This document shows positions 1 to 64,000 of a stretch of 64,000 bases of DNA, piece after piece. The notes beneath the pieces are model-generated. The model had not been told where the DNA came from. It searched no databases and saw nothing but the letters and a program-made list of their open reading frames with translations. The stretch is from assembly GCF_003002955.1 (NCBI RefSeq), contig NZ_PVTJ01000001.1, positions 558,001 to 622,000 of the forward strand, read 5' to 3'. Position 1 is the first letter of the stretch. Every line of letters begins with the position of its first letter. Source of the DNA: Glycomyces artemisiae. Lineage in GTDB: Bacteria; Actinomycetota; Actinomycetes; Mycobacteriales; Micromonosporaceae. The translations under genes were made by a program, and so were the position numbers.

Positions 1-1
1 C

Positions 2-424
2 GCCGAGGAACTCGGCGTCGTCGGCTGCCTGGTGATCCTCGCGCTGTTCGGCGTGCTCGTGTACACGGGCTTCCGGATCGCGCGCCGCTCCGACGACGCG
101 TTCCGGTCCCTGGTGGCCGCGGGCGTGACGATCTGGATCGCGGGCCAGGCGTTCATCAACATCGGCGGCGTCCTCGGCCTCATCCCCATGACCGGCGTCC
201 CGCTCCCGTTCATCTCCGACGGCGGCACCGCGCTCGTCGTCGTCCTCGCGGCGGTCGGGATGCTCGCCGGGTTCGCGCGTGCCGAACCCGACGCCGCGCA
301 GGCGCTCCGGGCGCGCAATCCGTCCCGTCTCGTACGCTTGCTCTGGGCCCCCCTGCCGCCCGCCCCTCGCTCCGAATCCGACTCGGAGACCACCAAGAAG
401 AGTCCTACGACCAGAAAGAAATGA
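2..424 (+). CDS. ftsW: FtsW-type peptidoglycan glycosyltransferase, C-terminal part
   Basis: This is the 3' end of a gene that begins before the window; the frame is open from base 2. FtsW is the polytopic SEDS-family septal peptidoglycan polymerase. About 140 residues are visible. They hold the last membrane segments and a stretch matching the conserved FtsW/RodA C-terminal region (INIGGVLGLIPMTGVPLPFI followed by SDGGT). A charged cytoplasmic tail rich in Ser, Thr and Lys follows. The stop overlaps the murG start (ATGA), so the two are translationally coupled. The order ftsW-murG-murC is typical of dcw clusters, which makes FtsW more likely than RodA. Confidence 0.9.
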   Translation, partial: AEELGVVGCLVILALFGVLVYTGFRIARRSDDAFRSLVAAGVTIWIAGQAFINIGGVLGLIPMTGVPLPFISDGGTALVVVLAAVGMLAGFARAEPDAAQALRARNPSRLVRLLWAPLPPAPRSESDSETTKKSPTTRKK

Positions 425-1535
425 CGTTGGCACAGCTTCGATCGGTCGTCCTCGCCGGCGGCGGCACCGGCGGCCACATCTACCCGCTCCTCGCCTACGC
501 CGACTGCCTGCGCCGCCACGACCCCCACGTGCGCGTCACCTGCCTCGGCACCGAGAAGGGCCTGGAGAACGACCTCATCCCCAAGGCCGGGTACGACCTC
601 CGCAACGTGCCCGCGCACCAGCTGCCGCGCAAGGTCAACCTCGACCTCCTCCTGACCGCGCCCCGGATGCTCAAGGCCATGAAGGCCACCCGCGACATCC
701 TCGACGAGGTCCAGGCCGACGTCGTGGTCGGATTCGGCGGCTACGTCGCCGTCCCCGCCTACCTCGCCGCGTGGCGCCGCAAGACCCCCATGGTGATCTT
801 CGAGTTCAACGACCCGCCCGGGGTCGCCAACAAGATGGCCCTGAAGTTCAGCGACAACCTCGCGCTCGGCTTCCCGCACCTCTCGCAGGCCTCGCCGATC
901 CTCGCCGACGGCGAGTTCACCGGCGTGCCGCTGCGTCCGGCGATCAGCCACCTCGACCGCAACGCGCTGCGCGCCCAGGCATGCCAGTACTTCGGGCTCG
1001 ACCCGCGGCGGCCCGTGCTGTTCGTGTACGGCGGCTCCCAGGGCGCGGCCTCGATCAACAACGCCGTCTCCGGTGCGGCGCAGATGCTCTCGCACCGCGG
1101 CGTGCAGGTCCTGCACATCACCGGCGCCCGCCGCGACGAGCCCGTCCACATCCCCGAGGGCCTGCCCGTCCCGTACCGGACGCTCCCGTACCTCGACCGC
1201 ATGGACCTCGGCTACGCCGCCGCGGACATGGTCCTCGCGCGCGGCGGCTCCATGACCGTCGCCGAGGTCTCGGCGCTCGGCATCCCGACGGTGTTCGTCC
1301 CCATGCCGTGGGGCAACAAGGAGCAGTACCGCAACGCCGGGCCGGTCGTCGCCGCGGGCGGCGCGATGTTCTGCGACGACGAGAACCTCAGCCCCGGCTG
1401 GATCGCCGAGAACCTCATCCCGGTCATCACCGACCGGAACCGCGTCCTCCAGATGTCGCAGGCCGCGGCGGCCTTCGGGTCCCGCACCGGCGACGAGGCG
1501 CTCCGCAACTACACGCTGAAGGTGGTCTCCCAGGC

Positions 1536-1539
<4 letters not shown>
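421..1539 (+). CDS. murG: MurG, UDP-GlcNAc:lipid I N-acetylglucosaminyltransferase
   Basis: This is the membrane-associated GT-B enzyme that converts lipid I to lipid II. It has 372 residues, the usual length. The N-terminal Gly-rich loop GGGTGGH is at residues 13-19. The second conserved loop GGSQGA is at about 204-209. The region RGGSMTVAEVSALGIPTVFV followed by PMPWGNKEQYRNA matches the UDP-GlcNAc binding site. The ATG overlaps the ftsW stop and the stop overlaps the murC ATG, so all three genes sit in one tight operon. Confidence 0.97.
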
Positions 1540-2945
<1,406 letters not shown>

Positions 2946-2950
2946 CGACT

Positions 2951-2991
2951 CGACGACGGGGCGGTGCCGGTCCGGCACCGCCCCGTCGTCG
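2951..2991 (+). terminator. Rho-independent-type hairpin after murC
   Basis: Near-perfect inverted repeat of about 18-20 bp with a tip of a few bases. It starts six bases after the murC stop. There is no strong T tract, as is common in GC-rich actinobacteria. It separates the dcw transcript from the inserted Roco gene. Confidence 0.75.
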
Positions 2992-3079
2992 TGCTCCCGC
3001 TTGTAACCGGGAGGTCGCCTTCGGTGGGTACCATGTTGCCCCCGAACGCCATCCCACCCCCCCGGCAGGTGACCGCACC

Positions 3080-6000
3080 ATGTCCGTCAAGAGGCTCATC
3101 GCGGACGCGAAACGCTCCGGCCGCACCCGGCTCGACCTCTCCCGCAGGAACCTCACCGCAGTCCCCGAAGCCGTTCGGGGGCTCACGAACCTCACCGAAC
3201 TCGACCTCTCCGTCAACGGCCTGACCCGCCTCCCCGACTGGATCGGGGAGCTCACCGCGCTCACCAGCCTCAACCTGTACGGCAACCGCCTCGCCGCCCT
3301 GCCCGAGTCCGCCGGCGGGCTCGACCGGCTCGCGTGGCTCAACGCCGGCGACAACCAGCTCACCGCGCTCCCCGCGTCCATCGGGCGGCTCGCCGCCCTC
3401 ACCCGGCTCGATCTCGACCTCAACCGGATCACCGCGCTCCCGGGCTCCATCGGCCGCCTCACGCGCCTCGCACGGCTCGACCTGTTCCGCAACCGCCTCA
3501 CCGACCTCCCCGTCGCCCTCGAACGGCTCCAGGCGCTCACGTGGCTCGACGCGGGCGACAACCGCTTCGGGACCCTCCCCGCGCCCATCACCGCGCTCAC
3601 CGGCCTCACCTGGCTCGAACTGTCCCGCGTCGGCCTCACCGAACTGCCCGACGCGATCGGCCGCCTCGTCAACCTCATCCACCTGGGCCTGGGCGACAAC
3701 CGGCTCACCACCCTGCCCCGCTCGATCGCCTCGCTCACCGCCCTCGACCGCCTCAACCTCAACGGCAACCAGTTCAAGGAGCTGCCCGAGCACATCGGCG
3801 CCCTCACCGAGCTCAGCCGCCTCGACGTCGAGGGCAACGGCCTGCGCGCCCTGCCCCGCTCCCTGTTCCGCCTCGACAAGCTCGCCGTGCTCCACCTCGA
3901 CGGGAACCTCCTACCCGCCGAGCAGCGCGGCGCCGCCGAGACCGGCCTGCCCGAACTGCGCAAGCTCATCGAGCGCACCGACGTCGAAGGCGCCGACTTC
4001 CGCGAGTCGAAGCTCGTGCTCGTCGGCGAAGGCGAGGTCGGCAAGAGCTCCCTCCTCGCCGCCATGCGCGGCGAGCCCTTCAACCCCGACCGCGGCTCCA
4101 CCCACGGCATCGAGGTGAAGACCCTCGAACTCGCCGGGCCCGGCGCCGACCCCGCCGACGCGATCTCCTTGAACGCCTGGGACTTCGGCGGCCAGAAGGC
4201 CTACCGCCCCACGCACCAGCTGTTCTTCACCGCGCCCGCCGTCTACGTCGTCGTGTGGAAGGCCCGCCAGGGCCCCATGCAGGGCTTCGTCGACTACTGG
4301 ATCGACCTGATCCGCCGCCGCACCAGCGACGCGAACGTGAAGATCCACGTCGTCGCCACCCACGTCGACGCCGAGGGCCAGCACCCCAAGATCGACCAGG
4401 CCGGCATCAGGGAGCGCCACGGCGACCTCGTCGGCGGCTTCCACTTCATCGACTCCGCCACCGGCACCGGCATCCCCGCCCTCAAAGCAGCCCTGTGGGA
4501 GTCCGCCGCCGCGATGCCCCAGATCGAGCGCGAGGTCCCCGCCAGCTGGAGGAACCTGCGCCGCAACCTCATCGAGAGCGGCGAGTCCTACCTCGAATAC
4601 GACGCCTACGAGCGCCGCGCCGACGCGTTCGGCCTCGACGCCGACGCCGCCCGCGCCCTCGCCCGCATCGCCACCCAGCTCGGCTACTGGATCCACTACC
4701 CCGAGATCCCCGGCCTCGACGACATCGTGGTCCTCAAGGGCGACTGGCTCTCCACCGCCGTCAGCCTCGTCCTCGACGACCCCGCCGCCGCGGCCGCCAA
4801 CGGCCTCGTCGCCCACCCGCGCCTCGGCGACCTGTGGGACGACCCCGGCCGCGGCCCCCGCTACCGCTACGACCCGAAGTTCCACCCGGCCCTGGTGCAG
4901 CTCATGGAGAAGTACGACATCTCCTACCGCATCGCCCGCGAGCCGGGCCGCCCCGAGTCGAGCCTCATCGCGCAGCTCCTCGACGAGGCCCCGCCCCCGC
5001 TCGACGACGTGTGGCACGCGTTCGGCCCGCGCCTCGCCCGCGACGCGCAGCTGTGCGAGTTCCTCGACGCCAACGGCGCCAAGGCCGTCCCCGAGGGCCT
5101 CATGCACCAGCTCATCGTGCGCTGGCACCGCCGCTCCCTCGGCCGCGAGCGCTTCGAGGACTCCGTCCACTGGCACAGCGGCTTCGTCATCGAACCGGAC
5201 CCGTTCTCGCGGGCCCTGGTCCGCCTGGAGGGACAGCGCCTGCGCATCGAAGTGAAGGCCGTCTACCCCGAGCAGTTCCTCCACGAGTTCGTGCGGGACC
5301 TGGAGGCGTACGCGGGCGAGCTGTGGCCCGGCCTGCGGCTCAAGCGGCTCGTGCCGTGCGCGGGCGTGTGCATCGACCCCGAGGTCTCGGAAGCGGGCCT
5401 GTTCGGCATGGAGCGGCTGCTGTCGCGGCGCCGCCTCGGCAAGAAGACCGCGGAGTGCCGCCGCTGCTGGCAGGACGTGCCGATCGACGCGCTCCTGCAC
5501 CGCCGACCCGCCGACGACGAGCCCGACGAGGCCCCCGGCGCGCCGCAGGGGCTCGACGCGATCGAGCAGTGGACGCGGACCCAGGAAGAGCTGCGGAAGA
5601 TCATCGGCCTGCTCTCCGACGAGGCGGTCCAGGGACCGCGGTTCTACACGGTCGAGCTGCGGGACAAGGGGTCCTGGGCGAAGCGGCTGACGCACGTCGG
5701 CATCCGGGTGGTCCTGTGGTGCGAGCACTCGCAGCTGCCGCTGTACGTCCTCGACGGCGACCCGTCGAGCGGCGTGTTCGACATCGACGTGCCGCGCGAG
5801 TGGCTGCTGAAGTCGGCGCCGCTGATCCGCCGCACCCTGAAGGTCCTGTGGTCGACGGTCCTGCCGGGCGGGTCGGTCGCGCTGGACCTGCTCATGCCGT
5901 CGTTCGACCCGGCCGCGATCGAGAACCACCTGGAGCTCGCGGAGGAGTCCTTCAAGGTGATCGCCGAGGTCGGGGAGGACGCGCTGGCGGCCGAGCAGCC

Positions 6001-6187
6001 GTGGGCCGCGGGTTCGGGGAGCGCCCGTTCGGGCGCGGAGCTGCGGCGCCTGCACGCGTTCCTCAACAAGACCGACCCGGGCTACGGGGGCCTCGAACGG
6101 GTCCAGGACCGGGGGCGGTTCCTGTGGGTGCACCGGCGGTTCGCGGGGGAGTACGAGCCGGGCGTGCCGACCTTCGACGCCACATGA
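3080..6187 (+). CDS. Bacterial Roco protein (LRR-Roc-COR GTPase)
   Basis: Predicted cytoplasmic GTPase of 1035 residues. Residues about 17-290 are roughly a dozen 23-residue leucine-rich repeats of the LxxLPxxIGxLxxL type. A Ras-of-complex domain follows: P-loop GEGEVGKS at 316-323, switch II DFGGQ at 368-372, and G4 motif THVD at 427-430. A COR-like region follows at about 500-740. A C-terminal extension contains Cys pairs (CAGVC, CRRCW) and ends in a compact domain I do not recognise. ATG 3080 lies just before the first repeat; the open frame upstream of it overlaps murC and is spurious. Bacterial Roco proteins are homologues of LRRK2, and their roles are mostly unknown. The gene has its own terminators on both sides and sits inside the division cluster between murC and ftsQ. 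Any role in division is inference from position only. Confidence 0.88.
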   Translation: MSVKRLIADAKRSGRTRLDLSRRNLTAVPEAVRGLTNLTELDLSVNGLTRLPDWIGELTALTSLNLYGNRLAALPESAGGLDRLAWLNAGDNQLTALPASIGRLAALTRLDLDLNRITALPGSIGRLTRLARLDLFRNRLTDLPVALERLQALTWLDAGDNRFGTLPAPITALTGLTWLELSRVGLTELPDAIGRLVNLIHLGLGDNRLTTLPRSIASLTALDRLNLNGNQFKELPEHIGALTELSRLDVEGNGLRALPRSLFRLDKLAVLHLDGNLLPAEQRGAAETGLPELRKLIERTDVEGADFRESKLVLVGEGEVGKSSLLAAMRGEPFNPDRGSTHGIEVKTLELAGPGADPADAISLNAWDFGGQKAYRPTHQLFFTAPAVYVVVWKARQGPMQGFVDYWIDLIRRRTSDANVKIHVVATHVDAEGQHPKIDQAGIRERHGDLVGGFHFIDSATGTGIPALKAALWESAAAMPQIEREVPASWRNLRRNLIESGESYLEYDAYERRADAFGLDADAARALARIATQLGYWIHYPEIPGLDDIVVLKGDWLSTAVSLVLDDPAAAAANGLVAHPRLGDLWDDPGRGPRYRYDPKFHPALVQLMEKYDISYRIAREPGRPESSLIAQLLDEAPPPLDDVWHAFGPRLARDAQLCEFLDANGAKAVPEGLMHQLIVRWHRRSLGRERFEDSVHWHSGFVIEPDPFSRALVRLEGQRLRIEVKAVYPEQFLHEFVRDLEAYAGELWPGLRLKRLVPCAGVCIDPEVSEAGLFGMERLLSRRRLGKKTAECRRCWQDVPIDALLHRRPADDEPDEAPGAPQGLDAIEQWTRTQEELRKIIGLLSDEAVQGPRFYTVELRDKGSWAKRLTHVGIRVVLWCEHSQLPLYVLDGDPSSGVFDIDVPREWLLKSAPLIRRTLKVLWSTVLPGGSVALDLLMPSFDPAAIENHLELAEESFKVIAEVGEDALAAEQPWAAGSGSARSGAELRRLHAFLNKTDPGYGGLERVQDRGRFLWVHRRFAGEYEPGVPTFDAT

Positions 6188-6191
6188 CGAA

Positions 6192-6216
6192 GGGGCGGGC
6201 GCTGAGCGCCCGCCCC
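6192..6216. terminator. Bidirectional terminator between convergent Roco and SIP genes
   Basis: Perfect 11-bp GC stem (GGGGCGGGCGC / GCGCCCGCCCC) with a TGA loop, placed between two convergent stop codons. Confidence 0.8.
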
Positions 6217-6230
6217 TGCTTCAAAGCCGT

Positions 6231-7154
6231 TCAGTCCCAGGGCATCCCGTTGCGCCAGTAGCCCATGAACGCGCCGGACTCCTTCGGCAGGCCCAGCTCC
6301 TTGCGGATGGTGAAGCGGAGGGTCTTGACGACGCCGGTCTCGGCGGCGATCCAGACGTACGCGCCCGCGGTGACGGGTTCCTGCGGGGCGTCCCAGATCA
6401 TCTCCTCGCCGGTCTCCTCGAACTCGCCGCGGGCGCCGAAGTCCATGGCGCGGGCGGCGTCGGTGACGGCGGGGACGAGCTTGTCGCCCCAGACGGCGCC
6501 TTCGCGGGGCAGCCAGTGGACCTCGACCTCTTCGGGGGCGTCGAGTTCGAGGACGTCGGCGGCGGTGGGGATCTCGATGTAGACCTTGCCGCGGGCGGTG
6601 ACCGGGAGGTCCTCCAGGATCGCGGCGATGGCGGGGGCCGCCGTCTCGTCGCCTGCGATCAAGAGGTCCGCGCCCTCGGGCGCGTGGAAGTCGACGCCGC
6701 CGTGGGGGCCGTCGTAGCGGGCGTCGGGGCCGAGGAGCAGGAGCTCGTCGCCGACCTGGACGGTCTGGAGCCAGCGCAGGGCCGGGCCGCAGTGCTCGTT
6801 CGCGCCGGCCTCGTGGACGACCATGTCGACGTCGACTTCGCCGAGTTCGGGGCGGACGGCGCGCACGGTGTAGGTGCGCACCCCGCACTGCTCCTGCTCG
6901 GGGAGGGCGCGCAGCTCGGAGTACCAGCGCTCGGAGCGGGGCATCTTGTCGAAGCCGCACGCGGGGGCGGGGAAGATGAGCTTGAACCGCTGGTCGTTCC
7001 CGTTGTCCGCGAAGTGGGCGAGGGACTCCCCGGCGAACGTCACCCGAAGGAAGGAGGGGCTGAGGCGCCGCAGCGCCCGCACTTCCCCGGGGAAGATGTC
7101 GAACGCCCGGACGGTCTGCTCCGGTGCCGCTTCGGCCTGTGTCTGCGTCGCCAC
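6231..7154 (-). CDS. Siderophore-interacting protein, FAD-dependent ferric-siderophore reductase (SIP/ViuB family)
   Basis: Likely cytoplasmic flavoprotein of 307 residues that reduces ferric siderophores to release iron. The N-terminal FAD-binding barrel carries the family motif RTYTVRA at about 98-104, and VDMVVHE follows. A C-terminal NAD(P)H-binding-like domain ends with the conserved MGYWRNGMPWD-type tail seen in SIP proteins (YWRxG). The gene lies on the strand opposite to its division-gene neighbours and converges on the Roco gene. An iron-box palindrome sits 21-39 bases upstream of the ATG, so repression by an IdeR/DmdR regulator with Fe(II) is likely. Confidence 0.92.
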   Translation of the reverse strand: MATQTQAEAAPEQTVRAFDIFPGEVRALRRLSPSFLRVTFAGESLAHFADNGNDQRFKLIFPAPACGFDKMPRSERWYSELRALPEQEQCGVRTYTVRAVRPELGEVDVDMVVHEAGANEHCGPALRWLQTVQVGDELLLLGPDARYDGPHGGVDFHAPEGADLLIAGDETAAPAIAAILEDLPVTARGKVYIEIPTAADVLELDAPEEVEVHWLPREGAVWGDKLVPAVTDAARAMDFGARGEFEETGEEMIWDAPQEPVTAGAYVWIAAETGVVKTLRFTIRKELGLPKESGAFMGYWRNGMPWD

Positions 7155-7174
7155 GCGCTGCCCCTCCTTGAGGT

Positions 7175-7193
7175 TTAGGATTGCCTAACCTTA
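7175..7193 (-). promoter_or_regulatory. Iron box (IdeR/DmdR1-type operator) upstream of the SIP gene
   Basis: The 19-bp sequence TTAGGATTGCCTAACCTTA matches 15 of 19 positions of the actinobacterial iron-box consensus TTAGGTTAGGCTAACCTAA. It is centred about 30 bp before the SIP start, where bound regulator would block transcription. It lies only about 58 bp upstream of the divergent ftsQ start. Confidence 0.8.
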
Positions 7194-7250
7194 TCCGAAG
7201 GTGCGGCGTGCCGCCACCGTCAGGTGGCCCGCCCGTGCCATGATCGGTGC

Positions 7251-7985
7251 ATGCGCGGCTCCGAAGATCCGGCCGGGCCCGGTCCCTGGCGACTGGTCCA
7301 CGTGGTGCGCCGCGGCCTGCCCGACAAGAGATTGAGGTACACGGTCCTCGGCCTGCTGGCCCTGTTCCTGGCCTCACTGCTCGTGCTGTGGACCGTGCCG
7401 TGGTTCCAGGTGCAGCGCATCGAGGTCGAGGGGACCTCGGTGCTCGACCCGGCGGAGGTCCAGGCGCTCGGCCAAGGGGCCCTTGGCGATCCGCTGCTCG
7501 GCGCCGACCTGGACTCGCTCGCGTCGGCGGTCGCGGGGCTCGCGCCGGTGAAGTCGGTGGACGTCACCCGGTCGTGGCCGGACGCGCTGCGCGTGGACGT
7601 CACGGAACGCGAGCCGTATATGGCCGTTCCGTCGGGCGACGAGACTTTTCTCATGGTCGATTCCGAAGGTGTGGCATTCGACGAGACCGATTCGCCTTCC
7701 GGTTCTGTATGGATAGTCGAACTCGACGATCCGTCACCGGACGACCTCGCCACGGTGGAGACCCTGAAGGTCCTCGAATCGCTCCCCGCGAGCCTGGCCG
7801 ACGAGGTCGAACACGTCGAATCGCCGTCCCCCGCGGGGGTGACGCTGTTCCTCGAAGGTGGACGGACGCTCACGTGGGGCGACGGTTCCGAGGGGGAGCA
7901 GAAGGCCGAGGTCGCCGATCGATTGCTCGCGGTCGGGTACGAACATGTCGATGTCAGCGCACCAGATGCCCCCACTGTGAGTTAG
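7251..7985 (+). CDS. ftsQ: FtsQ/DivIB cell division protein
   Basis: Bitopic division protein of 244 residues from ATG 7251; an in-frame GTG at 7224 would add nine residues. A basic cytoplasmic N-terminus ([12 protein letters not shown]) precedes one membrane helix at about residues 33-53. A POTRA-like segment begins [19 protein letters not shown]. The family beta-domain follows ([19 protein letters not shown]). FtsQ links FtsB/FtsL and recruits late divisome proteins. It lies directly upstream of ftsZ, as usual in actinobacteria, but is separated from murC by the inserted Roco and SIP genes. Confidence 0.93.
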
Positions 7986-8074
7986 CGTTAAGGGGGAGCG
8001 GGTGTGCGTGCGTGCTTGGGCGCATCCCGTTTGTCGCACCCAGGGCCGCGCGAAGGGGAAGGAAGGCAGCCGCG

Positions 8075-9184
8075 ATGACACCACCGCACAACTACCTCGC
8101 CGTCATCAAAGTCGTTGGAGTCGGAGGCGGCGGCGTCAATGCTGTCAACCGGATGATCGAGGCGGGCCTCAAGGGCGTCGAGTTCATCGCCATCAACACC
8201 GACGCCCAGGCGCTCCTGATGAGCGACGCCGACGTCAAGCTCGACGTCGGCCGCGAGCTGACCCGCGGCCTCGGCGCGGGCGCGAATCCCGAAGTGGGCG
8301 CGAAGGCCTGCGAGGACCACCGCGACGAGATCGAGGAAGTCCTCAAGGGAGCCGACATGGTCTTCGTGACCTGCGGCGAGGGCGGCGGCACCGGAACCGG
8401 TGGCGCACCGGTCATCGCGAACATCGCCCGCAAGCTCGGCGCGCTCACGATCGGCGTGGTCACCCGGCCGTTCGCCTTCGAGGGCAAGCGCCGCCAGACC
8501 CAGGCGGTCTCGGGGATAGAGGATCTGCGGAACGAGTGCGACACGCTGATCGTCATCCCGAACGACCGCCTGCTCCACCTCGGCGACCGCTCCATCTCCA
8601 TGATGGACGCCTTCCGCCTCGCCGACCAGGTGCTGCTCTCCGGTGTCCAGGGCATCACCGACCTCATCACCACGCCCGGCCTCATCAACCTCGACTTCGC
8701 CGACGTCAAGAGCGTCATGTCCGGCGCCGGGTCGGCGCTCATGGGCATCGGGTCGGCGCGCGGCGAGAACCGCGCGGTCGAGGCGGCGCGCGCGGCGATC
8801 GAGTCGCCGCTGCTTGAGCAGAGCATGGAAGGCGCGCGCGGCGTGCTCCTGTCGATCGCGGGCGGCTCGGACCTCGGCCTGTTCGAGATCAACGACGCGG
8901 CCGAGCTCGTCTCGGACTGCGCGCACACCGACGCGAACATCATCTTCGGCGCCGTCATCGACGACGCCCTGGGTGAAGAGGCGCGGGTGACCGTGATCGC
9001 CGCGGGCTTCGACACCGACGACTCGGAGTTCGAACTGGCGCAGCCGCCGCGGATCTCGGCCCTGCCCGAGCAGAAGCCCGAGCCGGTCCGCGAGGCCCGT
9101 CCCGAGCCCGAGCGCGAGTCCGGCGCGGGCAAGGTCCTGTTCGACGACGTCGACGTCCCCTCCTTCCTCAAAGAGGGCTTCTAG
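8075..9184 (+). CDS. ftsZ: FtsZ, tubulin-like division GTPase
   Basis: Forms the cytokinetic ring. It has 369 residues. The tubulin signature GGGTGTG is at 103-109, with the upstream [13 protein letters not shown] nucleotide-binding stretch. The T7 synergy-loop region contains [13 protein letters not shown]. After an acidic, Pro/Arg/Glu-rich linker, the C-terminal peptide ends [12 protein letters not shown]; this type of tail binds SepF and FtsA-like partners. ATG 8075 is chosen because a purine-rich ribosome site (GGAAGG) precedes it and the homologous N-terminus begins there. Confidence 0.98.
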
Positions 9185-9185
9185 C

Positions 9186-9231
9186 GGCGGCGCTCCGTCG
9201 AGTCCCTGAAGCGACTCGGCGGACCGCCGCC
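9186..9231 (+). terminator. Imperfect hairpin after ftsZ (possible partial terminator)
   Basis: Arms of about 18 bases with two mismatches and a ten-base loop, starting two bases after the ftsZ stop. It could reduce read-through into the downstream yggS-sepF-yggT genes, which helps keep FtsZ in excess. Confidence 0.5.
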
Positions 9232-9265
9232 CGCAGCCCCGCACGCACCACCCACGAGGACCGCC

Positions 9266-9973
9266 TTGAGCACTGAAGCCCGCCGAGTCCAGTTGCAGGA
9301 CAGCCTGAACCGGACGCGCGAGGCCATCGCCGACGCCTGCGAGCGCGCGGGCCGCCCCCGCGACGCGGTCCGGCTCGTGGTCGTCACCAAGACCTTTCCC
9401 GCGCTCGACGCCGCCACGCTCGTGGAACTGGGCCAGGCCGACCTGGGGGAGAACCGCGACCAGGAGGCCGCGCCGAAGGCCGCCGAGCTCGCCCGCCGCG
9501 GTCTGGAACCGGTGTGGCACTTCGTGGGGCAGCTCCAGCGCAACAAGGCCCGCTCGGTCGCCGCGTACGCCGACTGGGTGCATTCGGTCGACCGCGCGAG
9601 CCTCGCCGACGCCCTCGACAAGGCCGCCGCGGCGCACGGCCGCCGCCTCAGTGCACTCGTCCAGGTGAGCCTCGACGGGGACACCGCCCGCGGCGGCGTC
9701 GCCGCCGCGGACGTCGAGCCGCTCGCGGCGCACCTCGCGTCGCTCGACTCGATCGACCTCAAGGGAGTCATGGCCGTCGCCCCCATCGGCTGGGACCCCG
9801 CGAAAGCCTTTGCGCTGCTGGCGGAGTCCTCCGCGGCCGTGCGCCGCGTCGACCCGGCCGCGACCGAGGTCTCGGCGGGCATGAGCGGCGACTTCCGCGA
9901 GGCCGTCGCGGGCGGGGCCACAATGGTCAGACTGGGGAGAAACGTCCTCGGCGAACGTGAACCGATGGCGTAA
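9266..9973 (+). CDS. YggS/PROSC-type pyridoxal phosphate homeostasis protein
   Basis: Single-domain PLP-binding TIM-barrel protein of 235 residues, thought to manage free PLP rather than catalyse a reaction. The PLP Schiff-base lysine is K42 in VVVTKTF. Other family motifs are GENRDQEA, WHFVGQLQRNKAR, and the phosphate-binding C-terminal GATMVRLGRNVLGER. The start is TTG at 9266. Family members use GENRVQE at the second motif; here it reads GENRDQE. The position between ftsZ and sepF is conserved in many Gram-positive dcw clusters. Confidence 0.93.
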   Translation: MSTEARRVQLQDSLNRTREAIADACERAGRPRDAVRLVVVTKTFPALDAATLVELGQADLGENRDQEAAPKAAELARRGLEPVWHFVGQLQRNKARSVAAYADWVHSVDRASLADALDKAAAAHGRRLSALVQVSLDGDTARGGVAAADVEPLAAHLASLDSIDLKGVMAVAPIGWDPAKAFALLAESSAAVRRVDPAATEVSAGMSGDFREAVAGGATMVRLGRNVLGEREPMA

Positions 9974-10111
9974 GGTATACGGCAGTAAAGGGATCTTTGC
10001 CGCGGCCGTTCATTCACGTCCGCGGAAAAACACATCCGTGTAAGGAGTCGGCGCTAGGATGAGTCCGCGTACCTGACTCAACAGGGGCGGCCCGAGGAGG
10101 GAGCAGGATCG

Positions 10112-10720
10112 ATGGGCGCGATGCGGAAGGCAGGCATCTGGCTCGGCCTCATCGAGGACGAGGAGGAGCGCGGCTACAACGGCTATGAGCAGAACGACGA
10201 GTTCGCCGAGGAGCCGGCCCCGGCCGCGGCGACCCGCGCGCGGGGGTCCCAGCGGACCACCGGCCGCGTCGGCCGCCCCGCCGAGGAGCGCCGCATCGAG
10301 GAGCGCCGTCTCGACGACCGCAGCCCCGTCCGCCAGCTCAACCGCGGCTCCGGCTCGGTCACCCCGCTGACGCGCGACAACCTCGCGCTCGCCGAGCCCT
10401 CCACGATCCGGCCCGTGCCGGCCGAGGAGGAGTCGCCCGCGAACTACCGGATCACCACGCTCCACCCGACGACGTACAACGAGGCGCGCACCATCGGCGA
10501 GCGCTACCGCGACGGCACGCCGGTCATCATGAACCTCTCGGAGATGGAGGAGGCCGACGCCAAGCGCCTGGTCGACTTCGCCGCCGGGTTGATCTTCGGC
10601 ACCCGCGGCTCGTTCGAGCGGGTGACGAACCGTGTGTTCCTCCTCTCGCCGCCTCACGTTCAGGTGACGGCGGAGGACAAGGCGAAGATCGCCGAGGGCG
10701 GGTTCTTCAACCAGTCGTGA
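10112..10720 (+). CDS. sepF: SepF, FtsZ membrane anchor
   Basis: Essential early division protein in actinobacteria that tethers FtsZ to the membrane. It has 202 residues. The N-terminal amphipathic segment (MGAMRKAGIWLGL) serves for membrane binding. A disordered Arg/Glu-rich linker runs from about 20 to 105. The C-terminal SepF fold at about 110-195 contains HPTTYNEARTIGERYRDG followed by TPVIMNLSEM. A second in-frame ATG at 10121 is possible, but the ribosome site GGGAGCAGG better fits 10112. Confidence 0.96.
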   Translation: MGAMRKAGIWLGLIEDEEERGYNGYEQNDEFAEEPAPAAATRARGSQRTTGRVGRPAEERRIEERRLDDRSPVRQLNRGSGSVTPLTRDNLALAEPSTIRPVPAEEESPANYRITTLHPTTYNEARTIGERYRDGTPVIMNLSEMEEADAKRLVDFAAGLIFGTRGSFERVTNRVFLLSPPHVQVTAEDKAKIAEGGFFNQS

Positions 10721-10742
10721 CCGGGCGGATAGACTCCGTACC

Positions 10743-11036
10743 GTGAACCTGGCACTCCAGCTCGTCTACTTGGCGCTCTTCGCGTTCTACCTGTTCCTAC
10801 TGGCTCGCCTGGTGTGCAGCGTGGTGGTCCAGTTCTCCCGCCGCTGGGAGCCCGGCCCCCGGGCCGCGGCCCTGCTGGAGACGGTCTACAGCGTGACCGA
10901 CCCTCCCCTGAAGGGGTTGAGGAAGGTGATACCCCCTCTCAGGCTTGGTACTGTATCGATTGATCTGGCGTTCCTGGCGCTGCTCCTGATCGTGTGGATC
11001 CTGATGGACTTCGTGATCGCGGGATTCATCTCCTAG
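10743..11036 (+). CDS. YggT family membrane protein
   Basis: Small integral membrane protein of 97 residues, GTG start, with two hydrophobic segments (about 1-25 and 70-95). The family core [18 protein letters not shown] lies between them. Function is unknown, but the position between sepF and divIVA is conserved in actinobacteria and points to a divisome or polar-growth role. It starts 22 bases after the sepF stop, probably in one operon. Confidence 0.92.
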
Positions 11037-11118
11037 CAGTTCCGGGCGGGGGTGCACGGCACGGTTATCGTGTCGGGTGGCCTTGTGCGCCAGGCGAACA
11101 GCTGAGAAGGAGTTTCGA

Positions 11119-12105
11119 ATGCCGCTGACCCCAGCCGACGTTCACAACGTCACGTTCAAGAAACCCATGCTCGGAAAGCGCGGATACGACGAGGACGAGG
11201 TCGACGGTTTCCTCGACGAGGTCGAGCGCGAACTCGCTCGCCTCAGCGATGAGAACGGCGAGCTTCGCGCCCAGCTCGACAGCCTCCGCGCCGGTGCTCC
11301 CCCCGGAGCCGCCGACCACGCCGAGATGGCCGCCGCACTCGACCGGGTGCAGCGGGAGAAGCACGCCATGGAGCAGCAGCTCCAGGAGCTCGACGGCGAG
11401 CTGCACGAGATGCACCAGCAGATGGTCGCCGCGCAGCAGCAGGCCCAGCAGCTCCAGCAGGAACTGGCCCAGCGCGGCCCCCAGCAGGAGGCGTCCGCCC
11501 CCGCCGGGGCCGGCGGCGAGCAGGAGGCCCTGCGCCTTCTCATGGTCGCCCAGCGCACCGCCGACGAGCACCTGGAGGACTCCCGCCGGGAGGCCGACAC
11601 GCTTTTGAGCGAGGCCCAGCGCGAGTCGCAGACGATGGTCGCCGAGGCGCAGCGCGAGGCGCAGACGATGGTCGACCAGGCCAAGCGCGAGTCCACCACC
11701 ATGGTCGCCCAGGCCCAGCGCGAGTCGAAGACCATGGTCACCGAGGCCCAGCGCGACGCCGACACGATGGTCACCGAGGCCCGCACGCAGGCCGAGGACC
11801 TCGTGGGCCAGGCCCGCGACCGGGCCGAGCGCATGGAGATGGAAGCCGAGGAGGAGCGCCAGAAGGTCATCGGCCAGCTGGAGGAGTCCCGCACGTCCCT
11901 GCTCCACAACATCGAGGAGCTCAAGACCTTCGAGCGCGAGTACCGCACCCGCCTCAAGCTCTACCTCGAAAGCCAGCTGCGCGACCTGAACGGCCAGCAG
12001 GGCCGCACCCAGGAGGAGGCCTTCGAGGAGGCCCAGCGCGAGACCGGCGGGAACGAGCGCACCGGCGCCCGCTCCGCGTTCGTCATGCAGGGCGGCCGAG
12101 GCTGA
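11119..12105 (+). CDS. divIVA: DivIVA/Wag31 polar growth scaffold
   Basis: Cytoplasmic coiled-coil protein of 328 residues that marks curved membrane at poles and directs apical cell-wall growth. The DivIVA N-terminal domain is clear: [15 protein letters not shown] then [17 protein letters not shown] first coiled coil covers about 40-125 and a Pro/Ala-rich linker about 125-140. From about 164 to 240 the sequence is an 11-residue tandem repeat of the type xEAQRESxTMV, seven units long and decaying at the end. A final helix follows ([20 protein letters not shown]). ATG 11119 follows AAGGAG; the upstream in-frame extension is not supported. Confidence 0.95.
11608..11838 (+). repeat. Tandem 33-bp repeats encoding hendecad coiled coil in divIVA
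   Basis: About seven 33-base units encode 11-residue repeats ending in TMV (SQTMV, AQTMV, STTMV, SKTMV, ADTMV, then degenerating EDLV and ERME). The reading frame stays intact throughout. Hendecad periodicity favours a near-straight or slightly right-handed coiled coil. Confidence 0.85.
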
Positions 12106-12222
12106 CCCCACTCCCGCCTCCCCGGGAGCCGCGCGTGCCGAGGCAGGGTCGCGCTGTGCGACATTGGCACGCCTGCGGGCATAACCTGAACGGGGATCGC
12201 CTCGTTATCCATGGGTGAGCGG

Positions 12223-12269
12223 GTGAGGGCGCCGGTGTCCCGAGTACGGGACGCCCGGGCCGCCCTCAC
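12223..12269 (+). terminator. Two-tier hairpin downstream of divIVA
   Basis: An outer stem GTGAGGGCG/CGCCCTCAC encloses an inner stem GTCCCG/CGGGAC with an AGTA loop. It is the only strong structure in the 261-base gap after divIVA and probably ends the division transcript. The rest of the gap shows no further recognisable element. Confidence 0.6.
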
Positions 12270-12366
12270 CGCCGCCACCACCATGCGTTAGCGATCCGCG
12301 GTCCCCTCGGGGCCCGCGGTAGGACCGCGCGAGGGCTCCGCCGCCCCGCGCAGGGGAGGACACGAC

Positions 12367-12981
12367 GTGATCGTCAGCAGCCTGCTGATCCTCGTCATAG
12401 CCGCGGTCTTGCTGGTCACTGGCATGATCACCGGGAACGACCAGTTGCTGGTCTCGTCGATCACCGCGAGCCTCGCCGCGGGGATCGCGCTCTACGTCGG
12501 CATCCGCGGGAGGGGCGCCAAGCGCCCGCGCATCGCCTCCCAGCGGACCGCCCGGCCCGCCGCCGACGACGACACGCAGCAGTTCCGGCGCATCGGCGCC
12601 GACGACAGCCCCACCACGGAGCTGCCGCTCATCGAAGGCAAGGTCTTCGAGTCCACCGACTACGCCGTCGACCGCGACCCGGAGCTGCGCTTCGAGGAGC
12701 CGCCGCGGCAGGCGACCAGCCACCGGGCCCCCGAGTCCCTCGCGGACGAGCCCACCGAGCAGCGCATGTCCAGCATCGAGGCCGCGGGCCTCATGCGCCT
12801 GGACACCGAGGTCGCCGTGATCGACGGGCGGCCCCGCTTCCACCACTCCTCGTGCGCGCACCTCACCGGCCGCGACCACGAGCCGCTCCCCGTCTCCGAG
12901 GCCCTCGAACTCGGGTTCACGCCGTGCGCGATGTGCGAGCCCGCCTCGCGCCTCCTCATGGTCCCTGTCGCGGGGCGCTGA
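12367..12981 (+). CDS. Two-helix membrane protein with C-terminal Cys motif, unknown function
   Basis: Protein of 204 residues with GTG start after GGGGAGGACACGAC. Two hydrophobic helices lie at about 2-19 and 27-45. A polar disordered middle (about 50-145) follows. The compact C-terminal domain at about 150-200 contains RPRFHHSSCAHLTGRDHEPL and ends FTPCAMCEP. The spacing Cys-His plus CxxC looks like a small metal-binding module. I do not recognise a named function. Similar proteins next to divIVA are, to my knowledge, found in other actinobacteria. Confidence 0.75.
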   Translation: MIVSSLLILVIAAVLLVTGMITGNDQLLVSSITASLAAGIALYVGIRGRGAKRPRIASQRTARPAADDDTQQFRRIGADDSPTTELPLIEGKVFESTDYAVDRDPELRFEEPPRQATSHRAPESLADEPTEQRMSSIEAAGLMRLDTEVAVIDGRPRFHHSSCAHLTGRDHEPLPVSEALELGFTPCAMCEPASRLLMVPVAGR

Positions 12982-13019
12982 ACGCTGACGCACAGTCCGG
13001 GGTCAAGTTCTCGAAGTAA

Positions 13020-13048
13020 TTGACCTAGTTGCAGGTCTTGCGTATCCT
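13020..13048 (+). promoter_or_regulatory. Predicted housekeeping promoter for the dksA-like/lspA/rluA operon
   Basis: TTGACC, a 17-base spacer, then TATCCT, a good sigma-70-type match. It lies about 200 bases before the dksA-like ATG, leaving a long leader in which I see no clear structure or peptide. Confidence 0.6.
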
Positions 13049-13241
13049 GTGTGCTTAATTGCGCGGCAGGCTCCCGCCTCGGCGGGGCCTGGCGCGCATT
13101 GTCCTCGTTTCGGCGAGGTCGTCAGGAGTACGCGAACTCGGGAGCCGCGATGCCGAACGCCCGACGCAGGGCACTGCCGAGGCCCCCGCGTGTCCCGACG
13201 ACACCGGAACCCGAGCCGACATACCCCTCCAGAGGCGCGTC

Positions 13242-13859
13242 ATGAGTCCAGCCAAGAAGACCCAGAAGCAGGCCGCGAAGCAGACGGTCGCCAAGAGCGC
13301 CAAGAAGAGCGCGGTGAAGAAGGCGCCGGTGAAGAAGGCGGCGGCCAAGAAGGCGGCGGTGAAGAAGACCGCCGCCGCGGGCCGCGCGACGCCCGCGAAG
13401 AAGACCGTCAAGAAATCGGTCAAGAAGGCCCCGGCGAAGCCCGCGGCCAAGGCCGCCGCGCCTCCCCCGGCGGCGCCCGAGACCGACCACGCGCCGCGCA
13501 CCGAGAGCGAGCAGGCGGAGCTGCGCGCCGCGCTCAAGGAGCGGCTCGACGAGCTCGTCGCCGAGCAGCGCCGCTACTCCGACTCCATCGCCGTCGCCCA
13601 GCGCGAGCGCTTGAGCGACACCGCGGGGGACGACCAGATCGACTCCGGCTCCAAGACCGTCGAGCACGAGCACGAAGTGGCCGTGGCCGGTTCGCTCTCC
13701 GAGCGCATCCGCCAGGTCAGCCACGCCCTCGAACGCATCGACGAGGGCGGCTACGGCTTCTGTGAGAAGTGCGGCAAGCCCATCCCGGCGGCGCGTCTGG
13801 CCGCCTTCCCGTCCGCTACCCTCTGCGTCAGTTGCAAACAGCTTGAGGAGCGACGCTGA
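13242..13859 (+). CDS. DksA/TraR-family zinc-finger protein with lysine/alanine-rich N-terminal tail
   Basis: Protein of 205 residues. Residues 1-75 are a low-complexity Lys/Ala/Pro tail like that of histone H1 or of mycobacterial HupB, with many KKA/VKK units. The DksA/TraR part starts at about 85 with a coiled-coil hairpin ([20 protein letters not shown]). The C-terminal C4 zinc finger reads CEKCGKPIP then LCVSCK. DksA/TraR proteins act on RNA polymerase through the secondary channel. The basic tail suggests DNA or RNA contact. ATG 13242 is chosen; the upstream frame is not supported. lspA begins over its stop codon. Confidence 0.85.
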
Positions 13860-14479
13860 GCGAGGACACCCAGCCCGGGGCCGACGACGGCCCCGGCCCC
13901 GACGACACCACCCCCGACCCCGAGCCCCAGGCGCCCGCGAGGCGCCGGCGGCCCGGCCTGACGCTGGCCGCGCTGCTCATCGCCGCGGTCGCCGTCGGCC
14001 TGGACCAGTGGACGAAGTACCTGGCCGAGGCCAACCTCGACCCGCAGGAGCCCGTGCGCATCCTCGGCGGCCTGGTCTACCTGAGCCTCACCTGGAACTC
14101 CGGGGCCGCGTTCAGCCTCGGCACCGGCTACACGTGGATCTTCACGATCGTCGCCTCGGCGGTCGTCGTGTTCCTCGTCCTCCTGTCCCGGAAGATCGTG
14201 TACCCGGGCTGGGCGATCGCGATCGGCCTAGTCCTCGGCGGCGCCGCCGGGAACCTCGTCGACCGGTACTTCCGCGAGCCCGGGTTCGCCCACGGCCACG
14301 TCGTCGACTTCATCAGCGTCTTCAAGCCCTTCGCCGAGGCCTTCCCCATCTTCAACCTCGCCGACTCGGCGCTGTGCTGCGGCGTCGTCCTCATCGTGCT
14401 CCTCGAACTCACCGGCCACGGCTTCTCGCCCGAGGCCCGCAAGAAGCCCGCCCCCGACGGCGCGAAGGCGGACGCATGA
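13856..14479 (+). CDS. lspA: LspA, prolipoprotein signal peptidase II, with apparent CTG start
   Basis: Membrane aspartyl protease that removes signal peptides from lipoproteins. With CTG 13856 as start it has 207 residues: a disordered acidic N-terminus (2-32), four membrane helices, and the motifs LDQWTK (about 49-54), NSGAAFS (81-87), GNLVDR with catalytic D136, VVDFI, and FNLAD with catalytic D170. No ATG, GTG or TTG lies between the in-frame stop at 13844 and the first helix. The first GTG (14054) would delete helix 1 and the conserved LDQWTK. GAGGAG at 13845-13850 sits five bases before CTG. The start overlaps the upstream stop (CTGA), consistent with translational coupling. Confidence 0.9.
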
Positions 14480-15423
14480 GCGCCGACGGGCGCCAGACCC
14501 GGTCGCTGCCGGTCCCCGAGGGCTTCGAGGGCCAGCGGATCGACCAGGTCGTGTCCCGGCTCCTGGGGCTCTCGCGCACCGTCGCCGCCGAGCTCGTCAC
14601 CGCCGGGGACGTCACCCTCGACGGCTCGCCGTGCGCCACCAAGTCCGAGCGCGTCTCCGCGGGCGCCTGGCTGGAGGTCGTCCTCCCGCCGCCGCCCGAG
14701 GACGTGCGCGCCCGCGTCGAAGAGCCCGTCGCGGGCCTCGACGTGGTCTTCGACGACGAGGACATCGTCGTCGTCGCCAAGCCCGTCGGCGTCGCCGCGC
14801 ATCCCAGCCCCGGCTGGACCGGCCCCACCGTCACCGGCGGCCTCGCCGCCGCCGGGTACCGGCTCTCCTCCTACGGCGCCGACGAGCGCCAGGGGATCGT
14901 CCACCGCCTCGACGTGGGCACCTCCGGGCTCATGGTCGTCGCCAAGAGCGAGCGCGCCTACTCGGAACTCAAGCGCGCCTTCAAGGAGCGCCGCGTCTCC
15001 AAGCGCTACCGGGCCGTCGCCCAGGGCCACCCCGACCCGCTGTCGGGCACCATCGACGCCCCGATCGGGCGCCACCCGCGCCACGACTACAAGTGGGCCG
15101 TGGTCGCCGACGGCAAGCCCAGCGTCACCCACTACGACACGATCGAGGTCTTCCCCGGCGCGTCCCTCATGGACCTCGGCCTGGAGACCGGCCGCACCCA
15201 CCAGATCCGCGTCCACTTCTCCGCGCTCGGCCACCCGCTCGCGGGCGACCTCACCTACGGCGCCGACCCCGTCCTCGCCGAGCGGCTCGGCCTGACCAGG
15301 CAGTGGCTCCACGCCTACCGCCTGGAGTTCGTCCACCCCGGAACCGGCCGCGCGGTCACCTTCACGAGTGATTACCCGGACGACCTGGAGACGGCGCTGG
15401 CGCGGTTGCGAGCGGACCAATAG
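14476..15423 (+). CDS. RluA/RluD-family rRNA pseudouridine synthase
   Basis: RNA modification enzyme of 315 residues. An N-terminal S4-like domain (about 15-75) precedes the synthase domain. The catalytic motif [10 protein letters not shown] contains the essential Asp. The C-terminal motif [20 protein letters not shown] matches the RluA group. Family knowledge suggests uridines of 23S rRNA helix 69 for RluD, but the exact site cannot be read from sequence. ATG overlaps the lspA stop (ATGA); lspA-rluD adjacency is common in bacteria. Confidence 0.93.
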
Positions 15424-15644
15424 GAAGCCACTAGACTGGTTCCAGGCGCCCGCCGCATCGCCGGGGCGGACGTAACGCACGCCTCACCCCCGGGCCGGAA
15501 CGGTCCGCGATTCGCAACGGGCCTTGAGGAATCGTTGTGTTCTAATAGTCGCGGGTGGTAACGGCGCCCGGTCGGGGCGACGCGGGACCGCGAGCCGCCC
15601 TGCCCGCGGACCGGTCCACCGCAACGGTCGAGAGGAGGTCGCAC

Positions 15645-16754
15645 GTGAACACGCCCGAGGCTTGGAGCAACGACCGCAGCAACGACGGCTCACGCTGGCA
15701 GAAACTGCTCGGTCGCGGCCGCGGCGGTCGCGCCGGCGGCGCCCAGCAGACCCCCACGCCCCCGCCCCGCGAGTCCTACCCGCCCTCGCCGCCCGTCGGC
15801 CCGCCGCCGGGCCAGGCGCACTACTCGGTGCCGACCGCGGGCCGCCGCCCGCCGGTGGCGACGCAGACCCCGCCGAGCGCCGCGCAGATGACCCAGCCGA
15901 TCCGCCCCCAGCAGGGCCTGCCGCCGCAGCCGCGCCAGCCGCAGCCCTCGGCCGAGCCCAGCCCGGTCGCGCTCCAGCGGCTCCGCCGCGACCTCGGCCG
16001 CAGCCGCGTCATCGCGTTCATCAACCCCAAGGGCGGCGTCCACAAGACCACCGCCACGGTCCTGTCCGCCGCGGCCATGGGCACCGCCCGCGGCGGCGGC
16101 GTGATCGCCTGGGACGACAACGAACTGCGCGGGACGCTCGGCCTGCGCGCCGGGTCCGCCCGGCACGGGCGCACCATCCGCCACCTCGTGGAGCACCTCG
16201 ACCAGGTCGAGGCCGCGGGCGTCCACCTGCCCGAGCACCTCGACGAGTTCCTGCGCCACTCCTCCGACGGCTCGTTCGACGTGCTCGCCGGGGACGAGGA
16301 CCCGAAGCTCCAGCGCCGCCTCGACCCGACCACGGTCCTGCGCGTGCTCGACATCCTCACGCGCACCCACAACATCGTGTGCATCGACACCGGCAACAAC
16401 GTCGAGTCCCCGAACTGGCGCACCGTCGTCTCCTCGGTGGACCGGCTCGTGGTCACCACGGTGCCCCGCGAGGACGCCGCGTTCTCCGCGGACTGGATGC
16501 TCGACCACCTCGAAGAGGGCGGCTACGGCAACCTCGTCAAGAACGCGGTGACGCTCCTGTCGATGCCCACCCCGAACCCGGGCCCGCTCCTGCACGACCT
16601 CCAGCGGCACTTCTCGCAGCGGACCCGCGCGTGCGCGGTCGTCCCCTACGACCCGTCCCTGGAACCGGGAGCGAAGATCGAGTTCTCGGCCCTGCGGCCG
16701 GAGACCCGCGCCGCCTGGTTCGAGGCGGCGGCGACGATCGTGGACGGTCTGTAA
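15645..16754 (+). CDS. ParA/MinD-like ATPase with proline-rich N-terminal region
   Basis: P-loop ATPase of the SIMIBI class, 369 residues, GTG start after GAGAGGAGG. Residues about 30-108 are a disordered Pro/Gln-rich segment. The deviant Walker A is KGGVHKTT at 129-136 (the usual KGGxGKTT has Gly where His stands here). The switch-like region IVCIDTGNNVESPN and the later VVTTVPREDAAFSADW fit MinD/ParA relatives. It resembles actinobacterial Pro-rich ParA-like proteins of secretion or septum-site systems, but no partner gene is nearby. Function is unassigned. Confidence 0.8.
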   Translation: MNTPEAWSNDRSNDGSRWQKLLGRGRGGRAGGAQQTPTPPPRESYPPSPPVGPPPGQAHYSVPTAGRRPPVATQTPPSAAQMTQPIRPQQGLPPQPRQPQPSAEPSPVALQRLRRDLGRSRVIAFINPKGGVHKTTATVLSAAAMGTARGGGVIAWDDNELRGTLGLRAGSARHGRTIRHLVEHLDQVEAAGVHLPEHLDEFLRHSSDGSFDVLAGDEDPKLQRRLDPTTVLRVLDILTRTHNIVCIDTGNNVESPNWRTVVSSVDRLVVTTVPREDAAFSADWMLDHLEEGGYGNLVKNAVTLLSMPTPNPGPLLHDLQRHFSQRTRACAVVPYDPSLEPGAKIEFSALRPETRAAWFEAAATIVDGL

Positions 16755-16813
16755 CTGCAGCGTCCACCGAACACGCCACCGCCCCCCGAGCCCGCTGTGG
16801 CAGGATTCCAGGC

Positions 16814-17470
16814 GTGACCGACGAAGCGACCCCGGCATCCCCCAGCACCGATCCGCACGTCTACGGCGGCCCGCCCGCACGGTCGCCGCGCACGGTCGGC
16901 CGGGACCTGCTCGCCGCGGGCGCCCTCGCCGTGGTCCTCACCGCGCTCGGCTTCCCCGCCGCGATGCTCTGGCAGATCGTCACCCCGCGCGTCGAGTTCG
17001 TCGTCGTGGACGGCGGCTGGCTCCCCACCGAGACCTACCCCGACGGGTACATCGAAGGCGACCTCATGTTCGCCGGGATCGGCCTGGTCCTCGGGATCGT
17101 CGCCGCGATCGCCGCGTGGTCGGCGATGCGCGAGCGCCGCGGCCCGCTGCTGCTCCTGGGCCTGGTCATCGGCTCGATCGCCTGCCAGGTCGTGGCCTGG
17201 AAGATCGGTGCGAACGAGTGGCAGCAGTTCTGGGACGCCGTGGAGCGCGCCCCCGTCGGCGTCCACATGTTCCGGCCCCCGTCGGTCCTGTTCGTCGAGC
17301 TCGACCCGGCCGCCGCGTGGGACGCGCTGAAGGTCGGGCATCTCACAACCGCGCTCGACTCGCTCCAGCTCGGGGCCCTCGCCGTGATGGCCCTCGCCGC
17401 GACCTTCACTTACACGGTCTGCGCAGGTTGGTCACGTCGTCCCAGCCTTCGTACGGACGCTCCCGAATAG
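16814..17470 (+). CDS. Four-helix membrane protein (DUF2567-like)
   Basis: Protein of 218 residues, GTG start. Hydrophobic segments lie at about 30-52, 88-104, 111-130 and 182-202. An extracytoplasmic loop (RVEFVVVDGGWLPTETYPDG) follows the first. The pattern resembles the actinobacterial DUF2567 family, but I cannot confirm this. It starts 59 bases after the ParA-like gene and ends 45 bases before hisD. Confidence 0.6.
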   Translation: MTDEATPASPSTDPHVYGGPPARSPRTVGRDLLAAGALAVVLTALGFPAAMLWQIVTPRVEFVVVDGGWLPTETYPDGYIEGDLMFAGIGLVLGIVAAIAAWSAMRERRGPLLLLGLVIGSIACQVVAWKIGANEWQQFWDAVERAPVGVHMFRPPSVLFVELDPAAAWDALKVGHLTTALDSLQLGALAVMALAATFTYTVCAGWSRRPSLRTDAPE

Positions 17471-17515
17471 CGGTATGCCCTTTGACCTGGAATTGCGGGT
17501 GACTACGCTTGGAGC

Positions 17516-18826
17516 GTGCTCAGACGCATCGACCTTTCAGGAGAAATCGCCGGCTACCCGGTCCGCGCCCTGCGCGGGCTGATGCCGCGCGCCGAGCTCG
17601 ACGTGAACGCGGCCCTGGCGCAGATCCAGCCGCTCCTCGACGACATCGCCCACCGCGGGACCGCCGCCGTGGTCGAGATCGTCGAGCGCTTCGACGGCGT
17701 GCATCTTGAGCACCTGCGCGTTCCCGAGGCCGCGATCAAGGCCGCCGTCGCCGAGCTCGACCCCGGGCTGCGCCGCGCCTACGAGACCTCCATCGACCGG
17801 GTCCGCACCGCGCACCGGGCCCAGCGCCTCCCCGACAGCACCACCGAGGTCGCCCCGGGCGGCACGGTCACCGAGCGGTACCTGCCGGTCGGCCGCGTCG
17901 GCCTGTACGCGCCCGGCGGCCTCGCCGTCCTCGCCTCGTCGGTGATCATGAACGCCGTCCCCGCGCAGATCGCGGGCGTCGAGTCGATCGCGCTGGCCTC
18001 CCCGGCCCAGAAGACCAACGGCGGCCTGCCCGACCAGGGCATCCTCGCCGTCGCCGGGCTCCTCGGCATCGACGAGGTCTACGCCGTCGGCGGGCCCGCC
18101 GCGATCGGCATGTTCACCTATGGCACTGACGAGTGCGACCCGGTGGACATGATCACCGGGCCCGGGAACATCTACGTCACCGCCGCGAAGCGCGCCGTGC
18201 GCGGCCTCGTCGGCATCGATGCCGAGGCCGGGACCACCGAGATCGCGGTCATCGCTGACGCCGGGGCCGACCCGGTCCACGTCGCGGTCGACCTGATCAG
18301 CCAGGCCGAGCACGACCCGGCCGCCGCCTCGGTGCTCATCACCGACTCCGCGGCCCTCGCCGACGCCGTCGACGCCGAGCTGGAGCGCCGCGCGCCCGAG
18401 ACCCGGCACGCCCAGCGGATCATGACCGCGCTCGCGGGGGAGCAGTCGGGGACGATCCTCGTCGCCGACATCGACGAGGCCGTCGCCGTCGCCGACGCGT
18501 ACGCCGCCGAGCACCTGGAGATCCAGACTGCGAACGCCCGCGAGGTGGCCCTGCGCATCCGCAACGCCGGGGCGATCTTCGTCGGCCCGTACTCGCCGGT
18601 GTCCCTCGGCGACTACTGCGCCGGGTCGAACCACGTGCTGCCGACCGGCGGGTGCGCCCGCCACTCGGCGGGGCTCAGCGTGCACACGTTCCTGCGCGCG
18701 GTCCACCTCATCGACTACTCCCGCGAGGCCCTTGAGGTCGTCGCGGACGACGTGGTCGCCTTCGCGGTCTCCGAGGACCTCCCGTCGCACGGCGAGGCCG
18801 TGTCCGCCAGATTCGAGGCGAAATGA
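17516..18826 (+). CDS. hisD: HisD, histidinol dehydrogenase
   Basis: Catalyses the last two steps of histidine synthesis, L-histidinol to L-histidine with two NAD+, using zinc. It has 436 residues, the normal length. Family motifs are [20 protein letters not shown], the zinc-site stretch [10 protein letters not shown] (Gln and His ligands), EHLEIQ, and the C-terminal [17 protein letters not shown] followed by [14 protein letters not shown] sequence. GTG start at 17516. The stop overlaps the hisC ATG. Confidence 0.97.
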
Positions 18827-19926
18827 CAGAGATCGAGAACCTGCTCCGCGCGGATCTGCGCGGGCAGTCGCCGTACGGCGCACCGCAGCTCGACGTCCCG
18901 GTCCAGTTGAACACCAACGAGAACGCCTTCGCCATCCCCGAGGACGTGGCCGCCGTGGTGGCCGAGTTCATCGGCCGGGAGCTGCGCGGCCTCAACCGCT
19001 ACCCCGACCGCGACGCGGTCGCGCTGCGCACCGACCTGGCTGCCTACCTCGGCCACGGGCTCACCGCCGACCACGTGTGGGCCGCCAACGGCTCCAACGA
19101 GATCCTCCAGCAGCTGCTCCAGGCGTTCGGCGGGCCGGGCCGCACCGTGCTCGGCTTCATGCCGTCGTACTCGATGCACCCGCTGCTCGCCCGCGGCACC
19201 GGCACCGCGTTCATCGACGGCGGCCGCGAGGACGACTACACGCTCAGCCCCGCGTACGTGCGCGCCGCGATCGAGGAGCACGACCCCGACCTGGTCTTCC
19301 TCGTCTCGCCGAACAACCCGACCGGGACCGCCCTCGACGCCGAGGTCATCGACGCCGCCTACGAGGCCGCGCGCGGCCTCGTCGTCATCGACGAGGCGTA
19401 CGCCGAGTTCGCCCGCGACCCCGGCTCGACGGCCCTCGGCCGCCTCGCGGGCCGCAAGCGCCTGGTCGTCACCCGGACCCTCTCGAAGGCGTTCGCGTTC
19501 GCCGGGGCCCGCGTCGGCTACCTCGCCGCCGATCCCGAACTCGTCGAGAAGCTCCTCCTGGTGCGCCTGCCGTACCACCTGTCGAGCATCACGCAGGCCG
19601 CCGCCCGCGGCGCCCTCGCCTGCACCGCGCAGCTCCAGGCCGAGGTCGACGAGCTGAAGCACCAGCGCGACCGGATCGTGAAGAGCCTGCGCGCCAAGGG
19701 ACTCCCCGTCGCCGACTCCGACGCGAACTTCGTGCTCGTCGGCGGTTTCAAGGACGCCGCCGTCGTGTGGCGCGCGATCCTCGACCAGGGCGTCCTCATC
19801 CGCGACGTCGGCCTCCCCGGCCGCCTCCGCATCACGGCCGGGACCGAGGAGGAGACCACCGCGCTCCTCGACGCGTTCGACGCCGTTCTGACCGATCGCC
19901 CTGAATTGTTCGAGGAGAGCAAGTAA
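18823..19926 (+). CDS. hisC: HisC, histidinol-phosphate aminotransferase
   Basis: PLP fold-type I aminotransferase, 367 residues, which makes histidinol phosphate from imidazole acetol phosphate. Motifs seen are LNTNENAF at the N-terminus, SPNNPTG for the cofactor region, and [15 protein letters not shown] containing the PLP-binding lysine. The ATG overlaps the hisD stop; hisB starts at the base after the hisC stop. Confidence 0.96.
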
Positions 19927-20535
19927 GTGAGCCGCACCGCGCACATCGTCCGCACCACCGGTGAGACCAGCGTCGACGTCTACGTCGACCTCGACGGCAC
20001 CGACAAGGTCGTCGACATCGCCACCGGCGTCGGCTTCTACGACCACATGCTCCACCAGCTCGGCAAGCACGGCGGCTTCGACCTCAAGATCGCCGTCAAG
20101 GGCGACCTCCACATCGACGCGCACCACACCATGGAGGACACCGCGATCGCGCTCGGCCAGGCGTTCGCCGGGGCCCTCGGCGACAAGGCCGGGGTGGTCC
20201 GCTTCGCCGACGCCTCCGTGCCGCTCGACGAGGTGCTCGCGCGCGCCGTCGTGGACCTCTCGGGCCGCCCGTACATGGTCCACGAGGAGCCCATGGACAT
20301 CGCGCCGATGATCAACACGGACTACCCGACGTCGATGACCCGCCACATCCTCGAATCGTTCGCGTACCACGCCCGGATCTGCCTGCACGTCACCGTGCTC
20401 CGCGCCGCCAACCCCGGCCAGAAGCCCGACGCGCACCACGTCATCGAGGCCCAGTTCAAGGCCCTCGCGCGGGCCCTGAAGTACGCGACCCGCATCGACG
20501 GCACCGACATCCCCTCCACCAAGGGGGTCCTGTGA
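19927..20535 (+). CDS. hisB: HisB, imidazoleglycerol-phosphate dehydratase
   Basis: Manganese-dependent dehydratase of the histidine pathway, 202 residues, monofunctional (no phosphatase domain). The two metal-binding repeats are FYDHMLHQLGKHGGFDL with DLHIDAHHTMEDTAIALG, and the later SFAYHARICLHV with DAHHVIEAQFKALARAL. GTG start immediately after hisC. Confidence 0.97.
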   Translation: MSRTAHIVRTTGETSVDVYVDLDGTDKVVDIATGVGFYDHMLHQLGKHGGFDLKIAVKGDLHIDAHHTMEDTAIALGQAFAGALGDKAGVVRFADASVPLDEVLARAVVDLSGRPYMVHEEPMDIAPMINTDYPTSMTRHILESFAYHARICLHVTVLRAANPGQKPDAHHVIEAQFKALARALKYATRIDGTDIPSTKGVL

Positions 20536-20690
20536 GCTGGGCCGGGCCGATCCTCCTCATGGCGCTCGCCGGCATCCTCGTCGGCGGCGCGGTGAGCCTG
20601 CGCCGCAACGGGAAGCTCCCCGCCGCGGTCGTCACCGGGATCCTCGCCGCCGCCGCGTTCGGCGGCGGCCTGTACCTCGTCTACGGGTAA
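20532..20690 (+). CDS. Small membrane protein inside the his operon
   Basis: A 52-residue open frame with GTG overlapping the hisB stop and ending 10 bases before hisH. Two hydrophobic stretches (about 4-22 and 31-52) are joined by a short basic loop (RRNGKLP), so a two-helix hairpin is likely. A small membrane ORF is known between hisB and hisH in some streptomycetes. Tight packing and overlap support translation. Function unknown. Confidence 0.7.
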   Translation: MSWAGPILLMALAGILVGGAVSLRRNGKLPAAVVTGILAAAAFGGGLYLVYG

Positions 20691-20700
20691 GGGGGACAAG

Positions 20701-21318
20701 GTGACCAAGCCGAAAGTGGTCCTCTTCGACTACGGCTCGGGCAATCTGCGCTCCGCGTTCCGGGCACTCGAACGCGCAGGCGGCGACGTCCAGCTTACGA
20801 GCGACCTCGACGCGGCCCGCCGCGCGGACGGGCTCGTCGTCCCGGGCGTCGGAGCCTACGCGGCCTGCATGGAAGGCGTCCTCAAGAGCGGCGTCGACGC
20901 CGTGATCCGCGAACGGGTCGCCGCCGATGCACCCGTGCTCGGCATCTGCGTCGGCGAGCAGGTCCTCTTCGCGGAGGGCATCGAGCACGGCGTGGAGACC
21001 GCCGGGGTCGGCGTCCTCGAAGGCCGCGTGGAGCTGCTCGACGCGCCGCGCATCCCGCACATGGGCTGGAACACCGTGCGCGCCGACGCCGGGATGCGCC
21101 TGTTCGCCGGGATCGGCCCCGAGGAGCGCTTCTACTTCGTGCACTCCTACGCCGCCAAGGCGAAGCCCGCGGGCTCGCTGGTCGCGGTGTGCGAGCACGG
21201 TGAGCCGTTCATCGCCGCAGTGGAGCGCGGTGCGCTCGCCGCCACCCAGTTCCACCCCGAGAAGTCCGGCGACGCCGGGTACGCACTGCTGACCAACTGG
21301 ATTCGAGGATTGTCATGA
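20701..21318 (+). CDS. hisH: HisH, glutamine amidotransferase subunit of IGP synthase
   Basis: Class I glutamine amidotransferase, 205 residues, that supplies ammonia to HisF. Family motifs: [17 protein letters not shown], the nucleophile Cys in GICVGEQ, and the His/Glu pair in [14 protein letters not shown] start after GGGGGAC. The partner hisF is not in the visible operon; RidA and an unrelated mutase follow hisA instead. Confidence 0.96.
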
Positions 21319-22043
21319 CCGAGCTCCAACTCCTGCCCGCCGTCGACGTCACCGGCGGCAAGGCCGTCCAGCTCGTCCAGGGCGTCGCGGGCTCGGGCAA
21401 GCAGTACGGCGACCCGCTGGAAGCGGCCCTCGAATGGCAGCGCCAGGGCGCCGAGTGGCTCCACCTCGTGGACCTCGACGCGGCCTTCGGGCGCGGCTCG
21501 AACCACGAGCTGCTCGCCCAGGTGGCCGCGAAGGTCGACATGCAGGTGGAGCTGTCCGGCGGCATCCGCGACGACGAGACCCTCAAGCGCGCCTTGGCCT
21601 CCGGGGTTCGCCGCGTCAACATCGGCACCGCCGCGCTCGAAGACCCCGAGTGGTGCGACCGCATCTGCGGCGAGTACGGCGACCGCGTCGCGATCGGCCT
21701 CGACGTCAAGGGCGGGCGCCTCGCCGCGCGCGGGTGGACCCGCGAGGGCGGCGAGCTGTTCGAGACTCTGGAGCGGCTGGAGCGCGCCGGGTGCGCGCGG
21801 TACGTGGTGACCGACGTGAACTCGGACGGGATGCTCTCGGGGCCGAACCTGGACCTGCTCCGCAGCGTCTGCGAGGCCACCGACAAGCCCGTGATCGCCT
21901 CCGGCGGGGTGTCCTCTCTGGACGACCTGCGGGCGCTGGCCGGGCTCGTGGACGCGGGCGTCGAGGGCGCGATCGTGGGAACGGCGCTGTACGAGCGTAA
22001 CTTCACGGTCGCTGAAGCGTTGAACCTCCTGAAGGGTATGTAG
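21315..22043 (+). CDS. priA: PriA-type HisA, phosphoribosyl isomerase A
   Basis: TIM-barrel isomerase of 242 residues acting on ProFAR in histidine synthesis and, in actinobacteria, also on PRA in tryptophan synthesis. Catalytic Asp residues are D11 (LLPAVDV) and D167 (VVTDVNSDG). Phosphate-binding motifs GGI (about 82-84) and [12 protein letters not shown] are present. Dual function is inferred from the actinobacterial context; a trpF gene search would decide. ATG overlaps the hisH stop. Confidence 0.92.
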
Positions 22044-22060
22044 CTCAAGGGGAGGCGCGC

Positions 22061-22462
22061 ATGGCACTGGTCGAACGGGTTCCTGAGACCGGGCCGTGGG
22101 CGCAGCTCTACGGGTATTCGCGCGCCGTGGCCGTGGGCCCGCTCGTGGTCACGAGCGCGTGCACCGCCGACGTCGAGGCGCGGCCGCACCTGGAGGGCGA
22201 TCCCGCCGGGCAGGCCCGCGAGGCGTTCCGGACCGCGCTCGACGCGATGGTCCACGCGGGCGCCGGGGTCTCCGACGTCGTGCGCTCCCGCCTCTACGTG
22301 ACCGACCCGGCCCACGCCGACCCGGTGGGCCGGGTCCACGGCGAGTTCTTCGGCGTCGTCCTCCCTACGGCCACCGTCGTGATCGTGACGGGCCTGTTCC
22401 ACCCCGGCCAGCTCGTGGCCGTCGAGCTGGAGGCGTTCCGCGCCTGGCGCGACATCGACTAG
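22061..22462 (+). CDS. RidA/YjgF-family protein
   Basis: Protein of 133 residues with the RidA fold, a family of enamine/imine deaminases. Seen here are VGPLVVTSACTADVEA, QAREAFRTALDAMVHAGAG and the C-terminal TVVIVTGLFHPGQLVAVELEAFRA. The usual arginine that binds the substrate carboxylate in RidA proper is not obvious (the position reads in IVTGLF), so it may belong to a non-deaminase subgroup. It starts 17 bases after priA and is likely cotranscribed. Confidence 0.85.
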   Translation: MALVERVPETGPWAQLYGYSRAVAVGPLVVTSACTADVEARPHLEGDPAGQAREAFRTALDAMVHAGAGVSDVVRSRLYVTDPAHADPVGRVHGEFFGVVLPTATVVIVTGLFHPGQLVAVELEAFRAWRDID

Positions 22463-22560
22463 CCGCGAAGCGACCTCATGTTGCAGCGGGTGTCGGACCC
22501 TGCGCGTAGGGTTCAAAACAAGGGGACCCCCGGACGCCCGATTTGCGGAGACGCTCCCAG

Positions 22561-22589
22561 TTGATGTTGGATCATTTGGGGAGTTATGC
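22561..22589 (+). promoter_or_regulatory. Predicted promoter for the acyl-CoA mutase gene
   Basis: TTGATG, 17-base spacer, TTATGC. It lies 89 bases upstream of the GTG start in a 215-base gap with no other recognised feature. Confidence 0.45.
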
Positions 22590-22677
22590 CACCTGTCGGC
22601 TTAACGACCGTTCAGTAGTATTGGCTGTGAGTCCGACCGAAGGCTCGCCGTAGTCTCGCCAAAAGTGAGGTGTCACC

Positions 22678-24405
22678 GTGGACGCTGAAGAGATCGCCGA
22701 AGGCCGCGAGCGCTGGGCCAAGCGCTATGCCTCCGCCGCCAAACGCGACGCCGACTTCACGACCCTGTCGGGTCTCGAAGTCGAGCCCGTTTACGGACCG
22801 CCCGAAGGGGTCGACGACCCGCGGATGGGCCGCATCGGCTGGCCCGGCGAGTTCCCGTACACGCGCGGGCTCTACCCGACCGGCTACCGCGGCCGCCAGT
22901 GGACCATCCGGCAGTTCTCCGGTTTCGGCAACGCCGAGCAGACGAACGCCCGCTACAAGATGCTCCTCGGCGCGGGCGGCGGCGGCCTGTCCGTGGCGTT
23001 CGACATGCCCACGCTCATGGGCCGCGACTCCGACGAGCCCGCCTCCCTCGGGGAGGTCGGCCACTGCGGCGTCGCCATCGACTCCACCGCCGACATGGAC
23101 CGGCTCTTCGACGGGATCGGCCTCGGCGGCGTCACCACCTCGATGACCATCTCCGGGCCCGCGGTCCCGATCTTCTGCATGTACCTCGCCGCGGCCGAGC
23201 GCCAGGGGGTCGACCTCTCGACCCTCGACGGGACGCTCCAGACCGACATCCACAAGGAGTACATCGCGCAGAAGGAGTGGCTGTTCCCGCCCGAGCCGCA
23301 CCTGCGCCTCATCGGCGACCTCATGGCCTACTGCGCCGAGCACATCCCGCGCTACAAGCCGCTCTCGGTCTCCGGCTACCACATCCGCGAGGCCGGATCG
23401 ACTGCGGCGCAAGAACTCGCGTTCACCCTTGCCGACGGGTTCTCCTATGTGGAACTCGGTTTGTCGCGGGGCCTCGACGTGGACGTGTTCGCGCCGGGCC
23501 TGTCGTTCTTCTTCGACGCGCACATCGACTTCTTCGAGGAGGTCGCGAAGTTCCGCGCGGCCCGCCGCATCTGGGCCAAGTGGCTGCGCGACGTCTACGG
23601 TGCCGAGACCGAACGCGCGCAATGGCTCCGGTTCCACACCCAGACCGCCGGGGTCTCGCTGACCGCGCAGCAGCCGTACAACAACGTGGTGCGCACCGCC
23701 GTCGAGGCGCTCGCGGCCGTCATGGGCGGCACGAACTCCTTGCACACCAACGCGCTCGACGAGACGCTCGCGCTCCCCACCGACCAGGCCGCGGAGATCG
23801 CGCTGCGCACCCAGGCGGTGCTGCGCGACGAGACCGGCGTGACGAACGTGGCCGACCCGCTCGGCGGCTCCTGGTACGTCGAGGCGCTCACCGACAAGAT
23901 CGAGGCCGAGGCCGAGGACCTGTTCCTCCAGATCCTGGCTCTCGGCGGCGAGACCGGCGACAACGCGGCCGACGTGGCCCGCGAAGCGGCCGGACGCCAC
24001 GAGATCGGGCCCGTCACCTCCGGCATCCTCCGCGGCATCGAGGACGGGTGGTTCAATGCCCAGATCGCCGAATCGGCCTTCACGTACCAGCAGCAGCTCG
24101 AAGATGGCACGAAGCACATCGTGGGCGTCACCGAGCTGACGAACACCGTCACCGCCGACCTGGAGATCCTCCGCGTCTCCGGCGAGGTCGAGCAGGGCCA
24201 GAACGCGCTCCTCGCGGAGCGCCGTGCGGGCCGCGACAACGCCGCGGTCGAGCGGGCGCTCGCCGACATCGTCACGGCCGCAAGGGGGACCGCGAACCTC
24301 ATCGAGCCGATCCTCCAGGCGGCCCGCGTGGAGGCCACGCTCGGGGAGATCTGCGGGGCGCTGCGCGACGAATGGGGCGAATACCGGGAAAACGCTGCCA
24401 TTTAA
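22678..24405 (+). CDS. icmA: Acyl-CoA mutase large subunit, probable isobutyryl-CoA mutase IcmA
   Basis: Substrate-binding subunit of a coenzyme-B12 mutase, 575 residues. It has the TIM-barrel mutase domain but no C-terminal B12-binding DxHxxG domain, so it needs a separate small subunit, as IcmA needs IcmB. Two specificity positions are decisive: residue 80 is Phe (TIRQFSGFGNAEQTN) and residue 198 is Gln (KEYIAQKEW). Methylmalonyl-CoA mutases have Tyr and Arg there; isobutyryl-CoA mutase has F80 and Q198 at these same numbers. The likely reaction is isobutyryl-CoA to n-butyryl-CoA, linking valine breakdown with butyrate units. No small subunit or chaperone gene is adjacent. Confidence 0.85.
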   Translation: MDAEEIAEGRERWAKRYASAAKRDADFTTLSGLEVEPVYGPPEGVDDPRMGRIGWPGEFPYTRGLYPTGYRGRQWTIRQFSGFGNAEQTNARYKMLLGAGGGGLSVAFDMPTLMGRDSDEPASLGEVGHCGVAIDSTADMDRLFDGIGLGGVTTSMTISGPAVPIFCMYLAAAERQGVDLSTLDGTLQTDIHKEYIAQKEWLFPPEPHLRLIGDLMAYCAEHIPRYKPLSVSGYHIREAGSTAAQELAFTLADGFSYVELGLSRGLDVDVFAPGLSFFFDAHIDFFEEVAKFRAARRIWAKWLRDVYGAETERAQWLRFHTQTAGVSLTAQQPYNNVVRTAVEALAAVMGGTNSLHTNALDETLALPTDQAAEIALRTQAVLRDETGVTNVADPLGGSWYVEALTDKIEAEAEDLFLQILALGGETGDNAADVAREAAGRHEIGPVTSGILRGIEDGWFNAQIAESAFTYQQQLEDGTKHIVGVTELTNTVTADLEILRVSGEVEQGQNALLAERRAGRDNAAVERALADIVTAARGTANLIEPILQAARVEATLGEICGALRDEWGEYRENAAI

Positions 24406-24433
24406 CGCCTAACGCAATATTCATCCGGCGGCA

Positions 24434-24462
24434 TTGATCTTGCGCGCGAAACGGTGTAACAA
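24434..24462 (+). promoter_or_regulatory. Predicted housekeeping promoter of the sigma factor gene
   Basis: TTGATC, 17-base spacer, TAACAA. The expected transcript start is near 24469, which rules out the upstream ATG at 24462 as the sigma factor start. Confidence 0.55.
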
Positions 24463-24533
24463 TGGGGTGTCAAGTACCCATACGGGGCAACATGCTTCAA
24501 ACCGATGTCCATTGGGGGCAGGAGGGCGATCGC

Positions 24534-25337
24534 ATGGGAGACAACAACACCGAAAGCAAGCGGCGCGGCTCGGACGAGTACGGCCATCTGGCGCCGCTGT
24601 TCCGGGAGCTGGCCGGCCTCGACGCGGACGACCCGCGGCGGGCCGAGGTCAGGGAGCGGCTCGTCACCGGGCACCTCCCGCTCGCGGAGCACATCGCCCA
24701 GCGGTTCTCGGGCAAGGGGATCGCGAAGGACGATCTGGTGCAGGTCGCGTCCGTGGGCCTGATCCACGCGGTCGACCGCTTCGACCCCTATCAGGGGTCG
24801 GACTTCCTTTCCTACGCGGTGCCGACCGTGATGGGCGAGGTCAGAAGGCATTTCCGCGACACGAGCTGGCCAATGCGGGTCCCGCGGCGGCTCCAGGAGC
24901 TGCGGATCGCGGTGAACCGCGCGGGCGCGGAGCTGTCGCAGCGGCTGGGCCGACCGCCGAACGACGCCGAACTGGCCGACCACCTCGGCATCACCGAGAC
25001 GGAGGTCCAGGAGGGCTACGAGGCCAGACAGGCGTACCGGGCGGTCTCGCTCGACGAGGCGCCGTTCGCCGACGAGGACGCGCCGCGCATCGGCGACGCC
25101 ATCGGCGGCGAGGACGCCGCGCTCGGCCTGGTCGAGGACCACGAGTCGCTGGTGCCGCTCATCCAGGAGCTCCCGGAGCGGGAGCAGAGGATCCTGGCGC
25201 TGCGGTACTTCGGCGACATGACGCAGACGCAGATCGCCGAGGAGGTGGGGATCTCGCAGATGCACGTCTCGCGGCTCCTGCACCGCACGCTCGGCGAGCT
25301 CCGCGAGGGCCTGGAGCAGACCACCGAGACCGAATAG
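24534..25337 (+). CDS. SigB/SigF/SigG-family alternative sigma factor
   Basis: RNA polymerase sigma factor of 267 residues, group 3. Region 2 is clear: DDLVQVASVGLIHAVDRFDP then GSDFLSYAVPTVMGEVRRHF and RDTSWPMRVPRR. Region 3 includes LGRPPNDAELADHLGITETE. Region 4 carries the helix-turn-helix LPEREQRILALRYFGDMTQT then QIAEEVGISQMHVSRLL. ATG 24534 follows AGGAGGG with good spacing. No anti-sigma or anti-anti-sigma gene is adjacent. The stress-type neighbours and their GGGTA-type promoters fit its expected regulon. Confidence 0.93.
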   Translation: MGDNNTESKRRGSDEYGHLAPLFRELAGLDADDPRRAEVRERLVTGHLPLAEHIAQRFSGKGIAKDDLVQVASVGLIHAVDRFDPYQGSDFLSYAVPTVMGEVRRHFRDTSWPMRVPRRLQELRIAVNRAGAELSQRLGRPPNDAELADHLGITETEVQEGYEARQAYRAVSLDEAPFADEDAPRIGDAIGGEDAALGLVEDHESLVPLIQELPEREQRILALRYFGDMTQTQIAEEVGISQMHVSRLLHRTLGELREGLEQTTETE

Positions 25338-25349
25338 CTCTGAGAGAAC

Positions 25350-25377
25350 GGGGGCGGCGGAGCGATCCGCCGCCCCC
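25350..25377. terminator. Terminator between convergent sigma factor and hemerythrin genes
   Basis: Perfect 12-bp stem (GGGGGCGGCGGA / TCCGCCGCCCCC) with a GCGA tetraloop, only five bases from the hemerythrin-gene stop. Confidence 0.8.
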
Positions 25378-25381
25378 GCGC

Positions 25382-25948
25382 TCACACCTCCCGGTGCGCC
25401 AAGGTGTCGCGGATGTGGTCGACGAGCCCGATCCCGGGGCCGACGACGAGGTTCGCGGGCGTCGAGTCCGGCGCGTGCGGGTGCGGCCGGGTCGGCGCGA
25501 ACTCCTTGGCCGCGAGCATCTTGAACCCGATGTGCCGCCGCTCCTCGGCGTCGCAGGCCGCGGCGAGGCGGGGGAGGAGGTGCGCCTCCTCCTCGATGAT
25601 GTGGGCCCGGACCCCGGTGATGAGCCGCTCCAGGAGCGGCTCGAAGTCGAAGTCCGCGGGGCCGCGCTCGTCGAGGGCCTTCATGACCATCTCGGCCTCG
25701 CCGTAGACGGCCAGCTCGTGCTCGACGATCTCCTCGCCGTCGTCGAGGCGCTTGCGGATCACGGGGTGCGCGAACTGCTCCTGGACCACCGCGTGGCGCA
25801 CCAGGTTCGCGATGACGTGGTCGACGAGGGCCTTGCGCCCCACCGGTTCCGACGCGGTCGCTTCGAGTTCGGCGAAGGCCGCCTCGAACGCGCGGTGGTC
25901 GTCCTCGACGACGCGGATGAGATCGGTGTCCTGCTCGGTCTGGGGCAT
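25382..25948 (-). CDS. Hemerythrin HHE domain protein
   Basis: Protein of 188 residues. A four-helix bundle of the hemerythrin type with candidate diiron ligands at H18 (DDHRAF), in LVRHAVVQEQFAHP, in EHELAVYGE and in HIIEEEAHLLPRL. The C-terminal tail (about 150-188) is Pro/His rich. Such proteins sense or bind O2, NO or iron and are often in stress regulons. It is 102 bases downstream of the CBS gene and may be cotranscribed with it. Confidence 0.9.
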   Translation of the reverse strand: MPQTEQDTDLIRVVEDDHRAFEAAFAELEATASEPVGRKALVDHVIANLVRHAVVQEQFAHPVIRKRLDDGEEIVEHELAVYGEAEMVMKALDERGPADFDFEPLLERLITGVRAHIIEEEAHLLPRLAAACDAEERRHIGFKMLAAKEFAPTRPHPHAPDSTPANLVVGPGIGLVDHIRDTLAHREV

Positions 25949-26050
25949 CGCTGCCTCCTAGGGTGTCGGGGCGATTCGTTGTGGGGCAAGGTGTTCCGGG
26001 GCGCTGCGGGGGCGGGAGGGCCGCCGGACGGCGGCCCTCCTCGACCGGGT

Positions 26051-26467
26051 TCAGGAGCGGATCGACTCCACGAGTTCGCCGGTGACGGACTCGGGCATCC
26101 CGTGGGACAGGTCGGCGAGCGCGATGATGCCCACCAGCCGCCCCTGGTCGATCACGGGGATGCGGTGGATCTGGTGCTCCTTCATCTTCGCGATGGTGAT
26201 GTCGATGTCCTCGTTGGCGTCGGCGAGGATCAGGTGGCCCTGCGGGAGCCGGTCGACGGTGTACGTCGCGGCGTCCTCCCCGGCCGCCATGACGTTGATG
26301 ACCAGGTCGCGGTCGGTGACCATGCCCTTGATCTTCTCGTCCTCGGCGCCGCAGATCGGCAGCGCGCCGACGTTCAGCTCCATCATGAGGCGCGCCGCGT
26401 CTGCCGCGGTCTGGTCGCTCTTGACGCAGGTGCACCCGGTGTGCATGAGTTCGCGTGCGGTTGCCAT
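26051..26467 (-). CDS. CBS-domain pair protein
   Basis: Stand-alone Bateman module of 138 residues from the second ATG (26467). The first ATG (26476) stands too close to GGAG, so the second is preferred. The two CBS motifs are TAADAARLMMELNVGALPIC followed by GMVTDRDLVINVM, and DIDITIAKMKEHQIHRIPVI followed by GRLVGIIALADL. Such proteins bind adenine nucleotides. Similar proteins are found in the dormancy/hypoxia regulons of other actinobacteria. A GGGTA-type promoter lies upstream. Confidence 0.92.
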   Translation of the reverse strand: MATARELMHTGCTCVKSDQTAADAARLMMELNVGALPICGAEDEKIKGMVTDRDLVINVMAAGEDAATYTVDRLPQGHLILADANEDIDITIAKMKEHQIHRIPVIDQGRLVGIIALADLSHGMPESVTGELVESIRS

Positions 26468-26526
26468 GTGGCCCATCTCCTTCTTCGGGACCGCCCGAGT
26501 AGTGAATGTTCCTCGATTTTCTCCGT

Positions 26527-26551
26527 TTACCCGCCTCCCCGGGCCATAAGC
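26527..26551 (-). promoter_or_regulatory. Candidate SigB/SigF-type promoter upstream of the CBS gene
   Basis: On the minus strand: GCTT, 15-base spacer, GGGTAA, a fit to the actinobacterial GNTT-N14-16-GGGTAY pattern except for the last base. It lies 60 bases before the chosen ATG. Confidence 0.5.
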
Positions 26552-26557
26552 GCCGAA

Positions 26558-28399
26558 TCAGGCGAGGAGCCGCTGCGCGGCGTGCGCGATCGCGGCGGCG
26601 TCGATCCCCGCCGCGGCGAGCTGCTCGGCCGGCCCGGCCGACCCGGGCATGCCGTGGACGGCGAGCTTCTTGAACCGCACGTCCGGGATGCGCCCGGCGA
26701 CGGCGTCGAGGACCGCGTCCCCGAGGCCCCCGACCGGCCGGTGGTCCTCCACCGTGAGGATCCGCCCGGTGTCGGCGGCGGCCTGCCGGACCGCGGCCGC
26801 GTCCAAGGGCTTCACCGAGTACGCGTCGATGACCCGGACCGGCACCCCGTCCTTGAGGAGCCGCTCGGCGGCGCTGAGCGCCTCGGGCACCGTGACCCCT
26901 GCGGCGACGATCGCGAGCCGGTCGTGCGGCGACGACAGGAGCGTCTTGGACCCGCCCACCGGGAACGTCTCGTCGGACCGGTAGATCACCGGCGTCTCCC
27001 CGCGGGTGGTCCGCAGGTAGCTGATGCCCGGCACGTCGGCCATGGTCGCCGTCAGGTGCGCGGCCTGGTTCGCGTCGCACGGGTACAGGACCACGCTGCG
27101 CCACAGGGCCCGCATCATCGCGAGGTCTTCGAGCCCCATCTGGCTCGGGCCGTCGCGGCCGATCGACACGCCCGCGTGCGACCCGACGATCCGCAGGTCG
27201 GTGCCGCTGATCGCGGCCATCCGCAGGAAGTCGTGCGCGCGGGTCAGGAACGCCGCGAACGTCGCCGCGTACGGCACCCACCCCTGCGTACGCAGGCCCA
27301 CCGCCGTGCCGATCATCTGCTGCTCGGCGATGTAGCACTCCACGAACCGGTTCGGGAACGCCTCCGCGAACGCGGCCGTGCGCGTGGAGTCGGCGACCTC
27401 CCCGTCGACCACGACCACGTCGGGATCGGCTTCGCCGACGGCCATGAGCGCCTCCCCGAAGCCGTCGCGGGTCGCGGCCATCGTCCCGACCGGGTACGAC
27501 GGCAGGTGCAGCTGCGACCGCTCGCCGCGCTGGCGCGGCTCGGTGGACCTCGGCGGGCTCACTTCGACGTGTGCGGAGCGCACCCCGCCGAGCTCGACCA
27601 CGGCCTTCTCGGACTCCTGGAGCGGCTTGCCGTGCAGGCCCTCCTTGTCCTCGGCCGCGGCCACGCCCTTGCCCTTGCGGGTGCGCGCGATGATCGCGGT
27701 CGGGCGCGAGTGCTCCTCCTCAGCGGCGGCGAGCGCCTGGTCGATCGCGGCCGGGTCGTGGCCGTCGATCTCGACCGTGTGCCACCCGAAGCAGCCGATC
27801 CGCGTCGCGTACGCCGTCGTGTCCCACTCGTACCTCGTGGGCCCGCGCTGCCCGAGCCGGTTGACGTCGACGATCGCGCACAGGTTCCCCAGGCCCAGGT
27901 CCGCGGCGGCGGCGAACGCCTCCCACATGGAGCCCTCGGCCAGTTCGCCGTCCCCGCACAGCACCCACACGCGCGCGGGCGAGCCGCCCAGGCGCGCGCC
28001 GAGCGCCATCCCGACGCCGATCGGCAGGCCCTGCCCGAGCGACCCGGTGGCGACGTCGACCCACGGCAGTCGCGGCGTCGGGTGCCCCTCCAGGTCCGAG
28101 CCGAGCCGCCGGTACGTCATGAGGTGCTCCTCGTCGATCGCGCCGACCGCGCGGAGCATCGCGTACAGCAGCGGCGACGCGTGGCCCTTGGAGAACACGA
28201 GCCGGTCGTTCCCGGCCCGGTGCGGGTGCGCGAAGTCGTAGTGCAGGTGGCCCTCCAACAGGCCCGCCATGAGGTCGGCCGCCGACATCGAGGACGTCGG
28301 GTGCCCCGACCCCGCCTGCGCCGAGACCCGCACCGCGTCCACCCGCAGCTGCTGGGCCAGCTCCTCCAGCCCGGAGATCCGTTCGTCGATGACGCCCAT
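26558..28399 (-). CDS. Transketolase, short single-chain (animal/TKTL-like) form
   Basis: Thiamine-diphosphate enzyme of the pentose phosphate pathway, 613 residues, shorter than the roughly 650-700-residue housekeeping bacterial form. The N-terminal part has GSGHPTSSMSAADLMAGLL, FSKGHASPLLYAML and the TPP/metal motif GDGELAEGSMWEAF then VDVNRLGQ. The pyrimidine domain has the catalytic Glu in CYIAEQQMIGTAVGL. The C-terminal domain follows (VIDAYSVKPLD). ATG 28399 follows GGAGGGGAC; an upstream open frame is spurious. It sits in the stress block with its own GGGTA-type promoter, so it is likely a stress isozyme. Confidence 0.92.
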   Translation of the reverse strand: MGVIDERISGLEELAQQLRVDAVRVSAQAGSGHPTSSMSAADLMAGLLEGHLHYDFAHPHRAGNDRLVFSKGHASPLLYAMLRAVGAIDEEHLMTYRRLGSDLEGHPTPRLPWVDVATGSLGQGLPIGVGMALGARLGGSPARVWVLCGDGELAEGSMWEAFAAAADLGLGNLCAIVDVNRLGQRGPTRYEWDTTAYATRIGCFGWHTVEIDGHDPAAIDQALAAAEEEHSRPTAIIARTRKGKGVAAAEDKEGLHGKPLQESEKAVVELGGVRSAHVEVSPPRSTEPRQRGERSQLHLPSYPVGTMAATRDGFGEALMAVGEADPDVVVVDGEVADSTRTAAFAEAFPNRFVECYIAEQQMIGTAVGLRTQGWVPYAATFAAFLTRAHDFLRMAAISGTDLRIVGSHAGVSIGRDGPSQMGLEDLAMMRALWRSVVLYPCDANQAAHLTATMADVPGISYLRTTRGETPVIYRSDETFPVGGSKTLLSSPHDRLAIVAAGVTVPEALSAAERLLKDGVPVRVIDAYSVKPLDAAAVRQAAADTGRILTVEDHRPVGGLGDAVLDAVAGRIPDVRFKKLAVHGMPGSAGPAEQLAAAGIDAAAIAHAAQRLLA

Positions 28400-28431
28400 C
28401 CTGTCCCCTCCGATCACTGAGTCCTCTGCGG

Positions 28432-28456
28432 CTACCCGCAGCCCCGGCCGCAAAAC
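28432..28456 (-). promoter_or_regulatory. SigB/SigF-type promoter of the transketolase gene
   Basis: On the minus strand: GTTT, 15-base spacer, GGGTAG. This is the best match in the window to the SigB/SigF consensus. It ends about 33 bases before the ATG. Confidence 0.6.
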
Positions 28457-28459
28457 CGC

Positions 28460-28484
28460 GTGTCGCCGCCGCGGCGACGGGTAC
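28460..28484 (+). promoter_or_regulatory. Candidate divergent SigB/SigF-type promoter of the DUF4383 gene
   Basis: On the plus strand: GTGT, 15-base spacer, GGGTAC. The -10 fits fully and the -35 partly. It is back to back with the transketolase promoter. Confidence 0.4.
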
Positions 28485-28516
28485 CCGGAACGCACCCGAA
28501 AGGAGAGGAGCACGCC

Positions 28517-29035
28517 ATGAACTCGCGACCGATGTCGACCACCGGCCACCACTGGTGGGAGGCCGAACGGCGGCGCACGACCGCCGTCCAGGAGGGCCTG
28601 AACGCCGTCTCGTGGGTCCTCCTGCTCATGGGCGTCGCCGGGTTCATCCCGGCGCTCACCACCGATTTCTCCAGGATCGCGTTCGCCGGGGACTCGCAGA
28701 CCGAGCTGTTCGGCGTCTTCGCGATCTCCGTCCTCGCGAACCTGCTCTACCTCGCGGCCGGCGTCGCCGGCCTCATCATGTCCTGGATGGCCGCGTACGC
28801 GCGCCGGTTCCTCCTCGGCGGCGGCGTCCTGTTCGCCGTCCTGGGGCTCATCGGCCTCTTCGCCTCCGGGATCGGCGGCTTCCTGCCGTGGAACGGCGCC
28901 TCCGCGCTGCTCCAACTGGGCCTGGGCGTCCTCATGATCGTCCTCGGCCTGGTCCTGCACCGCCGCCTCCCGCGCGAGAGCGAGGCCCGCACCGACGGCG
29001 ACTTCGGCGAGACGAACCGCGGCGCCGCCCGCTAG
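28517..29035 (+). CDS. DUF4383-type four-helix membrane protein
   Basis: Protein of 172 residues, ATG after GGAGAGGAG. Four hydrophobic segments (about 30-50, 68-90, 93-115, 122-145) with the motif NLLYLAAGVAGLIMSW typical of DUF4383 proteins, and charged ends. Function unknown. It is divergent from the transketolase gene and heads a run of four plus-strand genes likely under stress control. Confidence 0.75.
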   Translation: MNSRPMSTTGHHWWEAERRRTTAVQEGLNAVSWVLLLMGVAGFIPALTTDFSRIAFAGDSQTELFGVFAISVLANLLYLAAGVAGLIMSWMAAYARRFLLGGGVLFAVLGLIGLFASGIGGFLPWNGASALLQLGLGVLMIVLGLVLHRRLPRESEARTDGDFGETNRGAAR

Positions 29036-29037
29036 CG

Positions 29038-29069
29038 GGGGTTTCCGGCCCCGCCGGGCCGGGAACCCC
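29038..29069 (+). terminator. Hairpin between DUF4383 and the next gene
   Basis: Arms of 14 bases (GGGGTTTCCGGCCC / GGGCCGGGAACCCC) with one mismatch and a four-base loop, two bases after the stop. Confidence 0.6.
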
Positions 29070-29110
29070 GTCCTCATCGGAACGGCCGCGAACCTCGGAG
29101 GTGACAGGCC

Positions 29111-29443
29111 ATGCCGCAGCAGCAGTGGACGAAGAAGGAAGAGCGCCAGTACCGGAAGATCCGCGACAGCGCGGAGGACCGGGGCGAGAGCGAGGACCGC
29201 GCCGAGGAGATCGCCGCGCGCACGGTCAACAAGCAGCGCGCCCGCGAAGGCAAGACGAAGACCGCGAGCCGCACCTCGACCGAGGACATGTCCTCGTCCA
29301 AGCGCGGCGGCCAGCGCTCGCACTCCGGGCCCAAGGGCCGCACCAAGGACCAGCTCTACGAGGAGGCCCGCAAGAAGAACGTCAAGGGCCGCTCGAAGAT
29401 GAACAAGGCCCAGCTCAAGCGGGCCGTGGACCGCAAGGGGTGA
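29111..29443 (+). CDS. Small basic protein of the 'plasmid stabilization'-annotated family
   Basis: Protein of 110 residues, highly charged, predicted soluble and largely helical or disordered. N-terminal WTKKEERQYRKIRDSAEDRG and EEIAARTVNKQRA are followed by a Ser/Thr/Gly middle (TSTEDMSSSKRGGQRS). The C-terminal segment TKDQLYEEARKKNVKGRSKM then NKAQLKRAV resembles a Rho-N/SAP-type helix-extended-loop-helix nucleic-acid motif. The 'plasmid stabilization' label in databases has no clear experimental basis; a DNA/RNA-binding stress role is inference. Confidence 0.75.
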   Translation: MPQQQWTKKEERQYRKIRDSAEDRGESEDRAEEIAARTVNKQRAREGKTKTASRTSTEDMSSSKRGGQRSHSGPKGRTKDQLYEEARKKNVKGRSKMNKAQLKRAVDRKG

Positions 29444-29447
29444 CGAC

Positions 29448-29858
29448 ATGGACGTCCGCGACCACTGGGACGCGCACGACCGGTCCGTCGGGGAGCTCGT
29501 CGGCGACCTGGCCGCGGACGTGACGCACCTGGCGCACCTCGAAGCGCAGCTCGCGGCCCGCGAGGTCGCCGAGAAGGCCAAGCGCGGCGCGCGCGGCGGC
29601 GGCATGTTCGCCGCGGCGGGCGTGCTCGCGTTCTACGCGGGGGCCGCGCTGCTCCTGGCCGCCGGCATCGCGCTGGCGCTGGTCTGGCCCGCGTGGCTCG
29701 CGGCGCTGGTGATCGGCGTCGTGCTGCTCGCGGCGGCCGGGATCGCCGCGCTGGCGGGCCGCTCGGCCCTGAAGCAGGCGATGCCGCCGATCCCCCAGGA
29801 CACCATGGAACGCGCCCGGCAGGACGCCCGGGCCTTGCAGGGAAGGATGCACCGATGA
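29448..29858 (+). CDS. Phage_holin_3_6/DUF1469-like membrane protein
   Basis: Protein of 136 residues starting four bases after the upstream stop. An amphipathic helix (VGELVGDLAADVTHLAHLEA) precedes a membrane hairpin at about 52-78 and 83-105. The C-terminus is charged. Despite the family name such proteins are envelope proteins, not phage lysis genes. The stop overlaps the ATG of the DUF3618 gene, a pairing seen widely in actinobacteria. Confidence 0.8.
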   Translation: MDVRDHWDAHDRSVGELVGDLAADVTHLAHLEAQLAAREVAEKAKRGARGGGMFAAAGVLAFYAGAALLLAAGIALALVWPAWLAALVIGVVLLAAAGIAALAGRSALKQAMPPIPQDTMERARQDARALQGRMHR

Positions 29859-30508
29859 CCCGTCCGAACACGCACCCCGCGGACATGCCTCCCGGGGCGG
29901 GGCTCGCGCCGCCGCCGTCGACGGGCATGCCGTACCAGCCGGACGTCGAGGTCGTGCGCCGCGACGACGCCGAGGAGCACGAGCACCGGCACGACTGGTC
30001 CGAGGCCGACGAGGGCAGCGCCGAGGCCGCGGCGAAGTCCGCGCCCGAAGCCACCGTGGAGGAGCTGATGCGCGAGGCCGACCACGCCCGCGACCGCATC
30101 GACGAGGCCGTCCACGAGCTGCGCGAGCGCCTGGGCCTGTCGCCCGACGCCGAGCACGCGCACGGCCCGTTCGCTCCGGTGCGCCGCCACCCGTTCACGG
30201 TGGCCGTCGCCGCCGCGGGGGCCGTCACGGCCACCGTGGTCACCGTCGCCGTCACGCGCGGGCACCGCCGCGCCGAGTCCCGCTCGGCGCGCGAGAGCGC
30301 CCGCCTCGCGGCGGCGAGCGCGACGATCGCCGCGAAGTACGGCGGCAACGCCGTGAAGCTCGCGGCGGGGGACGCCGCGAAGGCCGCCCGGCGCGGCCGC
30401 AAGTCGGGCCGCAAGGGCCTCGACCGCACCGTAGCGGCGGTCGGGTCCGCGGCGGACCGCCTCCGCCCCAAGCGCCGGTCGAAGTTCCGCCGTCTCATCA
30501 GCCGCTGA
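29855..30508 (+). CDS. DUF3618 family membrane protein
   Basis: Protein of 217 residues; ATG overlaps the previous stop (ATGA). A Pro/Glu/His-rich N-terminus is followed by the DUF3618 helix (EELMREADHARDRIDEAVHE LRERL region, about 69-92), one hydrophobic segment at about 110-128, and a basic Ala/Lys/Arg C-terminus (KAARRGRKSGRKGLDR). Function unknown; probably works with the holin-like partner at the membrane. Confidence 0.8.
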   Translation: MTRPNTHPADMPPGAGLAPPPSTGMPYQPDVEVVRRDDAEEHEHRHDWSEADEGSAEAAAKSAPEATVEELMREADHARDRIDEAVHELRERLGLSPDAEHAHGPFAPVRRHPFTVAVAAAGAVTATVVTVAVTRGHRRAESRSARESARLAAASATIAAKYGGNAVKLAAGDAAKAARRGRKSGRKGLDRTVAAVGSAADRLRPKRRSKFRRLISR

Positions 30509-30524
30509 GGCGCGGACCGGACAC

Positions 30525-30554
30525 GCACCGGCGGACCCGCGGGTCCGCCGGTGC
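30525..30554 (+). terminator. Terminator after the DUF3618 gene
   Basis: Perfect palindromic stem of at least 13 bp (arms GCACCGGCGGACC and GGTCCGCCGGTGC) with a CGCG tip, 16 bases after the stop. The rest of the gap to 30802 is the araB leader. Confidence 0.75.
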
Positions 30555-30699
30555 TCCGCGTCCGGGGGCGGGACCTGTGTCACAGCGGGCCCGCGCCTCG
30601 GCTCCCGAACCGGGCGGCATGTCCGCTTTCGGGGCCGGAACGCCTGACCGCCACTGGTACCGAACGTGCGAATGCGTTAGGTTGTCTGAGACCCACCCG

Positions 30700-30708
30700 T
30701 GTACAGGC
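30700..30708 (+). promoter_or_regulatory. Possible GntR half-site in the araB leader
   Basis: TGTACAGGC here repeats the TGTACAGGC that lies in front of the GntR gene at 34741. A single copy by chance is possible, so this is weak evidence that the GntR protein also touches the ara promoter. Confidence 0.3.
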
Positions 30709-30802
30709 GCCGTTCGGCGCGCGCCGGGGCGGGTCGCACGCGCGTGGGGGGACTCCCTCCATGTGAACGGTCACTTCTGAACGAGCCCAAGGAGGCTGCA
30801 CA

Positions 30803-32467
30803 ATGACTGGCAGCGACAACGGTGCCGTTGCTATCGGGATCGACTTCGGCACGCTCTCGGGCCGCGTCGTCGTCGCCTCCGTAGCCGACGGGCGCGAACT
30901 CGCCAGCGCCGAGCACGTCTACGAGCACGGCGCCATCGAGGAGGCCCTCCCCGGCTCCGGCGTCCGCCTGCCGCGCAGCTGGGCGCTCCAGTCGCCGAAG
31001 GACTGGGTCGACGTGCTCAAGAACGCCGTCCCGGCCGCGGTCGCGGCCGCGGGCGTGAGCGCCGACCAGGTGATCGGCATCGCCACGGACTTCACGGCGT
31101 GCACGATCCTGCCGACCACCGCCGACGGGACGCCGCTGTGCGAGCTCGACGAGTACCGCGACCGCCCGCACGCGTGGCCGAAGCTGTGGAAGCACCACGC
31201 CGCGCAGGGCCAGGCCGACCGCATCAACGCGGTGGCGGCCGAGCGCGGCGAGTCGTGGCTGCCGCGGTACGGCGGGAAGATCTCCTCGGAGTGGGCCTAC
31301 GCGAAGGGCCTCCAGCTCCTTGAGGAGGACCCGGAGCTGTACGCGCGCGCCGACCGCTGGATCGAGGCCGCGGACTGGATCATCTGGCAGCTGTGCGGCG
31401 AGGAGACCCGCAACTCCTGCACCGCCGGGTACAAGGGGATCGTGCAGGACGGGGAGCGCCCCTCCCGCGAGTACCTCGCGGCCCTGAACCCCGACTTCGC
31501 GGACTTCAACGCGAAGATGGAGCACCCGCTGTCGGCCCTGGGCGACAAGGCCGGCGAGCTCACCGCGGAGGCCGCTGAGTGGACGGGCCTGAACGCGGGC
31601 ACCGTGATCGCCGTCGGCAACGTCGACGCGCACGTCACGGCCGCTTCGGCGAAGGCCGTCGGGCCGGGCCAGATGGTCGCCATCATGGGCACGAGCACCT
31701 GCCACGTCGTCAACGGCGAGGAGCTGAAGGAGGCCCAGGGGATGTGCGGCGTCGTGCGCGACGGCATCACCAAGGGCCTGTGGGGCTACGAGGCCGGCCA
31801 GTCCGGTGTCGGCGACATCTTCGCGTGGTTCACCAAGAACGGCGTCCCGGCCGCGTACACCGAGGCCGCCGCCGAGCGCGGCATCTCGATCCACGAGTAC
31901 CTGACCGAACTCGCCGCGGAGCAGCCGGTGGGCGCGCACGGCCTGGTGGCGCTCGACTGGCATTCGGGGAACCGCTCGGTCCTGGTCGACCACGCCCTGC
32001 ACGGCGCGATCCTGGGCCTGGGGCTCCAGACCAAGCCCGAGGAGATCTACCGGGCGCTCGTGGAGGCCACGGCCTTCGGGACCCGCATGATCGTGGAGAC
32101 GCTCGTCAAGGCCGGCGTGCCGATCGACGAGTTCGTGGCCGCGGGCGGGCTGCTGAAGAACAAGTGGCTCATGCAGACCTACGCGGACGTGCTGCGCATG
32201 CCGATCACGGTCCTCACCTCGGAGCAGGGCCCGGCGCTCGGCTCGGCGATCCACGCGGCCGTGGCCGCGGGCGCCTACCCGGACATCCACGCCGCGTCGG
32301 CGGCGATGGGCAAGGTCGAGCGCAACGCCTACGTCCCCGACGAGGCCCGCGCCGACGCCTACGACCGCCTGTACGCGGTCTACGAGGAGCTGCACGACCA
32401 CTTCGGCCGCGGCGGCTCGCGCGCGCTGCACACGCTGAACGAGATCGCCACGGAGGCAAGCAAGTGA
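30803..32467 (+). CDS. araB: AraB, ribulokinase
   Basis: FGGY-family kinase of 554 residues that phosphorylates L-ribulose. The N-terminal phosphate loop IGIDFGTLSGRVVVAS, the middle MGTSTCHVV loop (about residues 294-302) and the C-terminal AAGGLLKNKWLMQTYADVL match ribulokinase. ATG 30803 follows AAGGAGG. It heads araB-araD-araA, and its stop overlaps the araD GTG. Confidence 0.96.
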   Translation: MTGSDNGAVAIGIDFGTLSGRVVVASVADGRELASAEHVYEHGAIEEALPGSGVRLPRSWALQSPKDWVDVLKNAVPAAVAAAGVSADQVIGIATDFTACTILPTTADGTPLCELDEYRDRPHAWPKLWKHHAAQGQADRINAVAAERGESWLPRYGGKISSEWAYAKGLQLLEEDPELYARADRWIEAADWIIWQLCGEETRNSCTAGYKGIVQDGERPSREYLAALNPDFADFNAKMEHPLSALGDKAGELTAEAAEWTGLNAGTVIAVGNVDAHVTAASAKAVGPGQMVAIMGTSTCHVVNGEELKEAQGMCGVVRDGITKGLWGYEAGQSGVGDIFAWFTKNGVPAAYTEAAAERGISIHEYLTELAAEQPVGAHGLVALDWHSGNRSVLVDHALHGAILGLGLQTKPEEIYRALVEATAFGTRMIVETLVKAGVPIDEFVAAGGLLKNKWLMQTYADVLRMPITVLTSEQGPALGSAIHAAVAAGAYPDIHAASAAMGKVERNAYVPDEARADAYDRLYAVYEELHDHFGRGGSRALHTLNEIATEASK

Positions 32468-33147
32468 GCTACCAGTCGACTCCCGAAGTCCAGGAGATGA
32501 AGGAGCGCGTGTGCGCGCTCCACGCCGAGCTGCTGCGCTGGGGCCTGGTGACGTGGACGAGCGGGAACGTCTCGGGCCGCGTCCCGGGCACCGACGTCAT
32601 CGTCATCAAGCCGTCGGGCGTCTCCTACGACGACCTGACCCCGGACCTCATGGTCGTGACCGACCTCGACGGGAAGATCCTCGAAGGCGACCTGTCGCCG
32701 TCCTCGGACGCGGAGTCCCACAACGAGGTCTACCGGCGGATGCCCGAAACCGGCGGCGTGGTCCACACGCACAGCCCGTACGCCACCGCGTGGGCCGCGC
32801 GCGCCGAGCCGATCCCGTGCGTGCTCACGGCCATGGCCGACGAGTTCGGCGGGGAGATCCCGCTGGGCCCGTTCGCGCTCATCGGCTCCGACGCGATCGG
32901 CAAGGGCATCGTGGAGACCCTGCGCGGCCACCGCTCCCCGGCGGTCATCATGCAGAACCACGGCGTGTTCACCATCGGCAAGGACCCGAAGTCGGCCGTG
33001 AAGGCCGCCGTGATGACCGAGGACGTCGCCCGCACCGTGCACATCTCGCGCCAGCTCGGCGAGCCGGTGCCGATCCCGCAGGCGGACGTCGACTCGCTCT
33101 ACGACCGCTACCAGAACGTCTACGGCCAGGCCCCGAAGGAGCAGTAG
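32464..33147 (+). CDS. araD: AraD, L-ribulose-5-phosphate 4-epimerase
   Basis: Class II aldolase/epimerase of 227 residues making D-xylulose 5-phosphate. The zinc site HTHSPYATAWA and a later QNHGVFTIG give the family His ligands. Substrate loops TSGNVSGRV and KPSGVSYDDL are present. GTG overlaps the araB stop; an upstream open frame within araB is spurious. Seven bases separate it from araA. Confidence 0.95.
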   Translation: MSYQSTPEVQEMKERVCALHAELLRWGLVTWTSGNVSGRVPGTDVIVIKPSGVSYDDLTPDLMVVTDLDGKILEGDLSPSSDAESHNEVYRRMPETGGVVHTHSPYATAWAARAEPIPCVLTAMADEFGGEIPLGPFALIGSDAIGKGIVETLRGHRSPAVIMQNHGVFTIGKDPKSAVKAAVMTEDVARTVHISRQLGEPVPIPQADVDSLYDRYQNVYGQAPKEQ

Positions 33148-33153
33148 GAAGCA

Positions 33154-34665
33154 ATGGGAACAAAGGCTCTGCATACAAAAGAACTGTGGTTCGTCACCGG
33201 CAGCCAGCACCTGTACGGGCCGGAGGCGATCGAGCAGGTCGCGCAGAACTCCGCGGACATCGTGGCGGGCCTCGACGGCGCCGACTCGATCCCCGTGAAG
33301 GTGGTCGCGAAGCCGGTCCTGACCACGCCTGAGGAGATCCGGCGGGTCCTCCTCGAAGCGAACTCGTCGGACGAGTGCATCGGCGTCATCGCCTGGATGC
33401 ACACGTTCTCGCCCTCGAAGATGTGGATCGCGGGGCTCGGCGCCCTCCAGAAGCCGCTGCTGCACCTGCACACGCAGCACAACCGCGACCTGCCGTGGGC
33501 CGACATCGACATGGACTTCATGAACCTGAACCAGGCCGCCCACGGCGACCGCGAGTTCGGGTACATGCTCACCCGCCTGCGCCACCGCCGCAAGACCGTC
33601 GTGGGCCACTGGGGCGACCCGCAGGTCCAGGAGCGCGTCGGCAACTGGGCCCGCGCCGCCCTGGGCTGGAACGAGGTCCAGAACCTCAAGCTGGTGCGCT
33701 TCGGCGACAACATGCGGTACGTGGGCGTCACCGAAGGCGACAAGACCGAGGCGCAGATCCGCCTCGGCGTCGAGGTGAACACCTACGGCGTCAACGAGCT
33801 CGCCGAGCGCGTCGCGTCCATCGAGGACAAGGCTGTCGACGAGCTGGCCGCGGTCTACGAGGCGGACTACGACGTCGTCCCCGAGCTGCGCGCGGGCGGC
33901 GCCCGGCACGAGTCGCTGCGCGACGCGGCCCGCATCGAGCTGGGCCTGCGCTCGGTCCTCGAAGAGCACGGCGCGAAGGCGTTCACGGACACGTTCGAGG
34001 ACCTCGGCGCGCTCAAGCAGCTCCCGGGCATCGCGGTGCAGCGCCTCATGGCCGACGGCTACGGCTTCGGCGGCGAGGGCGACTGGAAGACCGCGGTCCT
34101 GGTGCGGCTCATGAAGGTCATGGCCGCGGGCCTGCCCGGCGGCACCTCCTTCATGGAGGACTACACGTACAACCTGGGCGCGGAGTCCCCGCAGATCCTC
34201 GGCGCGCACATGCTCGAAGTGTGCCCGACGATCGCCTCGGAGAAGCCGACCGCGGAGATCCACCCGCTCGGCATCGGCGGCAAGGAGGACCCGGTGCGCC
34301 TGGTCTTCACCGCCCCGCCCGGCCCGGCCCTCATGGTCGGCCTCCTCGACCTCGGCACCCGGCTGCGCCTGGTCGCCAACGAGGTCGACGCGGTCGAGCC
34401 CGACGAGGACCTCCCGAACCTGCCGGTCGCGCGCGCCGTGTGGGTGCCCCGCCCCGACCTCCAGACCTCCGCCGAGGCATGGCTGACGGCGGGCGGCCCG
34501 CACCACACCTCGTTCACGCAGGCGTTCGGCCGCGAGGTCATGGAGGACTTCGCGGAGATCGCCGGGGTCGAACTCGTGACCATCGACGGCGACACGAACG
34601 CCCGCGAGTTCAAGCAGGAGCTGCGCTGGAACCAGGTGTACCACCACCTTGAGGGCGGCATCTAG
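33154..34665 (+). CDS. araA: AraA, L-arabinose isomerase
   Basis: Manganese-dependent isomerase, 503 residues, L-arabinose to L-ribulose. Motifs include [12 protein letters not shown] at the N-terminus, [12 protein letters not shown], the metal-site stretch YTYNLG with GAHMLEVCP, and [10 protein letters not shown] near the C-terminus. The three genes make a complete catabolic route from L-arabinose to xylulose 5-phosphate. No transporter or araR is adjacent. Confidence 0.97.
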
Positions 34666-34690
34666 CCCCTGAACAGGGATAACACGCGCT

Positions 34691-34716
34691 GAGGGCGGGC
34701 CTGCGGGCCCGCCCTC
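34691..34716 (+). terminator. Terminator after araA
   Basis: Perfect 11-bp stem GAGGGCGGGCC / GGCCCGCCCTC with a TGCG loop, followed by TCGCGTTT. Confidence 0.8.
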
Positions 34717-34740
34717 TCGCGTTTCCAGCGAACGACTTGT

Positions 34741-34770
34741 TGTACAGGCACTGTACAGGTACAGTACAGA
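34741..34770 (+). promoter_or_regulatory. GntR operator cluster before the GntR gene
   Basis: A perfect palindrome ACTGTAC-AG-GTACAGT lies at 34750-34765. A further TGTACAG stands upstream at 34741 and an AGTACAG downstream. It overlaps the region just before the ATG at 34772, so the GntR protein almost certainly represses its own operon. Confidence 0.75.
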
Positions 34771-34771
34771 T

Positions 34772-35500
34772 ATGACCGCTGGATCCGGGGCGGCGGCACG
34801 GCCGCCCAAGAAGAGCACGATCGTCGCCGAGTCCCTGCGCACGGCGATCCTCTCGGGCCGCTACCGCGACGGCCAGCTCCTCCCCGGCGAGCAGGATCTC
34901 GCCCAGCGCTACGACGTCAGCCGCGGCACCATCCGCAAGGTCCTCGCGCAGCTCGCCGAGGAGTCCCTCATCAACACCCGCACCGGCGTCGGGTCCTTCG
35001 TCTCCTTCGGCGGCAAGGCCCTCGACCAGGCCCTCGGCTGGGGCCGCGCCCTCGCGGGCGCTGAGCTCGCCACCACCGTGCTGCGCGCCGAGATCGTCGC
35101 CGACCCCGACCTGGCCGTGGGCGTCGGCGCCGCCTCCTCCCGCTTCCTCGCGCTCGACCGCGTGCGCGCCCTCCCCGACGGCACCCCCGTCTCCCTGGAG
35201 CGCAGCCGCGTCCCGGCCACCGGCGTCCTCGCCGACGTCCCCCGCGACGGCCTCGTCGACGACTCCCTCACCGAGACGCTCCGCCGAGCCGGGCTCACGC
35301 CCGCCTCCGGCGAGCAGTGGGTCTCCGTCGCCGCCCTCGACCTCGACGACGCCGCGCTCCTCCAGCGCGCCGCCGGGACGCTCTTCCTCCACTCCACGCG
35401 CCTGGTGCGCGACGCCCGCGGCGAGTTCGTCGAGAAGGTCGTCTCCTGGCTCGACCCCGACCACTTCCGCGTCCACATCAGCTTCGGGGACCGCGCATGA
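34772..35500 (+). CDS. GntR/HutC-family transcriptional regulator
   Basis: Protein of 242 residues. The winged-helix domain (about 14-80) has IVAESLRTAILSGRYRDGQL then LAQRYDVSRGTIRKVLAQLA. A UTRA ligand-binding domain follows (about 95-238) with LALDRVRALPDGTPVSLERS and FVEKVVSWLDPDHFRVHI. It leads an operon with a hydrolase, permease and sugar kinase, so the effector is probably the transported compound or its phosphorylated product. The stop overlaps the next ATG. Confidence 0.92.
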   Translation: MTAGSGAAARPPKKSTIVAESLRTAILSGRYRDGQLLPGEQDLAQRYDVSRGTIRKVLAQLAEESLINTRTGVGSFVSFGGKALDQALGWGRALAGAELATTVLRAEIVADPDLAVGVGAASSRFLALDRVRALPDGTPVSLERSRVPATGVLADVPRDGLVDDSLTETLRRAGLTPASGEQWVSVAALDLDDAALLQRAAGTLFLHSTRLVRDARGEFVEKVVSWLDPDHFRVHISFGDRA

Positions 35501-36498
35501 ACGCCGCCGACCGCGCCCTCGGCGCCTTCGCGGGCCTCGCCCTCGGGGACGCCCTCGGCATGCCCACCCAGTCGATGTCCGCGCGCGAGATCGCCGAGGA
35601 CTACGGCGACCTCGACGGCCTCGCCGCCGCGGGCCCGCGCCAGCGGATCGCCGCCGGGATGCCCGCCGGGTCCGTCACCGACGACACCGAGCAGGCCGTG
35701 CTCCTCGCCGAGCTCCTCATCGAGCACGACGGCGCCCTGCCCGCCGACGAGTTCGCCCGCCGCCTCCTCGCCTGGGAGCGCGGCATGATCGACAAGGGCT
35801 CCCTCGACCTGCTGGGGCCCTCCACGAAGGTCGCGCTCCAGCGCCTCCAGGACGGCGAGGACCCGTCCGTCACCGGCCGCGGCGGCGCCACCAACGGCGC
35901 GGCCATGCGCGTCACGCCCGTCGGCATCGCCGTCCCCCACGTGCCGCGCACGCCCTTCCTCGACGCCGTCCAGGACTCCGCGCGCATCACCCACAACTCC
36001 AGCCTCGGCCTCGCCGCCGCCGCGGCCGTCGCCGCCGCCGTCTCCGCGGGGATCGACGGCGCCGACGCCGCCGAAGCGGTCGCGACCGGCGCCGACTACG
36101 CCGACTACGCCGAGCGCCGCGCCCACTGGACCGCCGGAGGCCGCATCGGCCCACGCGTCCGCTGGGCCGCGAACCTGCTGCGCGAGGCCGACCCCGGCGA
36201 CCACCACCGGCTCCTCGTGGACCTCGTCGGCACCTCCGTCGCCGCGCAGGAGTCCGTCGTCGCCGCGCTCGCGCTCGCCGCCGCCGCGGCCGACCCGTGG
36301 GACGCCCTGCGCACCGCCGCCCGCGCGGGCGGCGACACCGACACCGTCGCGGCCATGGCCGGGGCCGTCCTCGGCGCCGTCCACGGCGCCGCCGCCTGGC
36401 CCGCCGACGCCCTCGCGGACGTCCAGGCCCGCAACGGACTCGACCTCACCTCCCTCTGCGCGGGCCTCCTGGCCCTGCGCGAACGCCACCGGAACTGA
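35497..36498 (+). CDS. ADP-ribosylglycohydrolase-fold protein
   Basis: Protein of 333 residues of the DraG/ARH family, all-helical with a dinuclear Mg site. Metal motifs are GDALGMP at about 18-23, TDDTEQ at 61-66, GGATNGAAMR at about 128-137, and GGDTDTVAAMAGA at about 288-300. The family cleaves N-glycosidic bonds to ADP-ribose. Because it stands between a regulator and a nucleobase/nucleoside permease, with a PfkB kinase after, I infer a small-molecule N-riboside as substrate rather than a modified protein. ATG overlaps the GntR stop. Confidence 0.88.
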   Translation: MNAADRALGAFAGLALGDALGMPTQSMSAREIAEDYGDLDGLAAAGPRQRIAAGMPAGSVTDDTEQAVLLAELLIEHDGALPADEFARRLLAWERGMIDKGSLDLLGPSTKVALQRLQDGEDPSVTGRGGATNGAAMRVTPVGIAVPHVPRTPFLDAVQDSARITHNSSLGLAAAAAVAAAVSAGIDGADAAEAVATGADYADYAERRAHWTAGGRIGPRVRWAANLLREADPGDHHRLLVDLVGTSVAAQESVVAALALAAAAADPWDALRTAARAGGDTDTVAAMAGAVLGAVHGAAAWPADALADVQARNGLDLTSLCAGLLALRERHRN

Positions 36499-36542
36499 AC
36501 GCCCGCACGACTTTCCACTCAACGAAGACTGGAGCGAGACCA

Positions 36543-37955
36543 ATGGCCATCACCACCGACGACGTCGCCCCCGGCGGCACCCTCACCGCGATCGAGCAGC
36601 GCGGCATCGAACCCGTGCCCGACAAGGACCGCAACGGCAACGCGTTCCAGCTGTTCTGGGTCTGGTTCGCCGCCAACATCTCCGTCCTCGGCCTGCCCCT
36701 CGGGGCGACCCTCGTCGCCCTCGGCCTCAACATCTGGCAGGCCGTCATCGTGGCGCTCATCGGCGCCTTCGGGTCGTTCGCGCTCGTCGGCATCGTCTCG
36801 GTCGCCGGGCGCCGCGGCGGCGCGCCGTCGATGACGCTCTCGCGCGCCGTGTTCGGCGTCCGCGGCAACGCGGGCCCCACGTTCGTGTCGCTCCTGTCGC
36901 GCCTGGGCTGGGAGACCGTCAACACCACGACCGCCGCGTTCGTGCTGCTCTCCCTGTTCTCGATCTTCGCGGGCGAGGAGATCGCCGCGAAGGACGCGCC
37001 GGTGCTCACGCTCGTCGCGATCGCCGTGTTCGTCGTCTGCACGCTCCTGGTCTCCGGCCTCGGCCACACCGCGATCCTCGTCATCCAGCGGTGGGCCACC
37101 TGGATCTTCGGCGCGCTCAACCTCGTCGTCGCCGCGTTCCTCATCGCCACCGTCGACTGGGACGCCGTCACCGCGACCCCCGCCGGGTCCTGGTCCGCGG
37201 TCCTCCTCGGCATCGGCACCATCGCCGCGGGGACCGGCATCGGCTGGGCCAACGCGGGCGCCGACATGGCCCGCTACCAGAAGACCTCCGTCAAGGCCGC
37301 CCACTTGATCGCCTCCAGCGCCGCGGGCGCCGGCATCCCGCTGCTGCTGCTCATCGCGCTCGGCTCGCTCCTGACGGCCGGCAGCCCCGACCTCGCCACC
37401 GCGCCCGACCCGGTCGCCGCGATCCGCGAGATGCTCCCCGCGGGCATGGCCGTCCCGTACCTCATCGCCGCGTTCGGCGGGCTGCTGCTCTCCAACCACC
37501 TGTCGGTGTACTCGGCGGGCCTGACGACGCTGACGCTCGGCGTGCGGGTCAAGCGCGTGTACGCGGTGACCCTCGACGTGGTCGTCACGTTCCTCGGCTC
37601 GATCTACTTCATGCTCATCGCCGGGGACTTCTACGGGCCGTTCATCGCGTTCATCTCGCTGCTCGCCATCCCGATCACCGCGTGGCTCGGCGTGTTCCTC
37701 GTCGACATGCTCAAGCGGCGCACCTACGACCCCGCCGCCCTGATGGACGTGCGGCGCACCTCCGGGTACTGGTACCGCGGCGGCGTCGAATGGCGCGCCG
37801 TCGGGGCGTGGCTCATCGCGATCGTCCTCGGCTACGTCCTGCGCGGCGCCGGCCAGGACGGCATCGCCTGGATCGCCACCTTCGCGGCCGCCGCCGTGCT
37901 GTACTTCGCGCTGGGCGGCGCGAAGCCCGCCGCCCGGAAGGAGCCCACCGCATGA
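36543..37955 (+). CDS. NCS1-family permease (cytosine/purine/nucleoside type)
   Basis: Integral membrane transporter of 470 residues with about 12 helices. The N-terminus VEQRGIEPVP-like region followed by FWVWFAANISVLGLPLGA is typical of NCS1 permeases. Further motifs are GRRGGAPSMTLSRAVFGVRG and ANAGADMARYQ. It likely brings in a nucleobase or nucleoside with Na+ or H+. ATG 36543 follows GGAGCGAGACCA; the open frame upstream overlaps the hydrolase and is spurious. The stop overlaps the pfkB-type ATG. Confidence 0.88.
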   Translation: MAITTDDVAPGGTLTAIEQRGIEPVPDKDRNGNAFQLFWVWFAANISVLGLPLGATLVALGLNIWQAVIVALIGAFGSFALVGIVSVAGRRGGAPSMTLSRAVFGVRGNAGPTFVSLLSRLGWETVNTTTAAFVLLSLFSIFAGEEIAAKDAPVLTLVAIAVFVVCTLLVSGLGHTAILVIQRWATWIFGALNLVVAAFLIATVDWDAVTATPAGSWSAVLLGIGTIAAGTGIGWANAGADMARYQKTSVKAAHLIASSAAGAGIPLLLLIALGSLLTAGSPDLATAPDPVAAIREMLPAGMAVPYLIAAFGGLLLSNHLSVYSAGLTTLTLGVRVKRVYAVTLDVVVTFLGSIYFMLIAGDFYGPFIAFISLLAIPITAWLGVFLVDMLKRRTYDPAALMDVRRTSGYWYRGGVEWRAVGAWLIAIVLGYVLRGAGQDGIAWIATFAAAAVLYFALGGAKPAARKEPTA

Positions 37956-38872
37956 GCGGGCGCGTCGTCTACACCGGGAACGTCATCGTCGACATCGGCC
38001 TGGCGGTCCCGGCGCTCCCCGAGCCCGGCGGCGACGTCCTCGCCTCCGCCTCCTCGATCACCGCGGGCGGCGGCTTCAACGCGATGACCGCCGCGGCCCG
38101 CGACGGCGCCCCGGTGCTGTACGCGGGGCAGTACGGGACCGGGCCGTTCGGCGCGATCGTGCGGGACGCCCTGCGCGCCTTCGAGGTCGCGGGGCCGGGC
38201 CTGCGCGACCTTGACAGCGGCTACTCGGTGGTCCTCGTCGACGCGTCCGCCGAGCGCACCTTCGTGACGTACGTGGGCGCCGAAGGCCAACTGCGCCTTG
38301 AGGACCTGCGGCGGGTCGCGGTGACGGGGGAGGACGTGGTCGTGGTCTCGGGCTACGGCCTGGCCCACCCGGTCAACGCCGAGGCGCTCACCGCCTGGCT
38401 CCCGGCCCTCCCGGAGGAGACCCGGGTCGTCCTCGACCCGGCGCCGCTCGTGGCCGACCTCCCGCCGGGCGTCCTCGGCGCGGCGCTGGCCCGCACGGAC
38501 GTCTTGAGCGCCAACGCCAGGGAGACCCGCCTCCTGACGCCGACTCTCGGGGACGCGCCCCTGTCCGAGCGCGCCGCGGCCCTGCGCCCGCGCCTGCGCG
38601 AGGGCGGCACGGTCCTCGCCCGCGACAACAGCGCGGGCGCCTGGATCGCCGACGCCGAAGGCACCCGCCTCGTCCCGGGCTTCCCGGTGACCGCGGTCGA
38701 CACCACCGGCGCAGGCGACGCCCACACCGGCGTCCTCGCCGCCGCTCTCCTCCGCGGCGATCCGATCGACGCCGCGGTCCGCCGCGCCAACGCCGCGGCC
38801 GCCCTGGCGGTCACGAGACGAGGCCCCGCGACGGCCCCCGAAGCCGCCGAGACCGACCGCCTCCTGCGCTAG
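37952..38872 (+). CDS. PfkB/ribokinase-family sugar or nucleoside kinase
   Basis: Protein of 306 residues. The N-terminal GNVIVDI and GGGFNAMTAAARDG correspond to the PfkB substrate region. The catalytic C-terminal signature DTTGAGDAHTGVLAAALLRG contains the Asp base and anion hole. It would phosphorylate the ribose (or the nucleoside) released by the upstream hydrolase. It overlaps by four bases with the convergent gene at 38869. Confidence 0.9.
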   Translation: MSGRVVYTGNVIVDIGLAVPALPEPGGDVLASASSITAGGGFNAMTAAARDGAPVLYAGQYGTGPFGAIVRDALRAFEVAGPGLRDLDSGYSVVLVDASAERTFVTYVGAEGQLRLEDLRRVAVTGEDVVVVSGYGLAHPVNAEALTAWLPALPEETRVVLDPAPLVADLPPGVLGAALARTDVLSANARETRLLTPTLGDAPLSERAAALRPRLREGGTVLARDNSAGAWIADAEGTRLVPGFPVTAVDTTGAGDAHTGVLAAALLRGDPIDAAVRRANAAAALAVTRRGPATAPEAAETDRLLR

Positions 38873-39225
38873 AACATCGTCTCGGGCCGCTTGCCGTGCA
38901 GCGCCTGGTAGGCCGCTCTGATCTCCTCGGCCACCTCCTCTCCGGCGTGCAGGCGCGCGAGGAGCGGCACCAGCCAGTGCAGCCCGGCCGCGTCGAACTC
39001 TTCCGCGAACATCGGGTTCAGGCCGGTCCGCGACTCGTCGAGCACGTTCCCCAGCGGGACGATCCCGCCCGCGTTGACGATGTGGGGGCCGAGCGAGAAC
39101 GACAGGAGCGAGTCCGCCCCCGCCGGGTGCACACCCACTTCGACCGGGTGCGGCCAGGGGCCGGACCCGGTCCGGGCCACCACGATGAACTGCCGCCTGG
39201 GGGCGGGCCGCTTCCGCTTCGCCAT
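38869..39225 (-). CDS. Hypothetical protein, 118 residues
   Basis: Small soluble protein from ATG 39225; a longer frame adds 12 doubtful residues. The N-terminus is basic (AKRKRPAPRR), followed by a mixed domain with VEVGVHPAGADSLLSFSLGP and a helical C-terminus (EEVAEEIRAAYQALHG). I recognise no family. It converges on the PfkB kinase with a four-base overlap. Confidence 0.6.
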   Translation of the reverse strand: MAKRKRPAPRRQFIVVARTGSGPWPHPVEVGVHPAGADSLLSFSLGPHIVNAGGIVPLGNVLDESRTGLNPMFAEEFDAAGLHWLVPLLARLHAGEEVAEEIRAAYQALHGKRPETMF

Positions 39226-39281
39226 CGGACGATCATGACCGACGGGTCCGACATGTCGCACCCCTCTGGGATGCTCGGGGC

Positions 39282-39731
39282 ATGACCTTCCAACTGACGA
39301 TCGACTGCGCCGACCCGCCGCGGATGGTGGCGTTCTGGGCCCCGGCCCTCGACTACGTGCCCGAGCCGCCGCCCGACGGGCACGCCACCTGGCGCGCCTA
39401 CTGGGAGTCGCTCGGCGTGCCCCCGGAGGAGCTGCCGCCCGGCGCCGGGGAGCTCCCCGAATCGATCGTCGACCCCGCGGGGCGCGGGCCGCGCATCTGG
39501 TTCCAGAAGGTCCCGGAGCCGAAGGAGATCAAGAACCGGTTCCACCTCGACCTCAAGCCCGGCGGCGGCCGCGGCGTCCCCCGGGACGTGCGCATCCAGC
39601 GGGTCGACGCCGTGGTGGAGCAAGTGGTCGCCGCGGGCGCGGTCGTGCTGCGGGTCAACGACGACCCGGACTCCGGGCATTACGCCGTCGCGCTCCAGGA
39701 CCCCGAGGGCAACGAGTTCGACGTCGTCTAA
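39282..39731 (+). CDS. VOC-superfamily (glyoxalase-like) protein
   Basis: Protein of 149 residues. The N-terminus FQLTIDCADPPRMVAFWAPA, the middle FHLDLKPGGG and the C-terminal VALQDPEGNEFDVV are the repeated beta-alpha-beta-beta-beta pattern of Glyoxalase_6-type VOC proteins. Candidate metal ligands are sparse, so a binding or resistance role is as likely as catalysis. Function unknown. Confidence 0.85.
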   Translation: MTFQLTIDCADPPRMVAFWAPALDYVPEPPPDGHATWRAYWESLGVPPEELPPGAGELPESIVDPAGRGPRIWFQKVPEPKEIKNRFHLDLKPGGGRGVPRDVRIQRVDAVVEQVVAAGAVVLRVNDDPDSGHYAVALQDPEGNEFDVV

Positions 39732-39736
39732 GGCTC

Positions 39737-40903
39737 TTACGCGCCTTGGAGCAGGGCCTTCACCCGGTCGGGGGCGAGGATCGCGTCCCAGGCGATCTCC
39801 GCTGCGCCGGTGAGCGGCCCTGCGTCGCCGACCGTTCCGGCGAGGATCTGCGGCGGCTCGTCGCGGCGGAACGCCATGAGGCCCGCCGCGCAATGGGATT
39901 CGATCGTGTCGCGGCGCAGGCGGATCAGGTCGACGCCGAGGCCCGAGAGGCTGATCGCCTGCGGGTCGAGGGCGTTCGCCAAGGCGCCCAGGCCCGTTCC
40001 GAGGGCCGCGGCGTTCGCGTCGACCGCCGCGGACGCCTCCGCGTCGCCGTCCTCGGCCCAGCGCAGGATCTCGCGAGCGAGTTCGCGGCCCTCGCCGTAG
40101 CCGGGGCGCGCGCCGAAATGGCGGACGAGGGCGTTCGCGCCGACGTCGAGGCTCCAGCAGCCGCGCGCGCCGCACATGCATTCCAGCGGGGACCCGGTGA
40201 GCGGCATGTGCCCGAACTCGCCGGCGATGTTGTGCGCGCCGCGCTGGGCGTCGCCGCCGAGGAGCAGCGTGCCGCCGATGTCGAAGTCGATGTGGAAGTG
40301 CATCGCGGTCCCCATGCCGCGCAGCGCGCCCCGCCGCGCCTCCGCGAGCCCGGCCAGGCGCGCGTCGTTGTCGATCACCGTGACCGGCCAGTCCGGGCCG
40401 ATGAGGCCGGCCAGGTCGACCTCGTCCCAGCCGAGGTGGGAGATGTGGAGGCGGTGGCCGTCGCGGATCGGGCCGGAGGTGGCGAGGCCGACGACCGCGA
40501 GCCGGTCGGTGGCGTGCCGCGCGATGGCGGCGCGGAGGTCGGCGAACACGCGCGGGGTCCGGTCGTGCTCGCCCCCTTCGAGTTCGGTGATCGCGCCGCC
40601 CAGCGCGACCGAGGCGAGCGTCCACGTGTCCTCGCGGAAGTCCACCGCGAACGCCAGGGGCCCTTCGGGATGCGGTACCAGCAGGGTCGTCGGCCGCCCG
40701 CGCCCGGCCGCCTCGGCCGGGACCTCGTGCAGGAGCCGGGCCCGCTCCAGCTCGCCGACGAGCGCGGCGGCGGTGTTGCGGCCGATGCCCAGCACCCGCG
40801 CGGCCTCGGCCCGCGTGATCGGCGCGGCCGCGTCGTGGACGGCGCGCAGCAGCCGGACCTGGTTGCGGGTCCGCAGATCGGCGCTCGTCATGGTCTCCGG
40901 CAT
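39737..40903 (-). CDS. ROK-family transcriptional regulator
   Basis: Protein of 388 residues. An N-terminal winged helix (about 8-70: LRTRNQVRLLRAVHDAAAPI then GIGRNTAAALVGELERA) precedes a ROK sugar-kinase-like domain. The zinc motif reads CMCGARGCW. The ROK phosphate loop is weak at VDFREDTWTLASV, so kinase activity is doubtful. A second ATG at 40891 has the nearer GGAG and may be the real start. It is divergent from an MFS exporter with an operator between them, so it probably controls that gene and itself in response to a sugar-like ligand. Confidence 0.87.
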   Translation of the reverse strand: MPETMTSADLRTRNQVRLLRAVHDAAAPITRAEAARVLGIGRNTAAALVGELERARLLHEVPAEAAGRGRPTTLLVPHPEGPLAFAVDFREDTWTLASVALGGAITELEGGEHDRTPRVFADLRAAIARHATDRLAVVGLATSGPIRDGHRLHISHLGWDEVDLAGLIGPDWPVTVIDNDARLAGLAEARRGALRGMGTAMHFHIDFDIGGTLLLGGDAQRGAHNIAGEFGHMPLTGSPLECMCGARGCWSLDVGANALVRHFGARPGYGEGRELAREILRWAEDGDAEASAAVDANAAALGTGLGALANALDPQAISLSGLGVDLIRLRRDTIESHCAAGLMAFRRDEPPQILAGTVGDAGPLTGAAEIAWDAILAPDRVKALLQGA

Positions 40904-40952
40904 AGGGGGAGTATGCCAGCCGATAATTTTGTGTCTGACGCGAACTTAAACC

Positions 40953-40981
40953 TTGACGGCCCGTCCTTCGTCCTGTTATGT
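40953..40981 (+). promoter_or_regulatory. Predicted promoter of the MFS gene
   Basis: TTGACG, 17-base spacer, TTATGT. The expected start of transcription is near 40988, downstream of the ATG at 40978, which supports ATG 41023 as the translation start. Confidence 0.6.
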
Positions 40982-40994
40982 TCTCACCAAGAAC
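40980..40994 (+). promoter_or_regulatory. Candidate ROK operator overlapping the MFS promoter
   Basis: Inverted repeat GTTCT-CACCA-AGAAC touching the -10 element and the expected start of transcription. Confidence 0.5.
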
Positions 40995-41022
40995 AAAACC
41001 TCGATCCGGAACCGGGACCCCC

Positions 41023-42243
41023 ATGTCTGACCAGCTCGCGCTCCGCCGCGCCCGCCTCGGCCTCCACGGCGCCTTCGCCACCTCGGGCCTCGTCATGGGC
41101 GCCTGGGCCGCGTCCCTCCCCGGCGTCGACGCCCGCCTCGACCTCGGCGAAGCGCGGCTCGGCACCGTGCTCCTCCTCATCCAGCTCGTCGGACTCGCCT
41201 CGATGGCCCTCGCCGGGCGCATCGCCGACCGCATCACCTCCCGCCGCCTCCTCCTGTGGACCGGCCCCGCCACGCAGCTGGTCCTCATCGCCCCCGCGCT
41301 CGCCCCGAACTACGCGACCCTCCTCGCCGCGGCCGCCCTCTACGGCGTCGGCGTCGGCTTCATCGAGGTCGGCATCAACGCCCACTCCGTCGAGCTCGAA
41401 CAGCGCTTCGGACGCCCGATCATCTCCGCGTTCCACGGCCTGTGGAGCCTCGGCAGCGCCGCCGCCGGGGCCCTCACCTCCCTCGGCCTCGTCCTCGGCC
41501 TCGGCAACCAGGCCATCCTCATCGCCGTCGCCCTCGCCGCCACCGCCCTCATGGCGGCCACCACCCGTCCGCTGCTGCCGCCACCGGGTCGAGACGCCGG
41601 CGGCAGCAGCGGCGCCCCCGCCGCGCCCGCGGCGAAGATCGGCGCGGTCCTCCTCGGCGCCCTGTTCCTCCTCGGCCTCGGCGGCCACCTCGTCGAGTCC
41701 GGCGCCATCGACTGGGCGAACCTCCACGCCGCCAACGTCCTCCACGCCGACGACGCCCTCGCGCCCCTGTCCTACACCGTGTTCGCCGTCGCCATGACCG
41801 TCTTCCGCCTCCTCGGCGACCCCGTGCGCGCCCGCCTCGGCCCCGGCCGCACCCTCCTGTGGGCCGGCGCCCTCGCCGCCGCCGGGTACGCGATGGTCCT
41901 CGCCTCCGGCGCCGCGGGCGGCCTCCCGCTCGCCTGGACCGGCTGGACCCTCGCCGGGACCGGCATCGCCGTCATGGTCCCGGTCCTGTTCAGCGCCATC
42001 GGACAAGCCGGGGGCACGCCCTCGAACGTCGCCCTCATCTCCATGTCCGGCTCCGCGGGCCTCCTCGTCGGCCCCGCCGCCATCGGCTTCCTCTCCGAAG
42101 GCACCAGCCTCACCGTCGGGCTCCTCGTCCCCGCCGCCCTCGCCGCGTTCATCGCCGTCGGCGGCCCGGCGACGATGCGCCGCCTCGCGCGGCGCACGCC
42201 ACACCCCGCGCAGGTCGCGCCCCCGACCGGCGCTCACGTATAG
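41023..42243 (+). CDS. MFS transporter, 12-helix
   Basis: Integral membrane protein of 406 residues. The early MFS loop motif [15 protein letters not shown] (helix 2-3) is clear, with long hydrophobic segments over the whole length and a central polar linker ([17 protein letters not shown]). It resembles the sugar-efflux/FucP-like group. Substrate unknown; control by the divergent ROK protein suggests a sugar or glycoside. Confidence 0.85.
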
Positions 42244-42250
42244 TTGCCAG

Positions 42251-42370
42251 CGCAGAAGGGGAGTAGCTCCCAACGCTGCGGTCGACATACTGGCGCCCCC
42301 GGGCACCCGGCCGCACGGCCTCGATCCGAGGCGAGCGAGACCTTCGACCAAGGCCGTACGGCCGGGTCGA
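42251..42370 (+). ncRNA. yybP-ykoY manganese riboswitch
   Basis: The conserved first element AAGGGGAGTAGC (42256-42267) is followed by the GTCGACATAC junction segment. The second conserved element GAGACCTTCG lies at 42337-42346 inside a stem that pairs with neighbouring GC-rich arms. This two-part signature is that of yybP-ykoY aptamers, which bind Mn(II) and switch on exporters. The GDT1-family gene starts about 50 bases downstream, so function and context agree. 3' boundary approximate. Confidence 0.85.
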
Positions 42371-42419
42371 GGTCCTGCCTACCCTCCTCCCGGCTCTGAC
42401 ACTGGGAGGATCACCCTCA

Positions 42420-43007
42420 ATGGAAGCTCTGCTCATCGCCGCGGGCGTCGCGTTCGGCGCCATCTTCGTCGGCGAGCTCGGCGACAAGAGCCAGCTCATG
42501 GCCCTGACGTTCGCCACCAAGTACCGGCTCCGCACCGTCATCCTCGGACTCGTCATCGCCATCGGCGCGCTCATCGGCCTCTCCGTGGGCGTCGGCGCCG
42601 CCGTCGGCAACCTCCTCCCCACCGACTGGATCCGCCTCGCCGCCGCCGTCATGTTCATCGGCTTCGGCCTCTGGGGCCTGCGCGGCGGCCAAGAGGACGA
42701 CGACGAGGACGGCCCCGTCAAGGAGCGCCGCTCCGGCCTCCTCACCGTCGTCACCGCGATGTTCCTCGCCGAGTTCGGCGACAAGACCATGATCATCGGC
42801 ATGGGCCTGGGCTCCAGCTACAACGGCTGGGGCGTGTGGATCGGCGGCACCCTCGGGATGCTCGCCGCCGACCTCCTCGCCGTCTTCGCGGGCGCCTGGG
42901 TCGCCAAGCGCATCCCCGAGAAGGTCGTCCGCTACGTCTCCTCCGGACTGTTCCTCGTCATCGGCGTGCTCCTGGGCATCGAAGCCGCGACGGCGCTCGC
43001 AGGCTGA
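42420..43007 (+). CDS. GDT1/TMEM165 (UPF0016) family Mn/Ca exporter
   Basis: Membrane protein of 195 residues with six predicted helices in two homologous halves. Each half bears the family cation motif: ELGDKS (residues 19-24) and EFGDKT (about 119-124). A short acidic cytoplasmic loop (EDDDEDG) joins them. Together with the upstream riboswitch this points to manganese efflux when Mn is high. Confidence 0.93.
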
Positions 43008-43027
43008 CGCGGGCTAAGCTGGCGGTC

Positions 43028-43492
43028 ATGCCGAAAACGGACGAGAACGAGGACACCGCCGTCATCTACACCGACGGCGCCTGCTCAGGCAACCCCGGCC
43101 CCGGCGGCTGGGGCGTCTACCTCAAATGGGGCGACCACGAGAAGGAGCTGTACGGCTCCGAGAAGGCCACCACCAACAACCGCATGGAGCTCATGGCCGC
43201 CATCCAGGCCCTGGAGGCCCTCAAGCGCCCCCTGCCCGTCGTGCTCTACACCGACTCGTCCTACGTCCGCAACGGCATCCTGACCTGGATGAACGGCTGG
43301 AAGCGCAACGGCTGGGTCAACGCCAAGAAGGAACCGGTGAAGAACGCCGACCTGTGGCGGCGCCTCGACGAGGCCGCCGCCCGCCACGAGGTCGACTGGC
43401 GCTGGGTCAAGGGCCACTCCGGCGACCCCGGCAACGAGCGCGCCGACAAGCTCGCCGTCCAGGGCCGCGACGAGGCCGCCGGACGCCGCTGA
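43028..43492 (+). CDS. rnhA: RNase HI
   Basis: Cytoplasmic endonuclease that degrades RNA in RNA:DNA hybrids, 154 residues. The catalytic set is complete: D16 ([11 protein letters not shown]), E54 (NRMELMAAI), D76 (LYTDSSYV) and D140 (GNERADKLA), with H130 in the flexible loop (VKGHSGD). It starts 20 bases after the exporter. Confidence 0.96.
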
Positions 43493-43641
43493 AGCGCGGC
43501 GGACGCGCCGCTGAGGCATTGTTGAGGCACAAGCTGAGGCAGAGCTGCGGCACCGCCGAGGCGCGGCCCCCGACGCCGCGCGGCCCACACCATCCCCGGC
43601 CCTGACCGCCGGTCCCCGATGAGAATGGAACAATCACCGTC

Positions 43642-44511
43642 ATGAGCGACCAGGTACCGTCACGATTCTCCGGAGGCGTCGACCTCAGCACCCTCGCCGC
43701 CGCCGCGCAGGCGCAGCAGCAGGCCGCCGCCAACGGCGCCCCCGCGGGCGCCGTCCTCGACGTCACCGACGCCACGGTCCAGGCCGAGGTCCTCGAACGC
43801 TCCCTCGACGCGCTCGTCGTCGTCGCGTTCTGGGCCGACCAGGTCCCCGAGAGCGTCCAGGTCCGCGACCTGCTCCAGCGCCTCGCGGGCGAAGCCGCCG
43901 GCGCCTGGGTCTACGCCCGCGCCGACGTCCTGGAGAACCAGCAGCTCGCCGCCGCCCTCCAGCTCCAGGCCCTCCCCGCGGTCGTCGCCCTCGCGCAGGG
44001 CCGCCCGCTCGACCTGCTCCAGGGCCCGCAGACCGAGCAGGGCCTGCGCCAGTGGATCGGCCGCGTCACCCAGGCCGCCGGACTCGACGTCCCGCAGCCG
44101 GTCGACCCCGAGCTCGCCCGCGCCGAGGCCCTCCTCACCGAAGGCGACCTCGACGGCGCCGAAGCGGTCTACGACAAGTACCTCAAGAACCACCCGGCGT
44201 CCGACGAGGCCGAGGCCGGGATCGCGCAGGTGCGGATGATCCGCCGCGTCGGGGCCCTCCCCGACAACGCCGTCGCCCTCGCCGACGCCGACCCCGCGAA
44301 CATCGACCTCGCGCTGGCCGCCGCCGACCTCCAGCTCCTCTCCGGGCAGGCCGAGGCCGCCTACGAGCGCCTGATCGGCCTGGTGGCCAAGAACTTCGGC
44401 GACGATCGCGAGCGCGTGCGCAAGCGCCTCGTCGAGCTGTTCACCGTCGCCGGACCCGACGACCCGGCCGTCGCCAAGGCCCGCCGCAAACTCAGCGCCG
44501 TCCTCTTCTAG
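43642..44511 (+). CDS. Thioredoxin-fold/TPR protein (YbbN/CnoX-like) lacking the CxxC
   Basis: Protein of 289 residues. A thioredoxin-like domain (about 40-150) has the strand ALVVVAFWADQVPESVQVRD, where a classical thioredoxin has WCxxC; both cysteines are missing. The C-terminal half has TPR-like helices (ARAEALLTEGDLDGAEAVYD; LALAAADLQLLSGQAEAAYE). This architecture matches the YbbN/CnoX holdase group. A non-redox chaperone role is inferred. Confidence 0.87.
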   Translation: MSDQVPSRFSGGVDLSTLAAAAQAQQQAAANGAPAGAVLDVTDATVQAEVLERSLDALVVVAFWADQVPESVQVRDLLQRLAGEAAGAWVYARADVLENQQLAAALQLQALPAVVALAQGRPLDLLQGPQTEQGLRQWIGRVTQAAGLDVPQPVDPELARAEALLTEGDLDGAEAVYDKYLKNHPASDEAEAGIAQVRMIRRVGALPDNAVALADADPANIDLALAAADLQLLSGQAEAAYERLIGLVAKNFGDDRERVRKRLVELFTVAGPDDPAVAKARRKLSAVLF

Positions 44512-44541
44512 GCGACGGAACCCGAACGGCCCCAAGCATTC

Positions 44542-44579
44542 CCGGACCTCCGCGGCGACCGCTCGCCGCGGAGGTCCGG
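44542..44579 (+). terminator. Strong terminator after the YbbN-like gene
   Basis: Perfect 17-bp stem with a CCGC loop, located 30 bases past the stop and ahead of the arginase-family gene. Confidence 0.8.
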
Positions 44580-44661
44580 CCGTTCGGAGGAGGTAGATCA
44601 CCTGGTGCCGCAGCGTTCCCTGTGCCAAGCTAGCGGAACGAGCAACGGTGGGAGGTGAGCG

Positions 44662-45573
44662 GTGGCGACTCGGACGAGACGGGTGGCCGTCCTCGACGCG
44701 CCCTCCAACCTCGGCCTCCGCCCGCCCACCCCGCACACCGTCCCCGGCTGCGCGAAAGCCCCTGGGGCCCTCCGCGACCACCGCCTCGTCTCGCGCCTCA
44801 ACGCCGTCGACGCCGGATGCCTCACCCCGCCCCGCTTCGACGCGTCTCCGTGGCGCCCCGGCGACGGCGTCGGCCAGGCCAAGGCCATCGCCGAGTACAC
44901 CCGCCGCCTCGCCGACCGCGTCGAGCGCCTCTGGCAGGAGCGCCGCTTCCCCCTCGTCCTCGGCGGCGACTGCTCGATCCTCCTCGGTCCCGCGCTCGCG
45001 GCCCGCCGCCGCACCGAACGCGACCGCAAGCCCCGCGGCCTCGTCTTCATCGACGCGCACTCCGACTTCCGCCACCCCGGCAACTCCCAGTACGTCGGCG
45101 CCGCCGCCGCCGAGGAGCTCGCCCTCGCCACCGGCCGCGGCCAGCCCGACCTCACCGACATCGGCGGCCTGCGCCCCTACGTCGACACCGACCACCTCGT
45201 CATGCTCGGACTCCGCTCCGACGACCCCCACCGCGTGGAGCTCGAAGCCACCGGCATCTCGCTGCGCACCGTCCCGGCCCTGCGCGCGGGCGGCGTCGGC
45301 CGCAGCGCCGAATGGGCCCTCGACGCGGTCGGCGACGTCGCCACGTTCTGGCTCCACGTCGACGCCGACGTCATCGACCCCTCCGTGATGCCCGCCGTCG
45401 ACGGCCCCGCGCCCGGCGGCATCTCCCTCGGCGAACTCGGCCAGATCATCACCACCTGCGCCGCCGACGACCGCTGCGCCGGCATGGACCTCACCGTCTT
45501 CGACCCCGACTACGACCCCGACGGCGAGTACGCGAAGGCCCTGGCCGACCTCCTCGTGGAGTGCCTTCAGTAG
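44662..45573 (+). CDS. Arginase/agmatinase (ureohydrolase) family protein
   Basis: Protein of 303 residues, GTG start. Ureohydrolase metal motifs are DAHSDF (D131, H133, D135) and DADVIDP (D234, D236). The first motif, normally GGDHS, reads GGDCS with Cys104 in place of the His ligand of one Mn. The family hydrolyses guanidino compounds to urea. The His-to-Cys change means activity or metal use may differ. It ends 90 bases before the PBP-channel gene in the same direction; cotranscription is possible. Confidence 0.85.
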   Translation: MATRTRRVAVLDAPSNLGLRPPTPHTVPGCAKAPGALRDHRLVSRLNAVDAGCLTPPRFDASPWRPGDGVGQAKAIAEYTRRLADRVERLWQERRFPLVLGGDCSILLGPALAARRRTERDRKPRGLVFIDAHSDFRHPGNSQYVGAAAAEELALATGRGQPDLTDIGGLRPYVDTDHLVMLGLRSDDPHRVELEATGISLRTVPALRAGGVGRSAEWALDAVGDVATFWLHVDADVIDPSVMPAVDGPAPGGISLGELGQIITTCAADDRCAGMDLTVFDPDYDPDGEYAKALADLLVECLQ

Positions 45574-45663
45574 CACTGCGTAGGGCCGCTGATCTGGCGG
45601 AACCGCTGAACGGCGGCCCCGATTCCGGTAGAGCTGTGTGGAGCAACCGGAGGAGGAGCGCCC

Positions 45664-47901
45664 ATGGCAGGCACCGCGACGCCCCGCAGACGCTGGACCC
45701 TCATCGCGGCCGGAATCGTCGCCCTGGCCGCGCTCGCCGTCCTCGCGGTCGTCCTCATCGCCCGCGCCTCCGCGCCCGAGCCCGTCTACGTGGCCGTCGC
45801 CGGGAACCTCGGCGGCGCCGACTCCACCGAGATCGAGTCCGACCTCCTCCCGGGCGTGCAGCTCGCCGCCGACCGCCTCAACCAGGCCGGCGGCATCGAC
45901 GGCCGCACCGTCGAGATCCTCGCCTACGACGACGGCGGCGACCCGCTCAAGGCCAAGGAGAACGCCGAGGCCATCGCCGCCGACGACCGCGCCATCGCCG
46001 TCATCGGCCACACCACGACCGACCCGTCGATCGCCGCGTCCCCGGTCTACGCCGACGCGGGCATCCCCGCGATCAGCCCCTCCGCCACCGGCGACGACCT
46101 GACCGCGAACCGGCCCTGGTACTTCCAGGGCATCTTCGACAACACGCAGCAGGGCGCGTTCCTCGCCGCGTACGTCGACGCCGTGCTGGCGCTCGACCGC
46201 GCCACCGTCGTGTGGGGCGACGACCGGTACGGCACCGACGTCCACGAGGGCTTCACCAGCGCGTTCGGCGGCACCGAGCAGAGCACCACGATCGACCTCG
46301 CCGGGGACACCGACGCCGCGGTCGACGCCGCCGTCGCCTCGATCGCCGCCGACGCGAACCGCGGCGCGATCGTCCTCGGCCTGCGCCCCGACCTCGCCGG
46401 GCGGATCATCCCCGGGCTGCGCGCCGCGGGCGTCACCGAGCCGATCATCGGCGGCGACAAGCTCTCCTCCGAGGCGTTCACCGCCGAAGTCCACGAAGCG
46501 CTCGTCGCGGGCGGCGCCGACGAGGCCGCGCTGGCCGCGCCGATCTACGCGACCGCGCCGGTCCTCACCGACTCCCTGACCGGCGAGGCCCTGAAGTTCC
46601 TGCTCGCGTTCGTGCGCGAGCACGGCTACGTCCCGGACTGGCCCGCCCTCACCGGCAGCGACGCGCTCGCGCTCATCGCCGACGGCCTCGAAGGCGCGAG
46701 CCTCGACCCGGCCGACCGCGCCGCGGACCGGGAGCTGCTGCGCGACGCGTGGGCCGCGACCGACTCGCCCGAGACCGCCGCCGAGGGCCTGAGCGGGCCC
46801 CTGTACTTCGACGACCGGACGCTGGTGCGGCCGGTCCGCATGGGCGTCTTCAGCGGGAACCGGCCCGTCTCGGCGCCCGTGCAGCTCGTCCCGTACACGC
46901 CGACCTCGGGCCAGGACGCGGGCGCCGAGCTCGCCGGCGGCGCCGCCGTCGAGTTCGAGGAGGAGGTCCTCGTGCCCTCCCAGATCGTCTCGACGGGCGT
47001 GAACATCAACGAGATCCGCGACCTGAACACGCAGGCGGGGACGTTCTCGGCCGACATGTTCATCTGGTTCAACTACACCGGCGGCGACGACGTGCTGAAC
47101 GTGTGGTTCCCCAACGCCGTCGACAAGAGCCTGGCCCTCGGCGATCCCTTGGAGTCCAAGCAGGTCGGCGACACGAAGTACCGCCTGTTCCACGTCGAGG
47201 GGACGTTCAAGGCCGACCTGGAGTTCCGGCGGTTCCCCTTCGACGTGCAGCACCTGCCGATCGTGCTCCAGAACCGCACGCTGCCCGACAGCAGCGTCGT
47301 CTACGTGCTCGACGCGGCCGTGCGCGCCCAGACCCAGGCCGAGCGGCTCGCGAGCGCGGGCGACGCGACCACGACGATCGACAGCATCCCGAACTGGCAG
47401 GTGGACCAGGCGCTGTTCACCGCCGAGACCGTCGGCACCACCGCGAACATGGGCGACCCGAGCGCCGACGCCGCGGGCGGGCTCTACTACAGCCAGTTCG
47501 TGACCGACCTCCAGGTGCGGCGCGACGTGGGCGGCTTCCTCGTCAAGAACCTGCTCCCGCTCGGGCTGCTCGTGATGGCGACGTACGTGTCCCTGTTCCT
47601 CGGCTACGACGCCGTGACCTCGCGCGTGTCGATGGCGATCACCGGCATCCTCTCCAGCGCCGTCATGCTCAACTCCGTCACGAGCGTCCTCCCCGCGATC
47701 TCCTACACCGTCGCCATCGAATGGCTCTACTACCTGTTCATCCTCATCTGCGTTGCCCTCCTCGTCATCGACCTCGTCGGCTCCTCCTGGGCCGCCAAGG
47801 GCCGCAAACGCCGCCTCCGATGGCTCACCATCGGCTCCCGCATCGCCTACCCGGCCGTCGTGATCGCCGCCGCGATCACCTACTGGGCGGTCTTCGGCTG
47901 A
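45664..47901 (+). CDS. Periplasmic-binding-protein / pentameric ligand-gated ion channel fusion receptor
   Basis: One 745-residue chain, ATG after GGAGGAGGAG. Residues 11-33 are a membrane helix or uncleaved signal. Residues about 40-410 are a LivJ-like type I periplasmic binding domain (LLPGVQLAADRLNQAGGIDG; AVIGHTTTDPSIAASPVYAD; ATVVWGDDRYGTDVHEGF). Residues about 430-622 are the channel's beta-sandwich, with FSADMFIWFNYTG and the loop FRRFPFDVQHLPI, a Cys-less Pro-loop. Four membrane helices follow: M1 about 623-646, M2 651-672 (VSMAITGILSSAVMLNS), M3 680-706 after the LP-x-x-SY linker, M4 722-743. I infer a surface receptor in which an amino-acid-like ligand gates ion flow. Ligand and ion are unknown. 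Confidence 0.88.
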   Translation: MAGTATPRRRWTLIAAGIVALAALAVLAVVLIARASAPEPVYVAVAGNLGGADSTEIESDLLPGVQLAADRLNQAGGIDGRTVEILAYDDGGDPLKAKENAEAIAADDRAIAVIGHTTTDPSIAASPVYADAGIPAISPSATGDDLTANRPWYFQGIFDNTQQGAFLAAYVDAVLALDRATVVWGDDRYGTDVHEGFTSAFGGTEQSTTIDLAGDTDAAVDAAVASIAADANRGAIVLGLRPDLAGRIIPGLRAAGVTEPIIGGDKLSSEAFTAEVHEALVAGGADEAALAAPIYATAPVLTDSLTGEALKFLLAFVREHGYVPDWPALTGSDALALIADGLEGASLDPADRAADRELLRDAWAATDSPETAAEGLSGPLYFDDRTLVRPVRMGVFSGNRPVSAPVQLVPYTPTSGQDAGAELAGGAAVEFEEEVLVPSQIVSTGVNINEIRDLNTQAGTFSADMFIWFNYTGGDDVLNVWFPNAVDKSLALGDPLESKQVGDTKYRLFHVEGTFKADLEFRRFPFDVQHLPIVLQNRTLPDSSVVYVLDAAVRAQTQAERLASAGDATTTIDSIPNWQVDQALFTAETVGTTANMGDPSADAAGGLYYSQFVTDLQVRRDVGGFLVKNLLPLGLLVMATYVSLFLGYDAVTSRVSMAITGILSSAVMLNSVTSVLPAISYTVAIEWLYYLFILICVALLVIDLVGSSWAAKGRKRRLRWLTIGSRIAYPAVVIAAAITYWAVFG

Positions 47902-48692
47902 CCGGCGCTTCCGTTGCGAAGCCGCCACTTCCGCAGGCTGACGCTCTGTAGAGTGCGGCCGAGCAGCGCCGCTGCTTCGGACTGGGTGCAGCTCAGCACG
48001 ATCCGGTCCTCCTCCGGCGTCCACCGCTTCCGGGCGACGCCGTAGCGGCCCGCCTTCGCCGGATCGGGTGTCCACGCGGCGACCTGGATCGCCGCCTCCC
48101 GCTTGCGGTCGATGCCGATCGCCTCCGGCGGGTTCCATACCCAGGCCGCCAGTTTGGCGGCGGCGCCGTTGAGCACCATGATGTTCGCGACGCCGTCGCG
48201 CCGGTTCGGGCGGGCGGTGCGGGTGACGCCGCAGACCTCCTGCACGACATCGCAGAAGAACGCGGCGAGCGGCTCGCTCGCCGTCACCAGGCTCACGAAC
48301 GGCTCGCCCTTGCCGGTGAAGCCGACCGACCCGTCACCGTCGAGCAGACCGCGCACATAGTCGGCAGCTGCGATCGGCGGAGGCGGCGGCGCGACGGTCC
48401 GCGACTTCCGGCCGGGAGGCACACCGGTGGCCGCGAGCGCTCTTCGGACCTCTTGATCGAAGAACGACAGCGCGACGGACTCGTACCTTTCGCTGAAGTT
48501 CGTGTCGCGCGTGCGCCTGCGGATCGAGGAATAACAGGGCAGCACCGAAGCGAGCCGCGGCAAGACAGACTCATCGCGCGCCGACAGTTCAAGCACGACT
48601 TTGCCCTTCCCGTCGAGGCTGCCGTGGTGCGAGCCATCCGTTTGGAGCAGTCCGATGAGGTAGGCGATTTCTGGCTTCGTTAGGTCGAACAT
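47880..48692 (-). CDS. Two-motif LAGLIDADG-type endonuclease-like protein
   Basis: Protein of 270 residues. Two LAGLIDADG helices are visible: YLIGLLQTDGS (11-21) and YVRGLLDGDGS (112-122), each ending in the acidic residue that forms the active site, so a monomeric homing-endonuclease fold is likely. The C-terminus (about 222-262: RKRWTPEEDRIVLSCTQSEA then ALLGRTLQSVSLRKWRLRN) looks like a Myb/SANT or HTH DNA-binding segment. No intein splicing motifs are seen. It overlaps the end of the channel gene by 22 bases and is divergent from an rtcB remnant. It could be mobile, or a domesticated WhiA-like regulator relative. Confidence 0.75.
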   Translation of the reverse strand: MFDLTKPEIAYLIGLLQTDGSHHGSLDGKGKVVLELSARDESVLPRLASVLPCYSSIRRRTRDTNFSERYESVALSFFDQEVRRALAATGVPPGRKSRTVAPPPPPIAAADYVRGLLDGDGSVGFTGKGEPFVSLVTASEPLAAFFCDVVQEVCGVTRTARPNRRDGVANIMVLNGAAAKLAAWVWNPPEAIGIDRKREAAIQVAAWTPDPAKAGRYGVARKRWTPEEDRIVLSCTQSEAAALLGRTLQSVSLRKWRLRNGSAGQPKTAQ

Positions 48693-48703
48693 GGAGCAAC
48701 CGT

Positions 48704-49117
48704 ATGGACGCCGACCGACAACTCAGGCCTCGTAAATCCGTCGTAAGAGATGGGGATCTCACGGACGAGTCTGAAGCGACCCGCAAGGGCGCCATCCGGG
48801 CCGGGCTGGGGGACATGGGGATCATCCCCGGGTCGATGGGCGCGTCGAGCTTCATCGTGCGGGGCCTCGGGAACGCGGACGCGTACGAGTCCGCCTCCCA
48901 CGGCGCGGGCCGGAAGATGAGCCGCAACGCCGCGCGGAAGCGGTTCACCGCAGAGGACCTCATCGCGCAGACCGAGGGTGTCGAGTGCCGCAAGGACTCC
49001 GGCGTGATCGACGAGATCCCGGGCGCCTACAAGGACATCGACGAGGTCATCGCCGCCCAGACGGACCTGGTCGAGGTCACGGCCCGCCTCCGGCAGGTCG
49101 TCTGCGTCAAGGGCTGA
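48704..49117 (+). pseudogene. 5'-truncated rtcB (RNA ligase RtcB) remnant
   Basis: From base 48779 the frame matches the last ~112 residues of the RNA-splicing ligase RtcB: TRKGAIRAGLGDMGIIPGSM, FIVRGLGNADA, and the SHGAGRKMSR motif that holds the guanylylated His (H66 here), then GVIDEIPGAYKDIDEVIAAQ. RtcB is about 400-480 residues; the N-terminal metal-binding two thirds are absent, replaced by the reverse-strand LAGLIDADG gene. The first 25 residues are not RtcB-like and no ribosome site precedes the ATG. Probably not functional, unless the N-terminal part is made elsewhere. Confidence 0.85.
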
Positions 49118-49157
49118 CGCCGGTCAAGGGCCGGACGCGCATCGCGCGTCCGGCCCT

Positions 49158-49574
49158 TCAGTCTTGGCCTCCCGCGCCGAGGGCGCTCGCGTACGGCTCG
49201 TGGGCGGCGAGGGCCTTGTCGAGGGCTCCTGAGTCGGTCCAGAGGTAGTGCCATTCGTTGTCGCGGGGGTCGGTGGTGATGCGGCGGAGGGTTCGGCGGG
49301 CGAGGTCGCGGAGGTATGCGGCGTCGAAGGGGTGGGCGGTGAGGAGGTCGGTGATGCGGTCGGCGGGGGAGGGGGCGCCGAGGCGGATTGCAGTGAGGAC
49401 CGCGGCGGCGACCGCGGCTTGGGCCTCGGGGTTCTCGATGTAGTCGAGGACGACGAGGACTTCGAGCATGGCGGCTTCGAGGCGCTCGGTGTTCGCGTCG
49501 GTGTCGTCGCCGAGGGCGCCGATGCAGTCCCATGCGCCGTCGTTGTCGAACGGTCCGTAATCCCAGGCGCCCAT
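49158..49574 (-). CDS. DUF4259 protein
   Basis: Protein of 138 residues. The N-terminus MGAWDYGPFDNDGAWDCIGA is the hallmark of DUF4259, and a helical body follows. Small soluble protein of unknown function. It is divergent from the kinase-like gene at 49682. Confidence 0.85.
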   Translation of the reverse strand: MGAWDYGPFDNDGAWDCIGALGDDTDANTERLEAAMLEVLVVLDYIENPEAQAAVAAAVLTAIRLGAPSPADRITDLLTAHPFDAAYLRDLARRTLRRITTDPRDNEWHYLWTDSGALDKALAAHEPYASALGAGGQD

Positions 49575-49681
49575 GCGCTGCTCCTTCGGGGGTCGATGGT
49601 GGTCCGAAGTGTAGACGGGGCCACCGACAGCGCCGCCGAAAACGGGTGTCGCCGGGCGTGGCGGGTGCGTATGCTCCCCGC

Positions 49682-50329
49682 GTGGATTTCGAGGGTTTCG
49701 AGGGACTGGACCACCGCGAGGCGGCGGGGCGGCTGCTCGCCGCGGGCTGGAACGTCTGCGGCGCAGGCGATTGGGCCTACGTGTGGCGCTCGCCGGACGG
49801 GCGGCTCGTGGCCCGCGTGTGCGCGTTCGAGCCGGGGTACGGGGTGTTCACTGAGCTGTGCGGGCTGCTCGCGGGGCATCCGATGCTGCCGCGGATCGAC
49901 TTCGACGCGGAGCTGGCGGGTGGCGGTCGGATCACCGTCATGGAGGCGCTCAGGCCTGCCAGTGCGGAGGAGCGGGACTCTGTGATGGAACGCTGGGACG
50001 CGGCGGAGCCGGGCGATCCGGTCGCCGCGGTGCGGGCCGAGGCCGAGCGGCTCGATGCGGCGGCGGCCCGGGTGGTGCCGTTCTGGGGCGGGCTGGACCG
50101 GAACCCGGGGAACGTGATGAAGCGGGCTGACGGGAGCCTGGTGCTCGTGGACCTGTTCTACGCGAACGGGATCGAGATCTACAGGGCTTTGGTGGAGGAG
50201 CCCGCGGTCGTCGCCGCCGCGTTCCCTGCGGACCAGCGGGAGTTCATGTGCGACATCGCGGTCGTCGCTCGCGAGTCGACGCCGGAGGAGATCGCCGCCC
50301 TGCGCGCCGGGGCGGCCTCGATCAGCTGA
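49682..50329 (+). CDS. Phosphotransferase/kinase-fold protein
   Basis: Protein of 215 residues, GTG start. The stretch WAYVWRSPDGRLVARVCAFE resembles a kinase N-lobe. LDRNPGNVMKRADGSLVLVD followed by L resembles the catalytic loop and DFG-like region of aminoglycoside-phosphotransferase-fold enzymes (D...N then a late D). The usual His-x-Asp is replaced by L-D-R-N. I cannot name a substrate. Confidence 0.65.
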   Translation: MDFEGFEGLDHREAAGRLLAAGWNVCGAGDWAYVWRSPDGRLVARVCAFEPGYGVFTELCGLLAGHPMLPRIDFDAELAGGGRITVMEALRPASAEERDSVMERWDAAEPGDPVAAVRAEAERLDAAAARVVPFWGGLDRNPGNVMKRADGSLVLVDLFYANGIEIYRALVEEPAVVAAAFPADQREFMCDIAVVARESTPEEIAALRAGAASIS

Positions 50330-50335
50330 GCCGCC

Positions 50336-51121
50336 TCATGCGGCGGTCGGCTCCTCCGCGCGGCGCTTTTGCGTCGCGCTCCAAGCGAATTGGAGTGCCG
50401 CGGCTACAGCCGCCACGACGATCAGCCCCGGAACGAAGACCTCGATGCCGATGAACCCGGGCGGATTGAAGTCAGGGTCGGGGCTGAAGAACAGCCAGTG
50501 GCTCCCGGCCGCGACCGCTGCGAGCAGGGCCGCGAGGAATCCGTACGCGATCCGGCGCTCGGCCCGCCGCCACACCGCGAGCGCGAGCAGGGCCGCGGCG
50601 GCGCCGTGCACCAGGACGAGCCATCCGGTCGGGTCGGCGGGGGCGACGGCGGAGCTGATGTAGATCGTGAGGAAGAACAGGGCCATCGCCATGACTGCGA
50701 GCCCGCCCGCTTCGGCGAGGAACGAGCCCGCGCCCGAGCGCGACCGCCTCCAGACCGCGAGCAGCAGCCAGCACGGCGGCATCGCCATGAGCACGAAGAA
50801 GATCGGGCCGACGAAGTGCTCCGTCCAGGTCCACGTCGCGCCGGTCCACATGTAGCCGAACCAGTCGTAGAACGAGACGACCCACAGGATCGGCGCGGCG
50901 ATCAGGGCCGTCAGCGTGAGGGCGCGGCCCTGGGTGAGGAGCGCGGTGGCGACGGCCGCCCAGAGGGCGGCGAAGTCGAGGATGAGGCCGAGGGCCGCGT
51001 CCATCGGAGCGACCCAGCCGTTGTAGATCGAGGCCGCGACGAGCACGAGGACGAGCGGCCCTGTGGCCCAGGCGATGCGGTGCCCGAGGGTTCCGCGCGG
51101 AGTGTGCGTTTCGGTGTCCAT
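50336..51121 (-). CDS. Polytopic membrane protein, unknown
   Basis: Protein of 261 residues from ATG 51121; a longer frame adds 18 residues. Seven or so hydrophobic segments with many Trp and Tyr residues (FYDWFGYMWTGATWTWTEHF) and a basic C-terminus. No family recognised. Its stop is six bases from the convergent kinase-like gene. Confidence 0.65.
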   Translation of the reverse strand: MDTETHTPRGTLGHRIAWATGPLVLVLVAASIYNGWVAPMDAALGLILDFAALWAAVATALLTQGRALTLTALIAAPILWVVSFYDWFGYMWTGATWTWTEHFVGPIFFVLMAMPPCWLLLAVWRRSRSGAGSFLAEAGGLAVMAMALFFLTIYISSAVAPADPTGWLVLVHGAAAALLALAVWRRAERRIAYGFLAALLAAVAAGSHWLFFSPDPDFNPPGFIGIEVFVPGLIVVAAVAAALQFAWSATQKRRAEEPTAA

Positions 51122-51230
51122 GGGGCCAGTGTCCGCGCGGTCCGCAAGGGCCCGGCCGCCGAATCGGACACTCATTGTCGGTTCCCCACAACGGGTCTCG
51201 GCGAAATGCCCGGTTCGGCCCCCAGATTTT

Positions 51231-51848
51231 CTAGGATTCCTCCAGGCGTTCCGCCCCTTCGCCGGTGGCGATGAGCGGCATGAGGACGTGGTCGAGGAAC
51301 TCCTCGATGACGTCGTCGGTGGCGGGTTCGGCGCGCGTCAGGAAGTAGTGCGTCAGCAGCCCCGGGGCGAGGTTGACGACGCGCGGGTGCAGCGCCTCGG
51401 GCTTGACGGTGCCGCGAGCGACGCCGTCCTCGTAGATCTTCGCGAAGATCCTGATGCGCGGCGTCTCGATGCGGGTGCGGAGGTCCTCGGTCACTTCGTC
51501 GGGGGTGCTCTTGAGCTCGCCTATCCAGCCGCGGATGGCCTCGCCGAACGGCGAGGCCTGCTGGCCCGCGATGTGGCGCATGACCTTGCGCATGTCGCCG
51601 CGCAGGTCGCCGCTGGGCTCGAACGAGGGCTCGACCTCGGTGGCCTTGTACCTGGCGGCGGCCTGGATGAGGCGGGCGCGGTCGGGCCAGCGCTTGTACA
51701 GCGACGCCTTGCCCGCTTTGGCGCGGGCGGCGACGGCCTCCATGCGCACGTTGGCGTAGCCGACTTCGGCGAGCTCGGCGAGCGCGGCGTCGAAGATGGC
51801 GTGCTCCAGGTCGTCGCCGCGCCGGCGGCCCGGTGTGGACTCGGTCAC
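51231..51848 (-). CDS. TetR-family repressor
   Basis: Protein of 205 residues from GTG 51848, preceded by GAAAGGAT. The N-terminal HTH is AIFDAALAELAEVGYANVRM then AVAARAKAGKASLYKRWPDR. The C-terminal ligand domain is of the TetR_C_11-like type (LKSTPDEVTEDLRTRIETPR). A longer frame reaches into the operator and is rejected. It is divergent from a DHA2 drug exporter. Confidence 0.9.
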   Translation of the reverse strand: MTESTPGRRRGDDLEHAIFDAALAELAEVGYANVRMEAVAARAKAGKASLYKRWPDRARLIQAAARYKATEVEPSFEPSGDLRGDMRKVMRHIAGQQASPFGEAIRGWIGELKSTPDEVTEDLRTRIETPRIRIFAKIYEDGVARGTVKPEALHPRVVNLAPGLLTHYFLTRAEPATDDVIEEFLDHVLMPLIATGEGAERLEES

Positions 51849-51862
51849 CACGATCCTTTCAA

Positions 51863-51883
51863 TAGTGAACGATGCGTTCACTA
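51863..51883. promoter_or_regulatory. Perfect TetR operator palindrome
   Basis: Arms TAGTGAACG and CGTTCACTA separated by three bases, 15 bp upstream of the chosen tetR start. A second, half-degenerate copy with the same spacing is at 51899-51919; its right arm CGTTCACTA is exact. Confidence 0.8.
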
Positions 51884-52013
51884 AATGCTAGCTTAAAATA
51901 AGAGACGCTCCGTTCACTAACCTTGCGTCCCCCGGAAACCACCACGTACCAGGCCGCCGGGCCTTCACCGCGCCCGAAAAGCCTCTTCCCGAAACACCAT
52001 AGGAGGCAGTCCT

Positions 52014-53594
52014 TTGACCGCCGTATCCGACGCTCCGCCGAAGGCGCCGATGACGCACCGCGAGGTCCTCCGGGCCCTCTCCGGCCTGCTCATGGTGCTG
52101 TTCGCCGCGATGGTCTCCTCGACCGTCGTCTCCGTGGCGCTCCCGCAGATCGTGGGCGACCTGGGCGGCACCCAGTCCCAGTACACCTGGGTCGTGACCG
52201 CCACGCTGCTCGCGTCGACCGCCTCGACCCCCGTGTGGGGCAAGCTCGCCGACCTGTTCGACAAGAAGCGCCTGCTCCAGATCGCGATCGTGATCTTCGC
52301 GGCCGCCTCGCTCGCGTGCGGGCTCGTGCAGAACACCGAGCAGCTCATCGCGCTGCGCGCCGTGCAGGGTCTCGGCATGGGCGCCCTCCAGGTCCTCGTG
52401 CAGGTCATCATCGGTGCGATGGTCAGCCCGAAGGAACGCGGCCGCTACAACGGCTATCTCGGCGGCGTCATGGCCGTCTCGACCGTGGGCGGCCCGCTCC
52501 TGGGCGGCGCCATCACGGACGCGAGCTGGCTCGGCTGGCAGTGGTGCTTCTTCCTCGCCGTGCCGATCACGGTGATCGCCTTCGCGATGCTCTCGCGCAC
52601 GCTGCACCTGGACGAGACGAAGAAGACCGACACGAAGGTCGACTACCTCGGCGCGGTCCTCATCGCCGCCGGCGTCTCCCTGCTGCTCCTGTGGGTCACG
52701 TTCGTCGGCGACGACTTCGACTGGATCTCCTGGCAGACGCTCGCGATGGCGGGCGGCGCGGTCGCGATCCTCTTCGCGGCCGCGGTCGTGGAGACCCGCG
52801 TGAGCCAGCCGGTGGTCCCGCTGCACGTCCTCAAGCGCCGCGACCCGGCGCTCGCCACGATCGCGAGCCTGGCGGTCGGCATGGCGATGTTCGGCGGCTC
52901 GGTGTTCCTCGGCCAGTACTTCCAGATCTCGCGCGGCTTCTCGCCGACCGAGGCGGGCCTGCTGACGATCCCGATGATGTTCGGCGTCCTCGTCGCCTCG
53001 GCGGTCGCGGGCCGCATGGTCTCGAAGTCCGGCAGCGTGAAGCCGTACATCATCACCGGCACGCTGGTCCTCACGGCCGGATTCGCGATGCTCGCGACCA
53101 TCGACCACGAGACGTCCCTGGTCTTCATGGGCTTCGGGATGTTCGCGGTCGGCGTCGGCGTGGGCATGTCGATGCAGAACCTGGTCCTGGTCGTCCAGAA
53201 CTCGGTGCCGCTGCGCGAGCTCGGCGCCGCATCGGGCGCGATCACGTTCTTCCGCTCCCTTGGCGGCACGATCGGCGTCTCGGTCCTGGGCGCTGTCCTC
53301 GCGAACCAGGTCGCCGACAAGATCCGGGAGGGCCTGGCCGCCATCGGCATCGACGCCGCGGCTGCCGGTGGTTCCAGCTCCAGCCTGGACCTGGACGCGA
53401 TGCCCGAGCCCATCAAGGAGATCGTGCGCGCCGCATACGGCGACGCCACGGGCCACCTGTTCCTCATCTCCGCGTGCATCGCGGCGGCGGGTTTCATCGC
53501 CGCGCTGTTCCTGACGCCGGTCCGCCTGCGCGAGACCGTCGACCTGGTCGAGGAGATCGCGGTGGGCGAGGAGACCGTCCTCGGCGCCAAGTAG
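52014..53594 (+). CDS. DHA2-family MFS drug exporter (EmrB/QacA type)
   Basis: Integral membrane protein of 526 residues, 14 predicted helices, TTG start after AGGAGG. The DHA2 motifs are LDxT-like SSTVVSVALPQIVGDLGGTQ, WVVTATLLASTASTPVWGKL then ADLFDKKRLL (motif A) and RAVQGLGMGALQVLVQ (motif B). The divergent TetR with operators points to drug-inducible expression. Confidence 0.93.
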   Translation: MTAVSDAPPKAPMTHREVLRALSGLLMVLFAAMVSSTVVSVALPQIVGDLGGTQSQYTWVVTATLLASTASTPVWGKLADLFDKKRLLQIAIVIFAAASLACGLVQNTEQLIALRAVQGLGMGALQVLVQVIIGAMVSPKERGRYNGYLGGVMAVSTVGGPLLGGAITDASWLGWQWCFFLAVPITVIAFAMLSRTLHLDETKKTDTKVDYLGAVLIAAGVSLLLLWVTFVGDDFDWISWQTLAMAGGAVAILFAAAVVETRVSQPVVPLHVLKRRDPALATIASLAVGMAMFGGSVFLGQYFQISRGFSPTEAGLLTIPMMFGVLVASAVAGRMVSKSGSVKPYIITGTLVLTAGFAMLATIDHETSLVFMGFGMFAVGVGVGMSMQNLVLVVQNSVPLRELGAASGAITFFRSLGGTIGVSVLGAVLANQVADKIREGLAAIGIDAAAAGGSSSSLDLDAMPEPIKEIVRAAYGDATGHLFLISACIAAAGFIAALFLTPVRLRETVDLVEEIAVGEETVLGAK

Positions 53595-53621
53595 CACCGC
53601 CAAGTAATCCCCGAGAAGACC

Positions 53622-53655
53622 ACCGGGCCCGAGCACGCACCCGCTCGGGCCCGGT
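53622..53655 (+). terminator. Terminator after the DHA2 exporter
   Basis: 13-bp stem (ACCGGGCCCGAGC / GCTCGGGCCCGGT) with an eight-base loop, then TTCGCTT. Confidence 0.75.
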
Positions 53656-53840
53656 TTCGCTTGTCCCGGAAGGGCTCGGCGCGTCCGAGGCGCGGACCGG
53701 CCCGTCCGCGACGCGGGCGCGCGTCGTGTTCCCGCCGTGATCCCGCCTTTGTTCCGCCTCGCCCGGAGTGTCGGGTCCACGAAGGATGGAGGTCACGCCG
53801 GCCGGACACCCCGCCCGGCCATCCCTCAGAGGAGAACCGC

Positions 53841-54365
53841 ATGACCGAACAACCGTTGCTCTCGCGGCGCCGCCTGCTCCAGGCCGCCGTCATCGCCCCC
53901 GCCGCGGCGATCCCCGTGCTCGCAGTCGGCAGCCCGGCGAGCGCCGAGTACCGGGGCCTCGTCTCCCGCGACGAGGTGATGACCCGGGCCCGCAACTGGT
54001 TCACCCGCAACATCCAGTACAACGGCGCCAGCCGGGCCAGCGACATCGAAGGCAGCCACACGTACCGGCAGGACTGCTCGGGCTTCGTCTCCATGGCCTG
54101 GCACACCTCCACCCCGGGCCACAGCACCAGGAGCATCCCCGACATCGCGGCCAAGATCGAGTGGAGCGAGCTCAAGCCCGGCGACGTCCTCAACTCCTAC
54201 GACAACCACTGCATGCTCTACCACATGCGCGGCGACGACGGGAACATCTGGATCTACGACCTCGCGGACACCGCGAGCGACATGCGGCACAAGCAGGTGT
54301 CCCCCGCCTCGCTGCGGTCCCAGAACTACATCCCGCGGCGCTACCGGAACATCCGCGACAACTGA
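53841..54365 (+). CDS. Exported NlpC/P60-like protein with Tat signal
   Basis: Protein of 174 residues, ATG after GGAGAACC. The N-terminus is a Tat-type signal (SRRRLLQAAVIAPAAAIPVL then SASA cleavage-like site near 35). The mature part has QDCSGFVSMAWH with C79 as candidate nucleophile, and KPGDVLNSYDNHCMLYHM with a candidate His, as in NlpC/P60 and CHAP folds. Probably a secreted peptidoglycan or peptide hydrolase. Confidence 0.82.
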   Translation: MTEQPLLSRRRLLQAAVIAPAAAIPVLAVGSPASAEYRGLVSRDEVMTRARNWFTRNIQYNGASRASDIEGSHTYRQDCSGFVSMAWHTSTPGHSTRSIPDIAAKIEWSELKPGDVLNSYDNHCMLYHMRGDDGNIWIYDLADTASDMRHKQVSPASLRSQNYIPRRYRNIRDN

Positions 54366-54373
54366 CCGGCCAC

Positions 54374-54401
54374 CGGCGGCGGGGCTCCGGCCCCGCCGCC
54401 G
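54374..54401. terminator. Terminator between NlpC-like and TetR genes
   Basis: Perfect 12-bp GC stem (CGGCGGCGGGGC / GCCCCGCCGCCG) with a TCCG loop, between convergent genes. Confidence 0.75.
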
Positions 54402-54421
54402 TTCGCTTGTCGCGGAACGGT

Positions 54422-55012
54422 TCAGTCAGAGCCGTAGATGAGGGCGACGATCTGGTCGGCGGCGGCTTCGGTGTCGTAGTCGGGGTCGGCGAGGCGTTCG
54501 GCGACGACGGCGTCGATGGCGCCGCCGGTGATGATCGCGAGGGTGCGGAGCTCGGCGTCGGTGCGGGGACCGAGGGCGTCTTCGGCGGCGCGGAGGAGGT
54601 CGGCGAGGGGGCGCCAGCGGGCGGCGGTGTCGTGGGGGGCGTCGCCGTGGGTCATGGCCTCGATGATCATGCGCGTGTGGCGGGGGTGCTCGCGGAGGTG
54701 GCCGATCATCGAGCGGACGTAGGCGGCGGGGGCCTGGTCGGGACCAGCCGCCTCGACTGCGGTGCCGACGTGCTCCACCAGTGCGCCGAGCACGTGCTCG
54801 TACGCGGCCTGGACCACCGCCGCTTTCGACGGGAAGTGGTACAGCACAGCGGCTTTCGTGATCCCGGCGCGCTCGGCGATGGCGGCCAGGGAAGCGCCCG
54901 CGTAGCCGCGGTCGGCGACCAGTTCGACCGTGACTTCCATGAGCTGGCTGCGGCGGGCGCGCTCGGTGAGCGTCAGCTCGCGCTCCTCCGAGCGCTTCGG
55001 GCGGGTTGTCAT
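54422..55012 (-). CDS. TetR-family repressor
   Basis: Protein of 196 residues. HTH region: LMEVTVELVADRGYAGASLA then AIAERAGITKAAVLYHFPSK. The C-terminal domain is helical. It is divergent from a membrane-anchored alpha/beta hydrolase with two operator boxes in between, so it likely controls that gene. Confidence 0.9.
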   Translation of the reverse strand: MTTRPKRSEERELTLTERARRSQLMEVTVELVADRGYAGASLAAIAERAGITKAAVLYHFPSKAAVVQAAYEHVLGALVEHVGTAVEAAGPDQAPAAYVRSMIGHLREHPRHTRMIIEAMTHGDAPHDTAARWRPLADLLRAAEDALGPRTDAELRTLAIITGGAIDAVVAERLADPDYDTEAAADQIVALIYGSD

Positions 55013-55025
55013 GACACTGAATTCT

Positions 55026-55055
55026 ACCGTATGGTCAAATTACTTACCAATCGGT
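55026..55055. promoter_or_regulatory. Paired TetR operator boxes
   Basis: Two ACC-N4-GGT boxes, ACCGTATGGT (55026-55035) and ACCAATCGGT (55046-55055), exactly 20 bp apart, two helical turns. They lie in the 53-bp gap between the divergent tetR and hydrolase genes. Confidence 0.6.
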
Positions 55056-55065
55056 TAGGAGAATC

Positions 55066-56064
55066 ATGGACGACGAGACGCTTGAGGCAGAACCCCAGGT
55101 CAAGCGCAGGCGCAGGCGCCGCCGCTGGCTCATCGCCGGAGGCGTGGCGGTCGTGGTCGTGCTCGCGGGGGCGTTCGCGCTGCGGACCCCGTCGCCGGTG
55201 GGCCATTGGCGCAGCGCCGAGGGGTACGACGCGTTCGTGGAGGCCTATGACGCGGCCTTCGCGGACATGCCCGAACCGGATGAGACCTTGGACGTGCGCA
55301 CCGACTTCGGCGTCGTGCGCTTCTACCGGTTCACCGGGACCGGCGACGCCGCCGAGCCGCTCGTGCTGCTGCCGGGCCGCGCCTCGGCCTCGCCGGTGTG
55401 GGCCGGGAACCTGTCCTCGCTGCTGGCGATCGGCGACGTCTACACCGTCGACCTCCTCGGCGAGCCCGGCATGAGCGTCCAGGACCGGCCCATTGAGGAC
55501 GACGCGGACCAGGCCGAGTGGCTGGACCAGGCCCTCGCCGGGCTGCCGGAGGACCGCTTCAACCTCGTGGGCGTCTCGATCGGCGGCTGGACCGCCGCGA
55601 ACCTCGCTGTGCGCCAACCGGAACGCGTCGCCTCGGTGACCCTGGTCGACGCGGTCTTCGTCTTCGACGGCATGCCGGTCGGCACGATGATCCGCTCCAT
55701 CCCGGCCTCGGTGCCCTGGTTCCCGAAGTCCTGGCGCGACGGCTTCAACTCCTACACCGCGGGCGGCGCCGAGGTCGAGGACGTGCCGGTCGCCGACATG
55801 ATCGAAGCCGGCATGCAGCACTACCAGCTGCGCCTGCCCGCGCCCACGCAGATCACCGAGGACCAGCTCAGCGCGCTGGAGATGCCGGTCCTCGCGATCA
55901 TCGCGGGCCGCTCGGTCATGCACAACCCGGAGACGGCGCGCGAGACCGCAGAGCGGGTCTTGCCGGACGGGTCCGTGGTCTTCTACGAGGACGCGACGCA
56001 CGCGGTCAACGGCGAGCATCCGGAGGAGATCGCCGCGGATATCGCTGAGCTGCTTGGGGTTTGA
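55066..56064 (+). CDS. Membrane-anchored alpha/beta hydrolase
   Basis: Protein of 332 residues. A strongly basic start (KRRRRRRR) precedes one hydrophobic anchor at about 21-39, so the catalytic domain is outside the membrane. The nucleophile elbow is GVSIGG (S171). The oxyanion strand LVLLPGRASASPVW and the C-terminal His in DATHAVNGEHP complete an alpha/beta-hydrolase triad. Substrate unknown. Confidence 0.9.
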   Translation: MDDETLEAEPQVKRRRRRRRWLIAGGVAVVVVLAGAFALRTPSPVGHWRSAEGYDAFVEAYDAAFADMPEPDETLDVRTDFGVVRFYRFTGTGDAAEPLVLLPGRASASPVWAGNLSSLLAIGDVYTVDLLGEPGMSVQDRPIEDDADQAEWLDQALAGLPEDRFNLVGVSIGGWTAANLAVRQPERVASVTLVDAVFVFDGMPVGTMIRSIPASVPWFPKSWRDGFNSYTAGGAEVEDVPVADMIEAGMQHYQLRLPAPTQITEDQLSALEMPVLAIIAGRSVMHNPETARETAERVLPDGSVVFYEDATHAVNGEHPEEIAADIAELLGV

Positions 56065-56070
56065 GCGGGC

Positions 56071-56493
56071 TCAGATCCGGTACGGGGGGAGCAGCGCCAG
56101 TACGCGGTCGAAGTCGGCTTTGCGGCCGGGCCCGGTCCGCACGGTCGCATGGGCGCCGTCGGGCAGGACCCGGATGATCTCACGGCCGTAGGCGTACAGG
56201 CGCTCACCGGCCGGGGCGCCGTAGACGGAGTTCTTGAAGCCGAGGATGTTGATGATTCGCAGCTCGCCGCTCGCGGGGTCAAACACGCAGTACGGCTTGA
56301 TGAACTGGAAGACGCCGAGCGTGATGAAGAAGGCCCCGGCGAACAGGAACCCGATGGCCCCCGGATTCCCCAGGCCGAACACCAGGGTGACGCCGCCGCC
56401 CATCACCAGCAGCCCGCCGAACACGACCACCGAGGGCGCGACCGGCTTGTACCGGACTTGGACTCGGTGGTCGTGTGGCGTATCGGGCTGCAT
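56071..56493 (-). CDS. Small two-helix membrane protein, paralogue A
   Basis: Protein of 140 residues from ATG 56493; an upstream open frame of 54 residues is judged spurious. VRYKP then two hydrophobic segments (about 20-40, 46-66), then PYCVFDPASGELRIINILG and a C-terminal KADFDRVLALLP. Shares this layout with the proteins at 58418 and 58955. Function unknown. Confidence 0.75.
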   Translation of the reverse strand: MQPDTPHDHRVQVRYKPVAPSVVVFGGLLVMGGGVTLVFGLGNPGAIGFLFAGAFFITLGVFQFIKPYCVFDPASGELRIINILGFKNSVYGAPAGERLYAYGREIIRVLPDGAHATVRTGPGRKADFDRVLALLPPYRI

Positions 56494-56506
56494 CGCGGGA
56501 TTGTAT

Positions 56507-56692
56507 TCAGCCGCGTCCCGCCGCGCGGAGCAGACTGCCGAAGTCTGCGGTCTGAAGGTCGAAGATCGGGGAGGCGTCGCCGAGCTTCGAGTCCCGAACC
56601 TGGAAGCCAGAGGCGGCAGGGCGAGCTTCGACGCACTGAGAGTTCGAGTCGCCACTGCTCTTGCTGGACTTGCGCCACCCGGCTTGGCTCAT
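56507..56692 (-). CDS. DUF397 protein
   Basis: Protein of 61 residues. WRKSSKSSGDSNSQCVEARP and VRDSKLGDASPIF are the DUF397 signature. In streptomycetes such small proteins pair with WhiJ-like XRE regulators. The ATG overlaps the stop of the XRE gene, so the two are translated together. Confidence 0.92.
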   Translation of the reverse strand: MSQAGWRKSSKSSGDSNSQCVEARPAASGFQVRDSKLGDASPIFDLQTADFGSLLRAAGRG

Positions 56693-57510
56693 AGCTTGAA
56701 CTCCTTAATTGACCTGGCCATCTCATCCGTAGCAGCGAGTCTCGTCTTGTAGTGCTTAACGGACTCGGCCTCCTCGAAGTATAGGTAGGCGTCTTGCGCC
56801 TCCACGAACACGACATCAGGGTCGTGTTTGGCCGGGAACGACAGCAAGGTGAAGGGCAAGTGCATCAGCGACGGCGGCCCGGCCGAGAACGGGAGATACC
56901 GCACAGTGGCGTGATCGAGCGTGTCCGCTTCGATCAAGCGGCTGACCTGATCCGCGTCGCAGCCCATGCGGAGCACTGCTTCGCTCATCAGGAAGTCGAA
57001 TTTGGGACCGCCGCCCTGCCAAAACGGGGCCTGAAGCTCTTTCCGAATGCGGACTTCCTTCTCAATCGCGGCTTCATCGAGTTCAGGGTTGCGATCGAAG
57101 AGCATCCGCATGGTGCTCTCGGACTGAAGCGGTCCGGGAACGAAGGTCGTTTCGTAGATGTTCACCGTGCTGGCATGGGCCTTGAGCTCGTTGAAAGCGT
57201 CGAAACCGAAGATTTCCCGACCGCGTGGCTGGGTCCAGGTGGTGGCGTCTGGACCGAGGCGCCAAAGGCGCTGAAGCTCGAACTTCTCCGCCTGTGGCAT
57301 TCCATAGAGATCGCACAGGGTGCCGATGACCGGATAGGTCAACTGCGTGGCCTCGCCGTCTTCGAGCCTCTGCGCAGTTCGGGTGGATCCCACGGCGTCC
57401 ACTATGTCCGGATGCCGGAGCGGCTTCTTGGCGGCCAGCCTTGCGAGCTTGAGCTTGCGGCCGATGAGTTTGCGCCGCATAGGAGTCTGTCGTGTCGTTT
57501 CGTTCCCCAT
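56689..57510 (-). CDS. XRE-family regulator with DUF5753 (WhiJ-like)
   Basis: Protein of 273 residues from ATG 57510 (a longer frame adds 31 residues with no ribosome site). The N-terminal HTH covers about 10-70 (LKLARLAAKKPLRHPDIVDA, RTAQRLEDGEATQLTYPVIG). The DUF5753 domain follows (VNIYETTFVPGPLQSESTMR; VRYLPFSAGPPSLMHLPFTL). The HTH is somewhat atypical. The pair with DUF397 resembles developmental or toxin-antitoxin-like regulators. Base composition here is lower in GC than the neighbours. Confidence 0.88.
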   Translation of the reverse strand: MGNETTRQTPMRRKLIGRKLKLARLAAKKPLRHPDIVDAVGSTRTAQRLEDGEATQLTYPVIGTLCDLYGMPQAEKFELQRLWRLGPDATTWTQPRGREIFGFDAFNELKAHASTVNIYETTFVPGPLQSESTMRMLFDRNPELDEAAIEKEVRIRKELQAPFWQGGGPKFDFLMSEAVLRMGCDADQVSRLIEADTLDHATVRYLPFSAGPPSLMHLPFTLLSFPAKHDPDVVFVEAQDAYLYFEEAESVKHYKTRLAATDEMARSIKEFKL

Positions 57511-57739
57511 CCGGTAAGTAAAGCAATGGTCACTGAAATCGCAACCCCTATCGGCCGTGAGTTCGATGTGGCGTCTGGCGTGTGGCGTGTGGGCTAACCC
57601 CAAACGCCGCAGCCTAGCGCCACAGCCTCGGGGCGCCGTCCAACTGCCACGCTCTGACCTGCGGTTTTGCTATTGATTCGGCTTCTCATGCGCCCTACTG
57701 TCGACACATCGCGAGTCGTTCCAACGAGAGGGGAAAGCG

Positions 57740-58051
57740 ATGAAGGAGGCGCAGAGTCGGAAATCCGACCCATTGGCGCGGGGCGGGTTCACCGATGGGA
57801 CCCATGAGTTCTGGGTGTACGCGACCACTGCGGACGCGCCGGATTCGTTCCAGGTCGCCGCAGACGGGAACCGGGCGGACATCGTCATGGTCGTCTCGGG
57901 CCTGAATACCGGTGCCCTGCACGCCACTTGGGGAGACGAGTGGCGCAGCCGCACGGCCGAATGGCAGGAGTGGGCGAAGTCCTGCGCCTTCCACGTGTTC
58001 GACAAGGGCAGCCTCCTCGCGGAGCCGAGGACCCGGTTCTGTGATGGCTGA
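57740..58051 (+). CDS. Small hypothetical protein
   Basis: Protein of 103 residues, ATG after GAGGGGAAAGCG. No family recognised; contains GGFTDGTHEFWVYATTADAP and EWRSRTAEWQEWAKSCAFHV. It overlaps the following gene by eight bases, so the two probably form a small operon, divergent from the XRE/DUF397 pair. Confidence 0.6.
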   Translation: MKEAQSRKSDPLARGGFTDGTHEFWVYATTADAPDSFQVAADGNRADIVMVVSGLNTGALHATWGDEWRSRTAEWQEWAKSCAFHVFDKGSLLAEPRTRFCDG

Positions 58052-58322
58052 GACGACCCTCGCCGACGGCTGGCTCGGCGACTTCAGCAGGGGCCCAGCG
58101 GTGTTCACCGTCTACCGGGTCGGCCCGGAGGAAGGCGGGCACCCGCTCGGTCCGCCCGAGTACCGCATCGAGTGCAACGACGGCGCGGGCCCGCGCGAGA
58201 TCTGCCGCTTCTTCGGGGACACCGATCTGCCTGCCGAGTGGTTCGGCGCCTGGCAGAACGACCCGTGGTGCGACTGGATCCTGGCCCAGGCGAACAAGAC
58301 CATCCGCAACCCTGAGCGGTGA
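58044..58322 (+). CDS. Small hypothetical protein
   Basis: Protein of 92 residues from the ATG inside the end of the preceding gene. Rich in Trp, Gly, Pro and acidic residues (FFGDTDLPAEWFGAWQNDPW). No family recognised; translational coupling suggests a partner of the upstream product. Confidence 0.6.
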   Translation: MAETTLADGWLGDFSRGPAVFTVYRVGPEEGGHPLGPPEYRIECNDGAGPREICRFFGDTDLPAEWFGAWQNDPWCDWILAQANKTIRNPER

Positions 58323-58417
58323 GCGGCGTCGGCCGCCACCCGCGCGGCAGCTCGACCGCGTGACAGGGAACCGGGGCGGTGGACTTGGTGGAGTCCGCCG
58401 CCCCGATTTTCGTGCGT

Positions 58418-58867
58418 CTACTGCTTGCGGCGCTCCCGCTGCTTCCAGCGGTCCTCGCTGACCGGGCGCGACACCGCCTCCAGGAGCCGGTCGAAGTCGG
58501 CCTTGTCCGAGGTCCACCGGCTCACGGGACGGACTTTGCCGTTGAAGTCGACGCGGCGCAGGCGCGTTCCATCGCGTTCGAGGCGCTCGCGATTCGCGCC
58601 GCCGATGACCTGGCGTCGTGTGCCGAGAATGGCGGGGAAGACGATCGACCCGGTCGAGACGTCATAGACGCAGAACGGCCGGGAGAACGAATTGATCCCC
58701 ATGTAGGTGAACAAGAGGGCGAGCACGAGGGCGTACCAGGAGGTGCGCGGATCGTTGAAAAGGTAGTAGATCCATACAACGAACAGCGCACCGCCGAAGG
58801 CCGTGCATCCGATCGAGGTCGCCTTGCTGTATCGGACGACGACGACCGAGTCGGGGGTACCGGACAC
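58418..58867 (-). CDS. Small two-helix membrane protein, paralogue B
   Basis: Protein of 149 residues. VVRYSKATSIG, two hydrophobic segments (about 18-38, 44-60), SRPFCVYDVSTGSIVFPAIL, and DKADFDRLLEAVS. Layout and motifs match paralogues A (56071) and C (58955). The C-terminus is very basic (RWKQRERRKQ). Confidence 0.72.
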   Translation of the reverse strand: MSGTPDSVVVVRYSKATSIGCTAFGGALFVVWIYYLFNDPRTSWYALVLALLFTYMGINSFSRPFCVYDVSTGSIVFPAILGTRRQVIGGANRERLERDGTRLRRVDFNGKVRPVSRWTSDKADFDRLLEAVSRPVSEDRWKQRERRKQ

Positions 58868-58954
58868 AATATTCTCCTGTGGACCGAGGGGAAGGGCGAC
58901 GCCACTGTATCCGCCCTCGGGCCCTGCGCGCCAGCGCGATTCGCGGCGCGGCCC

Positions 58955-59389
58955 TCAGCGTTCTATCGCGGGGCCGTGTTCGGGCGGGAGGGCCTGGACG
59001 AGGCGGGCGAAGTCGGTTCGGTCGGTGCCGGTGGGGCTGACGCGGTGGCGTTCGCCGTCGGGGAGTTCGCGGAAGACGCGGCGGCCGTCGAAGTAGACGC
59101 GTTCGCCTTCGGCGCCTGGGGTTCCCTTGCTGCCGGGGCCGATCGCGGCGAAGACCGTGAGCACGCCCGTGTCGGGCTGGAACAGGTACCGGGGGCGGAA
59201 GAACGAGCGCAGGCCGCCGCCGATGAGCGCCAGGCCCGTCAGGCCGATCGGCACGAGCACGGGGATGAACGGCGTGAACAGCGTGACCGCCGCGCACGCG
59301 AGAAGGACGAACCCGAGGACGGTCGTCAGTACGGACGCCTTGCGGGAGTAGCGGACTCGGATGAACCTGGAACCTTCGGCGGACGGCAT
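58955..59389 (-). CDS. Small two-helix membrane protein, paralogue C
   Basis: Protein of 144 residues. VRYSRKASVL, two hydrophobic segments (about 18-40, 45-63), FRPRYLFQPDTGVLTVFAAI, GERVYFDGRRVFRELPDGER and TDFARLVQALP. The middle part is closest to paralogue A (GERLYAYGREIIRVLPDGAH). Confidence 0.72.
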   Translation of the reverse strand: MPSAEGSRFIRVRYSRKASVLTTVLGFVLLACAAVTLFTPFIPVLVPIGLTGLALIGGGLRSFFRPRYLFQPDTGVLTVFAAIGPGSKGTPGAEGERVYFDGRRVFRELPDGERHRVSPTGTDRTDFARLVQALPPEHGPAIER

Positions 59390-59447
59390 CGCGTCTCCTG
59401 GGGGAAGAGGGCGGGGGCGTCTTCAGGATAGCGAGCGCGGGCCCGCT

Positions 59448-59927
59448 TCAGTGCCAGTTCTCCACGGCGAACACGAACCACACGGCGGCGGTGCCCGCGG
59501 TGAGCGAGGCCAGCGCCCCGGCTTCCATGGCCTCGTCGCGGTCGTAGCCGAGCCGGTGCCGCTCGCCGGAGGGTACGGCGGTCAGGTAGCCGCACGCGTC
59601 GATCTGCCACGGCGACGCGAGCGGCCGCGTCTTGCGCTTCACCCCCGGCACCCGCTCCGGCTGCTCCCGCCGCGGCCCCGGCTCGACCTGCGGCCACTCC
59701 CGGGCGAGGCTGCCGCGCTTGTAGACGGCCGTCTTCTGCGCGTACTGGAGCACCTTGTACCCCAACGGGATCCACTCGGCGAGGCCGTATCCGCCGGGCT
59801 CCACCCGCTCGGTGAACGCGTACGTGGACTGGTCGCCGCCGTAGACGATGTACTGCACCGCGGCCTGCGCCGTGTCGAACGGGTCGAGCCGGGCGGTCTC
59901 CGCAGGCGGATAGGGGTAGTGGTCCAT
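59448..59927 (-). CDS. Hypothetical protein with C-terminal hydrophobic segment
   Basis: Protein of 159 residues from ATG 59927; the longer frame upstream is spurious. Soluble N-terminal domain (YIVYGGDQSTYAFTERVEPG; YKRGSLAREWPQVEPG), one hydrophobic stretch near the C-terminus (ALASLTAGTAAVWFVFAVE). No family recognised. Confidence 0.55.
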   Translation of the reverse strand: MDHYPYPPAETARLDPFDTAQAAVQYIVYGGDQSTYAFTERVEPGGYGLAEWIPLGYKVLQYAQKTAVYKRGSLAREWPQVEPGPRREQPERVPGVKRKTRPLASPWQIDACGYLTAVPSGERHRLGYDRDEAMEAGALASLTAGTAAVWFVFAVENWH

Positions 59928-60030
59928 GCGCCGAGTCTGCCAGCCGCCGTCAACATCCCTGGGGTGGGAACTTCCTTCCCACGAAAAGCCTTCTCTGGAA
60001 GGGAGCGCGATGCGGCCGTAGCGTCGAGGC

Positions 60031-60924
60031 ATGACCAGTGACAACACCACCGCGAAAGCCAATCTGGGCCATGCCGCCGTCAACCGCATCGGCTACGGCG
60101 CCATGCAGCTCGCCGGTCCCGGCGTGTTCGGGCCGCCCGCCGATCCCGAGAACGCGAAGGCCGTGCTGCGGCATGCCGTCGCGTCGGGGGTCGACCACAT
60201 CGACACCGCGCAGATCTACGGGCCCGACGTCGTCAACGACCTCATCCGCGAAGCGCTCCACCCGTACCCGGAGGGCCTGGTCCTGGCCACGAAGGTCGGC
60301 GGGGCCCGCGACGCGCAGGGCGGCTGGCTCCCGGCCGGGGAGCCGGACTCGCTGAAAGCGCAGGTGGAGGAGAACCTCCGCTCGCTGCGGGTCGAGCGGC
60401 TCGACCTGGTGAACCTGCGCCGATTCGAGCGCGACTTCCCCGACGCCCCGGCGCCCGCGCTCGCCGACCAGCTCGGGGCGCTGGTCGAGCTGCGCGACGA
60501 GGGCAAGATCGACATGATCGGGATCTCGAACGCCCGCTTGGAGACCGTGCGCGAGGCGATCGACCTCGCGGGGGTCGTGTGCGTGCAGAACGCCTACAGC
60601 ATCCTCGACCGCACCGACGACGACATCGTGGACCTGGCGCGGGAGCGGGGCGTGGCGTTCGTGCCGTTCTTCCCGCTCGGCTCGGCGTTCCTCGCCGGGG
60701 GCGGGCCCGCGCGCATCGCCGCGGACGAGCACATCGGCGCCGTCGCCGCCAAGCACGGCGTGGCGCCCTCGCAGATCGCGCTCGCGTGGCTGCTCGCCCG
60801 GTACGAGCGGATGCTGCTCATCCCAGGGACGGCGTCGATCGCGCACCTCGACGAGAACCTCGCGGTCGGCGCGATCGAGCTCGACGCCGAGGACCTGGCG
60901 CGGCTCGACAAGGTCCAGCCCTAA
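60031..60924 (+). CDS. Aldo/keto reductase-family oxidoreductase
   Basis: TIM-barrel NADPH-dependent reductase of 297 residues. AKR residues seen: Asp in HIDTAQIYG, Tyr in the same motif, Lys in LATKVGG. At the fourth catalytic position, usually His in QLHRPD, the sequence reads VNLRRFE. The cofactor motif region is IPGTASIAHLDEN. It converges on the MmyB-type regulator with a four-base overlap. Confidence 0.9.
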   Translation: MTSDNTTAKANLGHAAVNRIGYGAMQLAGPGVFGPPADPENAKAVLRHAVASGVDHIDTAQIYGPDVVNDLIREALHPYPEGLVLATKVGGARDAQGGWLPAGEPDSLKAQVEENLRSLRVERLDLVNLRRFERDFPDAPAPALADQLGALVELRDEGKIDMIGISNARLETVREAIDLAGVVCVQNAYSILDRTDDDIVDLARERGVAFVPFFPLGSAFLAGGGPARIAADEHIGAVAAKHGVAPSQIALAWLLARYERMLLIPGTASIAHLDENLAVGAIELDAEDLARLDKVQP

Positions 60925-61778
60925 GCGGCCGGGACCGCCGTCTCGGCGACGAGCGCGCGCAGGGCGTCGAGCTTCTCGGCGTCGGGGCCTCCCGGCGGCG
61001 CGGAGCAGACGATGATCCTGACGTTCGAGCCGGTGACCATGAGGGTGTCGCAGTCGATCGTGAGGTCGCCGACGACCGGGTGGTGGACCGTCTTCACCAT
61101 CGCGCTGTGGGGCGCGGCGCTGCCCTCGTCCCACAGCGCGGCGAACCGCGGGCTGCGGGCCCGCAGGGACGCCACGAGCGTCTGGAACGCCGGGTCGTCG
61201 CCGAGGTCGCTCGCTGAGAGCCGCAGGTCCGCGACGAGCGCGCGCTCGAACACCTCGCCGCCGCCGTGCGGGGTCGCGATCAGGGACGACGCGCCTTCGA
61301 TGAAGGTCCGCTCGACCAGGTTCGACCCGACGGCCTCGGCGGGGGACGGCAGGTCGAACAGGGCGCAGAGCAGGCGGTTCGCGTACAGCAGCGTCCAGTC
61401 CGCGGTGAAGACCGCGAGCGGCTGGCCGGTGATGCGCGAGACGATGCGGCGGGCGGCATCGGGGACCTCGACGGACACGGTGCCGGGCCCGGGAGGCAGG
61501 TGGTTCGCGGCGCGGAACAGTAGCTCGGTCTCGCTGTCCGAGAGCCGCAGGGCCCGCGCGAGCGCGGTGACGACCTGCGCGGACGGGGTCCGGAAGCGGC
61601 CCTGTTCGAGCCTGACGATGTAGTCGGCGCTCACTCCTGCGAGCGCGGCGAGCTCTTCGCGGCGCAGGCCCTTGGCGCGGCGCCTGCCGCCCGCGGCCAT
61701 CCCGGCGTCCTTCGGGTCCATGCGCTCCCGCCAGGTGCGGAGCAGGCTCCCGAGCGTCTGGATCTCAGAGGACGACAT
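60921..61778 (-). CDS. XRE/MmyB-like transcriptional regulator
   Basis: Protein of 285 residues. The HTH (about 36-90: GLRREELAALAGVSADYIVR then LEQGR) is followed by the MmyB-like ligand-binding domain (FTADWTLLYANRLLCALF; HPVVGDLTIDCDTLMV). Such regulators often control an adjacent short-chain or aldo/keto reductase gene, which is present here. Confidence 0.92.
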   Translation of the reverse strand: MSSSEIQTLGSLLRTWRERMDPKDAGMAAGGRRRAKGLRREELAALAGVSADYIVRLEQGRFRTPSAQVVTALARALRLSDSETELLFRAANHLPPGPGTVSVEVPDAARRIVSRITGQPLAVFTADWTLLYANRLLCALFDLPSPAEAVGSNLVERTFIEGASSLIATPHGGGEVFERALVADLRLSASDLGDDPAFQTLVASLRARSPRFAALWDEGSAAPHSAMVKTVHHPVVGDLTIDCDTLMVTGSNVRIIVCSAPPGGPDAEKLDALRALVAETAVPAA

Positions 61779-61808
61779 GCATCGATTCTAGGCCGCGCGT
61801 ATCGGCGG

Positions 61809-63398
61809 TCAGTAGTTCTGCCATTCGGATTCGACGAGGTCGAGGATGACCGGGTGCATGAGGGTCGACGGGGGCATGTCCATGCGGTCGCGGTCCGGCT
61901 GGAACACCTGGGCGGCGTCGAGCAGTTCGGGGGTGAGGGACTGGAACGGGCCGACGGAGGTGTCCAGGCCCAGTTCGGGGGCGGCGCCGTCGGCCTGGAC
62001 GAGGTGGAAGCCCCAGTCGCCGAAGGAGGGGACCGAGACCCAGTAGGGGGTGGGCTCGTACCCGGCGGCTTCGAGGGTGGAGGCGATGGTCCAGTAGGTC
62101 TTGGGGGCGAAGTAGGGGGAGCCGCCCTGGACGACCATGCGGCCGTCTTCGGCGAGGTGGTCGCCTGCGAGGCCGTAGAACTCGGTCGAGTAGAGCTTCG
62201 CGGTCTCGGTGGCGTCCGGGTCGGGCATGTCGACGACGATCACGTCCCAGGTGCCGGTCTGCTGGCGCAGCCAGGTGAACGCGTCCTCGTTGACCACCGT
62301 GACCTTCGGGTCGTCCAGCGAGTCTTCATTGAGCGCCACCAGGTCGCCGAAGTCCTGCGCGAGGTCGGTGACCGCGCCGTCGAGGTCCACGAGCGTGACG
62401 GTCTCGACGTCGTCGTACTTCAGGATCTCGCGCACGGCGAGGCCGTCGCCGCCGCCGAGGACGAGGACGTTCGCGTGCGGGCCGTTCATGGCCGGGTGGA
62501 CCAGGGCCTCGTGGTACCGGTATTCGTCCACTGAGGAGAATTGCAGGTCGCCGTTCAGATACAGCCGTAGGTCCTGCTCGCCGAACGGCGACGCCGACTC
62601 GGTCATGACGATCTGCTGGTACTGCGAGTCCTCCGAGTACACGATCGGCGCCGCGTAGAGCGCCTGGCGCGCATCGGTCTCGAACTTGTCGGTGTACGCG
62701 AACGCGGCCACCAGGAGGAGGGCCGTCAGCCCCGCGACCAGGCCGAGGAGCTGCTTCGCCAGCTTCGACAGGTCGCCGCGGAACAGGACGAAGATGAGGA
62801 GCACGCCCGCGACGGCGTTCACCGCGCCCACGATGAGCGCGCCCTGGATCTGCCCGAAGAACGGCAGCAGCACGAACGGGAACGCGAGCCCGCCGATGAG
62901 CCCGCCCAGGTAGTCCGCCGCGTTCAGGTCCGCCACGGCCGCGCCCGCGGCCTGCTCGCGGATGCGTTGCAGCAGTTCCATGAGCAGCGGGATCTCCGCG
63001 CCGATCAGCAGCCCGATCGCCGCCGCGACAACTACCAGCGGCAGCGAGTACAGGTCGGTCCACGCGAACGCCGCGTACAGCAGCATCACGCTGAAGCCGC
63101 CCAGCAGCGCCAGCACCAGCTCCACCGCCGCGAACGCCAGCGCCGGCCACCGCCGCAGCGGCTTCGCCGCCAACGCCCCCAGCCCCATCGCGAACACCAT
63201 GATCGCCAGGACGATCGACGCCTGCTTCGCGGTGTTCCCGACCAGGTAGGCGCCCAAGGTGATGAGCGCCAGCTCGTACACGAGGCCGCATGCCGAGACC
63301 GCGAACGCGGTGGCGAGCAGCCCGAAGCGCGCCAGGCGGACCCGGCGCGCGCTCAACGTCGGTTCGGCCGTCCGAGGGGTGTCGGACGCCGCGATCAA
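61809..63398 (-). CDS. Membrane-fused spermidine synthase (polyamine aminopropyltransferase-like)
   Basis: Protein of 529 residues. Residues about 20-235 carry seven hydrophobic segments. The C-terminal half is a Rossmann aminopropyltransferase fold with VLVLGGGDGLAVREILKY, TLVDLDGAV and DVIVVDMPDPDA. The gatekeeper Asp-motif position and the Tyr of YHEALVHPAM match spermidine synthases. Substrate may be a polyamine or another amine. It overlaps by four bases the start-side of the DUF350 gene upstream in the operon. Confidence 0.9.
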   Translation of the reverse strand: MIAASDTPRTAEPTLSARRVRLARFGLLATAFAVSACGLVYELALITLGAYLVGNTAKQASIVLAIMVFAMGLGALAAKPLRRWPALAFAAVELVLALLGGFSVMLLYAAFAWTDLYSLPLVVVAAAIGLLIGAEIPLLMELLQRIREQAAGAAVADLNAADYLGGLIGGLAFPFVLLPFFGQIQGALIVGAVNAVAGVLLIFVLFRGDLSKLAKQLLGLVAGLTALLLVAAFAYTDKFETDARQALYAAPIVYSEDSQYQQIVMTESASPFGEQDLRLYLNGDLQFSSVDEYRYHEALVHPAMNGPHANVLVLGGGDGLAVREILKYDDVETVTLVDLDGAVTDLAQDFGDLVALNEDSLDDPKVTVVNEDAFTWLRQQTGTWDVIVVDMPDPDATETAKLYSTEFYGLAGDHLAEDGRMVVQGGSPYFAPKTYWTIASTLEAAGYEPTPYWVSVPSFGDWGFHLVQADGAAPELGLDTSVGPFQSLTPELLDAAQVFQPDRDRMDMPPSTLMHPVILDLVESEWQNY

Positions 63399-63832
63399 GA
63401 CAGTGCCATCGCGATGACCCCGCCGAGCGCGAGGTGCATCGCCGCGTTCACGAACACCGCCGGGTGCAGCTCGTCCTCGGTGAGCGTCTCGCCGAGCTTC
63501 CCGGGGGTGAGCCAGTCGAGGATCAGGAACGCGATCGCCATGGCGCCCAAGCCGATCACGCCGTACACGAACGTGGAGACCACGCCGCGGAGCACGCCGC
63601 CCTCAGAGGCCCAGATCGCGCCGACGACGATCAGGCCCACGCCGATGACGTTGGAGGCCAGCAGGATCGCGGCGTTCTTGTTGCGCTCGGTCCAGATCTG
63701 CTCGCCGAGCCTCCCGGGGGTGAGCCAGTCGGTGACGAGGTAGCCGAGCACCATGAGCGCGATGCCCACGACGCTGTAGGCGACGGCGCCGACAAGGGGG
63801 CCGAGGACGTCGCGGCTGAGCTCTTCGATCAT
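63395..63832 (-). CDS. DUF350 membrane protein with internal repeat
   Basis: Protein of 145 residues, four hydrophobic helices in two homologous halves: GYLVTDWLTPGRLGEQI and AFLILDWLTPGKLGETL. This duplication is the mark of DUF350. It often accompanies membrane-fused spermidine synthases in actinobacteria. The synthase ATG overlaps its stop. Confidence 0.9.
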   Translation of the reverse strand: MIEELSRDVLGPLVGAVAYSVVGIALMVLGYLVTDWLTPGRLGEQIWTERNKNAAILLASNVIGVGLIVVGAIWASEGGVLRGVVSTFVYGVIGLGAMAIAFLILDWLTPGKLGETLTEDELHPAVFVNAAMHLALGGVIAMALS

Positions 63833-63872
63833 TGGAGGCCGTGCCTTTCAGGAGTGCTTCGGTACATGTGCG

Positions 63873-64000
63873 TTACTTGCCGGAACCGGGGCCGCCGCCG
63901 CGGAACGGCGACGGGGGCGAGGACGACCAGCCCCACAGGATGAACACCGACGAGTAGTGGTTGTACCCGGACCGGTAGTCGTGCAGCAGGATCTTCGAGC
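63873..64000 (-). CDS. C-terminal end of a gene running off the window (DUF4247-like)
   Basis: Only 42 residues are visible: a short mixed stretch (SKILLHDYRSGYNHYSSVFI) then a Ser/Pro/Gly tail ending GGGPGSGK. That tail is seen in small actinobacterial proteins linked to DUF350/spermidine synthase operons, annotated DUF4247. The assignment is a guess from tail and context. Confidence 0.5.
   Translation of the reverse strand, partial: SKILLHDYRSGYNHYSSVFILWGWSSSPPSPFRGGGPGSGK

Follow-up and report, generated by a model that had tools for sequence, protein, structure and literature searches.

The locus analyzed here, from Glycomyces artemisiae, raises the question of what a bacterium could sense with a protein in which a solute-binding domain and a pentameric ligand-gated ion channel (pLGIC) share one reading frame, and which ions such a protein would pass. 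Jaiteh et al. 2016 describe the biological role as known for no unicellular pLGIC, GLIC included (PMC4795631). As late as 2025, DeCLIC was named as the sole pLGIC with a partly characterised N-terminal domain (PMC12664993). A recognisable amino-acid-binding domain makes the question of what a bacterial pLGIC senses directly testable, since the isolated domain allows ligands to be found by binding assays. As judged from its sequence, the protein encoded in the window (the whole stretch of 64,000 nucleotides that was analyzed) likely converts an amino acid outside the cell into an ion current. Its features are collected in Table 1.

Table 1. Position of the gene and of its assigned features in the window; row counts refer to the 92-row alignment described in the text.
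Feature	Residues	Window position	Strand	Basis
Whole gene, anchored PBP-I/pLGIC fusion subunit (as read here)		45664..47901	+	745 aa + stop
Purine-rich ribosome-binding site (predicted) GGAGGAGGAG		45649..45658	+	5 nt 5' of ATG; sequence
N-terminal hydrophobic helix after PRRR	11-34	45694..45765	+	hydropathy 3.04 at residues 14-32
LivJ-type type I periplasmic-binding-protein domain	39-410	45778..46893	+	Pfam Peripla_BP_6; PDB sequences
T119, opposite LivJ S79	119	46018..46020	+	S/T in 91/92 rows
T142, opposite LivJ T102	142	46087..46089	+	T/S in 78/92 rows
Y189, opposite LivJ Y150	189	46228..46230	+	Y/F in 83/92 rows
D265, opposite LivJ E226	265	46456..46458	+	D in 74/92, E in 1/92 rows
pLGIC beta-sandwich ectodomain	430-619	46951..47520	+	profile match to solved pLGICs
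Pro loop FRRFPFDVQHLPI	521-533	47224..47262	+	alignment
Transmembrane domain M1-M4	620-745	47521..47898	+	Neur_chan_memb, hydropathy, alignment
T652 S653 R654 (-2', -1', 0'), charge filter without acid	652-654	47617..47625	+	alignment
M2-M3 linker LPAISY	676-681	47689..47706	+	alignment

A check of the open reading frame found an ATG at 45664, a TGA at 47901, and neither internal stops nor N bases in between; the frame is preceded by what is predicted to be a strong ribosome-binding site (GGAGGAGGAG). The encoded domains follow one another as an N-terminal hydrophobic helix, a LivJ-type type I binding domain, a pLGIC ectodomain and four membrane helices. The sequence-only reading of this DNA had described a single frame joining a LivJ-like type I binding domain (about residues 40-410) to a complete pentameric channel module, and this was borne out: the 745 codons are uninterrupted, the arrangement recurs in independent genomes, and both halves match the families named, as detailed below. 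Its parallel with animal receptors bearing a LIVBP-fold domain also stands, the same parallel having been drawn in Tasneem et al. 2004 (PMC549065). That the layout had been unknown before did not hold, as that paper already describes prokaryotic channels of the Cys-loop type with a PBP-I domain fused to their N-terminus, from Magnetospirillum magnetotacticum and Bradyrhizobium japonicum, compares them with NMDA and metabotropic glutamate receptors, and predicts small-solute chemoreceptors (PMC549065). Those fusions likewise carry PBP-I, full ectodomain and four transmembrane helices in one chain; they come from alphaproteobacteria, whereas the window protein is actinobacterial. The relative P0018, used as a stand-in for the 2004 type, has a secretion-type N-terminus (judged by eye) and a cation-type K-E-K at -2' to 0', in contrast to the anchor-type helix and T-S-R of the window protein. 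What is new here would be the actinobacterial branch with its anchor-like N-terminus and anion-receptor-like pore entrance, the fusion design itself having been published in 2004. The literature searched (open-licence papers) yielded neither functional nor structural work on a pLGIC fused to a PBP, in line with statements in PMC9897478 and PMC12664993.

Conservation was read from an alignment of 92 full-length rows (the window protein, 74 proteins and 17 loci). Excluded from it were incomplete proteins, rows lacking the channel half, loci that were redundant or partial, and 119 P0018-type proteins (P0097-P0215), which leaves P0018 and P0096 as the sole members of the P0018 type. The C-terminal half shows the features of the pLGIC (Pro-loop) superfamily, i.e. 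a profile match, a Pro loop with its proline and acid, a basic residue before M1 and four membrane helices. P525 and D527 of the Pro loop are invariant (92/92 rows), and R620, the basic residue where the ectodomain ends, is likewise found in all 92; such a residue is a named superfamily feature in PMC549065. There are no cysteines within residues 430-619 and thus no Cys-loop disulfide pair, which means that the protein is not a Cys-loop receptor in the strict sense. Hydropathy delineated segments at residues 622-651, 688-706 and 727-745 (M1, M3 and M4), and M2, which is below the hydropathy cut-off, was placed by alignment with the GABA-A receptor. Among family models, Neur_chan_memb (Pfam) matched residues 631-704 (E 1.9e-7, 32 bits, cut-off 28.1), and the NCBIfam models TIGR00860 LIC (E 4.9e-15) and LGIC_1 (E 6.8e-7) both matched below their cut-offs. 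A profile search of PDB sequences, run in place of HHpred, matched the half to pLGICs. The channel half of the window protein matched GABA-A alpha5 (E 1.4e-12), and the best 60 of its 262 PDB matches were all GABA-A, glycine or GluCl receptors, or chimeras containing the membrane domain of such a receptor. A profile built from 17 channel halves (that of the window protein and those of 16 loci, L032 excluded; 320 positions) matched, among the best 60 of 296, GLIC over positions 54-320 (E 2e-18 to 6e-18) as well as GABA-A, GlyR and GluCl; the top match in this set was 5osa, an engineered chimera of GLIC ectodomain and GABA-A membrane domain (E 1.5e-26), over profile positions 17-48 and 54-130. 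Among the best 60 matches listed per search, none spanned both halves of the protein.

Several known systems share parts of this plan. GLIC, matched over profile positions 54-320, has no extra N-terminal domain. Like the window protein it is devoid of Cys-loop cysteines, and its pore entrance has an acid at -2'. DeCLIC, also from bacteria, likewise bears a large N-terminal domain outside the membrane; that domain consists of two jelly-roll lobes (PMC12664993), whereas Pfam and PDB sequence matches identify a PBP-I domain in the window protein. In the ionotropic glutamate receptors and GluR0 an amino-acid-binding-protein domain is joined to a channel, as in the window protein, but theirs is another pore superfamily with the pore inserted in a PBP-II domain (PMC549065), which is not the Pfam architecture found here.

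The N-terminal half matched Peripla_BP_6 over residues 40-391 (Pfam; E 8.9e-26, 91.8 bits, cut-off 31.7), and among PDB sequences 4gnr (E 9.7e-26) as well as LivJ and LBP. Of the LivJ residues S79, T102, Y150, Y202 and E226, which we take to be those contacting the alpha-amino acid, four are opposite the same or a conservative residue (T119, T142, Y189 and D265), and Y202 is replaced by L240, a position that is variable across the 92 rows. The pocket is read as a putative alpha-amino-acid site, and the point that LivJ amino-acid-contacting positions appear largely retained in this branch is a new one. As for ligands, the sequence-only reading had named amino acids and had also hinted at urea, agmatine and polyamines; the retained contacts speak for the amino acid, and the hint at the others found little to sustain it, the arginase-family neighbour of the gene being uninformative.

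A hydrophobic segment is located 3-13 residues (median 8) ahead of the first strand of the binding domain in 91 of the 92 rows, with a net positive charge just ahead of it in 86. At least 80 residues precede this segment in 67/92 rows, some of the starts being the mechanical first starts of locus ORFs, and a cleaved signal peptide therefore does not account for these proteins. In the Glycomyces rows the helix is present, but not the long N-terminal stretch; in the window protein the helix is read as a signal anchor, with a cleaved signal peptide as an alternative in Glycomyces. The long stretch of P0006 resembled TPR_2 (E 8.9e-6, below the Pfam cut-off), and among ten sampled relatives a TPR model was found at E <=0.02 in six and at E 0.1 in none of the other four, all below Pfam cut-offs. 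Lipid-anchor-like motifs are present in four desulfobacterial rows (P0014-P0016 and L023; MSAC, ISAC, IGGC and ISAC), and some relatives appear to be lipid-anchored or secreted. Matches to the lipid-anchor pattern in P0004 and P0018 were taken as chance matches.

Our preferred reading, which we hold tentatively, is that of a receptor built as a homopentamer, whose LivJ-type clamshell would be closed by an extracellular alpha-amino acid and would thereby open a probably anion-selective pore. The N-terminal segment would remain in place as an anchor and hold the start of the binding domain about 3-13 residues from the membrane, while the end of this domain would lead into the start of the ectodomain. 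In known pLGICs the ectodomain starts at the apex. Connected in this way at both ends, the binding domain would stand beside the ectodomain as a strut, not on top of it, and closure of the clamshell would exert a pull or a twist on the ectodomain relative to the membrane and so open the pore. For the cell the effect would be a ligand-dependent shift in membrane potential, or in salt content and volume. The strut geometry may not hold across the family, since cleavage by signal peptidase is possible in Glycomyces and since some relatives may be lipid-anchored or secreted as described above.

Two alternatives concern the role of the binding domain. The first, which we consider unlikely, is that the domain serves as a collector that concentrates a solute for a site which the channel itself has between its ectodomains and at which the solute would act, as proposed by Tasneem et al. 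2004 (PMC549065). The ectodomain loop before the last strand, L-G-D-P, is retained in many rows (L596 in 74, G597 in 85, D598 in 64 and P599 in 73 of 92, each the commonest letter) and could line such a site; however, the window stretch GTTANMGDPSADAAGG contains no aromatic residue (the loop assignment being our own), and the covalent fusion in one chain together with the congruent trees of the two halves fits mechanical coupling at least equally well. Ranked behind it, and quite unlikely, is a binding domain that only modulates a channel whose main trigger is protons, calcium or lipid, as in GLIC or DeCLIC. DeCLIC, described as the one pLGIC with a partly characterised N-terminal domain, is indeed calcium-responsive (PMC12664993 and PMC9897478). 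Rates of change could be read the same way, as in comparison with the Glycomyces sambucus orthologue, a single species pair, the binding domain evolved faster (dN/dS 0.48) than the ectodomain (0.27) and the membrane domain (0.09), the first 38 codons showing 0.74. Against mere modulation, the ligand-contacting positions are retained in most of the 92 rows, from several phyla.

Under the preferred reading of an amino-acid-gated anion channel, the selectivity would be set at the pore entrance. The M1-M2 loop determines charge selectivity in animal channels according to PMC4562599, and Tasneem et al. 2004 (PMC549065) associate A-[RK] with anion and E-[RK] with cation channels and expect both in prokaryotes. 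T-S-R of the window protein pairs without a gap to P-A-R of GABA-A alpha5, and the acid at -5', D649, corresponds to a glutamate in that receptor. Two features of an anion-type filter, the absence of an acid at -1' (S653) and the basic 0' (R654), are present and the third, a proline at -2', is absent (T652); position -1' is occupied by S, not A. With the GABA-A, glycine and GluCl receptors the window protein has in common the channel-half PDB matches (best 60 of 262), the ungapped M1-M2 alignment and R at 0', and it differs from them in the missing Cys-loop cysteines and -2' proline, the short M3-M4 loop and the added PBP-I domain. Within this branch the T-S-R entrance is a new point, anion-receptor-like as far as the alignment indicates.

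The 92 rows divide into 56 with R or K at 0' and an acid-free stretch from -2' to 0', 18 that carry the cation-type E at -1', 17 with neither of these states and one outside these classes. The E state requires at least three changes on the channel tree, which was computed by a quick method with the filter columns omitted and contains several long branches. All 17 rows of a clade of Saccharothrix, Actinosynnema and Actinokineospora (Pseudonocardiaceae and kin) lack R at 0'; the tree places this clade beside Glycomyces, on a joining branch (83) that is not well supported. The predicted anion selectivity of the window channel is accordingly reasonable, but not safe, because the -2' proline is missing and because this adjoining clade lacks R at 0'. 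The same two observations, together with the labile E at -1', would suit a cation-selective or weakly selective pore, which we nevertheless regard as rather improbable given that in all five Glycomyces rows 0' is R and none of the positions -2', -1' and 0' is acidic, and that the PDB matches listed (best 60 of 262) are anion channels. If the pore passes anions, inhibitory neurotransmitter receptors would have in this protein a counterpart from bacteria, and for studying charge selectivity the family offers ready pairs through its natural E/non-E variation. Neither the anchor-like N-terminal helix nor the anion-receptor-like pore entrance had been pointed out in the sequence-only reading. A pore that conducts nothing, with signalling through the binding domain and a cytosolic end, is very improbable: the long, would-be cytosolic N-terminal stretch of 67/92 rows might accommodate it, but the Glycomyces rows are without this stretch, constraint on the protein is strongest in the membrane domain, and the 9' Leu is present in 88/92 rows.

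The fusion was recovered in four further Glycomyces proteins (P0001-P0004, 72-98% identity) and, again as a single frame, in further Actinomycetota as well as in Chloroflexota, Verrucomicrobiota, Pseudomonadota and Thermodesulfobacteriota. Among 40 loci of the genome collection, 24 encode it in one frame (counting L032, where the match stops at residue 655), three are partial or broken (L013, L028 and L031) and 13 have the channel half only (L034-L046). A search with the channel half gave 71 proteins, 67 of which have a PBP domain in precomputed Pfam lists, and one with the channel half of P0018 gave 414 relatives, with a PBP domain in 111 of the 120 listed (Acidisphaera, Xanthobacteraceae and one from Anaerolineae among the named); both searches were limited to proteins of about 410-1300 aa, in which short channels without an extra domain could not appear. 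The frame itself has a GC3 of 0.95-1.00 in each 300-base step over its whole length, and dN/dS of the whole gene against the G. sambucus orthologue (87% identical; one species pair) is 0.31. With GC3 uniform, dN/dS at this level and the fusion present in independent genomes, its recurrence there serving in place of resequencing, there is no join error near codon 415, and the ORF at 45664-47901 is one intact gene under purifying selection. The alternative of two separate genes fused through faulty assembly or sequencing, in favour of which nothing was found, can be dismissed, as the fusion recurs in P0001-P0004, 24/40 loci and 67/71 channel relatives and the codon signal is uniform along the frame.

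The two halves were also inherited together within the 92-row set. Trees of the PBP half and of the channel half have 58 of 89 splits in common, compared to at most two in 200 label shuffles; of the well-supported splits, 39/45 of the PBP tree and 39/41 of the channel tree recur in the other tree, and there are no well-supported conflicts.

Outside this set, the sensor half was found on a different channel. In all nine matching records from Azospirillum plasmids and megaplasmids, a binding domain and ectodomain are followed by an MscS channel; the ectodomain is 31% identical to that of the window protein over 119 residues (E 3e-10), and the MscS part matches PF00924 (E 9.8e-16) and PDB MscS 2vv5 (E 4.4e-13). 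A report of such a binding-domain/ectodomain/MscS fusion was not found in the literature searched. The Azospirillum arrangement suggests that the sensor half may be a movable gating module. The records came from a channel-half search of a plasmid collection (E 1e-5), which gave nine Azospirillum records and one from Streptomyces. A plasmid origin of the window gene was considered and rejected, the whole-protein tblastn search of this collection (E 1e-20) having returned eight records, all from Azospirillum and all of this different fusion.

In two desulfobacterial loci, L021 (Desulfococcaceae HSG9) and L023 (Desulfosarcina MAG), a GluR0-type channel gene is located directly upstream on the same strand. 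Its product follows the GluR0 plan, with an SBP_bac_3 domain into which an ion channel is inserted and with TTVGYGD as the filter, and judged from the first possible starts the two genes overlap by about 16 nt in L021 and are about 45 bp apart in L023. Upstream in L025 there is a C-terminal piece only of such a gene, and the 1.5-kb flanks of two further desulfobacterial copies (L107 and L108) are free of GluR0-like genes. A search of 16 genomes for GluR0-type genes gave matches in seven at E 1e-8, with lobes and pore in one frame in five and lobes or pore alone in the remaining two; the genome of the window (G000) has no match at this threshold. Relatives of the channel were detected at E 1e-60 in 2/395 sampled desulfobacterial genomes, one of them that of L021 (G317). 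Synechocystis GluR0 acts in cell-volume control according to PMC13099474. It is speculation that paired K+ and anion conductances, from a GluR0-type channel and a pLGIC, would move salt. Taken as one, and rather doubtful in that form, the wider proposal would be an amino-acid-gated bacterial Cl- channel in which a tethered PBP clamshell beside a GLIC-like ectodomain pulls open a GABA-A-like pore, in a family whose charge filter would have undergone three or more changes of sign and whose sensor is also found on MscS (Azospirillum) and beside a GluR0-type gene (desulfobacteria), such that the ligand could drive a K+/Cl- salt valve.

The channel half was detected at E 1e-6 in 4/298 genomes of an order sample (one match being short) and at E 1e-10 in 7/394 of a class sample, the window's own genome included in both. 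Within Glycomyces, the full-length channel is present in 2/22 genomes, again including the window's own, and the remaining genomes match through solute-binding paralogues only, which is what a tally of 22/22 counts; the channel gene is therefore accessory in this genus. An arginase-family gene is located 90 bp upstream of the channel gene (Pfam E 2.2e-33) and was considered as a clue to the ligand, but it occurs in 22/22 Glycomyces genomes versus 2/22 for the channel, and the neighbour is thus no guide to channel function. Across 29 loci no gene family other than the channel was common to more than three, in a survey based on a crude ORF caller (which picked a long ORF on the antisense strand within the window) and including several loci with short flanks. 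A scan for promoters and terminators at the window gene gave nothing above chance. Of 20 loci without the channel, 17 have another or no downstream match in the short stretch examined. In the other three (L059, L067 and L069), the DNA from 17-178 bp past the arginase gene matches the window from 47911-48006 onward, and the channel gene is missing as a unit.

PBP-pLGIC here denotes the fused channel, made up of a PBP-I domain, a pLGIC ectodomain and four membrane helices. At two desulfobacterial loci, in Desulfococcaceae HSG9 (L021) and a Desulfosarcina MAG (L023), the PBP-pLGIC gene is directly preceded by a GluR0-type glutamate-receptor channel gene, and a third locus (L025) retains a remnant, the C-terminal piece of such a gene. 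In two related genomes (L018, L019), a GGDEF-EAL gene (c-di-GMP turnover) precedes the PBP-pLGIC gene on the same strand at a distance of approximately 140-150 bp; Pfam was run on the L018 copy. Read by eye, the ORFs flanking L107, L108 and L026 resemble peptide-binding (PBP-II) proteins or transporters.

Within the window, the best match of the arginase-family gene was rocF, yet below the equivalog cut-off; the gene was present in all 22 Glycomyces genomes. The LAGLIDADG-like ORF ends inside the channel gene, sharing that gene's final 22 bases, and DNA matching this ORF adjoins the empty site at three Glycomyces loci lacking the channel gene (L059, L067, L069). The long antisense ORF is probably a by-product of very high third-position GC.

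A long N-terminal stretch precedes the anchor helix, the hydrophobic segment before the binding domain, in 67 of the 92 aligned full-length sequences; it was TPR-like in part of the sampled relatives and may possibly tie the channel to a cytosolic partner. The L-G-D-P motif of the ectodomain, judged by eye, also occurs in the PBP-less relatives L035 and L099, the latter giving no match in a Pfam search at E 0.01. In Azospirillum, an MscS mechanosensitive channel replaces the pLGIC membrane domain behind the PBP-I domain and pLGIC-like ectodomain in one fusion, found on eight replicons besides the one tabulated.

Coordinates of features in the window and at related loci
Feature	Location	Strand	Remark
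Arginase-family gene	window 44662-45573	+	90 bp upstream of channel gene
LAGLIDADG-like ORF	window 47880-48692	-	Pfam E 3.4e-8
Antisense ORF, 1492 aa	window 43660-48138	-	covers channel and arginase genes
Conserved L-G-D-P motif	window residues 590-599 (47431-47460)		loop ahead of last ectodomain strand
GluR0-type gene	L021 5435-6514		precedes PBP-pLGIC gene 6499-8793
GluR0-type gene	L023 2372-3475		precedes PBP-pLGIC gene 3523-5850
GluR0-type remnant	L025 1804-1935
GGDEF-EAL gene	L018 355-3117		precedes PBP-pLGIC gene 3254-5851
GGDEF-EAL gene	L019 4749-7496		precedes PBP-pLGIC gene 7647-10244
PBP-less pLGIC-like protein	L099 2863-3903		Streptomyces sp. NBC_01497 plasmid; annotated hypothetical
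PBP-I/pLGIC-like ectodomain/MscS fusion	L098 2584-5925		Azospirillum brasilense Sp7 plasmid
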